DNA from: Sphingobium indicum B90A
GTDB lineage: Bacteria; Pseudomonadota; Alphaproteobacteria; Sphingomonadales; Sphingomonadaceae
NCBI RefSeq assembly: GCF_000264945.2
Contig: NZ_CP013070.1
Span: 372,001-436,000 of the forward strand
Length of the DNA: 64,000 nucleotides
Direction of reading: 5' to 3'
Shown: one piece after another, positions 1 to 64,000 of the stretch
Numbering within the stretch: position 1 is the first letter of the stretch
Layout of the letters: every line of letters begins with the position of its first letter
Notes under the pieces: model-generated
The model's database searches: none
Seen by the model: only the letters and a program-made list of their open reading frames with translations
What the model was told of the DNA's origin: nothing
Translations under genes and position numbers: made by a program

Positions 1-187
1 CGGGCGCTGTCGATCCGACCAGCGGCGGAGCATCCACATGCATTCGGCCCATGGCGTAAATGAAGAGATTGACTGCATAGGACAGGAGCGACAGCCCCAG
101 GATGACCTGGAAGGTACGCGGCCGCAGGATCAACCAGACACCCGATGCGACGAGAACGCCGATGCCAAGTGCGAGAACCAGTTCCAT
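1..187 (-). CDS. mrpC: MrpC/MnhC-type Na+/H+ antiporter subunit C, 3' end cut by window edge
   Basis: Only the N-terminal 62 residues are inside the window. They start MELVLALGIGVLVASGVWLI and continue with a second hydrophobic stretch, matching the small NuoK-like subunit C of the multisubunit Mrp/Pha cation-proton antiporter in the inner membrane. Its ATG overlaps the stop codon of the upstream mrpA gene (TGATG), so the two are translationally coupled. The remaining Mrp subunits would be expected to follow beyond position 1. The identification rests on family resemblance and on being next to mrpA. Confidence 0.85.
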   Translation of the reverse strand, partial: MELVLALGIGVLVASGVWLILRPRTFQVILGLSLLSYAVNLFIYAMGRMHVDAPPLVGSTAP

Positions 188-3096
188 CAAGCCTGCTCCC
201 CCGCCGCGCCAGGCAAGCCATCGGGTTGCCGACGTGCGGCCGTTCGGATCGACTGATGCGCGATCGCGATCAGGATCAGCGCCGTCGTCCCGACGACCAG
301 CAGGAACACCCCCAGATCGAACAGCAGGGCGCTAGCGATTGGCACCTGCCCGATCAATGGCACGTCCAGATAGCGGAAGAAGGACGTCAGAAAGGGATAG
401 CCGAAGAAGAGTGCCCCCATCCCCGTGGTGACGGAGAGGAGCAATCCGACACCCATCCAATTGAGCGGCTTGATGCGCAACCTTGCCTCGATGCTTCGCG
501 TTCCAGAGGCCATATATTGAAGGATGAGCGCAATGGACATGGTAACGCCCGCGGCAAATCCCCCGCCCGGAAGGTCATGCCCCCTAATCAGCAGGTAGAG
601 TGCCAGCACCGTGATGAAAGGAAACAACCATTCCATGATGACGCGAGGCACGAGCAGATAGTCGGTCAGGGTATCCCCTGGCGAACGGCCATCCCTTCGC
701 TCATCGGACGCATCCTGCTGTCGCTGCTGAAGGGGGCTGCGGACGCTTTCGCCCGCCGGCCGGAAACGGCGCAGCAGCGAGAAGACGGTCAGGGCCACGA
801 TGGCCAGCACAGTGATCTCGCCCAGAGTGTCGAAAGCGCGGAAGTCGACGAGGATGACGTTGACGACATTTTTTCCGCCGCCCTCCGGGTAGGAGCGCTC
901 GATAAAGAAGCGCGAGATGGTGTCCGGCAGCGGCCGCGTCATGACGGCGAAGGAAAGCATCGCCATTCCAAATCCCGCCGCTATTGCGATCGCAAGATCC
1001 GCGCCGCGGCGCAGCCGGACCCTGGCGGGGGTGCGGTCCTCCGGCCAGACATCAGGGCGGCGCTGGGGTAACCATCTAAGGCTCAGCAGCAGCAGGATGG
1101 TGGTCACCGTTTCGACCAGAAGCTGCGTCAGCGCAAGATCGGGCGCGGAAAGCCACACGAAGCTGACGCAGCTGACGAGGCCAGCGCCTGAAACCAGCAC
1201 CACCGCCGCAAGCCGGTGATATTTCGCCTGCCAGGCAGCCGCGACCGCGCAGGCGCATCCCACCAGCCAGATCGCGCCGAAGCCAGGATCAAGCGGAGTC
1301 GCGCCGTCCGGACCGATTATGTAGCCATGTCGCAGGAAGGGGAGGAGTCCGGCCAAGCCGCCGATGACGACGAGAACCCGCAATTGGGCTTGCAACCGTT
1401 CCGTTCCCAACAGAGTCAAGAGTCGTCGAGCGCCGCTGATCAAGACTGACAGGACTGTTTCGAACATTCGCCGGCCCTTGAGACGACCGAGGACCGGCGC
1501 GGAACTGACGGCGTTCAGCCGGCGCGCGGACAGAACATACCCCGCCGTTCCCAAGCCCAGCGCCACAAGGCTGAACGCGAATGGGCGTGTGAAGCCATGC
1601 CAGATGGCAAGGCTGTAGGATGGCATTTCCTGCGCGCCCAGCGCGGAACGCGCCGCCGTCTCGAGAAAGGGGCCGATCGTCGCAGTTGGAAACACGCCGA
1701 CGACAAGACAGGTCACAACCAGCACTTCGATGGGTGCCCGCATCCAACGCGGCGCTTCATGGGGCTGTTGCGGTAGGCCACGGGGAAGCGGGCCGAAGAA
1801 GCTCTGGTGAATGAAGCGCAGCGAATAAAGGACGCTGAAGGCTAGCCCGATCGTGGCGAGATAAGGCAGCGCCTGATCGAGCCAGCTATCGTTATAATCC
1901 TCCAGCACTTCGGCCAGCAGCATTTCTTTCGACAGGAATCCGTTGAGCAGCGGCACGCCCGCCATGGCGGCCGCCGCCACCATCGCCAGCGTCGCGGTGA
2001 TCGGCATGAAGCGGTACAGCCCGCTCAATCGCCGCAGATCGCGCGTGCCCGCCTCATGGTCGATGATGCCGGCCGCCATGAATAGGGAGGCCTTGAACGT
2101 TGCATGATTGACCGTGTGGAAGATCGCGGCGACTGCGGCGAGCGGGCTGCCGATTCCCAGCAAAAGCGTGATGATGCCCAGATGGCTGATGGTCGAGTAG
2201 GCAAGTAGGCCCTTGAGGTCCTGCTGGAAGATTGCGGCCCAGGCGCCCACCAGCAGCGTCAGCAGGCCCGTGCTTGTGACGATATAGTACCAACTGTCAC
2301 TTCCCGCGAGCACGGGCCACAGTCGGATCAGGATGAAAACGCCGGCCTTCACCATCGTTGCGGAATGGAGATAGGCCGATACGGGCGTCGGCGCGGCCAT
2401 CGCGTGGGGTAGCCAGAAATGAAAGGGGAACTGCGCGCTCTTGGTGAAGGCTCCGATCAGGATCAGGATCAATGCAGGCTGATAAAGATCGCTCGACCGG
2501 ATAACGTCGGCGGAGGAGAGCACGGCGTCCAGGTCGTAGCTGCCGACGATCTTGCCGATCAGCAGCAAGCCAATGAGCAGGCATAGCCCGCCCGCCGCCG
2601 TGACGATCAAGGCCATTCGCGCGGCGCTCCGCGCTGCCTCATTATGATGCCAATAGCCGATCAGGAGAAAGGAGGAGAGGCTTGTCAACTCCCAGAAAAA
2701 GGCGAGCTGCACCAGATTGCCCGACAGGACCAGAGCGAGCATCGAACCCATGAACGCGAGCAGGAAGGAGAAGAAGCGGGGAACCGGATCGTCGGGCGAC
2801 ATATAGTAGCGGGCATACACAACAACGAGGAGGCCGATCGCCAGTACGAGCAGGGCAAAGATCCACGAAAGGCCATCAAGGCGCAGCACGAGATTGAGGC
2901 CAAGCGAAGGGAGCCATTTGATTTCGCTGCGCAGGACGGCTCCATCCGCGATGGCCCGATAGAGCAAACTCAGAAGTAGCGTCCCACCAAGCGCCACCGC
3001 GCCGGCTAGGATCCCGGCCCTGCCGCGCGCATGCGATGGGAGCAAAGCCGCAGCAAGACTGCCCAGGAATGGAAGCAGCAGGATCAACCACAACAA
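187..3096 (-). CDS. mrpA: MrpA/MrpB fused Na+(K+)/H+ antiporter subunit A
   Basis: This 969-residue polytopic membrane protein is the large subunit of an Mrp/Pha cation-proton antiporter, which exchanges cytoplasmic Na+ or K+ for protons and is related to complex I. Residues about 1-500 form the NuoL-like proton-channel module, with recognisable pieces such as SAYLHSATMVKAGVF and HTVNHATFKASLFM. A hydrophobic middle part follows. The last 150 or so residues are an MnhB domain (LLVPRVIMEWLFPFITVLAL, then GHDLPGGGFAAG). Fusion of subunits A and B is typical of the proteobacterial Pha type and explains why no separate mrpB lies before mrpC. The frame starts at an ATG 76 bases from the universal stress gene on the same strand. 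Confidence 0.95.
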   Translation of the reverse strand: MLWLILLLPFLGSLAAALLPSHARGRAGILAGAVALGGTLLLSLLYRAIADGAVLRSEIKWLPSLGLNLVLRLDGLSWIFALLVLAIGLLVVVYARYYMSPDDPVPRFFSFLLAFMGSMLALVLSGNLVQLAFFWELTSLSSFLLIGYWHHNEAARSAARMALIVTAAGGLCLLIGLLLIGKIVGSYDLDAVLSSADVIRSSDLYQPALILILIGAFTKSAQFPFHFWLPHAMAAPTPVSAYLHSATMVKAGVFILIRLWPVLAGSDSWYYIVTSTGLLTLLVGAWAAIFQQDLKGLLAYSTISHLGIITLLLGIGSPLAAVAAIFHTVNHATFKASLFMAAGIIDHEAGTRDLRRLSGLYRFMPITATLAMVAAAAMAGVPLLNGFLSKEMLLAEVLEDYNDSWLDQALPYLATIGLAFSVLYSLRFIHQSFFGPLPRGLPQQPHEAPRWMRAPIEVLVVTCLVVGVFPTATIGPFLETAARSALGAQEMPSYSLAIWHGFTRPFAFSLVALGLGTAGYVLSARRLNAVSSAPVLGRLKGRRMFETVLSVLISGARRLLTLLGTERLQAQLRVLVVIGGLAGLLPFLRHGYIIGPDGATPLDPGFGAIWLVGCACAVAAAWQAKYHRLAAVVLVSGAGLVSCVSFVWLSAPDLALTQLLVETVTTILLLLSLRWLPQRRPDVWPEDRTPARVRLRRGADLAIAIAAGFGMAMLSFAVMTRPLPDTISRFFIERSYPEGGGKNVVNVILVDFRAFDTLGEITVLAIVALTVFSLLRRFRPAGESVRSPLQQRQQDASDERRDGRSPGDTLTDYLLVPRVIMEWLFPFITVLALYLLIRGHDLPGGGFAAGVTMSIALILQYMASGTRSIEARLRIKPLNWMGVGLLLSVTTGMGALFFGYPFLTSFFRYLDVPLIGQVPIASALLFDLGVFLLVVGTTALILIAIAHQSIRTAARRQPDGLPGAAGEQA

Positions 3097-3172
3097 ACTG
3101 ATATTCGAGGATATGATATCGCTCTCCGACCCTGATTGCGCTTATGCTTGTTAGCCTCAGTCGGGTTGTGGG

Positions 3173-4045
3173 TTAAAGCGAAGTTTCATCCGGTTGGCGT
3201 GGCGGAACGACAAGCACGTCTTGTGCCGCGTCCAGCAGCACCGCTTGCGCGATGCTTCCGAGCAGAAACCGCTCGATACCGGTTCGCTGACTGGTTCCGA
3301 GCACGATCAGATCGACCTCCTGCTCATCGGCGCAGGCGCGAATCGCGGCCGCTACCGAGCCCTGCATCGGACTGAGCTTGAGCCGGGCACCCTGCAATCC
3401 GCATCCCGCGAGGAAGGACATGAATTCGGATCTTGCGCGTTTTTCTTCGACGCTAACATAATGATTTATCGCGTCCGGCACCTCCATCGCTCTTTTCATC
3501 ATCCCTATGGCTGGGGCATCGAAGAGGTGCAGCGCGACGATGTCCACACCCGTGAGAATGCCGAGCCGATCGGCCGATGTCACGGCGGATCGGGATGCAT
3601 CGGTGAGATCAGTTGCCAGCAGAATCCTGTTGTACGATCCAGACGGAACCGCATTGGCCATCAGGATCGGGTGCCGACTGCGCTGGATCGTTCGCTCTGC
3701 GGTCGTGCCGACAAAGGTGTCCAGAAATTGCCGGCGATGCGGACCCACGATGATCAGGTCCGGATTGATTTCGGCAGCGGTCCGCAGGATTCCGTCAAAC
3801 GCATCTCCAGTGGTCACTATCATGCGGCTGGCCACTTTATCCACCTCCGCCAAGGTCGTAGTCATCTGCCCGAGAAGCTCGGTCGCTGCGCTTCTTTGCC
3901 GCTCCATGAGATAATTGGGTTGGTCGTCATCGACCACGTGAACGAGCGTCAGCTCCGCCTCGATCGTCCGTGCTGTCAAGACGGCTCTCCGCGAGGCTCG
4001 ATCGGATCTCGCTGAAAAATCAGTGGCGACAAGAATGTGCTTCAC
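3173..4045 (-). CDS. universal stress protein, two UspA domains
   Basis: The 290-residue product carries two tandem UspA domains, about residues 1-145 and 150-290. The first begins MKHILVATDFSARSDRA and the second NRILLATDLTDASRSA. Both contain ATP-binding-type glycine-rich turns (IIVGPHRR, IVLGTSQRTGIERFLLGS). Such proteins are cytoplasmic stress or energy-starvation factors. I chose the GTG at 4045 because an AGGAGGT ribosome site lies six bases upstream and the protein then begins exactly at the UspA strand; a longer frame to 4162 has a Cys/Arg-rich, unlikely extension. It lies just upstream of mrpA on the same strand. Confidence 0.92.
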   Translation of the reverse strand: MKHILVATDFSARSDRASRRAVLTARTIEAELTLVHVVDDDQPNYLMERQRSAATELLGQMTTTLAEVDKVASRMIVTTGDAFDGILRTAAEINPDLIIVGPHRRQFLDTFVGTTAERTIQRSRHPILMANAVPSGSYNRILLATDLTDASRSAVTSADRLGILTGVDIVALHLFDAPAIGMMKRAMEVPDAINHYVSVEEKRARSEFMSFLAGCGLQGARLKLSPMQGSVAAAIRACADEQEVDLIVLGTSQRTGIERFLLGSIAQAVLLDAAQDVLVVPPRQPDETSL

Positions 4046-4127
4046 AGCTTGACCTCCTGCTCGAGAACGGGATGTCTGGGCGCCGAGCATACAGGCGCAG
4101 CCTGCGCGTGCATAGACAAAGCCGACA

Positions 4128-4427
4128 TCATGCGAAGAACCACCAGAGCAGGATCGCTGCAAGCAGTGTGGGCAAGGAAAGAAAGGCGATTAGCTCAGCT
4201 ACTGGCACCCTCTGACTCTTGGTGTGGCCGCGGCGGAACTGGTGCAGCGTTTTTGAAAGATGCTCTGACCCTGACAGAATTGCCTCTTCCATCAAGGTCA
4301 GTTTCGAGGCGAGCTCGCCAAGCTCCCGAAGTTCCTGCTCGTGGATATCGGGATAGCGATCAAGCAGGGTTTGCAGCCGCATGAACGACTGAGAAGCCGG
4401 CCGGAGCCGGTTATACACGGTCGACAT
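4128..4427 (-). CDS. small tail-anchored membrane protein, unknown function
   Basis: Encodes 99 residues starting MSTVYNRLRPASQSFMRL. A GGAAGG ribosome site sits about nine bases before the ATG. The first 70 residues are polar with heptad-like Leu spacing (LGELASKLTLMEEAIL), suggesting a short amphipathic helix or coiled coil. The last 20 residues form one hydrophobic segment (LIAFLSLPTLLAAILLWWFF), so the protein is probably a C-tail-anchored inner-membrane protein. No family was recognised. It lies 82 bases upstream of the universal stress gene on the same strand and could share its transcript. Confidence 0.65.
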   Translation of the reverse strand: MSTVYNRLRPASQSFMRLQTLLDRYPDIHEQELRELGELASKLTLMEEAILSGSEHLSKTLHQFRRGHTKSQRVPVAELIAFLSLPTLLAAILLWWFFA

Positions 4428-4877
4428 TTGAGATTGTCCTTCCGAGAACAACGGCGACCTGCCGCGCCCAAGGACTGGCGTTCGGTCTGCCGATGTTTGA
4501 TTGAAGCCGAATGTGACGGTTGGCGTCCGACGAACGCCTTCGTCTGTTGGGCGATGCCGGACGCTCGCCACATGCGGCAGCGTCCGGCTAATCGCCGATC
4601 AGCAGACGCTCGCCCTCAATATGCGCAAGAAGAACGGAGTTGTGCATGAACTTCACATGGGCATTCAGAACGAAAGGTCAAGTATGGATTGTCAAGTTTT
4701 CTACTAAAGGACACCTTTCGCAGAGAGGATCGGTGACCCGAGTATATCCTTCCAGAAATAGGTGCATTTCCTGGGTGCGCGTAGGCCATCAGTCCCTAGC
4801 TTCCCGAAAATTTATTCTCTTCCGAGTTGCGGCGAAAGGCACGGGACAAAGCAGGATGGGTATCCTATATCAACCCC
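4428..4877. other. intergenic region, divergent
   Basis: About 450 bases between the divergent tail-anchored membrane gene and the MreB-like gene. The part from about 4660 to 4880 is less GC-rich than the surroundings and is the likely site of the outward promoters. No coding frame with convincing composition, no clear hairpin and no RNA gene was seen. Confidence 0.4.
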
Positions 4878-5879
4878 ATGGTTTCCTTTTCATCCTGCAT
4901 GCGGCCGGAACTTGCGATTGATTTCGGGACCGCTAATCTGCGCGTCATCCGCCGCGATGCTGGCGTCGTCTTTGACGAACCGTCGCTGTGCTGCTTTACA
5001 GATCTCGCGACTGCTCCGCGCCTGGTGGCAGCTGGCGCGGCGGCGCAGCCCATGGTGGATAGAACCCCTCGGAAGCTGGCGGTGAGGCGTCCGCTGCGGC
5101 GGGGTGTGCTGCAGGATATTCATACCGCGACCGAGCTGCTTCGCTATGCCGTGCCGAAAGCGCTCGGCCGGAAACCTTGGCGCAGGGCACGAACACTTAT
5201 CGGCGTTCCCGCCGACGCGACGCAAGCTGAAAGACGGGCGCTACTGACGGCTGCCGCCGATGCGGGACTGAGCGCAGCTGAACTTGTGCCTGAGCCGCTT
5301 GCCGCAGCCCTTGGGGCTGGCGTTCGGCTGGAGGAGCCCCGCGGCGCGATCATTGTAGAATGCGGGGCGGGTACTACCGAAGTAGCTGTCCTTTCTCTTG
5401 GCGGGATTTGCATCACGCGTTCGCTGCGCGCGGGTGGCGCAGCGCTCGACCAGGCAATCGCCGATCATCTGCATTTCCGGCATAAGATTTTGATCGGGCG
5501 TCAGAGCGCCGAGCGGATCAAGAAGGATTATGTGGGGGAGCATCGCGATCTGCGGGGCAGTGATGGGGTGATCGAAGTGAAAGGGCGCAGTCTTATCTCG
5601 ATGGCGCCTCATTCGCTGCATATCTCCTTCGCCGAGTTGGACCGCGTCGTTGAAAAGCACGCAACGTCGATCATCAGGGTCATACGTGACGTCCTCAACG
5701 AGACGCCGCCGGAACTCAGCCATGATCTGCATTTGAACGGGATCATTCTTACTGGCGGTGGTGCCGTGACGCCGCGCCTTCGGGAGATGATCGAGCGCGA
5801 TACGAGGTTGCCCGTCATCGTGGCCGACGACCCCGCGCTCTGCGTAGCCCAGGGTTTGCACCGAATGCTCAAGGGCTGA
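4878..5879 (+). CDS. MreB-like actin-fold protein, divergent
   Basis: A 333-residue actin-fold protein related to MreB, the cell-shape filament. Visible signatures are the phosphate-1 loop LAIDFGTANLRV near the N-terminus, PADATQAERRALLTAAADAG, the phosphate-2 region IIVECGAGTTEVAVLSLGGI and the adenosine loop ILTGGGAVTPRL near residue 290, followed by VIVADDPALCVAQG. It differs from housekeeping MreB in many positions and stands alone without mreC or mreD, so it is probably an accessory paralogue. The start is uncertain: ATG at 4878 and ATG at 4899 (MRPELAIDFG) both fit, and neither has a strong ribosome site. Confidence 0.85.
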   Translation: MVSFSSCMRPELAIDFGTANLRVIRRDAGVVFDEPSLCCFTDLATAPRLVAAGAAAQPMVDRTPRKLAVRRPLRRGVLQDIHTATELLRYAVPKALGRKPWRRARTLIGVPADATQAERRALLTAAADAGLSAAELVPEPLAAALGAGVRLEEPRGAIIVECGAGTTEVAVLSLGGICITRSLRAGGAALDQAIADHLHFRHKILIGRQSAERIKKDYVGEHRDLRGSDGVIEVKGRSLISMAPHSLHISFAELDRVVEKHATSIIRVIRDVLNETPPELSHDLHLNGIILTGGGAVTPRLREMIERDTRLPVIVADDPALCVAQGLHRMLKG

Positions 5880-5936
5880 ATGTCGGTCGCGCGGCGGATA
5901 CAGAGGTGATTGACTATCTGAGGGTTAGGGGGTCCG

Positions 5937-7367
<1,431 letters not shown>

Positions 7368-7778
7368 CTAAATCTGCGCCGGCTGCGTGACCTTCAGAAT
7401 GGTGAGCGGTCGCTCACGTCCGTCGCGATCAGGCCAAAGGATCACATCACCTGCACTCAAGCCGATCAGACCGGCGCCCACCGGCGTGAGGATCGAGATA
7501 CGACCCGCCGATATGTCGGCATCTCCGGGATAAACGAGCTGCACCGTACGGCTTGTGCGGCTCGCCGCGTCCTTGAATTCGATGATCGAGTTCATCGTGA
7601 TCACGTCGCTGGGGATGCGGTCGGCCTTGAATGTCGAGGCGCGGCCGATTTCGTCGATCAGCAGCTCTCCCGCCTGCATCGCAGAGCCTGACGCATTCAG
7701 GGCGATTCCGGTAAGTCTTTCGGCTTCGATGTCGATCAGTCGCACGGGAGGGCGCTTCGTCTGTATGCGGATAGTCAT
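7368..7778 (-). CDS. rnk: nucleoside diphosphate kinase regulator (Rnk/GreA-C family)
   Basis: 136 residues matching the Rnk family, which resembles the C-terminal FKBP-like half of GreA/GreB and binds RNA polymerase. Typical segments are LIDEIGRA, VITMNSIIEF, VQLVYPGDADISAGRISILTPVGAGLIGLSAGD and the closing LTILKV. The N-terminal coiled coil is short, as in Rnk and not GreA. It sits about 60 bases upstream of gdhA on the same strand and may be co-transcribed. Confidence 0.9.
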   Translation of the reverse strand: MTIRIQTKRPPVRLIDIEAERLTGIALNASGSAMQAGELLIDEIGRASTFKADRIPSDVITMNSIIEFKDAASRTSRTVQLVYPGDADISAGRISILTPVGAGLIGLSAGDVILWPDRDGRERPLTILKVTQPAQI

Positions 7779-8045
7779 GGCGCTGGCTTTCGAGCGTGAG
7801 GAATCGCCTATTCTTGAAGGCGAGCATCATTTCGTCGATCTGCCCCGAGTCCGGGACATGTGCGCCGGGCCCGGGGCTATATGCCCGCGAGAAGCTGTCC
7901 TCCGTGATGGCGAAAGTGCAGAGAGTTGACCCGAGAGTTCATTGTCTCACCTTGGCAGGCCAGGTGGTCCGAGTCAAACACCGACGCGATTAGTTCAAAA
8001 GGGACGCCGTGAACCAGCATCTATCGTGCAGGCGCCCTCCGATTT

Positions 8046-8284
8046 TCAGGATAGTGAGGCCGCCACCCTTTTCGCTTGGCGACGCCTGGCCAGAATGTTG
8101 AGCGTTTCGACCGCTGCCGAAAAGGCCATGGCCGCATAGACATAGCCCTTGGGCGCGTGCGGGCGCGATGCTCCTCAGGCAGCTTGTTTGAGAGGATCGA
8201 AATGAAGATCAGATTGTCGATCCCGAGCACGACCTTCATTGTTACCAAGGTGGCGAGCGCCACCCAGGCAGGTTCGCTCATCAA
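8046..8284 (-). pseudogene. TerC-family membrane protein gene, internally deleted remnant
   Basis: Two ends of a TerC/YgdQ-type membrane protein are joined with the middle missing. Reading from 8284, residues WVALATLVTMKVVLGIDNLI then FISILSNKLPEEHRA are the conserved N-terminus of TerC proteins, including the GIDN motif. Near 8160 the frame shifts, and the next frame reads GYVYAAMAFSAAVETLNILA before a stop at 8046, which is the conserved TerC C-terminus. About 150 or more central residues are absent. The remaining 239 bases cannot make a working transporter. Confidence 0.8.
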
Positions 8285-8462
8285 CGCTGTCAGGCCCTCA
8301 AACGTCTAGTGCGTGCCTCAAGCTGATAAGTACATGATTTCAATCGTTGCGCGCGTGTGTTCGTCTATTGGCTGGAGCAGTCGTGTATGGAGGGTCGATG
8401 CTGGGGCAACCGCGAAACGGCCGAATGTCTTGAAACGCGTCGCCGTTGCCCCATATCGACCG

Positions 8463-8535
8463 TGCGGGCCGGGCCCCTCTGGCGATTGTCGGTAAGACAG
8501 TCGTGATGTCGGACCGCATCGGGTTGGCTCGATGC
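8463..8535 (+). ncRNA. duplicated structured leader, copy A
   Basis: This copy shares its first 22 bases (TGCGGGCCGGGCCCCTCTGG plus CG) and the block TGATGTCGGACCGCATCG with copy B at 8930-8999, while the bases between differ. The 3' part folds as an 8-bp hairpin at 8516-8535 (GCATCGGG, loop TTGG, CTCGATGC). An overlapping alternative pairs GATG with CATC around TCGGACCG, so two folds compete. The element ends 67 bases before the TTG start of a small gene. It is called from repetition, pairing and position; no known riboswitch family was recognised. Confidence 0.5.
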
Positions 8536-8602
8536 AGGTTCAGGTGGCTTTTCCTCCTTCATCGGGCTGATTTGATCGATCCATTTCGATTGGAGAGAGG
8601 CA

Positions 8603-8776
8603 TTGAACTCGTTTCTGTACAAAATGACCCGCTTGCATTGGAAGCTCGAGGAAGAAATTCGGCGCGAGCTTAAACGGCGCTTTCCCGACAGCCTGCGATT
8701 ACTCAGGCTCAAGAAGGTGCGGCTTCAGGTCAAGGACCGTCTGCACGGACATAGGCTTCAGGAACGGAGGGTCTGA
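8603..8776 (+). CDS. small YdcH/DUF465-like protein
   Basis: Encodes 57 residues (MNSFLYKMTRLHWKLEEEIR, then RELKRRFPDSLRLLRLKKVR and on to ERRV). The pattern of a charged helix, a short Pro-containing turn and a second Lys/Arg/Leu helix ending VKDRL is that of the DUF465/YdcH small helical hairpins. A relative lies at 43220 downstream of groEL (LKKLKLAVKDQM). The start is a TTG at 8603 with GGAGAGAGG immediately upstream; an internal ATG at 8624 is the alternative. It follows leader copy A. Confidence 0.7.
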   Translation: MNSFLYKMTRLHWKLEEEIRRELKRRFPDSLRLLRLKKVRLQVKDRLHGHRLQERRV

Positions 8777-8929
8777 AGACGGCAATCCGCCGGGAGATGG
8801 GCTTCGCTCATGCTCGGCGGAGCGCGCTCTCAGCGGGACTCTGCGTCAAGTAAGTCGGTATCGCCATCAAGCGCAGATTGCGTTAAATATGTCGGTTGCA
8901 TTTGAAGAACGTTGCGTATTTCATGCTTA

Positions 8930-8999
8930 TGCGGGCCGGGCCCCTCTGGCGTTCATCTTTGATGACGTGATGTCGGACCGCATCGAGTGCGCTCGATGC
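8930..8999 (+). ncRNA. duplicated structured leader, copy B
   Basis: Second copy of the element at 8463-8535. Its 3' hairpin at 8980-8999 is a perfect 8-bp stem (GCATCGAG, loop TGCG, CTCGATGC). Relative to copy A, one A-U pair has become G-U while pairing is kept, which argues for selection on RNA structure. It ends 64 bases before the GTG start of the next small gene, almost the same distance as in copy A. Confidence 0.5.
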
Positions 9000-9063
9000 T
9001 GGCCTTCGATCTTGCCCGCTAAGTCATGCCACTCGTCCAACCGACTGCGAACGAGGGTAAGCT

Positions 9064-9186
9064 GTGATTGAGCCGATCTATCTTCAGACTGTCGCCCCTT
9101 GTGGCGGCTGGGTTTCAACATCCCGCGTCTCGCGGGATTACCCATGTGAATTTGACCGCTTGCTGACGGCAATGAAGGATTTCTGA
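9064..9186 (+). CDS. 40-residue small protein coupled to the Tim44-like gene
   Basis: The frame starts at GTG with GAGGG ten bases upstream, directly after an in-frame TAA, and ends in a TGATG overlap with the next start codon. The product (MIEPIYLQTVAPCGGWVSTS, then RVSRDYPCEFDRLL to KDF) has two cysteines and three aromatic positions and no hydrophobic segment. No family was recognised. Coupling to the downstream gene and the preceding leader copy B make it a believable small gene or leader peptide. Confidence 0.5.
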   Translation: MIEPIYLQTVAPCGGWVSTSRVSRDYPCEFDRLLTAMKDF

Positions 9187-10145
9187 TGATTGGAACGAAG
9201 TTTCGCTATATCGGCGCGCTCGCCGTGAGCCTGGCTGTCGCCGCCATGCTCGCTACTCCGGCAGAGGCGCGGCGCGGCGGCAGTTTTGGTAGCCGGGGCT
9301 CGCGAACGGCCGTCGCGCCTCCGCCAACTAAGACGGCGCCTCAAGAAACCGCGCCGGTCCAGCGCTCGATGACGGACAAGCCCACTCCCGCTCCGCAAGC
9401 GGCTGCGAATGCGCGCCCTGCTGCCAGTTCTCCAAACAAGTTCGGAGGCCTCGCCAAGGGGCTGATCGGTGGCTTGGTCGCGGGCGGCTTGATCGGCATG
9501 CTGCTGGGGAATGGCTTCGGCGCGTTGAGTGGCAGCGGTATCTTGATGGCCTTGCTGCAAATCGCCCTGATTGGCGGTTTGGTCTGGTTTGCCCTGCGCC
9601 TGTTCCGTCGGCCTCCGGCGCTAGCTACCGCTGGTGGCCCCTCTATCCCGCCCCTGTCGGCAAGTCCCTTCATGGGTGGTTTTCAGGGTGGGTCCAGTGC
9701 ACCGGCGCAACCTGCCTACGCTGCTCCCGCGATTTCGCGGGAGGTGCCCATCACCACCAGCGATCAGCAACGCTTTGAACATCTGCTTACCGAAGTCCAG
9801 GACGCCTTCAGCCGGGAAGATTATGCGCGCCTGCGCGAGTGCACTACGCCGGAAGTCATGTCCTATCTGGCCGAGGAGTTGAGCCAGAACGCCACCAAAG
9901 GTCAACGTAACGAGGTTTCCGCGACGGAACTTCTGGACGCCGAAGTGGCCGAAGCCTGGTCTGAAGATGGGACTGATTATGCGACCATCGCAATGCGGTA
10001 CCAAAGCATCGACGTAATGCGTGATCGCCAGAGCGGTGCGTTGGTGAGCGGCGATCCGGATCGTCCAACGGTCACAACCGAATTGTGGACCTTTACCCGA
10101 GATAACCGAAACGCGTGGCGTTTATCGGCCATTCAGGAGGCTTGA
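9186..10145 (+). CDS. Tim44-like domain membrane protein
   Basis: The 319-residue protein has an N-terminal signal segment (ALAVSLAVAAMLATPAEA, cleavage near residue 28), a low-complexity Pro/Ala linker, a glycine-rich hydrophobic region (residues about 90-140, GLIGGLVAGGLIGMLLG and LMALLQIALIGGLVWFALRL) and a C-terminal Tim44-like domain from about residue 190 (QQRFEHLLTEVQDAFSREDY to the final WRLSAIQEA). The last part matches the Tim44/MRPL45 fold common in alphaproteobacteria. An AAGGATTT ribosome site overlaps the end of the upstream small gene. The precise role is unknown; a membrane-associated scaffold is inferred. Confidence 0.85.
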   Translation: MIGTKFRYIGALAVSLAVAAMLATPAEARRGGSFGSRGSRTAVAPPPTKTAPQETAPVQRSMTDKPTPAPQAAANARPAASSPNKFGGLAKGLIGGLVAGGLIGMLLGNGFGALSGSGILMALLQIALIGGLVWFALRLFRRPPALATAGGPSIPPLSASPFMGGFQGGSSAPAQPAYAAPAISREVPITTSDQQRFEHLLTEVQDAFSREDYARLRECTTPEVMSYLAEELSQNATKGQRNEVSATELLDAEVAEAWSEDGTDYATIAMRYQSIDVMRDRQSGALVSGDPDRPTVTTELWTFTRDNRNAWRLSAIQEA

Positions 10146-10218
10146 TTACCGGACCGGCTTTGGGCGCGGCTTCGCCCAGCCTCCAATCTGGACAATGACT
10201 GACAACCGCCCACGCCCT

Positions 10219-10248
10219 GAGCATGAGCATGAGCATGAGCATGAGCAT
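10219..10248 (+). repeat. five tandem copies of GAGCAT
   Basis: A perfect 6-bp tandem repeat, five copies, in the gap between the Tim44-like gene and the convergent FMN glutamate-synthase gene. A short frame across it would read alternating His-Glu, but it has no ribosome site and looks non-coding. The unit number may vary between strains by slippage. Confidence 0.9.
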
Positions 10249-10481
10249 GCGCTGGTGAACCGAACGGTTCTCGGCTCGTCACGGAGCTGGGCCCAGCGAA
10301 CGGAGGATTTTCGTCACACCGTCTGCGCTGTAAGCTATTCCGCAGCCAGCCCGACTGGCACTGACTGGCGGCCATGATCACCCGGCTTCACGACCTGATA
10401 GCAGCAGAGCATAGCCGGTTCGTCTTGCTCCGGGCCGCGCACCTCGGACGGACGCGGGGCCCGCTAAACGCGAACCCGCCA

Positions 10482-12086
10482 TTAAGCCGGCGGAGCAAGA
10501 TCGAAGCTATCTGCACGGGCAAGGCCCCAGCTAGACCGGTAGAACTCGTTCCCTTCTCCACCTGAAATCAGGTCTCCTGGCACTAGGAAAGTGTGGAGTT
10601 GCGCGAACAGGCGGATCTCTGTTGGGCTGACGCGCCGGACGAGGTGATGAGGACCGATGTCGCTCGGATGTTGGAGGCCGGCTGCGGCTATCATCTCCGA
10701 AAGAGCGCGCAGCGTGTTGCGGTGGAAATGGAAGACGCGATCCGCCTTCTCAGGTACCACCAACGCCCTCTGGCGCATGGGATCCTGCGTTGCGACACCC
10801 ACAGGGCAGCGATTGGTATTGCAGGTCAGCGACTGGATGCAACCGATCGCGAACATGAAACCTCGGCCAGCATTGACCCAGTCAGCCCCAAGCGCGTGTG
10901 CGGCCGCGATATCGAAGGCGCTGACGATCTTTCCAGCCGCTCCGATCTTGATCTTGTCTCGCACACCCGCGCCGACAAGCGTGTTGTGGACAAAGAGCAG
11001 GCCCTCGCGCATGGGCGTGCCCAGATGATCGATGAACTCGAGCGGGGCAGCGCCGGTCCCGCCCTCGGCGCCGTCGATGACGATGAAATCGGGGAAGATG
11101 CTCGTCTCGCGCATGGCCTTCACCATGCCCATGAACTCCCAAGGCTGGCCGATGCAGAGCTTGAAGCCGACCGGTTTCCCACCCGAAAGCTTCCGGAGCA
11201 GGGCGATGAACTGCATCATCTCGATCGGTGTTGAAAAGGCGCGATGACGGGGAGGGGAGATGCAGTCCTCCGCGACGGGGACGCCGCGCGTGAGCGAGAT
11301 TTCTTCCGTCACCTTGCTGCCGGGCAGGATGCCGCCATGGCCGGGCTTTGCGCCTTGACTAAGCTTGATCTCAATCATCTTCACCTGCGGATCGGCGGCT
11401 TTGGTGGCGAAGGCATCGGGATCGAAATTACCGTCAGCCGACCTGCAGCCGAAATAGCCGCTTCCCAGCTCCCATATCAGATCGCCTCCATGCTCGCGGT
11501 GATAAGGGCTGATGCTGCCCTCGCCCGTGTCATGGGCAAAATTGCCCATCTTGGCGCCCAGGTTCAGCGCGCGAATGGCATTGGCGCTCAGCGAGCCGAA
11601 GCTCATAGCGGAAATGTTGAAGATGGAGGCAGAATAGGGCTGGGTGCAATCGCTACCGCCAATGAGGATGCGGAATGTATCGGGATCAGCCGGCGGAGCT
11701 GGCCGCGTGGAGTGTCCGATGAACTCGTACCCGTTCCCATAAACGTCGAGCTGCGTGCCGAAGGCGCGCTCGCTGCTCTCATTCTTCGAGCGGGCATAGA
11801 CTAGCGATCGCTGGCTTCGTGAAAATGGTGTCTCATCATATTCGCCTTCGATGAGATATTGGCGAATTTCGGGACGGATATCCTCGAAGAACCACCTCAG
11901 GCGTCCGATGATGGGATAGTTGCGCCTTACGGAATGGAGCGGTTGGAAAAGGTCGTATATGCCGGTAATCGACAGGATCGCGCCGATTCCGAACAGCGGA
12001 ACCGCCCAGACGCCTGGCAGATAGTAGCCAGCGACAATGGTGGTGATCAGCGCGATGCCAAAGGCGCTGAAACGGGTGAGAAGCAA
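10482..12086 (-). CDS. FMN-binding glutamate synthase family protein, membrane-anchored
   Basis: This 534-residue protein has two N-terminal membrane helices (about residues 5-50) followed by a TIM-barrel of the FMN-dependent GltB type. Conserved pieces are SIFNISAMSFGSLSANAIRA, HDTGEGSISPYH, SQGAKPGHGGILPG, PVGFKLCIGQ, the flavin-binding IDGAEGGTGAAPLEF and CNTNRCPVGVATQ with the cysteines that hold an iron-sulfur cluster in the family. It lacks the amidotransferase domain of true glutamate synthase, so the physiological substrate is unknown. The start is a TTG with ACGGAG upstream. It stands alone, convergent to the Tim44-like gene. Confidence 0.9.
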   Translation of the reverse strand: MLLTRFSAFGIALITTIVAGYYLPGVWAVPLFGIGAILSITGIYDLFQPLHSVRRNYPIIGRLRWFFEDIRPEIRQYLIEGEYDETPFSRSQRSLVYARSKNESSERAFGTQLDVYGNGYEFIGHSTRPAPPADPDTFRILIGGSDCTQPYSASIFNISAMSFGSLSANAIRALNLGAKMGNFAHDTGEGSISPYHREHGGDLIWELGSGYFGCRSADGNFDPDAFATKAADPQVKMIEIKLSQGAKPGHGGILPGSKVTEEISLTRGVPVAEDCISPPRHRAFSTPIEMMQFIALLRKLSGGKPVGFKLCIGQPWEFMGMVKAMRETSIFPDFIVIDGAEGGTGAAPLEFIDHLGTPMREGLLFVHNTLVGAGVRDKIKIGAAGKIVSAFDIAAAHALGADWVNAGRGFMFAIGCIQSLTCNTNRCPVGVATQDPMRQRALVVPEKADRVFHFHRNTLRALSEMIAAAGLQHPSDIGPHHLVRRVSPTEIRLFAQLHTFLVPGDLISGGEGNEFYRSSWGLARADSFDLAPPA

Positions 12087-12844
12087 GATTACAAACTCCG
12101 TGCGTTCAAAGCGGGCTCTTCGCCTGCCGAACGATGAGTTCTACTCAGGATCGCGCGTTAAACCAGTCAGGTCCCGTGACGTGAGCTAATTACGAGCGTG
12201 AAAGAAGCAATGCCGCCGATTTCGCGCGCGGGGGTCCGCTCGTCCACCACGCGCGAATTTGCCCGGAGCAGACGAGCGAGAGCACCGGCAACCGGCCTGT
12301 GACGTGGGGCCGGTCGTCGACGAGGCGAGGATCATGACGCCGTCATTCCGGCTCAACGGGTCGGCTGCTGGAGCGCGCACAGTGGGCCGCCGAGGGCGTG
12401 GTGTCGGTTGAATTTGTCGGACGGACCCTGTACGGCCATAGCAGAAAGGAGTTTGCGGCTCATGTTTCAGGAAGACGTTCCCGGCGGCTGAGTGGCTGCT
12501 ATCCATATATTCTCCTGTCGCGCTCGGGCGAAGATGGCCTTGCTACGTGCCAGCAGACGGAGCGTTGAGGATGGGACGCTCACCCAAACTGTCTCCCTGG
12601 CGAGCGTCGGCTTGGCGTGATGTTGTGGCCCATTACGATCCTGTCAGCCGATCAGGGCAGGGCAGAGGGTTCTGCTCCTCTCGCGCCTTATGATTAGATG
12701 AATGGCATCATCAGGGAGCGTCGTTGACGGGCGGGAGAAGCTCGCTCAACAGGGCGATCACGAACGATTAATTGCTGCGGCCGTTGAGATGGTCGCTTCC
12801 GTATAACGTTCGAAATCCCGGCGCATGCGCAGGGCCGCAAGAAG
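12087..12844. other. intergenic region left of the insertion sequence
   Basis: About 760 bases without a convincing gene. A short minus-strand frame just left of the insertion sequence has fair codon composition (residues RMRRDFERYTEATISTAAAI, ending near 12750) and may be the tail of a gene interrupted by the insertion, but no matching first half was found on the other side. Otherwise I see nothing here. Confidence 0.4.
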
Positions 12845-12909
12845 TGGACTTGTAACGGTTTTGTGCCGGTCACTTGAGAGTTTAAGGCTCGTTCAAGGAG
12901 ACCGACGAG

Positions 12910-13182
12910 ATGATCAAGCATAGTGAGGAGTTCAAGCAGGAGGCGGTGCGCATTGCGTTGACCAGCGGGTTGCCGCGGGAGCGTGTCGCGTCAGATTTGG
13001 GGGTCGGCAAGTCGACGCTGAACAAGTGGGTGTCACAGTATCGGCCCAGTGATCTGGTTTCAGCGCCGCAGGCAGATCTGGCCCGCGAGAATGAACGGCT
13101 TCGCCTTGAGAACCGCGTGCTCCGGGAGGAGAGGGAAGTGCTAAAAAAGGCGACTCAGTTCTTCGCGAGCCAAAGGTCGTGA
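12910..13182 (+). CDS. IS3-family transposase OrfA
   Basis: 90 residues with an N-terminal helix-turn-helix (EEFKQEAVRIALTSGLPRER, then VASDLGVGKSTLNKWVSQY) and a C-terminal leucine-zipper-like helix (LARENERLRLENRVLREERE). Such OrfA proteins bind the element ends. Near its end the sequence CTAAAAAAG (about 13141-13149) is an A6G slippery site where ribosomes can shift -1 to make the OrfAB fusion; orfB lies in that frame. The ATG follows a GGAGACC ribosome site. Confidence 0.92.
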   Translation: MIKHSEEFKQEAVRIALTSGLPRERVASDLGVGKSTLNKWVSQYRPSDLVSAPQADLARENERLRLENRVLREEREVLKKATQFFASQRS

Positions 13183-13901
13183 GGTTCGCCTTTGTGCACA
13201 GCTGGCGGCACCGTTGGCCGGTGGAGTTGATGTGTCGCGTTTTGCAGGTCAGCGAGCGTGGTTATCGTTCCTGGCGCTCGCGACCGATCAGTCGACGGGA
13301 GCGGACGGACATGAAAGTGCTGGCCCATATCCGGGAACAGTACAGCCTCAGCCTGGGCAGCTATGGTCGTCCAAGGATGACGATGGAGTTGAAAGAGGTG
13401 GGGCTCGATGTTGGTGAGCGCCGGGTTGGACGCCTGATGAAGATCAACGGAATAAAGCCGGTTCGCACACGCAAGCATAAGGTTACGACGGACAGCCACC
13501 ATCGTCTCGGCGTCGCGGCAAACTGGCTGGACGGTGATTTTGCCGCTGATGCCCCCAACCGTAAATGGGCTGGCGACATCACCTATATCTGGACGTCAGA
13601 AGGCTGCCTTTTCCATTCGGATCGCGGTAGCCAATATTGTTCTTACGACTATCAGAAGAAATTGCAGGCCTATGGCCTGCGTCCATCGATGAGCGGCAAG
13701 GGTAATTGTTACGACAATGCCTCCGTCGAGACGTTCTTCAAATCCCTGAAAGCGGAACTCATCTGGCGGCAGCGCTGGCAAACGCGGCGTCAGGCGGAAG
13801 CCGCCATCTTCCAGTACATCAATGGTTTCTACAACACCCGTCGCCGCCATTCATATCTGGGCGGCATCAGCCCGCTCGCCTTCGAAGCCAAGGTGGCTTA
13901 A
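13179..13901 (+). CDS. IS3-family transposase OrfB, internal deletion in catalytic core
   Basis: 240 residues instead of the usual 275-290. The N-terminal HTH_21-like part (VLQVSERGYRSWRSRPISRR) and the C-terminal GKGNCYDNASVETFFKSLKA and YNTRRRHSYLGGISPLAF are normal. The three DDE residues remain (Asp in WAGDITYI, Asp in HSDRGSQY, Glu in ASVETFF), but the 40 to 50 residues that should separate the first two, containing the LDL.SRR.VGW strand region, are missing: TYIWTSEGCLF runs straight into HSDRGSQY. The reading frame survives the deletion. An active enzyme is unlikely. Confidence 0.85.
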   Translation: MRFAFVHSWRHRWPVELMCRVLQVSERGYRSWRSRPISRRERTDMKVLAHIREQYSLSLGSYGRPRMTMELKEVGLDVGERRVGRLMKINGIKPVRTRKHKVTTDSHHRLGVAANWLDGDFAADAPNRKWAGDITYIWTSEGCLFHSDRGSQYCSYDYQKKLQAYGLRPSMSGKGNCYDNASVETFFKSLKAELIWRQRWQTRRQAEAAIFQYINGFYNTRRRHSYLGGISPLAFEAKVA

Positions 13902-13938
13902 TGAGATAGGTGACCGGCACAAAACCGTTACAAGTCCA

Positions 13939-14612
13939 ATATGAAGGATCGAAATGCCCGAGATCGACCGCGTCGGCAAGGAAGGGATCAAGCTGACATC
14001 GTTCTACACGCAGCCGTCGCGCATAATCATCGCTTCGATCTGGTTCGCCAAACGGCAGAGTACATCTCCCCGCGCCCATGTCATACGCCCCATCGGCTGA
14101 TGATAGAGGCGGCGAACAACATGCTCGCCATTGCCGAGCCCGCAAGGCATGATCGCGGCAACGAGATAAGGCCGGCCTGACCGCTCTGTCAGCCTACGAT
14201 AGCTCATCGAAATTGTTGCCCTCATCCCCCAAAATCATTCGTTTGACCCGGCCGTGCGCTTGGTCCACCCAGTATCAAACAAAAAAAAGATCTCTTATTC
14301 GAGGCATGCGAGAGGATGCGACAATGCGCAATGACGGGCCGGACATAGAGAGCCCGATATTGCGATCCGGTGGCATTGCTCAAAGATCATCCTCTCCGCG
14401 GTTGCCAGTGCGAACTGTTCAAGGTGCACGCGCTCACGCAGCGGCATGGAAGAGTGATCTGAATCTACAGTCAAAATTATTGCGCTAAACCATAAATGTT
14501 TTGATCTACGGGTAGGCGATGGGATGCGCTTATGAGGCGAACCGAATCAAATGAGGCACGCAGCGGAACATGATCCGCCGGCGGCTTCGGTCAAGTCACG
14601 GTTGCCTCGCAA
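13939..14612. other. intergenic region between the insertion sequence and the efflux operon
   Basis: About 670 bases. Short open frames exist on both strands (for example 14004-14225 minus and 14213-14488 plus), but their composition is not clearly coding and they match nothing I know. The last 150 bases are less GC-rich and probably carry the promoter of the efflux operon. Confidence 0.35.
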
Positions 14613-16706
14613 ATGTCGTCTGCACAGTCATCGCCCTCCTGGTCGTCGGCCAGTCTGACCATCGATGCGCGCAAGCTGCTGTTCTCGCTTAGCAGCTTCC
14701 TTGCGGCGGCGGTCACGCTGGCGATCGTGTTCTCAGCCAGCTTGCCACGGCCTTGGTGGGCCTTGCTGACGGTCTATGTGACGGCACAGCCCATGGCGGG
14801 CGCATTCCGGCCCAAGATGCTATATCGCCTTGCCGGAATCGCAACCGGTGCCATCGTTACGATCGCAGTGGTTCCCAACCTCCAGAACGCACCGGAACTG
14901 CTGGTGTTGTGCATGGCGTCCTGGACGGGCTTTTGCATCTACCTTGCGGTGCTCGATCGGACGCCGCGCGCTTTCCTGTTTCAGATGGCAGCCTTTAGCT
15001 CGGCGGTAATCAGCTTTCCTTCCGTTGAAAATCCGGCCGATATATTCAACACCACTGCAGGGCGCGTCGCGGAAATGACGGTCGCGATCCTGAGCGTCTC
15101 GATGGTTCACGCGATGCTGCAACCGTGGAGCGCAACGCCTGTGATCCGCGATCGGGCCAAGTCCTTCTTGCGGCATGCGCGCCGCTGGGCGGGTGACGTG
15201 CTGAGCGGCGACAATCGCGAGCAGGAAAACGAGCACCGCCGTGCGCTGGCATCCGACGTCACCGAGTTGGGGATGATCGCGATCCACCTGCCGTTCGATC
15301 ATCGCGCCGCGCCCATCACGCAGCGCCGCGTCATTGCGCTCCAGCAGCAGCTCGCCAACACTATCCCGCTCGCGTCGGCTGCCGCCAACCGGCTCGACCT
15401 GATCGAGCGCGAGCATGGCCTCCAGCCCGAACTCAGCGGACTGCTTGTCCGCACGATGGATTGGTTGGGATCGGCAAACAGTCAGACTGCACACGTTAGG
15501 CCGCTGATTGACGAGTGCGAGCGGCTGGCCAGGCAGGCAGAGGATCGCCGCGACTGGCCTTCGCTGCTAGCCGCCAGTGCCTCGGTTCGCCTTGCGCAGT
15601 TCCTGAATGCCTTCGCTACCGCACAGCGGCTTGCCAACCGCATCGGGTCGCCGGGTCGTCTGAAAATCAGGGATGAGGATGAGCAGTCGTTCCGGCTCGC
15701 GCGCGATCACGGTGTGGCCGTGCTGGCGGGAGCGGCCACGGCGGTGGCGATCATGCTCTATTGTGCGGTGTGGATCCTGTTGGCCTGGCCCAGTGGCTCC
15801 GCCACGGCCGCCTTTGCGGCGCTCATCACATGTTCCTTCGCGGCGCATGATGATCCCTCGCCGATGATCGGCCGATATCTTAAGGCGACGTTGAAGACCT
15901 TCCCTCTGGCCGCCTTTTACCTATTCGTCGTCCTCCCTCGAGTGGACGGCTACGAAATGCTGATGATCACGCTCGCCCCGGCGCTGCTGTGGATGGGCTA
16001 TATCCAGGCCGATCCGCGCCGTTCGCCCGAAGCGTTGCCGATGTTCTCCTGCTTCATCGTGGCCATGGGTTTCCTTGCCCGGTTTCAGGCTGATTTTTAT
16101 GTCTTCGTGAACACCGGCCTTGCTCAGTTGGGCGGCATCGTCACCACGCTGGCCGTGACGCGTCTGTTCCGCACTGCGAGTGCGCGCTGGACCCTGCGCC
16201 GCGTGATGCGCGCCAACTGGACTGAACTTGCGGTGTTGGCGGACATCCGGCGGCCGTTCCGTCCCGGAGACTGGACGGCACGCTCCGTTGACCGTCTTGG
16301 CCAGATCGCGCAGCGCGTCGTCGCGGCTCCTCCGGGCGATGACCTCCATGCTGCGGACAGTCTTGCTGATCTGCGGATTGGGCGGAACGTCATTCCGGTG
16401 CGTAAGGCCCTGTCCCATGTCCCACACGATCTTCGACACGACCTTGGTCTGGTGCTGGCGGGCATCGCTGATCACTATCGCGCGCGCACTCGACTTTCCA
16501 AGATCGTACCGGCCGACGTGGGGCTATTGGTGCCGATCGACCGGTCGATCGACGGTCTGCTTGCCCACCCGCTCGACGAATACCGCAGGCAGGCGCTGCG
16601 CGCGCTCGTGGCGATGCGTTGCAACCTGTTCCCCGAAGCCGCTGCTCCGGTCCTGACCACCGGCAAAACCACCACTCTGCATATGGTGCAAGGAGGCCGC
16701 GTGTGA
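14613..16706 (+). CDS. FUSC/AaeB-type aromatic acid efflux membrane protein
   Basis: 697 residues with the FUSC architecture: a first membrane bundle at about residues 25-170 (KLLFSLSSFLAAAVTLAIVF, PRPWWALLTVYVTAQPMAGA), a soluble helical part, and a second bundle at about residues 365-530. This family includes AaeB, which exports p-hydroxybenzoate and other aromatic acids through the inner membrane, and fusaric acid resistance proteins. The gene is first in a tight four-gene run (DUF1656, membrane-fusion protein, outer-membrane factor). The substrate is not known; no AaeR-type regulator is adjacent. The ATG chosen lies close to the conserved N-terminus. Confidence 0.9.
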   Translation: MSSAQSSPSWSSASLTIDARKLLFSLSSFLAAAVTLAIVFSASLPRPWWALLTVYVTAQPMAGAFRPKMLYRLAGIATGAIVTIAVVPNLQNAPELLVLCMASWTGFCIYLAVLDRTPRAFLFQMAAFSSAVISFPSVENPADIFNTTAGRVAEMTVAILSVSMVHAMLQPWSATPVIRDRAKSFLRHARRWAGDVLSGDNREQENEHRRALASDVTELGMIAIHLPFDHRAAPITQRRVIALQQQLANTIPLASAAANRLDLIEREHGLQPELSGLLVRTMDWLGSANSQTAHVRPLIDECERLARQAEDRRDWPSLLAASASVRLAQFLNAFATAQRLANRIGSPGRLKIRDEDEQSFRLARDHGVAVLAGAATAVAIMLYCAVWILLAWPSGSATAAFAALITCSFAAHDDPSPMIGRYLKATLKTFPLAAFYLFVVLPRVDGYEMLMITLAPALLWMGYIQADPRRSPEALPMFSCFIVAMGFLARFQADFYVFVNTGLAQLGGIVTTLAVTRLFRTASARWTLRRVMRANWTELAVLADIRRPFRPGDWTARSVDRLGQIAQRVVAAPPGDDLHAADSLADLRIGRNVIPVRKALSHVPHDLRHDLGLVLAGIADHYRARTRLSKIVPADVGLLVPIDRSIDGLLAHPLDEYRRQALRALVAMRCNLFPEAAAPVLTTGKTTTLHMVQGGRV

Positions 16707-16927
16707 TCGAGGAAATTCACTTCGGTGGCATCTATGTGCCCGCCGCCCTCGCCACTGCGGTCTTGTCGGCCCTGCTGGTATATGTCCTGCGCACGCCGAT
16801 GCAGCGCCTCACATTCTATCGGCTCCTTTGGCAACCCGCCCTGTTTGACCTCGCCGTCTTTGTCCTCCTGTGGTGGGGATTGAGCGCGGGAGCAGACCTC
16901 ACCCCTCACTTCTGGTTCATGTCTTGA
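16703..16927 (+). CDS. DUF1656/AaeX small inner-membrane protein
   Basis: 74 residues beginning MIEEIHFGGIYVPAALATAV with two hydrophobic helices and WWGLSAGADL near the end, the signature of DUF1656/AaeX proteins that accompany AaeB-type pumps. The GTG start overlaps the upstream stop codon (GTGTGA), and AGGAGG lies seven bases upstream. Its role is presumably accessory to pump assembly. Confidence 0.9.
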   Translation: MIEEIHFGGIYVPAALATAVLSALLVYVLRTPMQRLTFYRLLWQPALFDLAVFVLLWWGLSAGADLTPHFWFMS

Positions 16928-16929
16928 CC

Positions 16930-17829
16930 ATGCTTTCCCGACACCATCTTGCGCGTTCGATCGCGACGTTTTTTGTCATCCTCGCCATTCTTGGCGGGAT
17001 CTACGCGCTGTGGCAGCGCTATCAGGTGGATCCAGTGACGCGTGACGGCAAAGTCCGTGCCGACATGGTGCCCGTGTCTGCCGATGTCGGCGGACTCGTC
17101 ACCGAAATGCGGGTCATAGATAACCAATCCGTACGTAAGGGCGACGTGCTGTTCGTCGTCGATCGGCCGCGCTACCAACTCGCCCTCGAACAGGCGGAAG
17201 CAACCCTGATGAACAAGCGCGCTTCGCTCGCGCAGTCGATTCGCGAGGATCGCCGTAACAGCGTGATCCGCGAGGTGATTGCCGCAGAGACGGTTGAACA
17301 GGGACTTACTCGGACCGACGAACTCAGGGCAGAGGTGGCGCAGGCGGTTGCCGCCCGAAACCTCGCCCGCTTCAACCTCGAGCGCACCCTGGTCCGCGCG
17401 CCGGTTGACGGGGTCGTCACCAATACGACTTTGCAGCCCGGCGTCTATGTCGTTGTCGGCAAGCCTGTTCTGGCCCTTGTATATGGAAAGACCCTCAGAG
17501 TTGAGGGGTATTTCGAGGAGACCAAGCTGCCGGCCATCCAGGTCGGCGATCAGGCGAGCATCTACATCATGGGCGTCGCGGACGAAATCCATGGTCGCGT
17601 CCACAGCATCGCCGGCGGCATCGAAGACCGCGAGCGTGGCGGGGCCGACGGCCAGTACGCCGATGTGAAACCGAACTTCGACTGGGTCCGGCTGCCCCAG
17701 CGCATCCCGGTCCGGATCGAGATCGAAAACAAGCCGGCGAATGTGCGACTGATCCCGGGACAAACGGCAACGGTCGTGATCCATCCACGCGCCGACGCAC
17801 GCAAGATCCGCAGGAGTCTGCCATGGTAA
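16930..17829 (+). CDS. HlyD/AaeA-type membrane-fusion protein
   Basis: 299 residues with an N-terminal membrane anchor (about residues 8-30, ATFFVILAILGGIYALW), a biotinyl-lipoyl half-motif VSADVGGLVTEMRVIDNQSV, an alpha-helical hairpin at about residues 85-150 and the second half-motif LVRAPVDGVVTNTTLQPGVY, then the beta-barrel domain. This is the AaeA/EmrA-like adaptor that joins the inner-membrane pump to the outer-membrane channel. The ATG lies three bases after the DUF1656 stop, and the end overlaps the next gene by seven bases. Confidence 0.93.
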   Translation: MLSRHHLARSIATFFVILAILGGIYALWQRYQVDPVTRDGKVRADMVPVSADVGGLVTEMRVIDNQSVRKGDVLFVVDRPRYQLALEQAEATLMNKRASLAQSIREDRRNSVIREVIAAETVEQGLTRTDELRAEVAQAVAARNLARFNLERTLVRAPVDGVVTNTTLQPGVYVVVGKPVLALVYGKTLRVEGYFEETKLPAIQVGDQASIYIMGVADEIHGRVHSIAGGIEDRERGGADGQYADVKPNFDWVRLPQRIPVRIEIENKPANVRLIPGQTATVVIHPRADARKIRRSLPW

Positions 17830-19259
17830 GACAAGCGATGAGGCGCCTGACGCTCTCCGCCCTCGGCGCGGTGCTGCTGGTGGGCTGCACCAGGGTTGGA
17901 CCGGATTATAAGGGTCCCAACAGTGCGGTGCTCAAATCCCCTGCCGCCCAGGGCAAATTCGTCGGCGCTGCCGGCCTTCCCGTCGATACCGACGCGCTTC
18001 CTCAGAATTGGTGGAGACTGTATGACGACCCGCTTCTCGACCGGCTTGTCGGCGAGGCCTTGGCCGCCAACACCGACCTTCGGGTCGCCGCTGCCAACCT
18101 CGAGCGCACCGAAGTCGCAATCCACGAGGCAAAGGACGCATATGGCCCGGAGGTAGAGACTGAAGTAGCCGCAGAACGAAGGCAGTTCTCCACCCAGTCC
18201 TATCTGCGCGAGACACCGATCCCCCCGTTGACTGTCGGCAGCGTCGGAGGCCGTGTCGCCTATCAGCTTGACCTGTTCGGCCAGTTGAAGCGACTGGTCG
18301 AGGCTGCCGAGGCCGATGCGGAAGCCAGCCGCGCCGTTCGCGACGCTGTGCGCGTGACCGTCGTCGCCAACGTGGTGCGCGCGTATGTGGAAGCCTGCAC
18401 CGCCGGAGAGGAACTGGCCGTTACCCGTTCGGTCGTCAACATCCAGGACAAAATCGCCGGCGTCCAACGTCGCCTTGGACGTGCGGGACGGATCGCGCGA
18501 ACCGACGCCTTCCGCGCTGATGCCCGGACGGAAGACGATCGCGCCGCTCTGCCGGTGTTCGAAGCACGACGAAAGACCGCCCTGTATCACCTCGCCGTGC
18601 TTACCGGCCGCCCGCCGGCGGAATTCCCAACCGAAGTCGCCACTTGCGCTGAACCTCCTCACCTGACGCGCCCTGTGCCCGTCGGAGACGGAGCCAGCCT
18701 GTTGCAGCGGCGTCCCGACGTGCGCGAGGCGGAGCGCGATCTGGCCGCTGCCACGGCGCGGATCGGCGTAGCGATCGGCGAGCTCTATCCGCGCATCAGC
18801 CTGGGTGCAGGCTTGGGCTCAACCGGCATTCTATCCGACCTCGGCACAAGCCCTGCCAACCATTGGAGCCTGGGTCCCCTCATTTCCTGGACCTTGCCCA
18901 CCCCAGCTGTCAGATCGCGGATCCACCAAGCGAACGCCAGAGCGGACGCCTCCCTGGCGCACTTTGACGGGATAGTGCTCAACGCTCTTCGTGAGGTCGA
19001 AACCAGCCTGACAACCTATGGGCGCGACCTTGACCGCCACGCCCGCCTAGAATTGGCGCGAAACATGGCCGTCAAGGCGCGGGACGATGCGCAGATTCTC
19101 TATAGCGCCGGCCGCACTCCGCTGCTGGACCTGCTTGATGCCCAGCGAGCAGCTGCCGAAGCCGAAGTCGTGCTGGCGGCGTCAAAGGCTCGGATCGCCG
19201 ACGATCAGGTGTCCCTGTTCCTCGCCCTAGGCGGAGGCTGGGAACAGGGAGAAAGTTGA
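17823..19259 (+). CDS. outer-membrane efflux lipoprotein, NodT family
   Basis: 478 residues with a lipoprotein signal (ALGAVLLVGC, lipidated Cys near residue 22) followed by TRVGPDYKGP, the usual start of NodT/OprM-type outer-membrane factors. Two repeated TolC-like halves follow, with landmark sequences NWWRLYDDPLLDRLV, RRPDVREAERDLAAATARIG and LLDLLDAQRAAAEAEVVLAA. It provides the exit duct for the FUSC pump encoded upstream. It is the last gene of the operon. Confidence 0.93.
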   Translation: MVRQAMRRLTLSALGAVLLVGCTRVGPDYKGPNSAVLKSPAAQGKFVGAAGLPVDTDALPQNWWRLYDDPLLDRLVGEALAANTDLRVAAANLERTEVAIHEAKDAYGPEVETEVAAERRQFSTQSYLRETPIPPLTVGSVGGRVAYQLDLFGQLKRLVEAAEADAEASRAVRDAVRVTVVANVVRAYVEACTAGEELAVTRSVVNIQDKIAGVQRRLGRAGRIARTDAFRADARTEDDRAALPVFEARRKTALYHLAVLTGRPPAEFPTEVATCAEPPHLTRPVPVGDGASLLQRRPDVREAERDLAAATARIGVAIGELYPRISLGAGLGSTGILSDLGTSPANHWSLGPLISWTLPTPAVRSRIHQANARADASLAHFDGIVLNALREVETSLTTYGRDLDRHARLELARNMAVKARDDAQILYSAGRTPLLDLLDAQRAAAEAEVVLAASKARIADDQVSLFLALGGGWEQGES

Positions 19260-19519
19260 ACTTTGACAGACTTCCTCTTCGTCAATTGGTTCCCATCCCC
19301 TCGCTAGAGTACTTCCCCGCACAACTTGAGATTTGAACAAGAATTGAGCAGAAAGTTATTGGCGCCTGGATATCAGCTTCGCCCGCACATGCCTTGAGGT
19401 CGGGTTCTGGACGGGAAGCTCCGGCTGACGAGAGATTGGCTGGGATAAGGCATGCATGCCTTCGACATAGCAGAAAAATCTATGCTATCTGCCCAAAATA
19501 AAATTCAATTGTCAACACT
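19260..19519. other. intergenic region entering an AT-rich patch
   Basis: The gap after the efflux operon turns sharply AT-rich from about 19480 onward (AAAATAAAATTCAATTGTCA), unlike everything around it. A TTGTCA near 19509 could be a -35 box. No terminator hairpin of note was seen after the outer-membrane-factor gene. Confidence 0.4.
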
Positions 19520-20083
19520 ATGGTTAGACCGCATGAATTGCATATGGTCATTAAATGTAAAAAGACATACGCGGGTTTACATAAAAATCTTTTTGTTGAC
19601 TGGATAAATGCAATGGCTTTTCATGTGAATATTAGTGGAAAAATGAATTTATTAATATATTGCGAAGAATATCTCTTATGTAAATTGCGTGCAATTTTCG
19701 ACTATGCCTATCGGTGCGCATCGTCGCTTTCAACTGCCTGCGATTCGGGCAAGCAATCCGTCTGCGCCGTTGGTCGAATCAGCGGTCTGGGGACTGCTCG
19801 CCTATCTGGCGCCCTTTTTGTGGCAATCCTTCCCGTCGGGACAATCGCGGCACCTCCTGCGAAGTACGAGCAAATTTCGTTTCCCGGCAAGACGATCCTC
19901 GCCTATCGACCGCTCGCCCAGCGCAAGCGCGTTGTCGGCAAATGTCACCCCGAAGGATCCAAGGCGATCGCCTGCGAAGCGCAAGCCGCGATCGCACGCA
20001 AAGAAGCCTTGGTCGCGAAGCAGGCATCCTCGCTTCCTGACGCCGGTCTGGCCCATGAAGATTCAGATGAACTCTTACAATAA
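19520..20083 (+). CDS. hypothetical protein with an atypical AT-rich 5' part
   Basis: The 3' half of this 187-codon frame (from about 19800) has normal high-GC3 codon use and reads like an exported protein: hydrophobic LSGALFVAILPVGTIAA, then PPAKYEQISF and a Lys/Ala-rich tail with two cysteines. The first 60 codons lie in a strikingly AT-rich patch (about 19480-19700) and encode unusual residues (KCKKTYAGLHKNLF). The true start may therefore be internal and the 5' part acquired. No family was recognised. It is alone, downstream of the efflux operon. Confidence 0.45.
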   Translation: MVRPHELHMVIKCKKTYAGLHKNLFVDWINAMAFHVNISGKMNLLIYCEEYLLCKLRAIFDYAYRCASSLSTACDSGKQSVCAVGRISGLGTARLSGALFVAILPVGTIAAPPAKYEQISFPGKTILAYRPLAQRKRVVGKCHPEGSKAIACEAQAAIARKEALVAKQASSLPDAGLAHEDSDELLQ

Positions 20084-20901
20084 GACGCTGCTCGTCTGAG
20101 GTCTCACACGTCAGCCAGGCCGACAATCATTCTGCGAACGGGTCCAGTTTACTCGGTCAATGGAGTACCTTGAATTGCGGCTCGATCATACCTGTTCGTA
20201 GATATTTATGGTCGCAATGACCTGACCTTCGACAACGGCGCCGCGAAAACCTGCCAGTCAGCAAACAACCCGAACCAGCGGCCTTAGGGCGCGAACGATC
20301 AGGTAGGAGGTTCCAAACGAAGGATTTAACCCGCATTTTCGCCAATCGGCCGTTTGCGGGTTAAATCTGCAAAATGATCGCGTGAACGCTGACACGTGGT
20401 AGGCAGCAAGATCAAGCGGCTGGATGATTCCGGCGCCATTCTCATCTATTGGCAGCATATCCGTGGTTTCCTGAGGAGACACTTCGTCCACGGGCGGTTG
20501 CCGGTTCGCGCGCGAAGAAGAGGTGCTGCACGTCACAGCGTGAGTGCGCCAAGGAGAATTTGACTCAGAGTGGCCATCTCGGCATCAGCCCCCTCCATGA
20601 TCCGGCGGCACGCCTCGGCAGTCGTGCCCCGCTGCGCCAGCACAATCTCAACTTCACACAGCTTCCAGGTTCGGCGGCAGGAAGGGCGGCCGTGGCCAGT
20701 AGCGTTCCGGCTTGTGCTTCTTGCTCGGCATTCGTCGTCCCTTCGTGGTCCAGACTATCAAAGTCTCTGGTCCACTCAGCCGGGGGCAGATCAAACCCGA
20801 AGCCTCCGGTTGATCCAGCCGTCAATTTGCTTTTGTTCATCGCAATTTAGGCACTCTTATGCTTACTGTCCGTGCCGCGATCGCGGGAAATAGGGGGGTT
20901 C
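20084..20901. other. intergenic region with an inverted repeat
   Basis: About 820 bases. Apart from the 13-bp inverted repeat at 20323-20367 I see only short frames. The most gene-like is on the minus strand around 20300-20460 (MLPIDENGAGIIQPLDLAAY), but it runs through the palindrome and lacks a ribosome site. Confidence 0.35.
20323..20367. repeat. 13-bp inverted repeat with 19-bp spacer
   Basis: Perfect arms GATTTAACCCGCA (20323-20335) and TGCGGGTTAAATC (20355-20367) flank 19 bases. No U-run follows either arm, so it is not a standard terminator. The gap 20084-20901 around it has no convincing gene. The symmetry suggests a protein-binding or recombination site, or the relic of an insertion element end. 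Confidence 0.6.
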
Positions 20902-21318
20902 ATGATTCGTTACGCATTGCCGCTGCTGCTCGCTGCGGTATCGCCGGAGGCGTTCGCAGCAGATAACGCAAACACGCTCACGCATGGCATGGTTCAGATG
21001 ACTGTCCGCGTAGGCCAAACGACCCAGGCAGAGGTGCTGGAAACGTTCGGAGCGCCGAACATCACGACGATTGATGGCAGTGGCCAAGAAATGTGGGTCT
21101 ATGATCGGCACGCCACGGTGACTGCTGACAGTTCGTCTGGCTTTTCCATCGGTATGCTTCTTGGCGCGGGTGGTGGTGGCGTTGGTGGTGGAGCGGGACT
21201 AGGCTTCGGAAAGTCCAAGTCCAAGTCCACTCAGTCGAGCCGAACAATGACTTTGGTGCTTAAATTTGATGCGCGGAAAGTGGTCTCTGACTTCCGCAGC
21301 CGTAGCAGTTCTTTCTAA
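20902..21318 (+). CDS. small exported protein with a BamE/OmlA-like fold
   Basis: 138 residues. The ATG at 20902 follows GGGGGG and starts a clean signal peptide (MIRYALPLLLAAVSPEAFAA). The next part, MVQMTVRVGQTTQAEVLETF then GAPNITTIDGSGQEMWVYD, has the pattern of SmpA/OmlA (BamE-like) domains: an 'opening G-x-T' turn, GAP and a W-x-Y strand. A glycine-rich stretch (LLGAGGGGVGGGAGLGFG) and a KSKSKSTQSSR linker precede a final strand. It is probably periplasmic or outer-membrane-associated. It is 20 bases upstream of the next exported-protein gene. Confidence 0.7.
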   Translation: MIRYALPLLLAAVSPEAFAADNANTLTHGMVQMTVRVGQTTQAEVLETFGAPNITTIDGSGQEMWVYDRHATVTADSSSGFSIGMLLGAGGGGVGGGAGLGFGKSKSKSTQSSRTMTLVLKFDARKVVSDFRSRSSSF

Positions 21319-21338
21319 ACGGGTGATAGGGGGTTTTC

Positions 21339-21938
21339 TTGAAAACATTTTTTGCCGGCGCCGCACTGGTGTGCTGTTTCGTTGCGCCTGTGGCGCACGC
21401 TAAAAAAGCACCGCAGATAAGCGGCCTTGAACTTCAGCAGATGCAGGCGCGAGATATCGAAGGATCGAAGGAACTCGTGTTCGGTGCCGTCATGTCCGTG
21501 CTTCAGGATGCTGGCTACCGCATTCAGGCGGCCGACAAGGACACCGGCTTGATCACGGGTTTGGGATCGTCGACCGGTAAGATGACCTACAATCTGTGGA
21601 CGGGCTTCGGTAAATCCAAGAAAACTCCGATAGTCTCGGCCTTCATCGAGCAGACCAGTCCCGCAATCACGCGCGTGCGGATCAATTTCGTCATGGGTAA
21701 GGTCAAGAGCACGCTTTATGGCTCTCAGCCGCAAGATGAAGAGCCAATCCTGGACGCCGCGACCTACAAGGACGCCTTCGAAAAGATCAATCAAGCTGTT
21801 TTCCTGCGCGCCAGCATGACAACCTCGGCTCCAGCACCTGCTCAGCCTGCAGCATCACCCGTCCCGCCAGCCGCGCCCGCGGCGAAGCCCACCACGACGT
21901 CAATGGTGGACAAATCGCTGGAGATCAACGCCCGCTGA
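21339..21938 (+). CDS. exported protein, BamC-like repeat, Pro/Ala-rich tail
   Basis: 199 residues. The start is a TTG with GATAGGGGG upstream, giving a signal peptide ending PVAHA. The core reads KELVFGAVMSVLQDAGYRIQ then AADKDTGLITGLGSS, the pattern of small envelope proteins where a helix is followed by an 'I..AD...G.I.' strand, as in BamC-like or DUF4810-like domains. The last 60 residues are Pro/Ala/Thr-rich. It forms a pair with the gene upstream; both are likely envelope proteins of unknown task. Confidence 0.7.
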   Translation: MKTFFAGAALVCCFVAPVAHAKKAPQISGLELQQMQARDIEGSKELVFGAVMSVLQDAGYRIQAADKDTGLITGLGSSTGKMTYNLWTGFGKSKKTPIVSAFIEQTSPAITRVRINFVMGKVKSTLYGSQPQDEEPILDAATYKDAFEKINQAVFLRASMTTSAPAPAQPAASPVPPAAPAAKPTTTSMVDKSLEINAR

Positions 21939-21949
21939 CATGTCGGGGC

Positions 21950-22123
21950 ATGCAATCTCTCGTCAATGCTGGTCCATTCACGCTTGAGCCGATCGGGCGA
22001 GACAGCGACAAATATCAACGCAAGCTACGTGTGCTAGTGAGGAATGGCCGGTCGCTTGGTGACGTACTCGTGAGCGAGGGGCTCGCGCGGACTTGGACCG
22101 GCCGACGGGAGCCCTGGTGCTGA
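21950..22123 (+). pseudogene. C-terminal fragment of a thermonuclease-family gene
   Basis: The frame encodes 57 residues, of which LVNAGPFTLEPIGRDSDKYQ then RKLRVLVRNGRSLGDVLVSE and GLARTWTGRREPWC match the C-terminus of the full thermonuclease encoded at 60194-60679 at about 42 of 54 positions. The catalytic N-terminal two thirds are absent, and the sequence upstream is the end of another gene. This is a truncated paralogue and cannot be an active nuclease. Confidence 0.8.
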
Positions 22124-22266
22124 TGCGCCCGCGTTATCGATGGAAGGACCGGCAGGAGGACTTTCTGAGCCGCCGTAGTCCCTGGCCGCTTCGTATCGAA
22201 GCAATCATTCTCGCTGCCGCAATTCTTGCGGCTGTCGGTAGCGCGATTAAATCATTGTTTGATTAG
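22123..22266 (+). CDS. 47-residue membrane protein
   Basis: The ATG overlaps the stop of the thermonuclease fragment (TGATG). The product has a basic, aromatic N-terminus (MRPRYRWKDRQEDFLSRRSP) and one hydrophobic helix (IEAIILAAAILAAVGSAI), giving a predicted single-pass small membrane protein. No family was recognised. The coupling suggests it once followed an intact nuclease gene. Confidence 0.5.
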   Translation: MRPRYRWKDRQEDFLSRRSPWPLRIEAIILAAAILAAVGSAIKSLFD

Positions 22267-22494
22267 GTGACCCACTGGGAGGGGCAGCTTTTCACACGTA
22301 CCTTTCGGTAACCGGAAGGACCGCAATCGGCCAGTCGAGTTGATTAGCGGCCGGACAACCCTGCGCCCTACTTCGGTCGTTCAGCCGGTCGACGTTCGAT
22401 CCCGAAAGCGGACATTGGTCTGGGCTGTATTCCGGTCCTCTTGGGCGCTAGATGTGCGGGCGGGTTCTTTCCGCAGTGTCTGGCCACGCGAGGC

Positions 22495-23607
22495 TCATTT
22501 TTCGCCCTCGTCGTCATCCGTGTCGTCATGAACGCCAGGGGCGTCATTCAAGCGGCGAAGTTCTGCGTTCAGCTGCTCCAGCCTAGCCCGAAGCGAGTTT
22601 CGATCCATGGTCTTCCGATCGAACTCGGTACCCGGCGTTCCAGAAAGCGCCTGTACGACACGCTCGCGCTCATCCTCGAGATCAGAGATCCTGTCGCGCA
22701 GAGCCGCCGCCTCGTCGGCGTTGCGCTGGCGGCGACGCGCGCGCTCGTCGTCTCGAAGGCTTTGCGCGACAACCTCGACCGTTTTCTTGATCTCCGGATG
22801 TCGATCACCAGCAACGCGCAGGAAGTTCATGAACTCATAGATGTGGAAATCCTGCCCCGAGCCAGCGCTGAACTCCTCGACCAGTTCAGGTCGCGGACCG
22901 AGCTTGCGGCCGCGATGAAGCCACCACCAATCCTCCTTCACGTCATCGGATATGAAGATGACGGGCCGCCCCTCTGCCTTTGCCTTGTCGATCATGTCAC
23001 GCCAGATGATCAGGTCGCCAAATTTGTCGCCATCGCCGTCCTTCTTGGCGTCCTTGTACCCTGGCGGGACTTTTCTGGCGTAGCGGTCCTCGCCCTCCTT
23101 CTTGAGGGAGGCCAGTCGCTCCGGCGGCCAGCGTTCGCCGACACGGCCCTCAAGCAATTCCGTCAGCTTTGTGATCGCGGCCGCGATCTCCATCTTGGGG
23201 TGGTCGCCGCGCGCATTGTTCATTCGCGCACGGAACCCGGTCAGGAAGGTGTCGATCGCCGCCAGTTCAGCGGCACCATCGATGACCGGGTGCGCGCGCA
23301 TCTGTCGCAATCTCTCGCGCGCTTGATTCAATGCGCTGTCATAGTCGGCGATCAGCTTTTCATAAGCATCCTCCGCGCCAATCTCGACATCCAGCCGATT
23401 GCGATGAAACTCGAGACCCACCTGGTGCGGAATCCACAGCGACTCGCGCAAGGTTTCGAACACCCGCAAGAGTTCGTCACGCACCGGCGCGGGATGCCGG
23501 ATGCAATGCAAGAGGACATTCGCGTCAGGAACGAACAGCGCGTGGTCCCATAGGGTGGCGAGCGCGCTGGCGTCCTTCGGATACCATCCCTTGAAGCGAT
23601 CCCTCAT
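22495..23607 (-). CDS. PIN-like (PIN_8/DUF4935) nuclease-domain protein
   Basis: 370 residues. The N-terminus reads WDHALFVPDANVLLHCIRHP with the first PIN acidic residue at Asp28. Later GDGDKFGDLIIWRDMIDKA and VIFISDDVKEDWWW supply the other acidic positions, as in the PIN_8 group of predicted RNA or DNA nucleases. The C-terminal 100 residues are a long charged coiled coil (RARRRQRNADEAAALRDRIS) with an acidic end. The ATG overlaps the stop of the upstream gene (ATGA), so it is the last member of the restriction operon. An effector or toxin role is inferred. Confidence 0.85.
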   Translation of the reverse strand: MRDRFKGWYPKDASALATLWDHALFVPDANVLLHCIRHPAPVRDELLRVFETLRESLWIPHQVGLEFHRNRLDVEIGAEDAYEKLIADYDSALNQARERLRQMRAHPVIDGAAELAAIDTFLTGFRARMNNARGDHPKMEIAAAITKLTELLEGRVGERWPPERLASLKKEGEDRYARKVPPGYKDAKKDGDGDKFGDLIIWRDMIDKAKAEGRPVIFISDDVKEDWWWLHRGRKLGPRPELVEEFSAGSGQDFHIYEFMNFLRVAGDRHPEIKKTVEVVAQSLRDDERARRRQRNADEAAALRDRISDLEDERERVVQALSGTPGTEFDRKTMDRNSLRARLEQLNAELRRLNDAPGVHDDTDDDEGEK

Positions 23608-24137
23608 TCGTCGTCCAGCCATTCCATCCGCGCGATGCCAAGCCGCCGCGCTGCTTCCTTCACCAACTCGCGCCGCTTGGGATCCTCCGTCTGGCCGCTT
23701 TCCACAAGGACGACACCGAAGGGAGACGCATTGCGCGAGGCGCCGCGTTCGAAGACGGCGAGCAGGATCGACTTCCATTCCCGGCTGCGTCCCCAGCACA
23801 GGACGCGACCATCCTCCAACCTGAGCCCGTGTGGCTTGATGAAGCGCTCCGGTGCGTCACCGACCGCCTCAATTCCAAGCGTGGCGAGCACGACATCCTC
23901 GCTGCCGAGCAGACGCTCGCGAACATAGGGTTTGACCAGCGTGTCCTTGATGTAGACCCGCACGGCGCGAGCATCCATCAGGTGCGCCAGCTGCCCACCG
24001 ATCGAAGGATCCCTCGTCCAGCGCTCATAGAATGGCGCGCGCTCGGCATAGGGCAGCGACATCCAGCCCCGCTCGTCGCACTCGGCCCAGAGCTTGGCCT
24101 GTATCGCGTCGCGGATTTGTAGCGGCAGCTTGCTCAT
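23604..24137 (-). CDS. unrecognised 177-residue protein of the restriction operon
   Basis: The protein is soluble and mixed alpha/beta by eye, and I recognise no domain. Notable segments are MSKLPLQIRDAIQAKLWAEC, YIKDTLVKPYVRERLLGSED, GRVLCWGRSREWKSILLAVF and the acidic end MEWLDDE. Both ends overlap neighbours by four bases (ATGA type), between the Mrr-helicase and PIN genes, so its production is tied to theirs. It may be an adaptor, an inhibitor or a specificity factor; nothing in the sequence decides this. Confidence 0.8.
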   Translation of the reverse strand: MSKLPLQIRDAIQAKLWAECDERGWMSLPYAERAPFYERWTRDPSIGGQLAHLMDARAVRVYIKDTLVKPYVRERLLGSEDVVLATLGIEAVGDAPERFIKPHGLRLEDGRVLCWGRSREWKSILLAVFERGASRNASPFGVVLVESGQTEDPKRRELVKEAARRLGIARMEWLDDE

Positions 24138-25807
24138 TGGACCGCCCCGCTTGGCGGCACTGGCGGAAAGTCGAAGGCGGGCAGCTCAAGGGTCGGATCT
24201 CCCTCGCGCGTGAACAGATCCGCCTGATCCTTCATCCAGTCCAGCATGAAACTACCCGCGCTCTCGTCACGGAACTGGATCACTCCAGGCATCCGAAGGC
24301 GCTCGACATCACCACGCACTGCCTTCTCCAGCTCGACCACCTCTGCGAGCCGCCGGAGGTCGCTGACGAAGTCGATCACCACCACCTTGTCCTTGTTCGG
24401 GCTGATGCGCAGCCCACGCCCGAGTTGTTGGACGAAAATGCGCCGGCTGTGGGTAACCCGCATGAACACGATCATATCAACATCCGGCACATCGACGCCC
24501 TCGTTGAACAGGTCGCGCGTGGTGATGACATCAATCGAGCCCTTGCGGAACGCGGTCATCAGGCGGTCCCGCTCACGGCCCGACATTTCACCGGTGATGG
24601 CCTCCGCCTTGAAGCCGAACAGGCGTAGCGTGCCGGCGAAGCTGTGAGCGTGCGTGACGGATGAGCAGAAGACGATCGCGCTCCTCCGGCGCTCCGTGTC
24701 GAATGTGGCGCGTATCGATCGCGCGGCCTCCTCGTCCCGCGTCGGCAGCAAGAGCAACTTGTTGAGCTGGTTGAGCGAGTAGCTGTTGCGTGAGCTGTTG
24801 CGCACGAACTCCCAGTCAATGTTATCTGCGAGCAGCCGATAGTCCGCCTCACATAGGAAGCCACGCTTCAAACCCTCCGCGATTCCGATCCGAATCACAG
24901 CGGGGCCCAGCAGATGATCGATATCATAGCCATCGCCACGCCATGGCGTCGCGGTGACCCCGCCAATCATCGCGTCCGCCAATCGGTCAGTCACCCGCGC
25001 GAAGCTTTCCGAGCCGACATGATGCGCCTCGTCGATCAGCAAAAGCCCGAAATCAGGCAGATCGTCTAGGCGCGAAACCGCGCTTTGAACCGTCGCGAAG
25101 GTGATCCCGTCCCAGTCGCTGGGCTGCTCGCCTCCCATCAGGCGATGCGTCCCGACCCAAGTGGGAAGCTGATCCCAGAACGCGCGTTGGAGCTGATCCA
25201 CAAGCTCTCGGGTGCCGGCGAGGACCAGCGCGCGCCCATGGGGTATCGCTTCATCCCTGAACATCTGGGCCACGCTCTCGGCGAGCACCACAGTCTTGCC
25301 AAGACCAGTCGCCAGCACGGCCTGCGCTCGCCCGGTCTCCCGCAGCGCGCCGACGAACTGCTCAACCGCCTCGTCCTGATAATCGCGCAGGTCCCGGCGT
25401 CGCGGCGGATATTCTGGGCTGCGGCGCGCCATCTCCAACAAGGTGGCCGGCTCGAGGATGCCGATCTCCAACCCAAGCGCTGCCCAGCGGCGCGTCGCCG
25501 TCTGCATCGCGGGGCCAGCGCGACGACTGGTCGCGACATAGATCCGCTCCGCGCCGTAATAGCGCGCTGCGTCGCCGACCTCATCGACGGCGGAGGGAGA
25601 GGGATATCCATTGGTTGTGAACTTGCACTGGATGACCCAGAGTTGGCCGGCCTTCACGCCCAGCACATCGGCGCCCTTATCCCCCGCGCCGCCCACGATG
25701 CGCACATCGTCGAAGCCGTTGCAGATCAACAGGCGGGCCACGTCACGCTCGAACGCGCGCCACGGGCCAAGCAACAAGCGCCGCGCGTCGAGGAAGGGCT
25801 CGCTCAT
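24134..25807 (-). CDS. Mrr-type nuclease domain fused to SF2 helicase
   Basis: 557 residues. Residues about 15-125 form an Mrr-like restriction endonuclease domain (GGAGDKGADVLGVKAG then QLWVIQCKF, with Asp47 and Gln60-x-Lys62 as candidate active-site residues). From residue 138 an SF2 helicase follows, with a Q-type motif RDYQDEAVE, Walker A ATGLGKT (Lys171), LLLIDEAH (259-262), TATPWRGDG and the arginine finger motif QQLGRGLR. It would couple ATP-driven DNA translocation to cleavage. The ATG at 25807 overlaps the stop of the GHKL gene; a longer frame upstream is only that gene's shadow. Confidence 0.92.
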   Translation of the reverse strand: MSEPFLDARRLLLGPWRAFERDVARLLICNGFDDVRIVGGAGDKGADVLGVKAGQLWVIQCKFTTNGYPSPSAVDEVGDAARYYGAERIYVATSRRAGPAMQTATRRWAALGLEIGILEPATLLEMARRSPEYPPRRRDLRDYQDEAVEQFVGALRETGRAQAVLATGLGKTVVLAESVAQMFRDEAIPHGRALVLAGTRELVDQLQRAFWDQLPTWVGTHRLMGGEQPSDWDGITFATVQSAVSRLDDLPDFGLLLIDEAHHVGSESFARVTDRLADAMIGGVTATPWRGDGYDIDHLLGPAVIRIGIAEGLKRGFLCEADYRLLADNIDWEFVRNSSRNSYSLNQLNKLLLLPTRDEEAARSIRATFDTERRRSAIVFCSSVTHAHSFAGTLRLFGFKAEAITGEMSGRERDRLMTAFRKGSIDVITTRDLFNEGVDVPDVDMIVFMRVTHSRRIFVQQLGRGLRISPNKDKVVVIDFVSDLRRLAEVVELEKAVRGDVERLRMPGVIQFRDESAGSFMLDWMKDQADLFTREGDPTLELPAFDFPPVPPSGAVQ

Positions 25808-28134
25808 CAGACCGCGACGTCGGGACGCAGAAGGCGCAGGGAGCAGGTCGCCCTGATAATCGCGTCCCGGGAGGCGCGTTCTATCTCGGCCGGGGTCTGC
25901 TCGGACAGCCAGATCACATCGCCGAGATAGGCATCGTAGCGCGCGACCGTCGCCTGCCGAGCCTCGGCGGTGATCTCGGGATCGCCAAAGTCGATCGCCT
26001 GATGCGGCTCGTCCCAATAGCGTCCGTCGAGAAACAGCTCGGGGCGGCGATTAAAGAGGCCTCGCACCGTGGCGCCATCGGCGTAGTCCCAGGAGCGCCC
26101 GTCCTCGATCAGAGCGCGAGGGTCGGGAACGCCGCGACCGGCCATCCTGCGCGCCATCGCCGCCCGGTCGCGCTCGACCAATTCGTCATGGATGGGGACA
26201 GCGTCGGCCGATGGAATGAGCGCGCTCACCGCGCGGCACAGGTCGGCGATGGCGTTGGTGGCGAGGCCGATGATCTCCTGTGCGTCCAGCCGCGTGTCCA
26301 CGCTGTAGACCGAGCGGAAGTCCGCCAGCACGGCGCCCGTCGTCGCCTCCATGCTCTGCCCGCGGAGGAACTCGATCGTTCGATGCGTGAGCTCCACGAG
26401 CATCGCGTCGAGCGGGGTCATCGTGGTCGAGCGGAATATCTCGTGGGTAGCGTCGAACAGATAGGCGTAGGTCCGTGTCGACACATCCTCCAGCCGCACG
26501 ATCCAAGGCTGACCCGGTGGGAGGTCAGGATCTCCCGGCTCCACCGCGAACGCTTGAATGTCATATTCGACACGGAAGGTAGGATGGACATAGCGGCGCG
26601 ACAACTCGTGGACGGGGCGACGCGCGGGCGGCGGGGGCGCGGGCGAGGGTGCTGCCTCCTCGCGCGGATTTTCGTCAGTTGGCGGATCTGGCGGCGAGGC
26701 GTCGCCGAGGAACCCGTCCGGCACTGGCGGGGGCGGCGCGTTGGGACCATCGCCCAGAATGCGGCGATCCTGTTCCTCGATCAGCTGCCACCAGCGCTCG
26801 TCGGACAGAAATTCGACCTCGTCCTTGGCGAACTCGGCGGCCATCTGCTGCGCCCGGTCATTATCCTGCACGACGAGGACGCGGGACCACAGGCCGTTCT
26901 TGCCCTGCGGGCTGCTGCGGCGGAACGCCTGAAACAGCTTGTAGAGCGGACTGTGATTGTCGGTGTGGCCCAGCTGCCGCGCGGCGTTCGGGCGGAGCGG
27001 CCCATCCCCGCGAACGACCCGGACCATCTCGGCCCATGCCGGATCATCGCGCTCGAAGCGGTTCTTGGTGTAGCTCACCTGGCAATGGTCGAGGTGGATC
27101 TCCCCGATGAAGCGACCACGGCTTCGCGGATCGTCGATGGGATATTCCACCTCAACGCTGTCGCCGTCAGACCAGTTGAATAGATCCTTGTTGCCAATCT
27201 CGATCTTGCGGCCATTGCGGATGAGGTCGAGACCGAACTCGCTCTTATCGAGATAGCGTTGCAAGCCCACCCAGCCGCGAAGCCGTCGCGGCGTCTCCAC
27301 CACCGCGCAGCTGTCACCGCCGGTCGGGCAGCTCTCCTCGTCGCTGGCGAGGGTTCGCATGCAGTGGTTGCAGAATCGGCGTGGCGCGAGCGGCACGTCG
27401 AAGCTCTCGACCGCGTTGACGATCGTGCCGTCGGTCAATTCCACCGAGCGCTCCGCGCTCCACACGCATGGCCTGAGCGGGTTGATCCGGGAATTCGAGA
27501 CCTCGAGGCGGATGGTCCCGACCTCGGATGTGCTCAATAGCGAGGAATAGGCGCGCGCGAGGTGCTTGCGGATCGTCGAGCGATTATTCGCCTTCGCGAG
27601 ATAGGCGCGCTGCTCGGGCTTGAGCCGCGTGATCGTGATGTCGGTGCCGTGACGAGCTGGGTCCGTCTTTGGTCTGGTCTGTCGCGGGACGCGGTAGTTG
27701 CCAGTCGAGCGCAACTCATTGAGATCGATCCGAACTCCGACCCATTCGGGGTCCCCGGCGCGCGTGGTCCAGACCTCGGTCACCATGCCCATGCGAGCGG
27801 TTGCGATGTTGAAGCCCATGCCGAAAAGGCCGAGCTTCGACAGCGCGTCATTGCCCGACCAGCCCGCCCTCAGCGCGTTCTCGAGCGTGTCGATCGACAT
27901 GCCGGGACCATTGTCGGTGACCTGGATCCGGGAGCTCTCGCTGTTGGTCGTGGGAATGGCGACGCTGACCTGCGGCCGGTCGATTGGCTGGTCGGCGCGC
28001 GCCGCGTCGATGAAGCCATCGATGGAATTGTCGATCAATTCGGCGAGACAACGCCACACCTCGAGATTGATCTCGCCAAGCATCTGAAGGACGCGCGGCG
28101 CGGGCGTGAGGTCGAGTTCCTGATCCTGTGACAT
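25807..28134 (-). CDS. MORC/MutL-like GHKL ATPase
   Basis: 775 residues. The N-terminal GHKL ATPase fold is clear: CLAELIDNSIDGFIDAA (Glu32, Asn36), VTDNGPGMS (74-80), LGLFGMGFNIATARMG and GTDITITRL. A cysteine-rich insertion (FCNHCMRTLASDEESC) may bind zinc. A Pro-rich linker near residues 455-490 leads to a C-terminal domain of unknown type. GHKL ATPases of this kind in restriction operons were described as relatives of eukaryotic MORC proteins (Iyer, Abhiman and Aravind). They probably act as ATP-dependent DNA clamps. The gene starts 17 bases after vsr. Confidence 0.9.
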   Translation of the reverse strand: MSQDQELDLTPAPRVLQMLGEINLEVWRCLAELIDNSIDGFIDAARADQPIDRPQVSVAIPTTNSESSRIQVTDNGPGMSIDTLENALRAGWSGNDALSKLGLFGMGFNIATARMGMVTEVWTTRAGDPEWVGVRIDLNELRSTGNYRVPRQTRPKTDPARHGTDITITRLKPEQRAYLAKANNRSTIRKHLARAYSSLLSTSEVGTIRLEVSNSRINPLRPCVWSAERSVELTDGTIVNAVESFDVPLAPRRFCNHCMRTLASDEESCPTGGDSCAVVETPRRLRGWVGLQRYLDKSEFGLDLIRNGRKIEIGNKDLFNWSDGDSVEVEYPIDDPRSRGRFIGEIHLDHCQVSYTKNRFERDDPAWAEMVRVVRGDGPLRPNAARQLGHTDNHSPLYKLFQAFRRSSPQGKNGLWSRVLVVQDNDRAQQMAAEFAKDEVEFLSDERWWQLIEEQDRRILGDGPNAPPPPVPDGFLGDASPPDPPTDENPREEAAPSPAPPPPARRPVHELSRRYVHPTFRVEYDIQAFAVEPGDPDLPPGQPWIVRLEDVSTRTYAYLFDATHEIFRSTTMTPLDAMLVELTHRTIEFLRGQSMEATTGAVLADFRSVYSVDTRLDAQEIIGLATNAIADLCRAVSALIPSADAVPIHDELVERDRAAMARRMAGRGVPDPRALIEDGRSWDYADGATVRGLFNRRPELFLDGRYWDEPHQAIDFGDPEITAEARQATVARYDAYLGDVIWLSEQTPAEIERASRDAIIRATCSLRLLRPDVAV

Positions 28135-28151
28135 CCAATCTCCGCCGCGGG

Positions 28152-28595
28152 CTACCCAGTTTTTCCTGGCCGCCGCAGCGCGGCCTGGATTTCCGTGATG
28201 ATCATGTCGAGAGGCTCAGCGCCGAGTTGGCATTCCCAAATCTCGAACACTCGCCATCCCCCCGCCTCAAGCTTAGCCTTAACCGCCTCGTCGCGCGACC
28301 TATTTCCCCGCAACTTTGGTTCCCAGAACTCCTGCCTCGACTTCGGCATGCGCGCCAGCTTGCACGCCGGATCTGGATGCTGATGCCAAAAGCACCCGTG
28401 CACGAATATCGCGACCTTGCGCTTGCGGAACACGATGTCCGGTCTGCCGGGCAGGTCCTTGGCCTGGAGGCGGTAGCGCAGGCCAGCCGCGTGTAGCGCG
28501 CGTCGCACCCGCAACTCAGGCTTGGTGTCGCGTCCCCGGATGAGACGCATGCGCGCGCTGCGCTCCGGGTCGATTTCGTCAGTCGTCCGCGCCAC
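28152..28595 (-). CDS. vsr: Vsr-type DNA mismatch endonuclease
   Basis: 147 residues, the normal Vsr length. It aligns by eye with E. coli Vsr: RMRLIRGRDTKPELRVRRAL, LPGRPDIVFRKRKVAIFVHG, CFWHQHPDPACKLARMPKSR then EFWEPKLRGNRSRD. Glu27, Asp53, His66 and His71 correspond to catalytic and metal-binding positions, and the zinc cysteines are present. Vsr nicks T:G mismatches left by deamination of 5-methylcytosine, which suits the neighbouring C5 methylase. The GTG at 28595 lies inside the end of the endonuclease gene (17-base overlap). Confidence 0.92.
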   Translation of the reverse strand: MARTTDEIDPERSARMRLIRGRDTKPELRVRRALHAAGLRYRLQAKDLPGRPDIVFRKRKVAIFVHGCFWHQHPDPACKLARMPKSRQEFWEPKLRGNRSRDEAVKAKLEAGGWRVFEIWECQLGAEPLDMIITEIQAALRRPGKTG

Positions 28596-29526
28596 CAACC
28601 TCCTCCTCGGAGGGGCCGGCCGCGTCCTCATTGGGACCGACCTCTCGCTCGTTGGCGCCCCCGCCATTCTGCCTGAACCCCTTGAGCATTTCCTCGAGAA
28701 GCGCGGCGTGATCGCGGCGGGGCGGCACGCGCTCCAGCGTGGCCGCGATCCGGGCGGCGATCTCGTCGGGCGAAAGCGAGTTCTGGAGCCGCTCGTCAAG
28801 CGCCCACTGCCGGCCGGGATGCACTACGTCCCACGGCGAGCGCTTGTTGGCCCGGGTCGAGGCGGCATCGCCATGCTTGCTCATGCCCCAACACGCCTTT
28901 GTTTCGGCATTCCACACGGGCCAAAACGTGCGGATGAGATGCTTCTCGGCCACAAGCTGAGCATTTGTGGCGCAGACTAGGCGGCGGGAGAGGAAGTCCT
29001 CAAGTCGGATGGGTGACAGGCCATTGGGCAGTTGATCAGCATATCCGGCGGCGGTCGCGATCGTGCCCGCATGCTCCAGAAGGCGCGCCGTCAAGCGCGC
29101 GCCTTGCTCGCGGGTGGTGCTGGCATCATCGTTCGCCGGGTCGGCCTTGCCGACATAGATTGGGGTCTCGGACCGGGAGATCCCGGCGTAGAGCGGATGA
29201 TCACCAGAATAATAGATCGCGTAGACACCCGAGCCATAAGACGACCTGATATCGGTCAATCGAACCAACGGCTGGGCGAGCAGCGCCAAGGACACCATGC
29301 GACCCACGATCTTGGGATCGGAGGGATCGAAGGTCGCGCTTGGCATGCGCACGGTGTCAGTGACAGCTCGCGCCGTCTCCACGGCCACCGCATGCGCCGA
29401 CAGACCCTCGCGGATTCGCCGAACCACGGCCTGTGGTGGGTTCTCGCCAGCGGCGGCGAGCACCGCGTCGAGCGCGTCCTGCAAGGCATTGATCGCTGCG
29501 CGATCCGGTGACAGTGCCATTCCCAC
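28579..29526 (-). CDS. Eco29kI-family GIY-YIG restriction endonuclease
   Basis: 315 residues. The central part has the GIY-YIG core with a double-tyrosine first motif (SGVYAIYYSGDHPLY, residues 99-113) and TPIYVGKADP (121-130), then TREQGARLTARLLEHAGTI, AEKHLIRTFWPVWNAE and CWGMSKHGDA, the layout of Eco29kI-type enzymes. Eco29kI itself cuts CCGCGG. The specificity here is not proven, but the match and the adjacent C5 methylase make this the cutting enzyme of a type II system. The C-terminal 30 residues are low-complexity Gly/Glu-rich. Either Met1 or Met3 could be the start. Confidence 0.88.
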   Translation of the reverse strand: MGMALSPDRAAINALQDALDAVLAAAGENPPQAVVRRIREGLSAHAVAVETARAVTDTVRMPSATFDPSDPKIVGRMVSLALLAQPLVRLTDIRSSYGSGVYAIYYSGDHPLYAGISRSETPIYVGKADPANDDASTTREQGARLTARLLEHAGTIATAAGYADQLPNGLSPIRLEDFLSRRLVCATNAQLVAEKHLIRTFWPVWNAETKACWGMSKHGDAASTRANKRSPWDVVHPGRQWALDERLQNSLSPDEIAARIAATLERVPPRRDHAALLEEMLKGFRQNGGGANEREVGPNEDAAGPSEEEVGGADD

Positions 29527-29581
29527 CCCCTCGCCGGGCGGGCGCCAGCGAATCAGATATCGTCAATCCCGCGCGACCTAG

Positions 29582-30742
29582 CTAGGCGGCGCGGCGCCGT
29601 GACGCCAGCGCTCGGACGCCGCCCAGGAGATCAACGACGCGGCGCGCCGCCGCCTCGGCGAGAGGCACCGGAACGGCGTTGCCCATTTGGCGCATGCTCT
29701 CGCTCCACGAGCGCGGAAAGCTGAACGCATCCGGCAAGCCGACGAGGCGCGCGGCCTCGCGCTTGGTGAAATAGCGCACCGAGCCATCGTCGCGCACCAT
29801 CATGTTCTCACCGCCCGGGACCCCGTGATCGCCCGCCTTGAGCGCCTTCGCCGGCAGGTCGAGCGGACTACCGGTGTGACCCGCGTAGACACGCGCGCCA
29901 TGCTGCGCGACGTGACCATTCTCGCCATTGGGTTCGCCGAGATCAACGAGCACATCACGGACGGTCCGCCAGGGTTCGCCCTGGGGCTCGACACTCGCCG
30001 CGCGAATGGCGGCGACACGCCGCTGATCGTCACGCCGCGACGGCGCGGCGCGGCGCTTCAGGCCATGCCGATCCCAATAGGTCCCGGTGACATACTGGTC
30101 CCAGAGCAAGCGGTCGCGCGAGTGGGTCGCCGGCATCGGCGTCGGCTCGACACCCTGATCCGCCCTCAGCCCGATAATGATCACACGGTGACGAATCTGC
30201 GCCGCGCCGAGATCGGCAGCGTTGACCACCTGCCAGCAGGCGCGATACTCGCGATCGGCGTCGCTGCCGCGCAGTCGCGCGGTGTGATCCGCCAACGCCT
30301 CGCCCGGCCGGCGCGTGATCGATGGCCGCTCAAGATGCGCCACGATCCAATCCAGATACTCGCGAAAGCGGGGACCAGCGAGATTGCGGACATTCTCGAA
30401 AAGGAACGCGCGGGGTCGGCCCTCGCGCACGGCGCGGACCGCCTCAGGCCACATGTCGCGCGTGTCGGCCTGACCCATCTTCTTGCCGCCAATCCCGAAC
30501 GGCTGACAGGGCGGGCCGCCGGAGATGAGGTCGAGTCCACGATGGGCCGACCAGTCAATGTCACGGACATCGAGCTGATCCATTGGCCAGTGCGCGACAT
30601 GCGCGACGCCGGCCGCGCGGTTGTGGCGCACCGTCTCCACCGCGTCGAAGTCGAACTCGGCCATCAGCTCATGTCGAAAGCCCAGGAGGGACATTCCCAT
30701 CGCCAATCCGCCGCATCCGGCGAAGAGTTCAGCGCTCCGCAT
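29582..30742 (-). CDS. DNA (cytosine-5)-methyltransferase
   Basis: 386 residues with all key C5-methylase motifs: AELFAGCGGLAMG (SAM binding), ISGGPPCQPFG with catalytic Cys79, LFENVRN (Glu116), AAQIRHRVIIIG (Gln182/Arg184/Arg186) and MRQMGNAVPVPLA at the C-terminus. The target-recognition region lies between about residues 200 and 290. It protects host DNA from the endonuclease encoded 55 bases downstream. It starts 12 bases after the small ribbon-helix-helix gene, behind GGAGAAGG. Confidence 0.96.
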   Translation of the reverse strand: MRSAELFAGCGGLAMGMSLLGFRHELMAEFDFDAVETVRHNRAAGVAHVAHWPMDQLDVRDIDWSAHRGLDLISGGPPCQPFGIGGKKMGQADTRDMWPEAVRAVREGRPRAFLFENVRNLAGPRFREYLDWIVAHLERPSITRRPGEALADHTARLRGSDADREYRACWQVVNAADLGAAQIRHRVIIIGLRADQGVEPTPMPATHSRDRLLWDQYVTGTYWDRHGLKRRAAPSRRDDQRRVAAIRAASVEPQGEPWRTVRDVLVDLGEPNGENGHVAQHGARVYAGHTGSPLDLPAKALKAGDHGVPGGENMMVRDDGSVRYFTKREAARLVGLPDAFSFPRSWSESMRQMGNAVPVPLAEAAARRVVDLLGGVRALASRRRAA

Positions 30743-30754
30743 CTTCGCCTTCTC

Positions 30755-30931
30755 CTAATCCAACGGAAGCATCGGCCCGCCGGCACGATGCTCCAGAAAT
30801 CTCTCAATGGCCTTGCGCACCAGCCAAGCGACCTTCACGCCGTCGGCCTCCGCCAGTCTCTCCAGCTCGGCCTTCTGGCGACGGCTCAAAGTCGTCGTGA
30901 CCCTCTCGGCGTCGCGGCCATCCTTGCCCAT
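30755..30931 (-). CDS. ribbon-helix-helix (CopG/Arc-type) small regulator
   Basis: 58 residues beginning MGKDGRDAERVTTTLSRRQK. The strand ERVTTTL followed by helices KAELERLAEADG and VAWLVRKAIERFLEHR is the ribbon-helix-helix pattern of CopG/Arc-like repressors. It is the first gene of the restriction operon, 12 bases before the methylase, and the repeated dyads just upstream (30941-30986) are candidate operators. It is shorter than most ORF cut-offs and could be missed in automatic annotation. Its role as operon regulator is inferred. Confidence 0.75.
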   Translation of the reverse strand: MGKDGRDAERVTTTLSRRQKAELERLAEADGVKVAWLVRKAIERFLEHRAGGPMLPLD

Positions 30932-30940
30932 TCAACGTCT

Positions 30941-30986
30941 CCGCAGCGGTCCGCGGCATTCCGCGGCGTTTCGGCACAATGCCGAA
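30941..30986 (-). promoter_or_regulatory. tandem CCGCGG dyads and palindrome before the restriction operon
   Basis: Two CCGCGG palindromes (30951-30956 and 30961-30966) are spaced exactly 10 bp, one helical turn, next to the dyad CCGCAGCGG (30941-30949). Beyond them is the perfect palindrome TTCGGCA-CAA-TGCCGAA (30970-30986). They lie 10 to 55 bases upstream of the ribbon-helix-helix start. A possible promoter reads TTGAGT, 17 bases, CATTGT on the minus strand across this region. The one-turn spacing fits ribbon-helix-helix operators, and CCGCGG is also the Eco29kI target. Confidence 0.55.
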
Positions 30987-31171
30987 TTTCGCCGCACGAC
31001 TCAATCATAATCGAGACAATGGAACAGATCAAGAACATAAGGCGTCGCTCGCGGGTGGAGTCGTTCCCGGCGGCAACGCCGCCATTTGTCACCTAACAAA
31101 CGCCTGAACGCCGGTGGAAGCGCCGCGCGAATCCGCCACTAGCACCGAAAAGTGGTCGTCACTAGAGCGGG

Positions 31172-31666
31172 TTAGCTGACGCGACCGCCTCCGAGCGCCC
31201 TCCGCGCTCGCGATCGCGGCGTCCACTGCGCGGAGCGGGCGCTTGTCTGCTGCAACCAGAACAGCGGCTCGCCGTACACGCGCTCGTCATAGCGAAGCCG
31301 CTCGTAGATGCTGACGATGATCCCGTCCGGATCGGCTTCACGCTGGAGGATGTGTCCGTCCTGCTCGGCTTGCCGCCAGCCTATGTCGATGTCGCTATCG
31401 AGATATCTGTTGGCGAGAAGCTCCGCATCTTGCGCCGCGAGGTCGATCCCATCGATGATGTGGCACTGATCCGTCTGGCGGATGGCGAATTTCAGCGCGA
31501 TGGTGCACCGCTGGCGATAGACGACAGGGGCGGCACCGACCTGACGGATGACATCGCCGCGCTCGTCGAAGCCTGTGAGCAGGGAAGCAACCCCCGTGTG
31601 ATGTTCCTGGAGGCTATTGGTCGGCGCCTCACAGACTATGAGCGCGGCCGCTAGGATGCTTCTGCT
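31172..31666 (-). pseudogene. possible gene remnant; open in both strands
   Basis: On the minus strand a frame stays open for 165 codons from 31666 to a TAA at 31172, with the third codon position richer in GC than the first, as in real genes here, and with natural-looking text (AALIVCEAPTNSLQEHHTGV, DGHILQREADPDGIIVSIYE). It has no ATG, GTG or TTG near its 5' end. The exactly antisense plus frame (31352-31654) starts with GTG and is also open. I favour a 5'-truncated minus-strand gene at the border of the defence island; no family was recognised. Confidence 0.3.
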
Positions 31667-32130
31667 TCACTTGGCGAAGCGTGGTGATGGCGCTTGCCCG
31701 TGACAGCACGAGCCCGATACAAGGGCGCGCGAGCCTCGTCCGCGAAGCCTAACTGCTACCCGGAAGCTGACAATCCGCTTCCGGCCAGCTGGAGCCGATC
31801 AGCAGCCTGACTGCACCGCGCCAAATCTAGGCCGTTCAACTGGGAATTTAGCGCGCCCGTGGGCGGTCAGTCCGCTTATGACCGGGGCTGGGACTTACCA
31901 GTCATTCCGCCGCCACAAGGCCAACGACAGGTCATTCGCCAAAACCAGACATCCGCACCGACCTGCCCCCGAGTGTAACCCGCACTTCTAGCGATCAATT
32001 GCATCCAACTTGATCGGCTTGAGCTTAGATATGTTCTCATTGGAGCCGCCGATCTGTATATCTCTCCGAAGGCCGTGTTCGGCATCACTTTGGAGGGGGC
32101 CATGGACGGGTTAGGGTCTTCAGAGGCGCG
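31667..32130. other. intergenic region before the second defence pair
   Basis: About 460 bases between the possible remnant and the nuclease/helicase pair. I see no gene. The last 130 bases are somewhat less GC-rich and probably carry the promoter of the pair. Confidence 0.35.
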
Positions 32131-32931
32131 ATGCCTCTCACGCTGATACCGATATCGCATGGAACTCTTTGTCATGGCTCGCGGTGGACCGTTTCCGACG
32201 AGGACGATCTTGCCAGCAAGGTCGCGCGCTTGGCGCTTGGGCAGACGCGACATGTAGCAGCGATCCTGACCGGTATCGACAAACGGCCGCCTGTCACCCG
32301 CGCGGACACGGCGGCCGGTGCGATCAAACTGCTGACCGTGCCGAAGGATAAGCCCCCGTATCATCGCGATGGCTGGGTTTTCCAGGCGATCTCATGGATC
32401 GCGGCGCACCGTGCCGATGCCGGAGCGGTGATCCGCGCGCCGCATATGATTCATGCGCACAAGGGCTTTGATGGCTTCCAGTTGAAACTCGATGAGTCCG
32501 GCCAGACCGTCTCAGCGGTGGTGATTTTCGAGGACAAGGCGACGGAGAACCCGCGCAGCACGATCGCTGGAGATGTGTGGAAAGGCATCCGAGATCTGGA
32601 AAGCGGACTGCGCATGAACGAACTGATCCCGGAGGCTGGCGGCCTACTCGAAGCCCACCAGCAACGATTTCCCGAACTCGATATTGACGGTGCGGTGGAA
32701 CGGATAGCCTGGGAGGAAGCCCGGCATTTTCGTGTCGCGGTCACAGCCGACATAGCTCATGACAATGACGACGCGCGAGCTGCACTGTTTAAGGGGTTTG
32801 ACGAGGTTGCGCCTGGGCTCGCGAGTCGCCGCCAAGCGGAAACCATTGCGATCCCGAAGCTGCGCGACTGGATGAAGGCTTTTTCGGCTAAGGCGATCAA
32901 GCAAATCGAGGCATGGCGGGACGATGTTTGA
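32131..32931 (+). CDS. HamA-like PD-(D/E)XK nuclease protein (Hachiman-type pair)
   Basis: 266 residues. The centre reads AHKGFDGFQLKLDESGQTVS then AVVIFEDKATENPRSTI, giving Asp114 and Glu134-x-Lys136, a PD-(D/E)XK nuclease pattern. In Hachiman systems HamA (DUF1837) is such a nuclease and is always followed by an SF2 helicase, HamB. Here the helicase start overlaps this stop by eight bases. The remaining helices (GDVWKGIRDLESGLRMNELI) also suit that family. A related nuclease/helicase pair such as AbpAB is the alternative. The assignment is by motif and context only. Confidence 0.6.
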   Translation: MPLTLIPISHGTLCHGSRWTVSDEDDLASKVARLALGQTRHVAAILTGIDKRPPVTRADTAAGAIKLLTVPKDKPPYHRDGWVFQAISWIAAHRADAGAVIRAPHMIHAHKGFDGFQLKLDESGQTVSAVVIFEDKATENPRSTIAGDVWKGIRDLESGLRMNELIPEAGGLLEAHQQRFPELDIDGAVERIAWEEARHFRVAVTADIAHDNDDARAALFKGFDEVAPGLASRRQAETIAIPKLRDWMKAFSAKAIKQIEAWRDDV

Positions 32932-35900
32932 TCCTGTCACGATCGACCTTATCAGAGGCGCACCGCCACTTGGCGACCTCGACTTTTCCGAGCTGCCCCA
33001 ACGCTTCACCAATGCCTTCGCCGAAATCGTCGCAGCGCGAGTCCGGCTGCGAGGTGCCACAACGGTCGAGCAGCGCGGCGAAGCCTTTATTGAGCTGCTT
33101 TCGGAGATGCGCCGTCTGGCGGCGGCGCAGGAGCTGCTCGTCGCAACTGCGCCGGAGCGTGCCGACCGCGCCTCGGCCGCATTCGTGGCCGGCACCGCAC
33201 ACCAGCTGTGCCTCATGGCCGAGACCGTCGTAGCCGAAGGCGAGCCGTGTTTTTCCAGCATTAACGCTATCCATGCCGATCATGACATCTGCGCGACGCT
33301 GCTGTTCTTGATCGCGGACTCGCAGAGCGACGCTGCCGAGATGGCCAAGCGGCTCAAGCGTCCGGACGGCGACCTGAGCGCCGAAGGTCGACTGGTCGCC
33401 GCGATCGCCGACTTGGCTAATGGCCGTCTGCGCGAAGTGATCACCAGCGAGGTCGACGAAGACAATTTCGAATTCTACGATCCTCCATCTGATACAACCG
33501 CCAGCGGTATCGCAGTGGAAGCGCTTCTTCGCCGGCTGCACGCGGGCGTCATCCAGCTCGCGCGTGAGCTGCTCGTTCCACCACACGAGGGCGTCGCGGC
33601 GGATGCGATCCCGGAATCGCGCCGCATTTTCGCCCAGGTGCGCGACCTTTCCGTCACCCCGATTGAAGGTGTGTTCGAAGAGGATGGTCCCGAGGTCTTC
33701 AGTTCCTTTCCCGGTCCGCTCCACATCGCCAAGCTGCTGCTGGCGGTGTCGGGCGATCTGGCCGAAGCAGCACTTTGCCGGGTTCCTGCGCCGAATGGCA
33801 TCGACCCAAGCGCGTGGTGGCAGGTCATTCGCCGGGCCGCGCGCAAGCGCCCCTATCTCTGGCGAAATCACCGCGAGGCGCTGGAGAAGGGCTATCTCGC
33901 GAAAGGCGTTTCGGCGGCGGTCAGCTTCCCAACCGGGGGAGGCAAGTCGACGCTGGCAGAACTTAAGATCGCTGCGGCGCTGCTTGGCGGCGGACAGGTC
34001 GTTGTGCTCGCGCCGACACTGGCGTTGGTCGACCAGACCGCCTTCACGCTTGGCAATGCGTTTAAGGACTATACCGTTCTCGGCGATCTCGACGACGAGA
34101 TCACCTTCTCCGACGTCCTCGAGCTTCCGGAGATAATCGTCACCACGCCCGAGCGCTGTCTCGTGCTGCAGTCGATACAGCCGGAAGCATTCGCGCAGGT
34201 CGCGCTCGTTGTGTTCGACGAGTGCCACCTCATTCATCCTCGCGAATCCGACCGCAGCCGGCGGGCGATCGACGCAATGCTGTGTATCCTAAATCTCACT
34301 AGCTATGCGCCCGGTGCCGACCTGTTGCTCGTATCTGCGATGATGCAGAACGCCGAAGAGATGGCCGGCTGGGTGGCCGAGCTCACCGGCCGCCCTTGCC
34401 TCCCGCTCGACCTCGCTTGGAAGCCGACCCGCCAGGCCCGCGGCTGCGTGGCCTATGAAGCCGCGCGCATCACCGAGCTCAACGAACTGCTCGCCACGGA
34501 ACAGCTCACCGCGACCACTAAGGGCGTGCCCAAGCCTCTCGCAAGCCGCCTCGATGCGGCGCCCTTTGCCTTTTTCTGCCTGCGGCAGACCTGGGCGACC
34601 CGCAAGCGCGACGACTATGCGCTGATGGCGCTGCTTGACGAGGCGGTGCCGTTCGCGACCGGCGTGTCAGAAAAATCCGGCGACTGGTATATGACGCCGA
34701 ACGGCAACATCGTCGCGGGTACGATCGCCGCGGCAGCAGCCGAGGACGGCCTCAAGACCCTGACCTTCGTCCAGAGTACGATCGCCGCCGAATCCACCGT
34801 CCGGCATTTTCGTAGCCTGCTGCCCAAGCGTCGCGTCGTGCTCACCGAGGAGGAGCAAGGTTGGCGCAAGCTGGTCGAGGAAGAGATGGGCGGGCCGCAG
34901 CACTGCTATCTCAAGCTAGACGCTTCCGGCCAGGTTGATGGGAGCGCCACCAGCCATCACGGCCAGCTGCTTAAGCCCGAGCGCATGCTGCACGAGTCGT
35001 TATTCAAGCGGCGTGACGGTGTCGACGCCCTGTTCGCAACTTCGACCCTGGCGCAGGGCATGAACCTGCCGAGTGACGTGGTCCTGATCGCCGGCGACAG
35101 CCGCTGGGACGTGTCGGACGACAAGTTCAAGCAGCTGGACGCGCACGAACTGCTCAATGCCGCCGGCCGGGCCGGGCGTGCGGGCGAAGGCGGCCAGGGC
35201 TTTGTGCTGGTGGTGCCGAGCAAGATCATAAACATCGATGATGTTGACAATACGATCCATCGCCACTGGATGTCGCTCCAGAGCATCTTCTCGCAGTCGG
35301 ACCAGTGCTTGCAGATCGATGACCCGATAACCGGCCTGCTGGATCGCATCCACATGCATGCGCACGAAGGCAATGAGGACTATTTCCTTGCCCGACTGCC
35401 AGTCGGCGAGTCGGATGCGCCCGACGAACCCGCCAAGGCCATGATCCGTCGATCCTTCGCCGCGTACCGCAAGCGCCAGGAAGGCAAGGCCGAGTGGATT
35501 GAAAGCCGCATCGTCGCAGCGCTTGCGCGCCGTGACGAGCTGGCGCCGAAGCAGGACCTGAACTGGCTCGAGCGAGTGGCTGCCTCCGCGGGGCTACCCT
35601 ATGAGGTCGTCGCCAGCCTGGCCGCGCTGATCGAGGCGGGGGCGTTTGACGGTGACAGCACGGACTGCATGAATAGGTTGTTTGAGTGGATCGAGGCCAA
35701 CCCGACCTGGTTGATGCACCTGATCAGGCCCAACGACATCGAAGGGCTGTTTGGGAAGGACTATCGTGCGATCGCCGGCAATGCCGCCAAGGCGAAGGTC
35801 GCCTTGCCGCAGATCAGGCCGCTGCTGACCGCATGGATGGCGGGAAAGCCGCTCTGCGAACTCGAACGGGCGATCGGAACCAAGGAGCATCTTATCAAGA

Positions 35901-36244
35901 CCTGCGAGACCGCGCGGCACTTCGCGGTTCGCCTTGTTCCGGACTTGGCCTTCGTCGCCGGCCTGCCGGCACGCATACTCGCGGCAAGAGCCGTGGCGGC
36001 TGGAAAAGAGCCTGTCATGCCGATTGTCTTGCAGACTTTGAGCGGCGTGGTCCGCAAGGGCTGCGCAAGCGCTGAGCAACTCGCGAACGCGGTGCATCTG
36101 AACTCGGATTCACGGCCCGCTGCTCGTGCGCAGTTCCTGCAGATCGAGCGCCATATTCCAGCGGGCGAACCCTTCGAGACTTTTGACACCGTCCTTGAGC
36201 GGGTCCGGCATGCTCATCTGCTCGCAATGTTCGACGAACTCTAG
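32924..36244 (+). CDS. HamB-like DEAD/DECH-box SF2 helicase
   Basis: 1106 residues. After a 320-residue helical N-terminus without recognised motifs comes a Ski2-like helicase core: AVSFPTGGGKSTLAELKIAA (Walker A, Lys341), VLAPTLALVDQ, IIVTTPERC, LVVFDECHLIHP (Asp432), LLLVSAMMQNAEEMAGW, then in the second lobe FATSTLAQGMNLPSD and LNAAGRAGRAGEGGQGFVLV. The long C-terminal 300 residues are helical and unassigned. Together with the upstream nuclease it forms a two-gene defence module. The upstream overlap implies coupled translation. Confidence 0.85.
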   Translation: MFDPVTIDLIRGAPPLGDLDFSELPQRFTNAFAEIVAARVRLRGATTVEQRGEAFIELLSEMRRLAAAQELLVATAPERADRASAAFVAGTAHQLCLMAETVVAEGEPCFSSINAIHADHDICATLLFLIADSQSDAAEMAKRLKRPDGDLSAEGRLVAAIADLANGRLREVITSEVDEDNFEFYDPPSDTTASGIAVEALLRRLHAGVIQLARELLVPPHEGVAADAIPESRRIFAQVRDLSVTPIEGVFEEDGPEVFSSFPGPLHIAKLLLAVSGDLAEAALCRVPAPNGIDPSAWWQVIRRAARKRPYLWRNHREALEKGYLAKGVSAAVSFPTGGGKSTLAELKIAAALLGGGQVVVLAPTLALVDQTAFTLGNAFKDYTVLGDLDDEITFSDVLELPEIIVTTPERCLVLQSIQPEAFAQVALVVFDECHLIHPRESDRSRRAIDAMLCILNLTSYAPGADLLLVSAMMQNAEEMAGWVAELTGRPCLPLDLAWKPTRQARGCVAYEAARITELNELLATEQLTATTKGVPKPLASRLDAAPFAFFCLRQTWATRKRDDYALMALLDEAVPFATGVSEKSGDWYMTPNGNIVAGTIAAAAAEDGLKTLTFVQSTIAAESTVRHFRSLLPKRRVVLTEEEQGWRKLVEEEMGGPQHCYLKLDASGQVDGSATSHHGQLLKPERMLHESLFKRRDGVDALFATSTLAQGMNLPSDVVLIAGDSRWDVSDDKFKQLDAHELLNAAGRAGRAGEGGQGFVLVVPSKIINIDDVDNTIHRHWMSLQSIFSQSDQCLQIDDPITGLLDRIHMHAHEGNEDYFLARLPVGESDAPDEPAKAMIRRSFAAYRKRQEGKAEWIESRIVAALARRDELAPKQDLNWLERVAASAGLPYEVVASLAALIEAGAFDGDSTDCMNRLFEWIEANPTWLMHLIRPNDIEGLFGKDYRAIAGNAAKAKVALPQIRPLLTAWMAGKPLCELERAIGTKEHLIKTCETARHFAVRLVPDLAFVAGLPARILAARAVAAGKEPVMPIVLQTLSGVVRKGCASAEQLANAVHLNSDSRPAARAQFLQIERHIPAGEPFETFDTVLERVRHAHLLAMFDEL

Positions 36245-36304
36245 CAACTCTGGATCAACCAATCAGCCTAGCCGGCCGCGACCGAGGGTGACTCATGGCG
36301 ACGG

Positions 36305-37330
36305 TCAAAGCGTGAGCATGTCGGCATAGTCCAACATTGGCCCAATCGAGAGAAAGACGGGCTTCAACGGAGCCGACGGCCTGCGCTTTGGCCGGAAGAC
36401 AATCCGTGCCTCCTTTTGGTAGGCGTACCCGAAGTGCTTCGCCATTTCGGGCACCCTGAACTTCGAATAATCTCGGTACGGATCGTAATAGATCACGCTG
36501 CCTTCCATCGGCTCGTAGTCCGGGTTCGATGCGAGGAAAGTAGAGATCAGCCGTTGCTTGAATCGAATGGGATCGTGGATCACGATCGCCGCGTCGGCCT
36601 CAAAGTCCGTTGGCATCCGATAGTGGATGTGTTCGCAAAGGCTGACGAGAAAATAGTCATCGAACACGAGGGGCAGGACGATGTCGTCGTCGTTGAACTC
36701 CAAGCGGTGCCCTTGGAAATCTAAATACGTCCGATTCTCCATCCGCTCCCGCCAAGTGGGAATGAAGAACGTCCGGCTGGTCTCGTCGTCGCGGACAGCG
36801 CTGAGGAGGTTTGCGTCGTTATAGAGTCCCGCGTTAGCGATCCTCATCTCGCCATGTTTAAACATCGGTTCGAGGAACTGGCGCTTGCCATATTTGACGA
36901 GGATAGGCCCTGTCGGGGTCGAGTAGCCTTCAAAGAGCGTTACACCGACCGGCGTCCCCTTCTCGAAATATTTGAGCAGCGGCGCACGCGCCCTGCCGAT
37001 CACCTCGTCAGGCGGCATGCCATTTCGTCTCGCCCCGTATTCCTCGAGCATATGGGTGAAGACCTGCATGTATTCGTCAGTCTCCGACATCGCGACCATC
37101 GTGATCTGGCCTTGCGGACTGACCTCCATGGCGTTCATAAAGATGTTGCAGAAGCGCTCAGCCACCCGGTCCTCTGGCGCCCCGAGTAGGTAGGGCCGCG
37201 CGAGATACGCGTGACGCCAGACCTCATGGAGAGCCAAGCGGGCAGGCTGCTCCGACTTCCACTCATAGTGGCGGCGCCTGGCCTCTACAGCCTCATGCCG
37301 CTCGCGAATCTGCTCCACGCTCACTTTCAT
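36305..37330 (-). CDS. hypothetical protein, possibly DUF2971-related
   Basis: 341 residues, soluble. Sequences such as GEMRIANAGLYNDANLLSAV, YFLVSLCEHIHYRMPTDFEA and GYAYQKEARIVFRPKRRP recall DUF2971-type proteins often found in defence and phage regions, but the match is loose. It is convergent with the helicase gene and ends 60 bases from it. The ATG start is preceded by a long AT-containing leader. The function is unknown. Confidence 0.75.
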   Translation of the reverse strand: MKVSVEQIRERHEAVEARRRHYEWKSEQPARLALHEVWRHAYLARPYLLGAPEDRVAERFCNIFMNAMEVSPQGQITMVAMSETDEYMQVFTHMLEEYGARRNGMPPDEVIGRARAPLLKYFEKGTPVGVTLFEGYSTPTGPILVKYGKRQFLEPMFKHGEMRIANAGLYNDANLLSAVRDDETSRTFFIPTWRERMENRTYLDFQGHRLEFNDDDIVLPLVFDDYFLVSLCEHIHYRMPTDFEADAAIVIHDPIRFKQRLISTFLASNPDYEPMEGSVIYYDPYRDYSKFRVPEMAKHFGYAYQKEARIVFRPKRRPSAPLKPVFLSIGPMLDYADMLTL

Positions 37331-37384
37331 AGTTGATTAGATAGCATCTCCGTCGCACCGAGCATCACATGCGGTGCGTCAGGA

Positions 37385-37585
37385 TCACCACGGCAGTTCA
37401 TCGATAAACAGGATCAATTCCTGGAAATCCGCGGGCCCAAATCCAAAGGCATGCCCGCTCTCGTTACGGGAAAATCGCGCGACTGCATCGATCACGGCGG
37501 CACTGAACCCTTCGTGGCGGGGATCGTGTTCGGCTTGCCATGCGCTGAGCGCCGCGAGGCGCGCAACGTAGCCGGATGGTTTCAA
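37385..37585 (-). CDS. small hypothetical protein
   Basis: 66 residues with a TTG start that overlaps the stop of an open 66-codon minus frame upstream (37582-37782, which may itself be a small gene). The product, MKPSGYVARLAALSAWQAEH then FGFGPADFQELILFIDELPW at the end, has high GC3 and a natural composition. No family was recognised. Both small frames lie at the right end of the defence island. Confidence 0.4.
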   Translation of the reverse strand: MKPSGYVARLAALSAWQAEHDPRHEGFSAAVIDAVARFSRNESGHAFGFGPADFQELILFIDELPW

Positions 37586-37920
37586 AACGACGAAGTCGTT
37601 CTCGCGTTGCCCGAGGGTCCGGTGTGATCGAGGACCAGACGTTCACCGATGACGGAGTGGGCGACCAGCTTTGGGTCGCGCGCTGCCGGAATCAGAACGC
37701 CGCAACATGGTACGAAGCCGCCATTCGTCATCCTGGCTGTGAACGGCGGGTTCCCGATGGAGCAGACCTTCGCGGCGCTCAAACAGTCAGCAGCGCCCTC
37801 ATCGCGGGTGAGGGGCGAATCATCCTTGCAGCTGTCTCTCGTGAAGCTGCTAGCTCTGAAGCACCAGCAGCCAATCGTTCCCAGACCATCCGATATGACG
37901 TGGCCGCAAGGCGCAGCCAG
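37586..37920. other. region with overlapping short frames
   Basis: Open frames on both strands overlap here (37582-37782 minus, 37576-37989 plus, 37649-38017 plus). None has a decisive ribosome site. The minus frame (GGFVPCCGVLIPAARDPKLV) is the most protein-like. Confidence 0.3.
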
Positions 37921-38151
37921 CTACGTGGCGCCTGCTTCGGCGGCAATAAGCATCCCATACCATTGTCCGGTAACGGTGCGGATCATTAACATCGGCCTAT
38001 CGTCTGCCTCGGGCTGAAGCCGATAGCGGTCGTGATCGGCGTTATTCTCGAGCCAATGCCGCGCCCAGGTCAGCGCTGCAAATTCGCTATCGAGGTCACC
38101 GTTCTTCACCGCGATACTGCCGTTGTCCTCGCGCACTAACTTCCATTCCAT
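37921..38151 (-). CDS. small conserved-looking hypothetical protein
   Basis: 76 residues, MEWKLVREDNGSIAVKNGDL then EFAALTWARHWLENNADHDR and WYGMLIAAEAG. The start is firm: GAAAGGAGG lies 10 bases before the ATG. The composition is soluble and acidic. It is divergent from the HSP20 genes and shares their upstream region, so it may be stress-related by position. No family was recognised. Confidence 0.7.
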   Translation of the reverse strand: MEWKLVREDNGSIAVKNGDLDSEFAALTWARHWLENNADHDRYRLQPEADDRPMLMIRTVTGQWYGMLIAAEAGAT

Positions 38152-38324
38152 AGCTTTGAACCTCCTTTCTCGGGCTTAATCGCCGGGTAAATTTGTGAAG
38201 CGAGATCAGGTTCCTACCCACTTACTGACGCCTCGGCAGCGCAGTGTCCGCTCCCTGCTCATTTTTTGGCAGAAACATCTTGAAAGCCGGAGCACGAAAA
38301 TTAGCTCAATGATACCGGACGCCA

Positions 38325-38411
38325 AACCGGGTCCGGTTGGACATCGAGGGCGCCGGCTCATCGATACCGGCGCATCTCATGCCCAAATTGCTTCATTTGG
38401 AGGATTTGGAA
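38325..38411 (+). promoter_or_regulatory. ROSE-like RNA thermometer leader of HSP20
   Basis: The leader just before the first HSP20 gene folds into successive hairpins: CCGGGTCCGG, then GCGCCGG/CCGGCGC at 38350-38373, then CCAAAT/ATTTGG at 38383-38400 whose 3' arm runs into the GGAGG ribosome site at 38399-38403. The last loop contains TTGCT close to the ribosome site, the hallmark of ROSE elements that hide the ribosome site of alphaproteobacterial small heat-shock genes at low temperature. A CTTGAAA at 38279-38285 may be the -35 box of a heat-shock promoter. Confidence 0.65.
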
Positions 38412-38885
38412 ATGAGACCGAACTTCGACTTTACCCCTTATCGCCGATCGACGGTCGGCTTCGACCGGCTGTTCAACCTGCTCGAGGCGGGTGCGCGCGA
38501 GGAAGATGGCTATCCGCCGTTCGACATCCAGAAGATCGACGACGATAATTTCCGCATCACTGTCGCGGTCGCCGGCTTCAAGCCGGAGGATATCGAGATC
38601 GTCGCGCATCAGAACCTGCTCTCGGTGACCGGCAAGCGCGCTGACGACGCCGACAAGGGCGAATATCTGCATCGCGGCATCGCCGCCCGGGCCTTCGAGC
38701 GGCGCTTCCAGCTCGCCGACTTCATCGAAGTAGGCCATGCGAACTTCGAGCACGGCCTCCTGTCGATCGAGTTGAAGCGCGTGGTGCCTGAAGCGATGAA
38801 GCCGCGCCGCATCGAGATCGGCGGCGCCACTTCCGACAGCAAGCTGCTGGGCGAAGCGAAGGAAAAGGCGGCCGAGCCGGTCTGA
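38412..38885 (+). CDS. small heat-shock protein, HSP20/IbpA type
   Basis: 157 residues: MRPNFDFTPYRRSTVGFDRL at the start, as in IbpA/HspA-class proteins, then the alpha-crystallin domain YPPFDIQKIDDDNFRITVAV to FEHGLLSIELKRVVPEAMKP, ending in a short tail. Small heat-shock proteins hold unfolding proteins in a refoldable state in the cytoplasm. The ATG at 38412 is preceded by GGAGG and by the thermometer-like leader; a longer upstream frame would read through that leader and is rejected. It is followed 100 bases later by a second HSP20. Confidence 0.95.
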   Translation: MRPNFDFTPYRRSTVGFDRLFNLLEAGAREEDGYPPFDIQKIDDDNFRITVAVAGFKPEDIEIVAHQNLLSVTGKRADDADKGEYLHRGIAARAFERRFQLADFIEVGHANFEHGLLSIELKRVVPEAMKPRRIEIGGATSDSKLLGEAKEKAAEPV

Positions 38886-38986
38886 TCCCCGCGCCCATCA
38901 CCCTGCCGGCGCCGCCTGCCGATACCCCTCGCATGCGGCGTCCGGCAGGTTCAGCCTTTCATCCAGCCAGAAAAGGAGATGTCATC

Positions 38987-39502
38987 ATGGCAATTCGTGA
39001 TCTCATTCCCTGGAGCCGGCAGGAAAACCGGCTGCCCGTTCCGGTGAGCGCCGAACGGGAAAGGGACGCCCATCCGTTGGAGTCGCTCCACCGCGAGGTG
39101 AACCGTCTCTTCGACGATGTCTTTCGCAACTTCGGCATGCCCGCCTTTGCCGATTTCGACCGCTTGTCGGGATGGCCCCACCTTGAGCTCGGCGAGACCG
39201 ACAAGGAAATTCGCGTGACGGCGGAACTACCGGGTGTGGACGAGAAGGACGTGGAGATTTTCGTCGAAGACGGCGCCTTGACCCTGCGCGGCGAAAAGAA
39301 GTCCGAAGTCGAGGACAAGGATCGCGGCTACTCGGAGCGCAGCTATGGCCGCTTCGAGCGCCGCATCGGCCTGCCCAGAGGCATCGAACGCGACAAGGTC
39401 GCGGCTACCTTCAAGAACGGCGTCCTCACGGTGACGTTGCCTAGGACGGAGGCGGCGGCACAGAACATCCGCCGGATTCCCGTAAATGGCGGCGCCCGCT
39501 GA
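38987..39502 (+). CDS. second small heat-shock protein, HSP20 family
   Basis: 171 residues, a different HSP20 class from the one upstream: MAIRDLIPWSRQENRLPVPV, a helical FFDDVF-type stretch (REVNRLFDDVFRNFGMP), and the crystallin domain ETDKEIRVTAELPGVDEKDV to TFKNGVLTVTLPRTEAA. This class (Hsp17/Hsp18-like) often pairs with IbpA-type proteins. AAGGAGATG precedes the ATG. A strong GC hairpin follows the stop. Confidence 0.95.
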   Translation: MAIRDLIPWSRQENRLPVPVSAERERDAHPLESLHREVNRLFDDVFRNFGMPAFADFDRLSGWPHLELGETDKEIRVTAELPGVDEKDVEIFVEDGALTLRGEKKSEVEDKDRGYSERSYGRFERRIGLPRGIERDKVAATFKNGVLTVTLPRTEAAAQNIRRIPVNGGAR

Positions 39503-39968
39503 CGGCCGGGCCCGGACTTTCGAGTCCGGGCCTTCGGCCAACGACAACCAGGCGGTTGCCCTCGCAGGTGCGACCTCGTTCCCGCACGGCGCCAAGGCGA
39601 TTATCGAGCCGCTGACCCTAGCCACAAACGGCGGCCGACGCCGCCGAAATCGATGGCGGGTCAGGTTCGCGCCGCGCTGGGGCCCGGTTGCCGACCCGCT
39701 GATGGGTTGGACCGGCGGAGGCGATCCCCTCGCTACGATCGAGCTGCGCTTTCCCGACCGGGCCTCGGCCGAGCGATATTGTCAAAGGCAGGGTCTTATC
39801 TTCGAATGCCGGGCGGCGCCATCGCTAGGCCAAATCCGTCCAGCTATCCCCGATGCCCTGGGTCCCGTGCTTTGCTGCTGGACCACAGGCCCGCATGCCC
39901 TGTGCTGCGGCAATTTCCCTTGCGCCAGTACCGCCGCCAACGGCGAGGATGAGCGCAGGTCTGCATAG
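39486..39968 (+). CDS. NDUFS4-like (ETC complex I subunit) domain protein
   Basis: The frame of 160 codons contains NRWRVRFAPRWGPVADPLMG then WTGGGDPLATIELRFPDRAS, the conserved core of the NDUFS4/ETC complex I subunit family (normally W.L.F....P..DPLMGWT.S.D...Q..L.F...E.A). Such small proteins are common in alphaproteobacteria and attach to complex I or act in stress clusters. The start is uncertain because the frame begins inside the HSP20 gene and crosses its terminator-like hairpin; an internal start is likely. The last 40 residues (Cys-rich) do not look conserved and may reflect a frameshift. Confidence 0.65.
   Translation: MAAPADGRARTFESGPSANDNQAVALAGATSFPHGAKAIIEPLTLATNGGRRRRNRWRVRFAPRWGPVADPLMGWTGGGDPLATIELRFPDRASAERYCQRQGLIFECRAAPSLGQIRPAIPDALGPVLCCWTTGPHALCCGNFPCASTAANGEDERRSA
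39509..39532 (+). terminator. GC-rich hairpin after HSP20
   Basis: A perfect 10-bp stem GGCCCGGACT / AGTCCGGGCC closed by a TTCG loop lies just after the second HSP20 stop codon. There is no U-run, so it may act as a transcript stabiliser or weak terminator. Confidence 0.55.
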
Positions 39969-39981
39969 CTTGGGGCGCGCT

Positions 39982-40397
39982 TCAGGTAGGCGAGGATTGC
40001 TTGTCAGAGCTCGCAGCGTGCGAGGGACGCTCGTGTCGATGCCATGCCTCGTCGAGGGCAGTGAGCACGCGGTCGATAACCGCCGCGTTGCTCGCCCCCT
40101 TGGGCAGTTCGCGGACCGCGAAATGCTGCAAAGCGGACAAGGTCCTTATTGGGCAAGCGAAGCTCGATCTGCTTCGTGGCCAGTTTGTTCGGCTCGATGC
40201 CTTCGGCGGCTCGGCCACAGGCCAGCATGTGATCGAGCAGCCATTTGCGTTGGGCAAAGGTCCACCCCAGCGCTCGCAGCTCGGGGGGCGAGATCGACAG
40301 AAGCGCATCGCGAACTCATGATATCACTAAACGGCAGGCGTACCGGCACATCGTCCGGCTTCGGCTTGCGCCACCGCTCGAGCAGATGGCGCGTCAC
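39982..40397 (-). pseudogene. third gene of the usg operon, two frameshifts
   Basis: Three consecutive frames on the minus strand join into one sensible protein: from a GTG at 40397 (overlapping the usg stop) RHLLERWRKPKPDDVPVRLP then FSDIMSSR; in the next frame DALLSISPPELRALGWTFAQ and on to GIEPNKLATKQIELRLPNKD, LVRFAAF; and in the third ELPKGASNAAVIDRVLTALD to the stop at 39982. Shifts fall near 40310 and 40110. The whole would be about 137 residues. It is either a decayed gene or the site of two sequencing errors. The family was not recognised. Confidence 0.55.
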
Positions 40398-40663
40398 CGG
40401 ATATCGATCACGCCATCGACCGCGCGCCACTCGGTGGGGCGGATCATCCCCTCATGCGAAATGCACACAGAATGAAGCGCGGCCTCGATCTCGCGCCGCC
40501 AGTGATCGAGGAACTCGAACAGCACCGGGAAATCGGGCGCGAGATCGTACTCCTGCCAGACGAACAGCTGCAGCAGCGAGGGCGCATCGGGACGGTAGTA
40601 GTGGATCTCTGCCGTCGTCAGCCGACGGCCCTCTAGCTGCACGATGAAGTCCCGCCGGCTCAT
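40394..40663 (-). CDS. Usg-family protein
   Basis: 89 residues that fit the Usg family (named from a gene near a trp locus): LTTAEIHYYRPDAPSLLQLF, VWQEYDLAPDFPVLFEFLDH, WRREIEAALHSVCISHEGMI then RPTEWRAVDG. Its biochemical role is unknown. It is the middle gene of a minus-strand trio, with an ATGA overlap to the gene before and a GTGA overlap to the frameshifted gene after, and diverges from groESL. Confidence 0.85.
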   Translation of the reverse strand: MSRRDFIVQLEGRRLTTAEIHYYRPDAPSLLQLFVWQEYDLAPDFPVLFEFLDHWRREIEAALHSVCISHEGMIRPTEWRAVDGVIDIR

Positions 40664-40896
40664 GGCGAAGCGCTGGGACCTTCCGCGGGCCTGTCGAGCG
40701 CATGCATGGCGGCAAGGATGTCATCGATCGGCACCGCCCGCTTGGCACCGGGCGGCTTGCGCATTGCGGGCTGGTCACGGACCGCGACACGGTCGGATGC
40801 CCAGGACGCCAGGATGGCGCGTTTCACTTCCGGCTCCAGGCTCGGGTTGTGTGCAACGTCGAAGGGATGAAGATAACGGGAAAACGGCTGCGACAT
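40660..40896 (-). CDS. conserved-looking 78-residue protein upstream of usg
   Basis: [20 protein letters not shown] then [21 protein letters not shown] perfect AAGGAAGGAGG ribosome site precedes the ATG. The end is rich in Pro and Ala (PAEGPSASP). It is translationally coupled to usg by ATGA and is divergent from groESL across a 270-base shared control region. I know of no function; similar small proteins commonly sit next to alphaproteobacterial stress genes, which is context and not proof. Confidence 0.75.
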
Positions 40897-41026
40897 GGCT
40901 GTGCCTCCTTCCTTGGTGTCGCTCCTTTCTCATCTGTGGGCGCAGCGCCCACGTCGCGAATTTTGGAACGCAGGCGAGTCGCGTCAAGAGGGAAAGTCGC
41001 TTCAGAACAACTTGATATGCTGCGGT

Positions 41027-41053
41027 TTGGCACTCAGCGCTTACGAGTGCCAA
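41027..41053 (+). promoter_or_regulatory. CIRCE element (HrcA operator) of groESL
   Basis: TTGGCACTC, nine bases, GAGTGCCAA: the classical 9-9-9 CIRCE inverted repeat, with one symmetrical change (G/C) from TTAGCACTC. It lies about 115 bases before groES. It binds the HrcA repressor, which releases on heat stress. A TTGACG box at about 41072 with TAATTC 17 to 18 bases on is a possible promoter downstream of it. Confidence 0.92.
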
Positions 41054-41167
41054 ATTTTTTCGCGCACCATCTTGACGCAAAAAATGACCTTTCCTAATTC
41101 CGCGTCACCTGTCGTTCGAAGGATTGGCAGGTCTATCACATCTCAGTTTTGCATCTGGAGGTTATGC

Positions 41168-43163
<1,996 letters not shown>

Positions 43164-43219
43164 CACACCAAGGGCCCGGCTGCCGCTGGGCTCCATCATC
43201 GAACATGAGGAACTCGACG

Positions 43220-43405
43220 ATGAATGACCATTATCTGCGCTACCTCGAGCGCGAACATTCGCGGCTCGAAGCTGAAATCCGAGAGGAAGAGAAGCGACCT
43301 CTGCCGCGCCATTTCCTGATCGGCCGGCTCAAGAAGCTGAAGCTGGCGGTGAAGGATCAGATGGCGGCCTGCTCGGGCCACAAGGCCGAGCGCGAAGCCG
43401 CTTGA
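43220..43405 (+). CDS. YdcH/DUF465-like small protein after groEL
   Basis: 61 residues: MNDHYLRYLEREHSRLEAEI then REEEKRPLPRHFLIGRLKKL and KLAVKDQMA. It is the standard YdcH/DUF465 helical hairpin, related to the small gene at 8603. The ATG at 43220 has GAGGAAC nine bases upstream. It lies 56 bases downstream of groEL on the same strand and is followed by a strong terminator, so it is probably the last gene of the groESL transcript. Function unknown. Confidence 0.85.
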   Translation: MNDHYLRYLEREHSRLEAEIREEEKRPLPRHFLIGRLKKLKLAVKDQMAACSGHKAEREAA

Positions 43406-43540
43406 GCGAATGTTCGGTGCGGACGACTTGCGCAGGTGCCCGCCGCTTCCCGGTAGCGAGCGTTTGCCGGAAACCCGATGGCGCCCATCTGCGTTGCATG
43501 ATCGTCCGCCTCGTTCGGGGAAGCTCGCGAGGATGGACAG

Positions 43541-43577
43541 GGGAGCCCCGAGCCAGCTGCCGGGGCTCCTTTCTCTT
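43541..43577 (+). terminator. rho-independent terminator
   Basis: Stem GGAGCCCCG (43542-43550), ten-base loop, CGGGGCTCC (43561-43569), followed by TTTCTCTT. It probably ends the groESL and YdcH-like transcript. Confidence 0.85.
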
Positions 43578-43608
43578 CCAGCAGTAGGTAAAGCCAAGGA
43601 ACTTGGCA

Positions 43609-43821
43609 ATGCACTGGCGTGTAACGAGACGGCTGCCTGCAGCTAGCGAGAATGGCCGGAAACACATCATCGTACAGATGGAGAAGGGCGAGGAAATCGA
43701 TTTCATTTTGGAGGCCGGCCTGGCGGTGATGCGCCTCCCTGACGGCACCTTTCGTATCGACGAGACGGGCGAAATCATCCGAACCGCTGGCTCGATGGTG
43801 GTCAAAACCGAACGGTTTTGA
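43609..43821 (+). CDS. small hypothetical protein
   Basis: 70 residues, MHWRVTRRLPAASENGRKHI then IVQMEKGEEIDFILEAGLAV and MRLPDGTFRIDETGEIIRTA. Alternating strand-like text suggests a small beta-rich protein. AAGGAAC lies six bases before the ATG at 43609. It lies between the groESL terminator and the integrase gene. No family was recognised. Confidence 0.6.
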   Translation: MHWRVTRRLPAASENGRKHIIVQMEKGEEIDFILEAGLAVMRLPDGTFRIDETGEIIRTAGSMVVKTERF

Positions 43822-44185
43822 CCCCAAGGCTTCAGCCGCTCCGCCGTCATGCTGGTCACGCCCGTTGCCTCGGCCCCAGCCATCATCAGTTGGCACACAC
43901 TACCGCAGAATGACTGCATCGTCCCGCCTCTTCGCACGCGGCATGCGAGACAACCAGACAGCCCATAATGGCGGTTCTCGGGGTCAGCGGCTAGCCCGAG
44001 CATTATCAGCATGCGGCACTCTGCCGATCATCCCTTTGATCACTCCGAACGGCAGTTTCCGCCGCGAGCGGACGTTCGCGAGGGCGGCGCTGAGCGACCG
44101 ACTCTTGGTCGCAGATGCCTCCCGCCATCTCTCGCTGACCGTGAAACGTTCTTCAGATGGCCACTCTGGCCATCGGAGAATGATC

Positions 44186-44818
44186 ATGGAAATGCTTGAA
44201 ACCGAACCCACCGCCGTCAAGCGCCCGGTCTGGAATGCGGGAAGAACTGTCGGCGCGAAGCGTGCCCTGAAGCGAAAGCAAATTTGGGAAATCCGGTTCT
44301 ACCTCAATCAGCGCCGCCGATTGCGAGATCGAGCGCTGTTCGATCTCGCAATCGACAGTAAGCTGCGCGGCTGCGACCTCGTTCAGGTGAAGATCGGCGA
44401 CCTGGTTAGTGGCGGGCAGATCCGAACCCGTGCAATCGTCATGCAGCAGAAGACAGGTCGGCCCGTTCAATTCGAGCTGCTCCCCGATGCTCGTGCCAGT
44501 CTGTTGGCGTGGCTCGATCGGCGAGGCGGAACGGTGGACGATTACGTGTTTCCTAGCCGAGTTGATCACAGCAACCATCTGAGCACCCGCCAGTATGCCA
44601 GACTCGTGGATGAATGGGTGACTGGGGTAGGTCTGATGCGCAGCGAGTATGGCACGCACTCACTTCGCCGAACGAAGGCGTCGATCATCTACAGGGCGAC
44701 CGGCAACCTTCGCGCCGTCCAGATCCTTCTCGGTCACAGCAAGATCGAGAACACGGTGCGCTATCTCGGGATTGACGTGGAGGACGCGCTTGCCCTTGCT
44801 GAGAACACTGAGATCTGA
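44186..44818 (+). CDS. short tyrosine recombinase/integrase
   Basis: 210 residues comprising essentially the catalytic domain only. Catalytic residues by position are Arg61 (KLRGCDL), Lys89 (QQKTGRP), His158 and Arg161 (THSLRRTKA), His184 (LLGHSKIENT) and Tyr193 (VRYLGID). The usual N-terminal DNA-binding domain is missing, as in a recognised group of short proteobacterial integrases. I chose the ATG at 44186, behind GGAGAATG; the longer frame upstream has poor composition. It stands at the right border of the heat-shock block and may have mobilised it. Confidence 0.9.
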   Translation: MEMLETEPTAVKRPVWNAGRTVGAKRALKRKQIWEIRFYLNQRRRLRDRALFDLAIDSKLRGCDLVQVKIGDLVSGGQIRTRAIVMQQKTGRPVQFELLPDARASLLAWLDRRGGTVDDYVFPSRVDHSNHLSTRQYARLVDEWVTGVGLMRSEYGTHSLRRTKASIIYRATGNLRAVQILLGHSKIENTVRYLGIDVEDALALAENTEI

Positions 44819-44826
44819 GTCTATTG

Positions 44827-44848
44827 GCCCCTCGCCTCGGCGAGGGGC
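44827..44848 (+). terminator. hairpin after the integrase gene
   Basis: GCCCCTCGCC / GGCGAGGGGC, a perfect 10-bp stem eight bases after the integrase stop codon, followed by TATCCTCTCT. Likely terminator. Confidence 0.7.
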
Positions 44849-45039
44849 TATCCTCTCTGCGCTTGGGACAAAACGGTCAGTACGGAAGCAACTTCTGAAC
44901 GACCGCATGCGACAAATCCTGCCGTCCACGTTTCCCGATCAACAAAGCGGGATCAACTCGCCGGGTTCAGCCGCGCCCGTGATTGCGCGTAGCGATACGC
45001 CGCTTGATTTCAATGATCTGAATCAGGGCGACAATCTCA

Positions 45040-45936
45040 TCAGGCCTGAAACAACCGCGCCTTCGCAGTGCTGCGCACGGCATCGGTGAATGTTCGAAGC
45101 GCGGATGCGTGTAATCGTGTGACGGTCCAGTACAATGTTACGTTCAGGGGCGTGGCTGGTGTCAGTTCGATGAGCCGGCCGTCTGCTATTCGAGGCTTCG
45201 CTATCATCGCCGGGTGCATGCCCCAAGCCATGCCCGCGAGTCCGAAATTCAGGAAGCCAAAGGTCGATGGCACCCAATGCATTGGCGCATCGAGTTCGAT
45301 GCCGTGCGTTTCTCTCACCCAACGCGCCTGCAAGCCGTCCCTGCGCTCAAAGCGCAGGCACGGAGCACGGCGCAGGGCTTCTGCGGAAACACCGTTCGGA
45401 AAGTGGCGCTGTGCGAACTCCGGGCTGCAACAAGCCAGATATTGCAGGCTGCCCAGTTCGATCGTTTTACATCCCTGGACGGTGCCGGGGTCTGCCGAGA
45501 CAGCGGCAATGACTTCACCGGAGCGAAGCCGGTCCGCCGTGTGCGCCTCGTCCTCGATGATGAACTCCAAGAGATAACCCGTTTCACGGGAGAACTTCGC
45601 AGCCGCCTCGGGGAACCATGTGGCAATGCTGTCGGAGTTGACCGCCACTTTCAGCGTGACGGGAGTGTCCAACTGATCCCCCATGAACGACAGTACGGGC
45701 GCTAGATCCGCTTCCAGAAGCTGCACCTGATCGAAATGGGCGCAGAGTTTCCGGCCAAGATCGGTAGGCAGGCACGGCTGCCCTCGCACGATAACGATAC
45801 TGCCCAGTCGTTCCTCAAGCGTGCGGATACGTTGGGACACTGCGGACGGCGTCACACCAAGCCTTTCGGCCGCCCGTTCAAAAGTTCCTTCGCGCACGAC
45901 GGCCGAAACAGCAGCAAGAGCAGGATAATCAAGCAT
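45040..45936 (-). CDS. argP: LysR-family regulator, ArgP/LysG type
   Basis: 298 residues with an N-terminal winged helix (YPALAAVSAVVREGTFERAA then ERLGVTPSAVSQRIRTLEER) and a substrate-binding domain containing DSIATWFPEAAAKF, EFIIEDEAHTADRLRSGEV and the closing FTDAVRSTAKARL. This is the pattern of ArgP/LysG, which senses Lys/Arg and activates the amino-acid exporter gene. It is divergent from just such an exporter gene, 72 bases away, the classic arrangement. The symbol is by similarity. Confidence 0.9.
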   Translation of the reverse strand: MLDYPALAAVSAVVREGTFERAAERLGVTPSAVSQRIRTLEERLGSIVIVRGQPCLPTDLGRKLCAHFDQVQLLEADLAPVLSFMGDQLDTPVTLKVAVNSDSIATWFPEAAAKFSRETGYLLEFIIEDEAHTADRLRSGEVIAAVSADPGTVQGCKTIELGSLQYLACCSPEFAQRHFPNGVSAEALRRAPCLRFERRDGLQARWVRETHGIELDAPMHWVPSTFGFLNFGLAGMAWGMHPAMIAKPRIADGRLIELTPATPLNVTLYWTVTRLHASALRTFTDAVRSTAKARLFQA

Positions 45937-46008
45937 GGATTAGCTATGCTTCATCGGAGTTAGAAGAACAAGTTTTACTGAATCGTATGAGGTTGGCATA
46001 CGCCGCCC

Positions 46009-46629
46009 ATGCACAGCATCCTACCCACTTTCTTCACCGGCTTCGCCATGTCGGCGGCTCTGATCATGGCGATTGGAGCGCAGAACCTTTTCGTTCTGCG
46101 CCAAGGCCTCAAGCGCGAGCATGTCGGCCCCGTCGTTCTGTTCTGCGGGTGTGCTGACGCGTTACTGATTGCTGCGGGCGTCGGGGGCGTTGGTGCGCTG
46201 CTAGGCGCTATGCCACAACTGACCCTTGCCCTGACCATTGGCGGCGCCGTCTTCCTGACCTGGTACGGCGTTAAGGCCTTTCAGCGAATGATGGCCCCGG
46301 AAGCGATGTCTGTCACTGCGCAGGGGCGGATCACCCTTGGCAGCGCGCTGGGCGCGACGGCAGCTTTCACATTTCTCAACCCGCACGTCTATCTAGACAC
46401 CGTCCTGCTGATGGGCGCTGCTGGCTCCGCTCAGCCGACCGAATTGCGCCCGATCTTTGTAGCAGGCGCAGCGAGTGCCAGCATCAGCTGGTTCGCGGCA
46501 CTCGGATATGGCGCTCGCATCCTGACGCCGATCTTCTCGCGATCTGCGGCCTGGAAGGTTCTCGATGCCATCGTCGGCGTTGTCATGCTGGCGCTGGCAG
46601 CATCTCTCATCGGAAGGAGCATTCTGTGA
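46009..46629 (+). CDS. argO: LysE/ArgO-family amino-acid exporter
   Basis: 206 residues and about six membrane helices. FFTGFAMSAALIMAIGAQNL then FVLRQGLKREHV is the conserved LysE/ArgO first helix and loop, and GSALGATAAFTFLNPHVYLD carries the NPHVYLD motif. The family exports lysine or arginine from the cytoplasm. It is divergent from the ArgP-like regulator, which probably activates it. Confidence 0.93.
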   Translation: MHSILPTFFTGFAMSAALIMAIGAQNLFVLRQGLKREHVGPVVLFCGCADALLIAAGVGGVGALLGAMPQLTLALTIGGAVFLTWYGVKAFQRMMAPEAMSVTAQGRITLGSALGATAAFTFLNPHVYLDTVLLMGAAGSAQPTELRPIFVAGAASASISWFAALGYGARILTPIFSRSAAWKVLDAIVGVVMLALAASLIGRSIL

Positions 46630-46790
46630 CCCAGCTCACCTCGGGCCATATGCGTCGTACTCACGTCCTGATCTTTTGGAAGAAGCTTTTGGCTGTGTTC
46701 GAAGTTTCGGTGAAGCATCATTACGCTGCTCCCTGGAAGGCCGCTGACCATGGACCAACGTCTCCTCATTCGGAAGCGCGAGGATAATTC

Positions 46791-47111
46791 ATGGCGTGGA
46801 TCATCCTCGGGATAGCCGTCATCACTGAGATCGCGTGGGCGCTGAGCATGAAGTGGGCTGCAACCAACGGCACATGGACTGGTGCTTCGGTCCCGATCAT
46901 CCTGAATTTCGTCAATATGGGGTTGCTCGCGATCGCAATGCGGACTCTTCCGGCGGGCACTGCTTATGCGATCTGGACCGGACTTGGTGCAGTCGGCGTC
47001 GCGATCATGGGAGTGGTCCTGTTCGGCGAACGATTGAACCCCGCGCAGATCGCCTTCATCTCGCTCGTCATCGTTGGTGTGGTCGGCACGAAGCTCTTCG
47101 CGACGGCATAG
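46791..47111 (+). CDS. sugE: small multidrug-resistance transporter, SugE/Gdx-like
   Basis: 106 residues and four helices. MAWIILGIAVITEIAWALSM has the membrane Glu13 essential in SMR proteins, and AMRTLPAGTAYAIWTGLGAV is the SMR signature in its SugE/Gdx version. Gdx proteins export guanidinium; others in the family export quaternary cations. No guanidine riboswitch was seen upstream. It is followed two bases later by a LysE/RhtB gene. Confidence 0.9.
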   Translation: MAWIILGIAVITEIAWALSMKWAATNGTWTGASVPIILNFVNMGLLAIAMRTLPAGTAYAIWTGLGAVGVAIMGVVLFGERLNPAQIAFISLVIVGVVGTKLFATA

Positions 47112-47112
47112 G

Positions 47113-47730
47113 ATGGGAAGCGATCTTTTCCTTGTCTATGGTGCCTATATTCTGGCGGCCGGAAGCCCCGGACCGAGCAATCTGGCGATCATGTCCGCCG
47201 CGATGGAGAAAGGTCGAGGATCGGCTATGGCCATGGCTGCCGGTGTAGTGACAGTCTCATTTGCCTGGGGCTTGATTGCGGTATCCGGGCTCGCTGCCTT
47301 GCTCCTGCGGTACGGTCAGGCCTTCATAATCCTGAAGGCGATGGGTGGGCTGTACCTGTTGTGGCTTGCCGTTCGCGCTGCGCGATCGGCGATTTCTGCC
47401 AGGCAGGGCGTGTCAGCGATAGCCGTAGCCGCGACGAGCAAGTCGACACAGTTCCGTCGCGGGGCACTCATGCACATCGGTAACCCGAAGGCTGTGCTAT
47501 CGTGGTTGGCGCTCATGTCCCTAGGGGTGGGGCCGAACCCCTCGACAACGCATCTTGCTGCTGCGTTTGGCGGCTGCGTGCTGCTCGGGACGCTCATCTT
47601 CTTCGGCTATGCCGTGTTATTCTCCACCGCGCCGATGGCGCATGGCTATGCCCGCAACCGCCGATGGATTGAAGGAGTGCTCGCGCTAACCTTCGCAGGT
47701 GCAGGTCTGCGCCTGTTGCTTTCCCGCTAG
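47113..47730 (+). CDS. LysE/RhtB-family exporter
   Basis: 205 residues and six hydrophobic segments. GAYILAAGSPGPSNLAIMSA has the SPGP.N motif of the LysE/RhtB superfamily, and HIGNPKAVLSWLALMS the second conserved loop. It differs from the ArgO-like exporter upstream and belongs to the RhtB branch, which exports homoserine, threonine or other amino acids. It starts two bases after the SMR stop codon and 18 bases before the aldolase gene, so the three are co-transcribed. Confidence 0.9.
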   Translation: MGSDLFLVYGAYILAAGSPGPSNLAIMSAAMEKGRGSAMAMAAGVVTVSFAWGLIAVSGLAALLLRYGQAFIILKAMGGLYLLWLAVRAARSAISARQGVSAIAVAATSKSTQFRRGALMHIGNPKAVLSWLALMSLGVGPNPSTTHLAAAFGGCVLLGTLIFFGYAVLFSTAPMAHGYARNRRWIEGVLALTFAGAGLRLLLSR

Positions 47731-47748
47731 TCAGATGGACCTTCATTC

Positions 47749-48645
47749 ATGACAATCTTCTCAGGCCTGTCCGCATTTCCGCCTACACCGGCGGACGAAG
47801 ATGGCATCGTCAATACGGATGCCCTCGCAGCCCTTGTCGATCGCCTCGTCACTTCGGGCGTGGACTCTATCAGCGTCCTCGGGAGCACCGGCACATACGC
47901 CTATCTGGACCGGGGCCAACGGAACCGAGCCGTCGCCGCGGCCATTGAGGCTGTTGGAGGACGCGTGCCAGTTGTCGTCGGTGTCGGCGCCCTACGCACC
48001 AGCTGGGCGCGGGAACTCGCGGCGGCGGCGGAGCGCGCCGGAGCCAATGGTCTTCTGCTCGCGCCGATGTCCTACGCGAAGCTATCGGATCGAGAGGTGA
48101 GCGATCACTTCAAAGCGGTTGCCGGATCGACCGGGCTGCCTCTCTGTATCTACAACAATCCGGGCACGACGAATTTCGAATTCTCCCATGATCTGATTGT
48201 TGAGCTTTCCCATGTTGCGGGGATCGCGGCTGTGAAGATGCCGCCGCTGGACAATGAAGGGTATGCAACGGAGATCGACCAGCTTCGGGAACGCGCACCT
48301 GATAACTTCAGGATCGGCTACAGTGGCGACTGGTGCGCAGCGCCGGCGTTTCTGGCGGGCGCTGATGCCTGGCACAGTGTCGTGGCCGGCGTACTGCCGA
48401 AGCCGGCAGTTCACCTGACGCGGGCGGCCATGGCTGGTGATGTTGAGGAGACGTCCAGATTGCAAGCAATGTGCGCGCCGATGTGGAAGTTGTTCGAGAC
48501 GTATGGGAGCCTGCGCACCATCTATGGGATCGCGGAACTTATCGGCCTTGACGTTGGGATCGCACCACTGCCTGTTCAGGGTTTTACTGGAAGTGACCAG
48601 CTTCCTGGCCTGTCAGAAGCCTTGGAACGAATGGTGGCTGACTGA
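47749..48645 (+). CDS. dihydrodipicolinate synthase/N-acetylneuraminate lyase family aldolase
   Basis: 298-residue TIM-barrel aldolase. VDSISVLGSTGTYAYLDRGQ corresponds to the GTTGE loop, LCIYNNPGTTNFEFS contains the active-site tyrosine, and IAAVKMPPLDNEGYA carries the Schiff-base lysine. The loop change (GSTGTYAYL in place of GTTGES) argues against a housekeeping DapA; related enzymes act on hydroxyproline or sugar-acid products. Being last in an operon with amino-acid exporters suggests amino-acid or amine metabolism. Confidence 0.88.
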   Translation: MTIFSGLSAFPPTPADEDGIVNTDALAALVDRLVTSGVDSISVLGSTGTYAYLDRGQRNRAVAAAIEAVGGRVPVVVGVGALRTSWARELAAAAERAGANGLLLAPMSYAKLSDREVSDHFKAVAGSTGLPLCIYNNPGTTNFEFSHDLIVELSHVAGIAAVKMPPLDNEGYATEIDQLRERAPDNFRIGYSGDWCAAPAFLAGADAWHSVVAGVLPKPAVHLTRAAMAGDVEETSRLQAMCAPMWKLFETYGSLRTIYGIAELIGLDVGIAPLPVQGFTGSDQLPGLSEALERMVAD

Positions 48646-49037
48646 CTGCAGTTCGAACTGCGTGACGATTTTTTCCGCCAATGGCGGGTTTTGGCGAAAG
48701 TGGGCGTTCACCGCCAGTTTGCGGAATGACGTGAGTTGGTCGGATGCCGCCGGAAGGTCCTGGCGGGACCTGCCATCTAGGCTTGCCAGGTGAACGCCAA
48801 TTTTGGTCATTGACGATCGGCCCCAGCACTGGATCTTTGTCGGACCCGTTAATAAAGGTCCCGACGAGGCGCGCGATATCGTCTTCCTTGATTCCGGTCG
48901 TCATGACGCTGCCGTTCGGCTTTGTAGAATTGGGTTCAGGGATAGCATGAGTTCGTCTTCCAGCAGCGGCGTTTTAATGAGAATGGCGTTCAAGTCCGCG
49001 GCCGAAACCCGAAGCGTGCGGTTGGGTCCATGAAAAC
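48646..49037. other. intergenic region with globin remnant
   Basis: About 390 bases between the aldolase gene and the convergent response-regulator gene. Besides the globin start at 48815-48904 it shows repeated GGCGG-type words around 48670-48780 (GCCAATGGCGG, CACCGCCAGTTTGCGG). A minus frame just upstream of the globin start (ending LSLNPILQSRTAAS at 48902) is open but has no start codon of note. Confidence 0.4.
48815..48904 (-). pseudogene. N-terminal remnant of a truncated haemoglobin
   Basis: Thirty codons read MTTGIKEDDIARLVGTFING then SDKDPVLGPI, the conserved start of group III truncated haemoglobins (normally EDDIA.LV..FY....DPVLGPIF). After VND the similarity ends and haem-pocket residues are missing, so only the start of the gene remains. 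The sequence between this point and the aldolase gene is unrelated and repetitive-looking. Confidence 0.55.
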
Positions 49038-49625
49038 TCAGTCCAGCGATGCGAGGGCGATCAGTTGGGCCAACCCGTTGGCGCCCGTCTTGGACATGAT
49101 CGACGCCCGGTGATCCTCAACCGTTTTAGGGCTGAGCTCCAGCATGGCAGCGATGACCTTGTTGCTATGACCCTGCACGAGCAGGTCGAACACTTCTCTT
49201 TCGCGCGGAGACAATGTGGCGGTGCGGGCGAGCTGCTGTCTTTTCCGGACCGACCAATCCACACCTTCACTGACCGCGGCAAGCAGCCGCGCTTCATCAA
49301 GCGGCTTCTCAAGGTAATCAATCCCTCCATGGCGACGCACCGAATCGACGGCATTTGCGGTCGTCGGCCATGCCGTCATGAAAATGATCGCGACTGCCGG
49401 ATCTATGACTCGGACCCGGTCGGCAAAGCCGAAGCCGTCGAGATCATCCATCATCACGTCGGTGACGATGCAGGCTGCAGGCGCCGGTGCATAAATATCG
49501 AGAAGCCGGACCGGGTCCAGGAAAGACTGCGCGCTAAAGCCATGCCGACAGAGCAACCGCGCCACGGTGGCGCCCAGATCGGCGTCATCATCCACCACGT
49601 AGACCTTGGGATCGTCTGCGTTCAT
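49038..49625 (-). CDS. FixJ/NarL-type response regulator
   Basis: 195 residues: a receiver domain (VYVVDDDADLGATVARLL, phosphoacceptor Asp56 in CIVTDVMMDDLDG, Thr in FMTAW, Lys in YLEKPLDE) and a LuxR-type helix-turn-helix (LSPREREVFDLLVQGHSNKV then IAAMLELSPKTVEDHRASIM). This is the FixJ/TodT layout. It is translationally coupled (ATGA) behind the histidine kinase gene and is its cognate regulator. Its targets are unknown. Confidence 0.95.
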   Translation of the reverse strand: MNADDPKVYVVDDDADLGATVARLLCRHGFSAQSFLDPVRLLDIYAPAPAACIVTDVMMDDLDGFGFADRVRVIDPAVAIIFMTAWPTTANAVDSVRRHGGIDYLEKPLDEARLLAAVSEGVDWSVRKRQQLARTATLSPREREVFDLLVQGHSNKVIAAMLELSPKTVEDHRASIMSKTGANGLAQLIALASLD

Positions 49626-51238
49626 GCATCGTCTCCGGCAAGCGGCAGGATGATTGAAGCGTGGGCCACGCCGTCATGAACCTTCGCCTTTTCCAAATGC
49701 CCGCCATGCGCTTCCACTATGGCCTGCGCAACCAGAGCGCCGACCCCCATGCCTGCCTTGGCGCGATGGCTGGTTCCAACGCGGTTCGTGACCATGATCC
49801 GCACATTTTTTCCTTCCTTCTCGCCGGTCAGTTCGACCTGTCCGTCATTCGCCGCGTGGATGGCATTGCGCAGGAGGTTCATCAGCGCCTGGCTCAGTTC
49901 CACCTCCTGCGCAAACACGACAAGATCGGGATTGATCGGGCCGATCTTGAGCAACGCACCCTGATCTCTGGCTTCCGGAGTTGCAATTGCGGCCACGCTT
50001 TCGATCAGCGCCGAAACCGGCAGCGCGCTCGGCTCGTCCACCGCCGCCCCGCCGAACCGTCGCAGGCGGCGCACAAGGTTGGATAATGTCGCGGCCTTGC
50101 GATCCACCAGTGCAGCGCTCCGCATGATTTCGTCATCGGCCCCGTCCGTGATTTCGTGAAGATGTTTCGCCTCGATCGCCAAGGTCGATAGCGGCTGGCT
50201 GATCTCATGGATAACTGCCACCGACATCGCACGCAGGGTCTTCAGTCGCTCGGCCTGGAAGAGCAGCCGGTCGCGCCGCTCGATGTCCGTGCGTGCCTGC
50301 TTCTGTGCATCGCAGTAGCTGCCGGCAAGGTAGCCGACCACCACGACGGTGGCGAGGTCAAGGTGTAGGTTCAGCCGATCAGTCGTGCTGAACGCGCCTG
50401 CTGTCTCTGGCAGAATAAGGATGCTGACGATTGTCAATGCGATCCAGACAGGGAATCGACCAAAACGCAAGCCTATCCACGCCACCGCCAGGATGAGAGG
50501 CATTGGCTGGGACCCCAGTCCAATTCGGTTGAGCAGCCAGGTCGTGGCTATCCCGCCTGCCAGGAGGAGCGCAACCTCCAGCGTTGAGCTCGCGCGAATT
50601 ACGCATTCGCGGAGAGCCGCAAACATGCCCTTTGGCCGACGGTTGATCGTCTCTGCCACCCAGAGGAGCGGCGGCGCGATGATCAGCACGCCCAGCAGAT
50701 CGCCGACAGCAAAAGCCGTGAGCGAGATCATGACATCCTGAATACTTTCAACGGCCGTCCTGTCAGGCCGCAAGAGCGCTTCAGGCAAGGCGCTGAACGC
50801 TGCGATCCCAGGTGCCGCAACGGCAGCAAGACTGAAGGGCATCGGAGGGGCCATCACGCCCGCTCTTCTGCCGCTGGAAAGCCAGCGAATGAGGGCTACC
50901 ACGCCGCCATAGGCTAGGACCGGCCGCAATATGCCCCATAGCGTCATCGCCAAGTCGGGGGAGGTAATGGAGAACCGGTCCATTGCCAAATTGACCAGTA
51001 TTTCCACGGCCACGATGGCTGGCGTAAGCCTTGGCCCGGCATGCCACAGCAAGGCTAGACGGAGGCCCGCGGCGGGGAACCAGACTGAGTAAAAGCCCTT
51101 TCCACCCCAGTACGCCGCCAACCCCAGCGTAAACCAGAAGCCGAAGCCATAAGCCAGCAATAGCAAAAGGTCGGCCGGCTTTCGTGCCATTGGCACCCGC
51201 CCGCCCATATATTGTGTCTGGCCTAATGGCATCATCAT
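49622..51238 (-). CDS. MASE1-type sensor histidine kinase
   Basis: 538 residues. About residues 20-310 hold eight or so membrane helices of MASE1 type (GFWFTLGLAAYWGGKGFYSV then WFPAAGLRLALLW). The kinase core follows: SVAVIHEISQPLSTLAIEAK with phosphoacceptor His344, ELSQALMNLLRNAIHAA (N box) and GMGVGALVAQAIVEAHGG (G box). The H box VIHEISQPL resembles FixL/TodS-type kinases that pair with FixJ-like regulators, as here. The signal is unknown. The divergent neighbour is the four-gene envelope operon, a possible target. Confidence 0.93.
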   Translation of the reverse strand: MMMPLGQTQYMGGRVPMARKPADLLLLLAYGFGFWFTLGLAAYWGGKGFYSVWFPAAGLRLALLWHAGPRLTPAIVAVEILVNLAMDRFSITSPDLAMTLWGILRPVLAYGGVVALIRWLSSGRRAGVMAPPMPFSLAAVAAPGIAAFSALPEALLRPDRTAVESIQDVMISLTAFAVGDLLGVLIIAPPLLWVAETINRRPKGMFAALRECVIRASSTLEVALLLAGGIATTWLLNRIGLGSQPMPLILAVAWIGLRFGRFPVWIALTIVSILILPETAGAFSTTDRLNLHLDLATVVVVGYLAGSYCDAQKQARTDIERRDRLLFQAERLKTLRAMSVAVIHEISQPLSTLAIEAKHLHEITDGADDEIMRSAALVDRKAATLSNLVRRLRRFGGAAVDEPSALPVSALIESVAAIATPEARDQGALLKIGPINPDLVVFAQEVELSQALMNLLRNAIHAANDGQVELTGEKEGKNVRIMVTNRVGTSHRAKAGMGVGALVAQAIVEAHGGHLEKAKVHDGVAHASIILPLAGDDA

Positions 51239-51249
51239 GCGGTTGCCTT

Positions 51250-51286
51250 GCCGAGTTCGTTGAAATTCGTGAAGCAGGGAAATTCC
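51250..51286 (+). repeat. intergenic repeat X, copy 1
   Basis: GCCGAGTTC, eight or nine variable bases, CGTGAAGCAGGGAAATTCC. The same arrangement occurs at 57672-57707. Both copies lie in intergenic DNA and are followed 130 to 165 bases later by a GGGAAAAAxCCGGATAG word. It could be a protein-binding site, a repeat family or the relic of a small gene. Confidence 0.5.
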
Positions 51287-51413
51287 CCGAGTGTAAGGGC
51301 GGCGTAGTTAGTCGGTCTGACTAGGAGCTGCGGGACTTGACCTTGTTCTTCAAGCGATGAGGATCATTCCATTAATGTAACATTTACTTCGTGGTCCCAC
51401 ATACGCCTAAATT

Positions 51414-51478
51414 ATCAGGGAAAAATCCGGATAGCACATCGAGGATGATGAGGGCTTAAGGCTAGCTGACCGTCAGGG
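51414..51478 (+). ncRNA. folded intergenic element before the envelope operon
   Basis: Contains TCAGGGAAAAATCCGGATAG (51414-51433), similar to elements at 56363 and 57799, then a hairpin GACCGTC-AGGG-GGACGGTC near 51468-51486. It lies about 30 to 90 bases before the first gene of the operon starting at 51507 and may be its leader. No known family was recognised. Confidence 0.4.
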
Positions 51479-51506
51479 GGACGGTCATACAGGGGGTGAA
51501 CCGTAG

Positions 51507-52028
51507 ATGCTGTTTAACAAGACGGCGGCGCTGTGTCTGGGCGCCGTGATGATGCTGGGCGGTTGTAGCGAAAACGCCAAAGTTGATGACAATGCCGCGA
51601 CCCAAGCTGACGCAGCCGCTGATCCGAAATCGGCAATCCGTTCGGCTATCGTAGCCCGAAATTTTGGCGATGCCGCTCGCCGGGCAAAGGAATTAACGGA
51701 AACCTCGCCTGGCGATGCGGAGGCATGGCTGTTGCTGGCGCGAGCCGAAGCGCTTTCCGACAATGAAGGCGCTGCGCTTGATGCGCTAAACCGCGCAGTA
51801 AGCGCGGGGCTTGCTGAACCCAACCGGGTACTGGCCGACCCAGCATTCGACGCCATCCGCGATGACGACCGTTTTGCCGCTATCGAAGAGCGCGCCAATC
51901 CTTCGACGCTTACCACCCGGGCCCGTCCAGTGGCTTCACCCGTTGTGAAGAAGCGTGAACAGCCCGAGGTCGAGATTTCCGACGACTACATCCGCGCTGG
52001 AGACGTGGTCATCAAAGGCGACCTCTGA
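51507..52028 (+). CDS. TPR-like lipoprotein
   Basis: 173 residues. A lipoprotein signal (LCLGAVMMLGGCSENAK, lipidated Cys20) is followed by helical repeats (AIRSAIVARNFGDAARRAKE then AWLLLARAEALSDNEGAALD and ALNRAVSAGL) with TPR spacing, and a Pro/Lys-rich C-terminus ending VVIKGDL. It is probably anchored to the periplasmic face of a membrane as an assembly factor. It is the first gene of a four-gene run (gaps of 45, overlap and 1). Confidence 0.8.
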   Translation: MLFNKTAALCLGAVMMLGGCSENAKVDDNAATQADAAADPKSAIRSAIVARNFGDAARRAKELTETSPGDAEAWLLLARAEALSDNEGAALDALNRAVSAGLAEPNRVLADPAFDAIRDDDRFAAIEERANPSTLTTRARPVASPVVKKREQPEVEISDDYIRAGDVVIKGDL

Positions 52029-52073
52029 CAATTCCCTCCTGACACCATAGCTCGTTCTCGAAAGGATTATTCC

Positions 52074-53609
52074 ATGCGCGACATCTCGCGTTTGCTGCTC
52101 GGCGCGTGCGCCGGGTTGGCCTTCTTCACGCCTGCCGCACTTGCGGAGATTGCCAGCGGCGAAGGCCGCGCGCCGATCGGCAAGGACATCGAATCGGTGC
52201 GCACGGTGGCGGAAAGCGAAGCGCGTCGCGCGATTGTCACGGAGATGTTGCTACGAACGATCGGTAGAGAGCGCATTGCAGAAGTGGACCAGGAGCAGAT
52301 TGCTTCTATCGGTGGCCAGATTGGCAGCGAAATGATCGTGACGCGGGAGCCGCGACGCGAAGGCAATATTTTCATCATGAAATTGACCGCCGACATTGAC
52401 GGCGCGTGGTTTGCAAAGCGGCTGGCCGATCAGGGCATCCATAGCAACTCGCGCCGCGCGTCTGGAAATCAGCAGCGGATCATGGTGATGATTGATCCGA
52501 AGACCGGGCCAGGCCGGGATTTTAGTAAGCCCGCAGAGGTGACTGTCGAATATGATCGGCAGACCGGTGGCTCCTTCAGCGACAAATCCATTGTTGCCGC
52601 TTCTGAAAAAGATCGCTCAGCGTCAACTGATCGCAGTGCCGGAGCCTATCGCGGGTCCGCAGCGAGCGCGATTGGAGTGAGCAACGGCTATGGCTCGGCG
52701 GCTGGTCGCGCGCGTAGCAATGTCGCCAGCGGCTATTCCAACAGCAGCGCGTCCGCGAGCAGTCATTCGGCCGCCTTTATCGACAAGACGAACGTGCAAG
52801 CCGAAGTGCATGACAATGAGCGGTTTCGTTCGCATGTTGTCTATCAGCGGCCGGCCCAAACCAGCGGCTCGCGCGCGGCGCTAACCGACTTTACCAGCCA
52901 TCTAACAAATTATGGCGTGGCGGTTGCAAGCGCCGATATCGCGCTCACCCGCTTTTATGGGGGCGCTATTCCATCCTTTGAATCGCTGCGCCAGCGCCCA
53001 GATTATGAGCAGTTTTTGCAATCAATCAGCCGGGATAAAGCGCCCTTCTTCATGGGGGGCACCATCACCGTCAACCAATTGGGCGCGGCCCCAAGCGGGG
53101 GAGTCAAGTGTAGCGGTGAGCTAGAAGCCAGCGCCTACTCGACGGCTGACAGTCAGATAATTGGTTCTGGAAAAGCATCTGGCACTGCAATCGGGGATGG
53201 CTTCGACCACTGCGAGTCCAAGCTGAGCGAGACGCTGGTTCGCAAAGTCGCCGACACAGTCGGTCCCCAGGTGCAAAGTTATTGGCGTGACAAGGCGGAG
53301 ACGTCGGCAGCAGCAGGGATCGATAGCCGCCAGAGCATGGACTACGCGCTGGTGCTGCGGGCGAGTCGCCTCGACATGGCAATGCAGGCCGACATCCTGG
53401 ACGCACTGCAGGCGACCAACGGCGTGGAAGCACAGAATTTCGTTTCCCAACAGGGCAATGAGATGCGCTTCACGGTCCGCTATGCCGGTTCCACACCGCT
53501 CCAGCTGGCACTGTTTCAGAAGCTGCGCTTCAACCCTGCCTTTGCAGGCATGCAGTCGACCGTGAATGGACGATCCGTCCTGCTGTGCTTGTCGGGATGC
53601 GGCCAGTGA
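52074..53609 (+). CDS. exported protein with FlgT/LPP20-like N-terminal domain, unknown role
   Basis: 511 residues with a signal peptide (RLLLGACAGLAFFTPAALA). The next part, SGEGRAPIGKDIESVRTVAE then SEARRAIVTEMLLRTIGRE, has the 'GxG.A..........A...A...A' pattern of FlgT-N/LPP20-type domains. A Ser/Ala-rich flexible stretch (residues about 180-245) leads to a second domain with three cysteines and a final LLCLSGCGQ. Curli-secretion CsgG-like modules are another possibility. Its stop overlaps the next start (GTGA). Confidence 0.75.
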   Translation: MRDISRLLLGACAGLAFFTPAALAEIASGEGRAPIGKDIESVRTVAESEARRAIVTEMLLRTIGRERIAEVDQEQIASIGGQIGSEMIVTREPRREGNIFIMKLTADIDGAWFAKRLADQGIHSNSRRASGNQQRIMVMIDPKTGPGRDFSKPAEVTVEYDRQTGGSFSDKSIVAASEKDRSASTDRSAGAYRGSAASAIGVSNGYGSAAGRARSNVASGYSNSSASASSHSAAFIDKTNVQAEVHDNERFRSHVVYQRPAQTSGSRAALTDFTSHLTNYGVAVASADIALTRFYGGAIPSFESLRQRPDYEQFLQSISRDKAPFFMGGTITVNQLGAAPSGGVKCSGELEASAYSTADSQIIGSGKASGTAIGDGFDHCESKLSETLVRKVADTVGPQVQSYWRDKAETSAAAGIDSRQSMDYALVLRASRLDMAMQADILDALQATNGVEAQNFVSQQGNEMRFTVRYAGSTPLQLALFQKLRFNPAFAGMQSTVNGRSVLLCLSGCGQ

Positions 53610-55678
53610 GCCAGAAGCGTTCGACGCGCGCACGGGGCTGGTCTGGTTGCGCACTTCTTCTGGCTCCGGCGGCTGCGGGATTGTCGCCGGCCGCTGCCCA
53701 GTCGCCATCACTCCATCTCTGGGCTTCTCCGGCGCTTTACGGGCTGGAGGGATCCGCATGCGGACGGGTAGGGGACCGGACGGCGGAGAGCGATACGGCC
53801 ATGATCGCGCCGGCCCTGTGTGAAACTATCAAGAGAAACCAGGCTGCCATTGCGGAGCGCTTCACGCAACTCATCGCTTTGCGGATGCCGACGGTCGAGG
53901 ATCGCTTTGGTGCCCATCTTCCGGCAGACGCCACGGCACGGGCGCGGCTTGCCGGGACGGCAGTAGCATCGCTCCGGCTCAGCCGTGCGACGATCTGGCG
54001 CGTGCCTAAGGGTGGAACGGTCGAAACACACATGCCGATCACCCTGACGCTTGACATCAGCAACATAGCGACGGGCGAAGTGCTGGCGACGCAAAGCATC
54101 TCAGACGATGCGGTGGCCACCTATGCTGATGCGGAGGTCGATGCGCAGGCGGCGGCAAACTTGCCCAGCCATATCGACGCCGTGCTCGTCAGGCTGGTTG
54201 AACAGGCCGCAGCTGCTTGGAAGCCTTATCCCATCAGCGCGACCGTGCTGGCGGCGGCTGATGATCAATGGATCATCGACAAAGGGCGGGCTGCTGGTCT
54301 GCGCACTGGCGATGTTATCGGAGAGGATGGAAAAGTCCTCTACGCTGGACCTGATTATGCGGTGGTCAAGCCGGTCCTCGCACAATACCGGACCGGGCAG
54401 CAACTGACACGCACCGCTACGCAACCGGTCGATATGCTGGCGCGGCCGAGCCTGCTCTCGGTAGTGGCAACGATCCCGCCGGGTTACCCACGCATTTATC
54501 TAACCCAAGTTTTTGAAGACGCCTTGGGGAAAGCGGGGCGATTTGCGCCAGTCCCGGTAAATCCCTCGATGATGGACCTTCGCACTCGTGCAATGGGCGA
54601 TGCGGGGGCCACTTCGGAAGAAAGCCGCAGCCTGCCAGATTATATCACGCGGATCAGCGTTGAGGCGCTCGCGCCTTCTTCCATCCCCAGCAATGTTCCT
54701 GGCGTGATGATCGAGCAGCATGAGGCGCATGCCTTTGTGGAGCTCGTCGATCCGTCGGGCCGCGTTCTCAAAAGCTTCCATGCGGCCGACCAAATTGTCG
54801 ATCAGGTTGCGCGCGGGATCCGCTTCTCTGCCGATCAGCGGCGCGACACCGTGGTCCGCAATGCACTCATCAAGGCGGCCCAGGCCGTGTCCGCCTGGCG
54901 CCCATTACCCGCAATGCTGCCGGTCAATCACAACAGCGAGGGCTTTGGCATCACCGATCCGGGCGGTGCGCTCAGCCTTGGCCAGCAGGTTGTCGTGCTC
55001 CGTCGCCTTGGGCGGATTGGCCCTGCTGCGGATGTGCGGATACCCGTCGGGCAACTGCGCGTCGATCGGGTGATGGCGGGCCAGGTGCTTGCTGCCAGCG
55101 ACATCGGCCTCGAGCCACTTCGCTTCAAGACAGGCGACATGGTTATGGCCGATACGGCGGGACAGGTTCTCGGCACGCGCCGCGCTGTGGAGCAGTGCCG
55201 TGGTCCCGGAGGGGCTTTGAGCATCGACTGGCGCGGCGATGCTCGCCCCTCATTGTGGCGGATCGGTGCGGGGCCGCTTTTTACCGGCACCTTCGCTGCC
55301 CCGACCTTTGTCGCCGATCTGCCGATGGAACTGGCACCCTTCTCCCCTTCCTTCAAGGGATGGGAGAAGCTGGCAGCAGCCCAGCCGCACAAGAACGACT
55401 ACTGTTTCACGCCGGTTCTGTCGCTGAGCGCGACGGCCGTGGGTCAGCGTCCCCTGGTGGTCGGCTACACGCTGCACAGTGGTGCAACGAAGGTCGGCAG
55501 CGGCGGGATGCAGGTGCAGATGACGCCGACTGCAATGGCTCCCGACAGCCCGGCGGAGATGCCGTCTGCCCGTCTAGATCAGGATTTCGCCGCCGTGGCC
55601 CTGCCGCTGGCCGTCAAGGCGGCGGCGGCACTCATGCCGCCGGCTGAAGATCAATTCATCACGAATGAGGAGAAATGA
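53606..55678 (+). CDS. large exported protein of the envelope operon, unknown role
   Basis: 690 residues from the GTG at 53606. A hydrophobic export segment (GCALLLAPAAAGLSPAAAQ) is followed by domains with repeated 'V....G...G..V' turns (ISATVLAADDQWIIDKG-like, GRAAGLRTGDVIGEDGKVLY), reminiscent of FlgT C-terminal and CsgG-type modules, for example YPRIYLTQVFEDALGKAGRF and AHAFVELVDPSGRVLKSFHA. A beta-rich C-terminus ends in acidic EDQFITNEEK. No family was recognised with certainty. Probably periplasmic or outer-membrane-bound. Confidence 0.75.
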   Translation: MSQKRSTRARGWSGCALLLAPAAAGLSPAAAQSPSLHLWASPALYGLEGSACGRVGDRTAESDTAMIAPALCETIKRNQAAIAERFTQLIALRMPTVEDRFGAHLPADATARARLAGTAVASLRLSRATIWRVPKGGTVETHMPITLTLDISNIATGEVLATQSISDDAVATYADAEVDAQAAANLPSHIDAVLVRLVEQAAAAWKPYPISATVLAAADDQWIIDKGRAAGLRTGDVIGEDGKVLYAGPDYAVVKPVLAQYRTGQQLTRTATQPVDMLARPSLLSVVATIPPGYPRIYLTQVFEDALGKAGRFAPVPVNPSMMDLRTRAMGDAGATSEESRSLPDYITRISVEALAPSSIPSNVPGVMIEQHEAHAFVELVDPSGRVLKSFHAADQIVDQVARGIRFSADQRRDTVVRNALIKAAQAVSAWRPLPAMLPVNHNSEGFGITDPGGALSLGQQVVVLRRLGRIGPAADVRIPVGQLRVDRVMAGQVLAASDIGLEPLRFKTGDMVMADTAGQVLGTRRAVEQCRGPGGALSIDWRGDARPSLWRIGAGPLFTGTFAAPTFVADLPMELAPFSPSFKGWEKLAAAQPHKNDYCFTPVLSLSATAVGQRPLVVGYTLHSGATKVGSGGMQVQMTPTAMAPDSPAEMPSARLDQDFAAVALPLAVKAAAALMPPAEDQFITNEEK

Positions 55679-55679
55679 T

Positions 55680-56363
55680 ATGAACAAGATGAGCATGAAG
55701 CTAGCGGCTGCACTGCTGATATGCGCAATGCCAATTGCTGCACAGGCGCAGTTTGGCGGCCTTGGCAAGCTGAAGAGTGGCCTCGGCCTCGGCCTTGGCG
55801 GTGGCAGCAGCGGCGAGAGCATCGATACGGAAGCCTTCCTTGGTAACGCCGTTCGTTCAACCAAGAACGTCATGATTTCTGCTGTGGCTCTCAACTATGC
55901 GCTGGGCCTCAAGAAGGACAAGGCTGGTGCACAGGCCGAGATTGCCTCGATCACCGGCATGCAGGACATCAAGGAGATCGGCGCGACTAAAACGACTTTC
56001 GCCTCGAACCTGAGCGCCATTGCCGACAATGAGCATCTGGCCGATGAGGTCCGCGCCCGCTTCGAAAAAGGATCGGCCGAAGAGCGGAAGATGCTGACCC
56101 TAGCTGTGAGCAACCTCGCGATCGGTGTGGCACGTAACATCGTGCTGGCCAAGCAGGCGCCCGAAGCGGTGAAGAGCATCGGGAGCAATCCCCTTATGCT
56201 CAAGCGCGTCGGCCAACTGAAGCTTGCCGGTGAACTGGTCGGGCTGCAGGCGAAGGGGCTGAGCGGCATTGCCACGAAGTTGCCTGCGCTGCTCTCTGCC
56301 GTGAAGGTCAAGGCACCTGCTACGCCGGAGACTACTGAGCCACAGTCCATCAATATTTTGTAA
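55680..56363 (+). CDS. exported helical protein, last gene of the envelope operon
   Basis: 227 residues: a signal peptide (KLAAALLICAMPIAAQA), a glycine-rich stretch (QFGGLGKLKSGLGLGLGGGS), then a mostly helical body (FLGNAVRSTKNVMISAVALN, LAIGVARNIVLAKQAPEAVK). The rest is Ala/Lys/Leu-rich with no cysteine after the signal. GAGGAGAAATGAT precedes the ATG, one base after the upstream stop. The function is unknown; its conservation with the other three genes would be the first thing to test. Confidence 0.75.
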   Translation: MNKMSMKLAAALLICAMPIAAQAQFGGLGKLKSGLGLGLGGGSSGESIDTEAFLGNAVRSTKNVMISAVALNYALGLKKDKAGAQAEIASITGMQDIKEIGATKTTFASNLSAIADNEHLADEVRARFEKGSAEERKMLTLAVSNLAIGVARNIVLAKQAPEAVKSIGSNPLMLKRVGQLKLAGELVGLQAKGLSGIATKLPALLSAVKVKAPATPETTEPQSINIL

Positions 56364-56393
56364 GCAGCATCGGGAAATAGCGGGATAGGCAGA
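56363..56393 (+). ncRNA. intergenic folded element, copy at 56.4 kb
   Basis: AGCAGCATCGGGAAATAGCG then GGATAGGCA matches the copy at 57799-57829 at about 26 of 32 positions. It begins at the stop codon of the envelope operon and leads, 57 bases later, to a GACCCGGCC hairpin terminator that also resembles the one after the 57.8-kb copy. A GGAA/TTTCC stem precedes the terminator in both. Confidence 0.45.
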
Positions 56394-56449
56394 GAGGGAC
56401 GCAAGACACCCGAACCTCGACCCTAGGAAGCTGTCTGGTTTCCAGATCT

Positions 56450-56477
56450 GACCCGGCCACGCGGCCGGGTCATTATT
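56450..56477 (+). terminator. terminator of the envelope operon
   Basis: GACCCGGCC-ACGC-GGCCGGGTC stem followed by ATTATT. It is nearly identical to the hairpin at 57893-57920. Confidence 0.85.
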
Positions 56478-56666
56478 CGGCTGGTCTTTCAGGCGACGAG
56501 CTGCCCGCAGCCTCCGATTACTGGCGGGTCATACTGCCAAGCCGTCCTGTTACGAATAAAACGGCCTAAGAATACCGATGTAGTCGTAGAGCCAAGCAGG
56601 AGAATGCAGCTTACTTCCCTCCGCCATCCTCGTTGATGTTAATTTCAAACTCTCGGGAGAACAGTT

Positions 56667-57554
56667 TTGCGCAAGTCGGCCGTGTTTTCAGTCGGTATCC
56701 TAAGTTTGGGCGCTATCGGCGGGCTCATTATTTTCTATGAGACAGGTTCAAGCACTTCAAAGCAGGAAGCTGTTTCTGTTAACGATGGGGGCGAAGGTCA
56801 AGTGGCGACGCAGCGCGCGGACACCTCAAATGCTGGCTTACACCCTGCCAGTATGGTCGGCAGCTGGGTTGTTAAGGATGAGTTTTGCGCGAGTGGTGCG
56901 CCCCTGATCTTCGGTTCCGACGGCAAGTATACGACTGAAGGCGCAACGGGCGCGTGGTCCTTTGGCGGCAATCTTTTGAAGATCAAAGAAGATGGAGCAA
57001 AGGGCACTGAAATAGGCAAGGTAGAATTTATATCCCCAAAAGAGTTCTCCGTGAGATGGGAAGACAATCGCAAGGAAAGCTATCGGCTCTGCACTTCCAA
57101 TGGGCAAGAACCTTGGCATCCTAATGTGAACTTGTCTGGCGACACAAAGCCTGCACCCCAACTGAAGCTTTCGCCGCTCAGCGAAAATGATCTCGCGGAT
57201 ATAGTGGAACGGGGGTTCTCAGGAAAATTCCAGTGCCACATAAAGCAAAGCGGCAAGATCATCGTAGGTTTGGCTGATGACATGGCTTGGGTTAGGATGT
57301 CGGATCAGCTGAATGCCTTCACCCATGTAGAAGGCCACGCGATAGGCCCTCGCTACTATCGCATGTCTGTTGGGACGGGAATGCCCGGTGTCGGGCTTTC
57401 GGTGAGCCCAACTGACTCTTGGCGCGATTTGGGAACTTATAGCGTCGCCCCCGTCGAAGTCAGGTATAATGCCCTTGGTGACGATGATGGCGCCGGGTCG
57501 GCGCTTACCGGCACAATTCAGTGCGATAATAAGGTCTTCCTGACGGAAAGCTGA
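56667..57554 (+). CDS. hypothetical membrane-anchored or exported protein
   Basis: 295 residues. The start is a TTG with TCGGGAG 8 bases upstream. An N-terminal hydrophobic segment (FSVGILSLGAIGGLIIFYET) is either a signal anchor or a signal peptide. The body has a lipocalin-like or copper-resistance-like beta pattern (MVGSWVVKDEFCASGAPLIF, GKYTTEGATGAWSFGGNLLK) with four cysteines. Codon use is weaker in GC3 than its neighbours, a hint of recent transfer. No family was recognised. Confidence 0.7.
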   Translation: MRKSAVFSVGILSLGAIGGLIIFYETGSSTSKQEAVSVNDGGEGQVATQRADTSNAGLHPASMVGSWVVKDEFCASGAPLIFGSDGKYTTEGATGAWSFGGNLLKIKEDGAKGTEIGKVEFISPKEFSVRWEDNRKESYRLCTSNGQEPWHPNVNLSGDTKPAPQLKLSPLSENDLADIVERGFSGKFQCHIKQSGKIIVGLADDMAWVRMSDQLNAFTHVEGHAIGPRYYRMSVGTGMPGVGLSVSPTDSWRDLGTYSVAPVEVRYNALGDDDGAGSALTGTIQCDNKVFLTES

Positions 57555-57671
57555 GACTTGGTCGCACTAGGTGCCGGACTGACACTCGATCACTCAGAGC
57601 GAAAGTGAATATCGTCATGTGCGCAGAAGATGGGAAGCCGGACGCTCACCAGACGAGGTACGCCTAGCCTA

Positions 57672-57707
57672 GCCGAGTTCATAAAGGTCGCGAAGCAGGG
57701 AAATTCC
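57672..57707 (+). repeat. intergenic repeat X, copy 2
   Basis: GCCGAGTTC, eight variable bases, CGCGAAGCAGGGAAATTCC; partner of 51250-51286. Here 90 bases follow before the GCAGCACCGGGAAAA element. Confidence 0.5.
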
Positions 57708-57798
57708 TGCTTATCCATCGAGCGTATCAAGCCGGTGCGATCATCGGCCGCATACACCTGCTGCGCCCGGCACCGACCCGCTGCCGATCGATCCGGTG

Positions 57799-57829
57799 AG
57801 CAGCACCGGGAAAAACCCGGATAGGCAAG
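57799..57829 (+). ncRNA. intergenic folded element, copy at 57.8 kb
   Basis: AGCAGCACCGGGAAAAACCC then GGATAGGCA. Here CCGGG-AAAAA-CCCGG can pair, followed by a long-range TCGGGT/ACCCGA stem and a GGGAACT/AGTTTCC stem ahead of the terminator at 57893. Shared with 56363-56393. No coding frame overlaps it convincingly. Confidence 0.45.
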
Positions 57830-57892
57830 TCGGGTTGAATCGGCCAGCAAGACCGCGCGACCCGAAGGGAACTTCTATTAGTTTCCTTTACC

Positions 57893-57920
57893 TGACCCGG
57901 CCATCCGGCCGGGTCACTTT
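57893..57920 (+). terminator. terminator after the 57.8-kb element
   Basis: TGACCCGGCC-ATCC-GGCCGGGTCA stem followed by CTTTTCC. A good rho-independent terminator, almost the same as that at 56450. Confidence 0.85.
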
Positions 57921-58140
57921 TCCGCAGCCGGTGTCCAGCAGCGAGCCGCCTTCGATCTAGAATTTCGGGGGTGCACATCCTGTGAGTCTCGCACGCCGCG
58001 TGCAAGCTTACCTGTTGTAATCAAACAACAGTTTTGCCGAAACTATCGCTGTGAGCTTGACCTAATTTGCTTGCTCGACTACCCGCCACATCGGGTCGCA
58101 ACCGAAACGAAAGATCAACGCGAACCAATTCAGGGGAACT

Positions 58141-58785
58141 ATGAAGAAAATTTCTTTGACGCTTCTGGCGATCGTCGCCGGAGCTACTTCCGCCCATGCA
58201 GAAACCTTTTCCGGTCCGTTCATCGGCGCGCAGATCAGCCGCGACGCGTATGAAGTGAAGGCCGAAGGCACCGACATCGGCATCGGCACGCTCGACCTCG
58301 ACGGTCTGAGCGGCAACGGCATCGGCGGCGGCGTGTATGTCGGCTATGACTATGCCCTGTCGAACAACGTCTTCTTCGGCGTCGAAGCCAATGCCAACTT
58401 CTCGGGCGCAAGCATCTCGGCTGAGCTCGATGACGGCACGGACAGCATCAGCGGCAAGGTCAAGGCCCGCGAATCGTTCGGCCTGAGCGCTCGCCTCGGT
58501 GCAATGATCGCCGACAGCACCGCTATTTATGCACGCGGCGGCTGGCAGTCGACCAAATTCAAAACCACGGTTTTTGACGGCGTTGACACCTACGGCACGA
58601 AGACGATGCAGGACGCGCTGGTTTACGGCGCGGGCCTGGAAACACGCGTCGGCGCGCAGGCGTCGATCCGAGTTGAATATCTGATCGAGGACTATGGCAG
58701 CGCTGGCCTCAACCGCGATCTGGACACCAATGGCATCCGCGTGGACAACAACAAGCTCTCGCTGGGTATTTCCTGGCGTTACTGA
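58141..58785 (+). CDS. outer-membrane beta-barrel protein (Omp25/OmpA-like)
   Basis: 214 residues. A signal peptide (MKKISLTLLAIVAGATSAHA) is followed by alternating amphipathic strands (GPFIGAQISRDAYEVKAEGT, GGGVYVGYDYALSNNVFFGV) and a terminal aromatic residue (LGISWRY), the marks of small beta-barrels such as Omp25/31 or OprF-like porin-family proteins of alphaproteobacteria. It is the only gene here between strong terminators and is probably well expressed. A CAGGGG ribosome site precedes the ATG. Confidence 0.9.
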   Translation: MKKISLTLLAIVAGATSAHAETFSGPFIGAQISRDAYEVKAEGTDIGIGTLDLDGLSGNGIGGGVYVGYDYALSNNVFFGVEANANFSGASISAELDDGTDSISGKVKARESFGLSARLGAMIADSTAIYARGGWQSTKFKTTVFDGVDTYGTKTMQDALVYGAGLETRVGAQASIRVEYLIEDYGSAGLNRDLDTNGIRVDNNKLSLGISWRY

Positions 58786-58805
58786 TCGCGTAACCGCATG
58801 AACAG

Positions 58806-58838
58806 GAAGGGGTGTTCTGACGAACGCCCCTTTCTTTC
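58806..58838 (+). terminator. terminator of the beta-barrel gene
   Basis: AAGGGGTGTTC-TGAC-GAACGCCCCTT (one bulge) followed by TCTTTCC, 20 bases after the stop codon. Strong rho-independent terminator. Confidence 0.9.
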
Positions 58839-59065
58839 CTTGCGAACGCGACAAGCATTTCCTCAGACTGGCTTCGCTTTTCACAGTCGAGCGGAGACTT
58901 TTTTCAATGGGGGCGGCATACTCCGCAGATCGAAACGCCCAGATTAAGGCGTTTGGTCATGTGGTGGGCCTCCGAAAATAGGCCGACATTCGGTCCAGCG
59001 GTTCTCTGAGCGAGAAATCACGCTGCGATCCGATTCTTGACCTGAGTATCGGGAGCACAAAGCTC

Positions 59066-59266
59066 ATGCATCGGCCAACCCGTCACGAGCTAGCCGGCAT
59101 CTTGCTGGAGAATGGTCTTTATCCCATCCTGCGTGTGCCGGACGGTGGAGAATGGCGGTTGGACATCCTGAAGCGGCACAAGCATCTTCTGGGCACGCGG
59201 GTCAAAGTGGTCGGCACAAGAGATGGGTTCGATCTGCTCGCCGTGGATCATATCGAACCCGCGTGA
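59066..59266 (+). CDS. DUF5818-like small protein
   Basis: 66 residues, MHRPTRHELAGILLENGLYP then ILRVPDGGEWRLDILKRHKH and TRVKVVGTRDGFDLLAVDHI. The pattern of a short OB-like fold (G..W.LD... ending VxGTRxxFDLLxVDxIEP) is that of DUF5818 proteins of sphingomonads. The function is unknown. GGGAGC lies 13 bases before the ATG, which is a little far. Confidence 0.7.
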   Translation: MHRPTRHELAGILLENGLYPILRVPDGGEWRLDILKRHKHLLGTRVKVVGTRDGFDLLAVDHIEPA

Positions 59267-59269
59267 TGC

Positions 59270-60034
59270 CTAAGCAGGACTTTCAACGCCGATTTCGCTT
59301 CTTATTTGCTCTGCAATCAGTCTGATCGCTTCATTGCTGTTCAGGCTGTGGGGTCCCCCGCTCAGGTGAGGAATTACGGCGACGGGAACCATCCCGTTTG
59401 TGGCAACATGTAATCTCTTCGCGTGACCGTTCACCGTGATGGTGTGGACTGTCGGAGTCCCGGTTGTACCGGTGATCTCAAGGAAATCTGCAAGGTGGGT
59501 CAGGCCAGTGCCAATGACCAAGCGGGGTCGGCAGCGTTCAATCCAACTTTTCATCACCCGGAAGCGATTTTCCCGCAGCCACGCGCGGTAGTCATCCTTG
59601 CGGGTGAAGCCGGTCTTTGCAGCCGAATGTGCGTCCCACTCCCCGACCTTGTTGCAAGGTTCAGGGAAGAGATTTGCTTTGAACCATCCGGTCGAACCGC
59701 GCTCGAAAGGACGGGCGCGCTGCGCAAATGCGCGGAAATCCTCCGGATCCCCACCTTCCAACGCGCAGAGCAGCTTGAAAGCATTGCGATTGAAGGGCCA
59801 TTCAAGTTGTAGTTCGACGGCGTAGGCCTCCAACTTTGCTGCTCGCTGACCTTCCATCTCAGTATCGGCGGCTTCGTCGGCGAGGGACCAGCCAGGTTCG
59901 ATTCCCAGCAACCAGATTGACCGATTCTCGGGCGAGCCAGGGTCGCCCCCTTCGCACGTCGTGAGAAAGGCAGTTTCGTCCTCAACGCGGTTGCGGAAAG
60001 CGGCGGCGGCTGGTGAGAGCGGTGTCACGATCAT
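59270..60034 (-). CDS. hypothetical protein, possibly uracil-DNA-glycosylase-like
   Basis: 254 residues. IWLLGIEPGWSLADEAADTE near the N-terminus, RLVIGTGLTHLADFLEIT in the middle and VAVIPHLSGGPHSLNSNEAI near the end resemble the strand order and the final 'H(L/P)SG' loop of the uracil-DNA-glycosylase superfamily. The key Asp/His residues are not certain. It is convergent with the DUF5818-like gene and close to thermonuclease and SRAP genes, consistent with a nucleic-acid role. Confidence 0.6.
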   Translation of the reverse strand: MIVTPLSPAAAAFRNRVEDETAFLTTCEGGDPGSPENRSIWLLGIEPGWSLADEAADTEMEGQRAAKLEAYAVELQLEWPFNRNAFKLLCALEGGDPEDFRAFAQRARPFERGSTGWFKANLFPEPCNKVGEWDAHSAAKTGFTRKDDYRAWLRENRFRVMKSWIERCRPRLVIGTGLTHLADFLEITGTTGTPTVHTITVNGHAKRLHVATNGMVPVAVIPHLSGGPHSLNSNEAIRLIAEQIRSEIGVESPA

Positions 60035-60193
60035 TGTTCATCCCGTTAATGATTTTGGTGCTGCCCCGACCGAAAACACGATGGCTTTCGGATTGGCGGC
60101 GAACACAGGCTTGAGGTCGTCATAAGCGCCTAAGCGTAAAGATGAAGGTTGAGCTGGCAGGCGATTATGCCCATCGGCTGAATTCGCTGACGT

Positions 60194-60679
60194 TCAGCAC
60201 CAGGGCTCCCGCCTGCCGCTCCATGTTCGGGCTAGCCCCTCGCTAACCAACACATCACCGAGTGACTGACCGCCCCGTGTCAACACCCGCAATTTTCTCC
60301 CATATCGATCGGTATCGCGATCAAGCGTGGCCACAGTGAATGGCCCGGCATTGACCAATTGGTGAAGCCGCCGCGTCGCACGCTCGCCTAACTCTGCTTC
60401 TGTTGGGCAGCGTGGCGGGTGCGTTTCTGGCGCATCAATATCGGCAACTCTGATCTTCTCCCCATCAAGCCAGATCGTATCGCCATCCACCACGCAATTG
60501 GTGCCGCCGCCGGTATGGCAGAGGGCAAAGGTGCGGGAGACATCATCCCTGGCCTTCGCTCCATCGGGCAGTGAGAGCGAGGCAAGCCCACCGGCTAAGC
60601 CGAGGATGGCAAGGCTTGCCAGCATGACAGGCGAACGAGGCGCCTTTTTGCGGCGGCGGAATTTGACAACATTAGACAT
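60194..60679 (-). CDS. thermonuclease (SNase-like) family protein
   Basis: 161 residues. An N-terminal membrane segment or signal anchor (VMLASLAILGLAGGLASLS) is followed by the SNase fold: NCVVDGDTIWLDGEKIRVAD, IDAPETHPPR and ERATRRLHQLVNAGPF, then RDTDRYGRKLRVL and LARTWSGRREPWC. Arg77, Asp65/Asp80 and a Glu near 99 are in the expected catalytic neighbourhood. It is an exported or membrane-bound nuclease. A truncated paralogue lies at 21950. Confidence 0.88.
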   Translation of the reverse strand: MSNVVKFRRRKKAPRSPVMLASLAILGLAGGLASLSLPDGAKARDDVSRTFALCHTGGGTNCVVDGDTIWLDGEKIRVADIDAPETHPPRCPTEAELGERATRRLHQLVNAGPFTVATLDRDTDRYGRKLRVLTRGGQSLGDVLVSEGLARTWSGRREPWC

Positions 60680-60714
60680 TGGATGGGATTAGGGCCTTAG
60701 CTTCGTTACGTAAA

Positions 60715-61314
60715 TCAAACGTCACCGACGGCCATCAACTGGCTAGGATATGCGCACGCCAGCGATAGCGCATCGTCAAGATCCGCGCGCAGCCAGCGGT
60801 CATAGTCTTCCGGGTGAAGGATGACAGGACAGGCCTTGGGGTGGATAGCGCCGACAACATGCGTGGCAGCGTCGCCATCATAGCCACAGGTCAAGAAGGA
60901 ATAGACCGGCAGGCTTTCCGTGGGTCGCCATATTCCAGCGAAGGCGAAAACCGGTTGGCTGGGCACGCGAAACCAGAAGGGCTTCTTCTTGCCTGTGTCA
61001 GGCATTGGCTCGACCGACCATTCCTGGAACTCAGCGACCGGCACCAGACAGCGCCGGGAGGGATTTGCCAAGGCAGACTTCCAGAACGGGCTGGTATAGT
61101 TACGCACGTTGGTGACAGGCCGTCCCTGGAATGGAAAGCCCCAACTCATCGCCGACAAAATGCGTTGGGATTCCTGTTCCCGCACGACGTGACCTGGTTT
61201 GCCCGGAGCGACATAATCCTTTTCGACCGCGATCTGGTCGGCCGGATCGGGAAGCGCGCCGAACAGACGGGCAAGCTCTTCGGCACTGCTCCGGGCTTTA
61301 TAAAGATTGCACAT
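60715..61314 (-). CDS. SRAP/YedK (HMCES) DNA-protein crosslink protein
   Basis: 199 residues of the SOS-response-associated peptidase family, which covalently traps abasic sites in single-stranded DNA through Cys2. MCNLYKAR supplies Cys2, RPVTNVRNYTSPFWKS the conserved Asn, CLVPVAEFQEWS the conserved Glu and HVVGAIHPKACPVILHPED the catalytic His (His158). The usual H-x-R-M-P motif reads IHPKACPVI here, so part of the active site is altered. SOS boxes were not found. Confidence 0.9.
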   Translation of the reverse strand: MCNLYKARSSAEELARLFGALPDPADQIAVEKDYVAPGKPGHVVREQESQRILSAMSWGFPFQGRPVTNVRNYTSPFWKSALANPSRRCLVPVAEFQEWSVEPMPDTGKKKPFWFRVPSQPVFAFAGIWRPTESLPVYSFLTCGYDGDAATHVVGAIHPKACPVILHPEDYDRWLRADLDDALSLACAYPSQLMAVGDV

Positions 61315-61322
61315 GGTCGCTC

Positions 61323-61685
61323 CTAATTGAGCTTCGTCGGCATCACGCCCAACATATCCAGCAGCTGACTGCCTGTCCTGTCCTCACCATCGTGCAAGAT
61401 TGCGGCAAATCCGCCGATCAGTTTGCCGAAATGTTCACCCGCCAGGCGAATATCGCGCGGGGTTCGCTTGGTGTCGTCAGCCGTAATCAGCATGGCGATA
61501 CCCATGGCGAGCGCTTCAGCCAGCATCGGCATCGCGATGGAGGCATGGCCTTCCTTCACTTCGCGCGAACCCATGGCATAGGTTACCGCCTGAAGGGCCA
61601 CCTGCGCACAGACATGGCGATATTCCCCGGGTGACAGATTGTCGGGAATGTCGAACAGTTCTTCTGGGACAGCTTTGTAGCTCAT
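61323..61685 (-). CDS. hypothetical protein, 120 residues
   Basis: MSYKAVPEELFDIPDNLSPG then VCAQVALQAVTYAMGSREVK and DIRLAGEHFGKLIGGFAAIL. It is helical, soluble and has a single Cys. It overlaps nothing and lies eight bases from the SRAP gene and four from the next, in a small minus-strand cluster that may be one transcript. No family was recognised. Confidence 0.7.
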   Translation of the reverse strand: MSYKAVPEELFDIPDNLSPGEYRHVCAQVALQAVTYAMGSREVKEGHASIAMPMLAEALAMGIAMLITADDTKRTPRDIRLAGEHFGKLIGGFAAILHDGEDRTGSQLLDMLGVMPTKLN

Positions 61686-61689
61686 GATC

Positions 61690-62013
61690 CTATCCTCTGA
61701 AGCGGTTCACCGCGCGTTTCCATTCCCGCTCATCCGGCAGTGGAAAGCAATAGCGCGGCGTCTCCCTGCTTGTTTCGATGACAGCTGGACGCACCTTCCG
61801 GCCGTGCCGTTCCATACAGGCCTTGCAGTAGAAGCGTCGCCTGGCGTCCCGGAAGTCATCGCTCCAGCCTTTCCGCTGAAACTTCCACCAAAGCCCGTGA
61901 GCGTCAAAAAATTCCTCGCTGCCGCATTGGCAGGCAACCCTCACCGAATAGTGCCAGGCCGCGGCTTCGAAGATGCAAGTCGCCACCTTCAGCCCATCGC
62001 GATAGCGGGCCAT
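61690..62013 (-). CDS. hypothetical zinc-ribbon-like protein
   Basis: 107 residues with two CxxC-type pairs: VACQCGSEEFFDAHG and FYCKACMERHGRKVRPAVIE. They could hold one zinc ion. The rest is aromatic and basic (WWKFQRKGWSDDFRDARRRF). No known family was recognised. It lies within the minus-strand cluster between two other small genes. Confidence 0.65.
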   Translation of the reverse strand: MARYRDGLKVATCIFEAAAWHYSVRVACQCGSEEFFDAHGLWWKFQRKGWSDDFRDARRRFYCKACMERHGRKVRPAVIETSRETPRYCFPLPDEREWKRAVNRFRG

Positions 62014-62016
62014 GAA

Positions 62017-62208
62017 TCACAACAGCGCGCCTTGCTCGACCGGCTGAAAATAGCGGGCAGCGGCGATGGCGTTGCGATAGTGGACGGTTTGAAGGCGCTC
62101 AGCCTCATCGAAGGGCACCGGCGTCCATTCCGACGAGGGATATACGGTGTCGTAGATCGCTTTGGCCGCGCTGCGAAGTGGCGCCTGATTGGGGGTCTGC
62201 TCTGCCAT
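62017..62208 (-). CDS. small hypothetical protein
   Basis: 63 residues, MAEQTPNQAPLRSAAKAIYD then PFDEAERLQTVHYRNAIAAA. AAAGGTG lies nine bases before the ATG at 62208; a longer frame upstream is less likely. It is the first gene of the small minus-strand cluster and is divergent from the next pair. Confidence 0.65.
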   Translation of the reverse strand: MAEQTPNQAPLRSAAKAIYDTVYPSSEWTPVPFDEAERLQTVHYRNAIAAARYFQPVEQGALL

Positions 62209-62272
62209 CGCAGAATCACCTTTCCTACACGAGAACAAATGTGGAACATGCCTCACAAGAAAGGAGTCGGCA

Positions 62273-62476
62273 ATGATGAATATCGATGGCGCGTTCCTGA
62301 TGGGCGTGGCGGCAATTCTGACGAGCGTGGCGCACTTATGGAGAGCGGCGCGGTCTGGCAGGGCGGAGGAACCTTGGCATGGTTCATGCGCTCCTCGCAG
62401 GCAAATTGGAGAGATGACGCATGAGAAATCTGATCGGAACAGCAGTTGGGGCAGCGATCGACCGGCGGGACGGTGA
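62273..62476 (+). CDS. small membrane-segment protein, end uncertain
   Basis: 67 codons behind AAGGAGTCGG. The first 35 residues (MMNIDGAFLMGVAAILTSVA then HLWRAARSG) look like a single-pass membrane protein. The last 20 overlap the next gene in another frame by 56 bases, so a frameshift or earlier natural end is likely. Confidence 0.45.
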   Translation: MMNIDGAFLMGVAAILTSVAHLWRAARSGRAEEPWHGSCAPRRQIGEMTHEKSDRNSSWGSDRPAGR

Positions 62477-62618
62477 CAGCGGCGTGAAGGGCGCGATCAT
62501 TGGCTATGTGGCATCTGGTGCGTTGAAGACCGCCGCAAAGCTGGGGCTGCTGGCGGCGATCGCTGCTGGAGCCTACCGCTTGGTGCGCAAGTCAGATAAA
62601 CCGCAGTCCACCTACTGA
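62421..62618 (+). CDS. small hydrophobic protein
   Basis: 65 residues, MRNLIGTAVGAAIDRRDGDS then GVKGAIIGYVASGALKTAAK and LGLLAAIAAGAYRLV: a glycine-rich start and one or two hydrophobic helices, basic end. It resembles small inner-membrane or glycine-zipper proteins. GGAGAGATGACGC precedes the ATG. Confidence 0.7.
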   Translation: MRNLIGTAVGAAIDRRDGDSGVKGAIIGYVASGALKTAAKLGLLAAIAAGAYRLVRKSDKPQSTY

Positions 62619-63463
62619 CGCAGTCGCTGTCCGGGTCATTGCGCATTCATGATCGCGACCTAATATTGGATCTGCCGCCTGTTCCCCTCGGGCGGTCCTG
62701 AACCTCGGCCTCGTCGTTGAGCTTGCTCCGACGGGGCCATTTTCTTTTCGAGCGACCAAATTGTCTAGGGGTCCTACCGAAAGAAGATCGACTATCATAA
62801 CGCGGCTCCCCGCTCATAACTGGCTTGCAATACAATCTTCCGATGCGTTGTCTCAGGGAACGAGCATCCACGCGGTGAACGCGCGGGCAATCGTCATCAT
62901 CAGCGCTGCTCCAGCTCATTCTGTGGTAGACCCATGACTGGCATCCTTATTGCCCAAAGAAAATTCACTGGGTCTCGTTGATGGCCGCCGGAGGCCGGTT
63001 CAAACGTCCTGCCGTCCAAGCCAAGGCAGTCCTTCGCTGCGGCTTAGTCAAGGCTAACCGCAACGTCATTCGCGCAGGCGGCAACGTCAGCCAGAAGAAG
63101 CACCCGCTTATGACGAATAGCCCGCGCTCTGCGGGATGGATAACGCGCTTCGTGAATGCACGGATTACAACACTTGCAAGCGACGGTTCCAGCGGCTGAC
63201 CGCGACGCTCGTCGGGTAGGACTAGTTGTCCGGTAAGTCCATGTCTGCGGGACAGGTTTTGGTCAAAGCGGCGGTTCGCGATGTTGTCGCTGAAGGGCGC
63301 ATGTTGGTCGGGAACTGCCGGATTGCGAGCGTCAGCTATCCCAGCAGCCCCAATCCGAACCAGACTGTCGCCAAGCGGCCAGGATGACGGCCATTCAGAG
63401 GTGTGCTTCATAGGTCCAGAAGCCGCCATTGATGTGCCACATGCGAACTCTACCTCGCTCCGT
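62619..63463. other. intergenic region, no convincing gene
   Basis: About 840 bases. A minus frame at 62965-63480 is open for 171 codons (SDNIANRRFDQNLSRRHGLT), and plus frames overlap it, but composition is poor and no ribosome site was found. It looks like decayed or repetitive sphingomonad intergenic DNA. A CCCGGGTCATT-type word near 62632 recalls the terminator hairpins but is incomplete. Confidence 0.4.
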
Positions 63464-63772
63464 TCAGTGTTTGCGTACAAACTCGGCTCGAAGAACCAGG
63501 CCTTTGATGCCCTCGTAGCGACAGTCGATTTCCTGTGCGTCGCCGGTCAGCCTGATCGACTTTATCACAGTGCCTTTGCGCAGCGTTTGTCCGGCGCCCT
63601 TTACCTTCAGATCCTTGATCGTGATGACGCTGTCGCCGTCCGCCAGAAGGTTGCCGGCGGAATCATGCACTTCAATCCGGTTTGAGGCATGGTCCTTGGC
63701 AGCTGCCTCCGCCGCGGAGATCCACTCGCCCGAAGCTTCGTCATACACATAATCGTCGTTTGTATCGCTCAT
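63464..63772 (-). CDS. PhnA/YjdM-like protein lacking the zinc ribbon
   Basis: 102 residues. The C-terminal PhnA domain is clear: HDSAGNLLADGDSVITIKDL then KVKGAGQTLRKGTVIKSIRL and IDCRYEGIKGLVLRAEFVRK. The normal N-terminal zinc ribbon (CPxC...CxxC) is replaced by an acidic MSDTNDDYVYDEASGEWISA segment that keeps only the EW..AEAA part. The role of this family is unknown. An ATG at 63772 is preferred. Confidence 0.8.
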   Translation of the reverse strand: MSDTNDDYVYDEASGEWISAAEAAAKDHASNRIEVHDSAGNLLADGDSVITIKDLKVKGAGQTLRKGTVIKSIRLTGDAQEIDCRYEGIKGLVLRAEFVRKH

Positions 63773-63794
63773 TTCAAATCCATGGTTCTGGTGG

Positions 63795-64000
63795 TTAGTT
63801 GAGCCGTTGGGCTGCGGAAGTTGGTGCGAGAATGATCGCCCTTGCGAGGCGGAGGGCATCGGGAAAATCATCGCTGAAGATTACGCGCCGATCCGCCGGT
63901 CCCAGCGAGACCCGTTTGAGCATCGCCATTGGTTGTGCCTGGACGCCTGAAACTATGATCTGCGTCCCGGCAGAGGCCGCTTGCCGGACGATTTCCTCGA
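63795..64000 (-). CDS. STAS-domain end of a SulP-type protein, 5' part outside window
   Basis: The last 68 codons: EEIVRQAASAGTQIIVSGVQ then AQPMAMLKRVSLGPADRRVI and FSDDFPDALRLARAIILAPT. This is the end of a STAS domain as found at the C-terminus of SulP anion transporters or in free STAS proteins. Most of the gene lies beyond 64000. Confidence 0.75.
   Translation of the reverse strand, partial: EEIVRQAASAGTQIIVSGVQAQPMAMLKRVSLGPADRRVIFSDDFPDALRLARAIILAPTSAAQRLN

What the first reader, a model, noticed from the sequence alone, without database searches (positions are those of the whole stretch)
22495..30931. Eight-gene restriction operon with MORC-like ATPase, Mrr-helicase and PIN nuclease
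Seen: RHH regulator, C5 methylase, GIY-YIG (Eco29kI-type) endonuclease, Vsr, GHKL ATPase, Mrr-SF2 helicase, an unknown 177-aa protein and a PIN_8 protein in one minus-strand run, with stop/start overlaps at most junctions. Known: restriction operons with GHKL/MORC ATPases were described by Iyer, Abhiman and Aravind. Inference: the RM core has recruited an ATP-driven module plus a PIN nuclease, giving a layered system whose last two genes may act when restriction fails.
Basis: partly seen in the sequence, partly recalled or inferred. Interest (0 to 1): 0.85.

Follow-up and report, generated by a model that had tools for sequence, protein, structure and literature searches.

The report
MORC-type restriction operon with self-site operator
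An eight-gene bacterial defence operon joins a DNA-marking enzyme to an ATP-driven DNA-cutting machine with a conserved, so far unnamed third part, and the switch in front of the operon is built from copies of the very DNA site that the system probably marks and cuts.

Summary
The Eco29kI-type RM pair plus Vsr, GHKL ATPase and Mrr-helicase belongs to the MORC-linked restriction operons of Iyer et al. 2008. Three things go beyond that paper's text. (1) The unknown 177-aa protein is no late add-on: GHKL, Mrr-helicase and U177 form a contiguous triad in 39 of 41 genome loci, and their distances co-vary at r 0.97-0.98. U177's second half models as a restriction-endonuclease-like fold, tentatively, without canonical catalytic residues. 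(2) PIN_8 directly follows U177 in 24 of the 41 loci, nearly all in one clade; GIY-YIG is the most exchangeable part. (3) The RHH gene is preceded by 2-3 CCGCGG sites at exact 10-bp spacing in 14 of 14 loci (12 distinct), and in one more found blind. CCGCGG is the predicted target of this RM pair. Best reading: an ATP-dependent restriction complex tied to a CCGCGG methylase, Vsr guarding against m5C deamination, and an RHH regulator that may read operator methylation. A fallback role is unsupported for U177 and untested for PIN. New variant of a known kind.

The parts
30941..30966 (-). Operator: CCGCGG at 30951-30956 and 30961-30966, degenerate third copy CTGCGG (minus strand) at 30941-30946, 10-bp spacing, just upstream of the RHH start
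   Evidence: conserved in 14 of 14 loci with an RHH gene over 50 bits (12 distinct)
30755..30931 (-). RHH (CopG/Arc-type) regulator, 58 aa
   Evidence: Pfam RHH_3 24.1 bits
29582..30742 (-). C5-cytosine DNA methyltransferase, 386 aa, predicted target CCGCGG
   Evidence: PF00145 174 bits; target-recognition region shared with an MTase encoded next to an Eco29kI-family enzyme
28579..29520 (-). GIY-YIG restriction endonuclease, Eco29kI family, 313 aa
   Evidence: PF09517 94.5 bits; PDB Eco29kIR 3mx4 E 6.8e-15
28152..28667 (-). Vsr-type mismatch endonuclease (start uncertain: 28667, 28631, 28598, 28595 or 28550)
   Evidence: TIGR00632 143.7 bits; starts
25807..28134 (-). MORC-like GHKL + S5 ATPase, 775 aa, with a separate C-terminal region
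24134..25807 (-). Mrr-nuclease / SF2 helicase fusion, 557 aa
   Evidence: catalytic residues invariant in 19 of 19 aligned rows
23604..24137 (-). U177: conserved third subunit; helical N-terminal half with a nearly invariant VRVYIKD helix, C-terminal half RE-like (tentative)
   Evidence: 157 homologs at E 0.001; model pLDDT 91; fold comparison
22495..23607 (-). PIN_8 nuclease with C-terminal coiled-coil-like tail, 370 aa
   Evidence: PF18476 191 bits; acidic residues conserved

Best explanation
This is a composite restriction-modification operon. The C5-MTase marks host DNA, most likely at CCGCGG (inferred). Unmarked incoming DNA is attacked by the exchangeable Eco29kI-type GIY-YIG enzyme and by an ATP-dependent complex of the MORC-like clamp (GHKL+S5), the Mrr-nuclease/helicase and U177; U177 is best read as a DNA-binding or assembly subunit with a degenerate RE-like fold (inferred). 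Vsr repairs T:G mismatches left by deamination of the system's own m5C (established role of the family). PIN_8 is a later, mostly clade-specific effector coupled to the triad (association shown, action inferred). The RHH protein probably binds the tandem CCGCGG operator, so that MTase activity feeds back on expression of the whole operon (site architecture shown; binding and methylation effect inferred).
For: Triad contiguous in 39 of 41 genome loci, a C5-MTase within the fetched stretch in 38 of 41. Independent seed: of 385 genomes of the same class, 3 (one of them the window's own) hold a full-length GHKL relative, and the same 3 hold U177. GHKL-seeded viral scan: U177 in 11 of 14 loci that reach past the helicase. 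Distance correlations GHKL/HEL/U177 0.97-0.98, PIN with the triad 0.91-0.94, MTase 0.84-0.86, Vsr 0.81-0.85, GIY 0.62-0.64. MTase and triad remain in 20 loci without a detected GIY-YIG gene (one of these contigs, L064, ends right behind the MTase); among 64 of 119 neighbouring ORFs of these loci (13 of the 20) no Pfam family matched more than 2 members. Target: the MTase recognition region is about as conserved as the rest (-4 to +15 points in 21 rows) and shared with an Eco29kI-type MTase; CCGCGG 24 seen, 44.6 expected in the window, the lowest ratio of the eight GC-only palindromic hexamers. Operator: 14 of 14 RHH loci; operator columns 0.86 conserved, left flank 0.43; all 23 ten-bp-spaced pairs among 856 CCGCGG sites of the loci fetched by then (copies included) lie there. 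A blind pattern scan of viral contigs found one more RHH+MTase leader, L301, with sites at -34, -24 and -14.
Confidence: 0.6

Rival explanations
1. Repair, not restriction: the triad is a MutL/UvrD-like follow-up to Vsr that repairs m5C-deamination mismatches or self-inflicted cuts of the host chromosome.
For: MTase in 38 of 41 and Vsr in 34 of 41 loci; GHKL is of the MutL superfamily; in L096 a HhH-GPD glycosylase stands near the helicase instead of Vsr, so deamination control may matter here.
Against: 7 of 41 loci have no detectable Vsr (one of them, L050, lacks the triad too, and L037 and L055 are short contigs); the helicase carries an intact Mrr nuclease; neighbours include CBASS, AbiEii and other defence genes.
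Confidence: 0.15
2. Type IV-like restriction: the Mrr-helicase complex attacks foreign modified DNA and is only housed beside the RM genes.
For: Mrr D...QxK intact in 19 of 19 rows; PADLOC's best helicase match is a type IV enzyme, 142.9 bits.
Against: Near-constant company of a C5-MTase (38 of 41) would be self-toxic for an m5C-directed enzyme unless its site differs; the type IV match covers the helicase domain only.
Confidence: 0.12
3. Layered abortive defence: PIN, perhaps with U177, kills or arrests the cell when restriction fails.
For: PIN is last in the operon with an ATGA overlap, has its acidic residues and was gained late (2 changes on the triad tree).
Against: U177 is core, not accessory. 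PIN_8 relatives of 26-42% identity in 41 viral loci (some partial matches) stand without GHKL or U177, so PIN_8 proteins at large need no triad. No toxicity data.
Confidence: 0.2
4. The tandem CCGCGG block is an RHH operator whose consensus merely coincides with the RM target; methylation plays no part.
For: RHH repressors such as Omega bind repeats cooperatively in their own promoters (PMC3874152, passage); a spacing of one helical turn fits RHH dimers (general knowledge).
Against: The operator core equals the independently predicted RM target in all 14 loci; decayed third copies are mostly CTGCGG or CCGCAG, the two products of C2 deamination (5 of 6 decayed copies in 12 distinct loci, related lineages not corrected for).
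Confidence: 0.3

Closest known systems
MORC/paraMORC restriction operons (Iyer, Abhiman, Aravind 2008, PMC2292703, whole text read, figures and supplement not seen)
   Same: GHKL+S5 ATPase with Rad25-like SF2 helicase fused to an N- or C-terminal RE-fold nuclease, cytosine methylase and Vsr
   Different: The text names no U177-like third subunit with this helicase type, no PIN protein, RHH regulator or operator; their supplementary neighbourhood list may hold some of these
Eco29kI-type RM systems (CCGC/GG)
   Same: GIY-YIG REase of the same Pfam family next to a C5-MTase with the same recognition-region signature
   Different: The pair on Salmonella pC (L144) stands without RHH, Vsr or triad. 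PMC10855626 (passages) mentions V and 'helicase domain' H elements beside some m5C CCGCGG systems, so part of this arrangement has been noted
GHKL-fused Shedu VcSduA (PMC12137116, passages)
   Same: GHKL ATPase coupled to a nuclease in anti-phage defence, tested there
   Different: Single protein with a DUF4263 nuclease; no helicase, MTase or U177 described in the passages
RM systems regulated by methylation of their own site (CfrBI; seen only as a reference title in PMC3874152)
   Same: Own recognition site in the control region
   Different: Here 2-3 phased copies with a dedicated RHH gene in front of an eight-gene operon
Omega-type RHH repressors of toxin-antitoxin operons (PMC3874152, passage)
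   Same: RHH gene first in the operon, repeats in the leader
   Different: Repeats here equal a predicted methylation target

Membership tests
MORC/paraMORC restriction operons | GHKL ATP-binding motifs | tested here: met
   E32, N36, D39, D74, G78, G102, G105, G107 invariant in 32 of 32 rows
MORC/paraMORC restriction operons | S5-fold domain after the GHKL domain | tested here: met
MORC/paraMORC restriction operons | MORC-specific GhXhhpXXRhl motif (as given in PMC2292703) | tested here: inconclusive
   GLDLIRNGRKI at 301-311; the residue after R is K, or V in 2 of 19 aligned rows, where the motif wants a hydrophobic one; MORC proper or paraMORC cannot be decided
MORC/paraMORC restriction operons | Linked SF2 helicase, C5-MTase, Vsr | tested here: met
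Eco29kI-type type II RM | GIY-YIG REase of the Eco29kI family next to a C5-MTase | tested here: met
Eco29kI-type type II RM | Recognition of CCGCGG | tested here: inconclusive
   Similarity of recognition region, site depletion in the window, operator; no activity test possible
PD-(D/E)XK nuclease superfamily (for U177) | RE-like fold | tested here: inconclusive
PD-(D/E)XK nuclease superfamily (for U177) | D...(D/E)xK in core strands | tested here: not met
   No conserved (D/E)xK in modelled strands; the helix motif (D/E)WK becomes WE or WR in distant homologs
PIN nuclease | Conserved acidic residues | tested here: met
   E66, D198, D221, D222 in 12 of 12; D28 in 11 of 12, the exception (L028) having its N-terminal part in another frame
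Known anti-phage systems in PADLOC-DB 2.0.0 | Model for GHKL, U177 or PIN protein | tested here: not met
   No GHKL or U177 match at E 0.01; PIN only a GajB match at E 0.0065

The most novel reading that the evidence does not exclude
The operon carries a methylation checkpoint: an RHH regulator binds phased copies of the system's own recognition site, so the MTase's progress over the host genome is sampled at the promoter and gates a composite RM/MORC machine whose obligate third subunit, U177, is a new degenerate RE-fold component.
Probability: 0.4. Interest if true: 0.75.

Novelty: new variant of a known kind. Interest (0 to 1): 0.58.

Why it matters
Prokaryotic MORC-type ATPases were predicted in 2008 to act in restriction and proposed as the source of eukaryotic MORC chromatin proteins (PMC2292703); in the listings of five searches I saw no experimental work on this operon type. 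The work defines a minimal unit to express (MTase, GHKL, Mrr-helicase, U177), points out an overlooked near-obligate subunit, and gives a simple testable control circuit in which an RM system may read its own methylation mark.

Tried and rejected
Rejected: U177 as an accessory gene. U177 as a canonical nuclease. The BLIP-II match of U177 covers 23 residues around a DGRVxxWG turn and is taken as chance. Foldseek alone gave no match at E 0.001 for U177 in PDB or viral models. PIN_8 paper search by name returned mostly plant auxin papers; the 12 papers shown for PF18476 hold no occurrence of it. GenBank phage records hold no GHKL relative at 1e-15. Flank searches in 21 genomes of the genus, the own one included, gave no clean empty site. 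Contig-length matching of listed protein hits as a proxy for linkage: 25 of 73 listed U177 contigs of 4 kb or more share their exact length with a listed PIN contig, 0.2 expected; but 69 of 95 PIN contigs were not shared, so close PIN homologs outside the triad remain possible. In 385 genomes PIN rang in 4, two of them distant relatives in genomes without U177. The search for a substitute REase in GIY-less loci scanned 64 of 119 ORFs and printed 25 of 51 families, so single nuclease genes may have been missed; HNH-like or GmrSD genes stand beside a few loci. Some GIY-YIG genes were counted by similarity to members below Pfam's own cut-off. Rows dropped before counts: 49 of 70 loci (window included) were kept for distances and trees, identical, broken or cut-off ones left out; RHH hits under 50 bits.

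A control for the operator pattern: 385 genomes hold 12 exact matches of CCGCGGANNGCCGCGGA in 11 genomes, one being the window's own operator; the pattern read backwards occurs 32 times. So the pattern alone is not informative; its position is. Of 92 stretches with the pattern checked (own operator and its genome stretch included), only the own one and L301 have RHH and MTase beside it.
Full report
OBSERVATION. The eight ORFs are real, contiguous and intact. Gene order on the minus strand: RHH, C5-MTase, Eco29kI-family GIY-YIG, Vsr, GHKL ATPase, Mrr-helicase, U177, PIN_8. Three junctions are 1-4 nt overlaps, so the last four genes are probably translationally coupled; the others have short gaps or, for GIY/Vsr, an overlap that depends on the Vsr start.

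CONSERVATION. A scan of one genome per species with a U177 alignment gave 41 loci; by record titles they come from Alpha-, Beta-, Gamma- and Deltaproteobacteria, a Spirochaetaceae bin, a Planctomycetaceae bin, a BD2-11 bin and Paenibacillus. Counting the whole set: GHKL in 40 of 41, helicase in 40 (a 41st, L050, has only a 30-bit remnant, and scores on the borderline), the contiguous triad in 39, a C5-MTase in 38, Vsr in 34, an Eco29kI-like GIY-YIG in 25, PIN in 24. After removing loci with identical U177, of 37: 36, 36, 35, 34, 30, 22, 20. PIN stands directly after U177 in all 24. Plasmids: the helicase occurs in 4 records at E 1e-60 and all 4 carry a U177 relative (Ruegeria, Pseudosulfitobacter, Deinococcus, Rhodococcus); close PIN relatives in 2. 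A fifth record, Streptomyces, has a GHKL relative without helicase or U177. In the Pseudosulfitobacter record an IS3-type transposase gene lies between the GHKL gene and a detached C-terminal piece of it.

INDEPENDENT SEEDS. In 385 genomes of the same class, 3 (the own one included) hold a full-length relative of the GHKL protein and the same 3 hold U177 (one cut by a contig end; a fourth U177 match is weak and partial). A GHKL-seeded scan of viral contigs gave 16 loci: the helicase follows in 15 (the sixteenth contig ends inside GHKL), and U177 in 11 of the 14 that reach past the helicase; L090, L096 and L098 lack it. A helicase-seeded scan gave 76 loci, largely the same contigs: 17 belong to the Mrr-helicase type; 16 of these show GHKL (the other contig begins inside the helicase) and 13 of 16 evaluable ones U177; the other 59, which match only the helicase domain, have none of GHKL, U177 or PIN beside them. 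PIN-seeded viral loci, 41, have neither GHKL nor U177; one distant triad found by the GHKL seed (L092) does have a PIN gene on the other strand.

WHICH GENES FORM THE UNIT. Distances between 49 of 70 loci correlate at 0.97-0.98 among GHKL, helicase and U177; PIN with these 0.91-0.94 (21 loci); MTase 0.84-0.86; Vsr 0.81-0.85; GIY-YIG 0.62-0.64. Every value exceeded 300 label shuffles, as shared ancestry alone would make them do, so only the ranking is informative. On the triad tree PIN needs 2 changes, GIY 5, Vsr 6. L026 sits among the window's closest relatives in the triad tree but has a different MTase (50% identity to the window; the seven other close relatives 66-75%) and GIY (34%; the others 74-79%): an RM-cassette swap under a constant triad and PIN. 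Yet its recognition region is more like the window's (59%) than the rest of its MTase (44%), which suggests that the target was kept.

TARGET AND OPERATOR. Eco29kI-family enzymes cut CCGC/GG (PMC10855626, passages). The MTase recognition region shares most of a GARxYPGHTGSxxDxPxKxLKAGxHGVPGGEN signature with the MTase next to an Eco29kI-family enzyme on Salmonella pC. In the 64-kb window CCGCGG is seen 24 times where 44.6 are expected, the lowest ratio of the eight GC-only palindromic hexamers. The only two CCGCGG sites within 60 bp of each other in the window lie 20-35 bp upstream of the RHH start. All 14 loci with an RHH gene over 50 bits (12 distinct) have 2-3 copies at exact 10-bp spacing at the same place. 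Across 12 distinct loci the 36-bp block is 0.86 conserved, the 60 bp to its left 0.43. Six of the 12 have a decayed third copy; five are CTGCGG or CCGCAG, as expected if the second C is the methylated one and is lost by deamination. A blind pattern scan of viral contigs gave 85 stretches, of which one, L301, has RHH and MTase, with sites at -34, -24 and -14 from the RHH start. Loci without such an RHH have no 10-bp-spaced cluster; a few have CCGCGG pairs at other spacings, mostly inside genes.

MECHANISM. Shown: gene linkage, active-site residues, operator architecture. Inferred: MTase marks CCGCGG; GIY-YIG and the MORC/Mrr-helicase/U177 complex attack unmarked DNA, the GHKL dimer closing on DNA as MORC and MutL proteins do (family knowledge); Vsr limits C-to-T damage; PIN adds an unknown nucleolytic step; RHH reads the operator. 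Two polarities are open: RHH binding preferentially to unmethylated sites would hold the operon down until the MTase has worked; preference for methylated sites would give a burst on entry.

LITERATURE LIMITS. Iyer et al. 2008 was read in full text without figures or supplement; PMC10855626, PMC3874152, PMC8011034, PMC3710099 and PMC12137116 in passages. That U177, this PIN link and this operator are not in print rests on the listings of searches of an open-access library only.

Noticed in passing
window 32131-36244 (+): Divergent neighbour pair: 1106-aa DEAD-box helicase with HamB matches (PADLOC 104 bits) preceded by an overlapping 266-aa protein without family match, so perhaps a Hachiman-like system; the HamA identity is untested.
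   Followed up: partly
L041-L049, L051-L053, L055, L059, L060, L062, L064, L065; e.g. L045:5148-5846 (-): A protein of about 220-290 aa (three members without Pfam, NCBIfam or PHROG match where tested) is encoded divergently just upstream of GHKL in 18 loci of the PIN-less clade.
   Followed up: partly
L057, L058 (phage contigs), 394-3999: C5-MTase followed by U177, then a FRG-domain and a GmrSD_N protein, without GHKL or helicase between them; the contigs begin about 400 nt before the MTase. U177 may act with an MTase alone.
   Followed up: no
L096, L098: Instead of U177 and Vsr a 254-aa unknown protein follows the helicase, then a HhH-GPD glycosylase (Pfam-tested in L096 only), a possible stand-in for Vsr.
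   Followed up: partly
L143 (Deinococcus plasmid pDrdI): MTase-GHKL-helicase-U177 lies next to genes annotated nucleotidyltransferase, E2/UBC, Mov34 and SAVED (CBASS-like).
   Followed up: no
L020/L021, L030/L031, L039/L040: The operon gives identical scores and coordinates in records of different genera or even phyla, which may be very recent transfer or mis-binned or contaminated assemblies.
   Followed up: no
L022: A decaying copy: MTase, Vsr, GHKL and helicase genes are split while GIY, U177 and PIN are in one piece.
   Followed up: no
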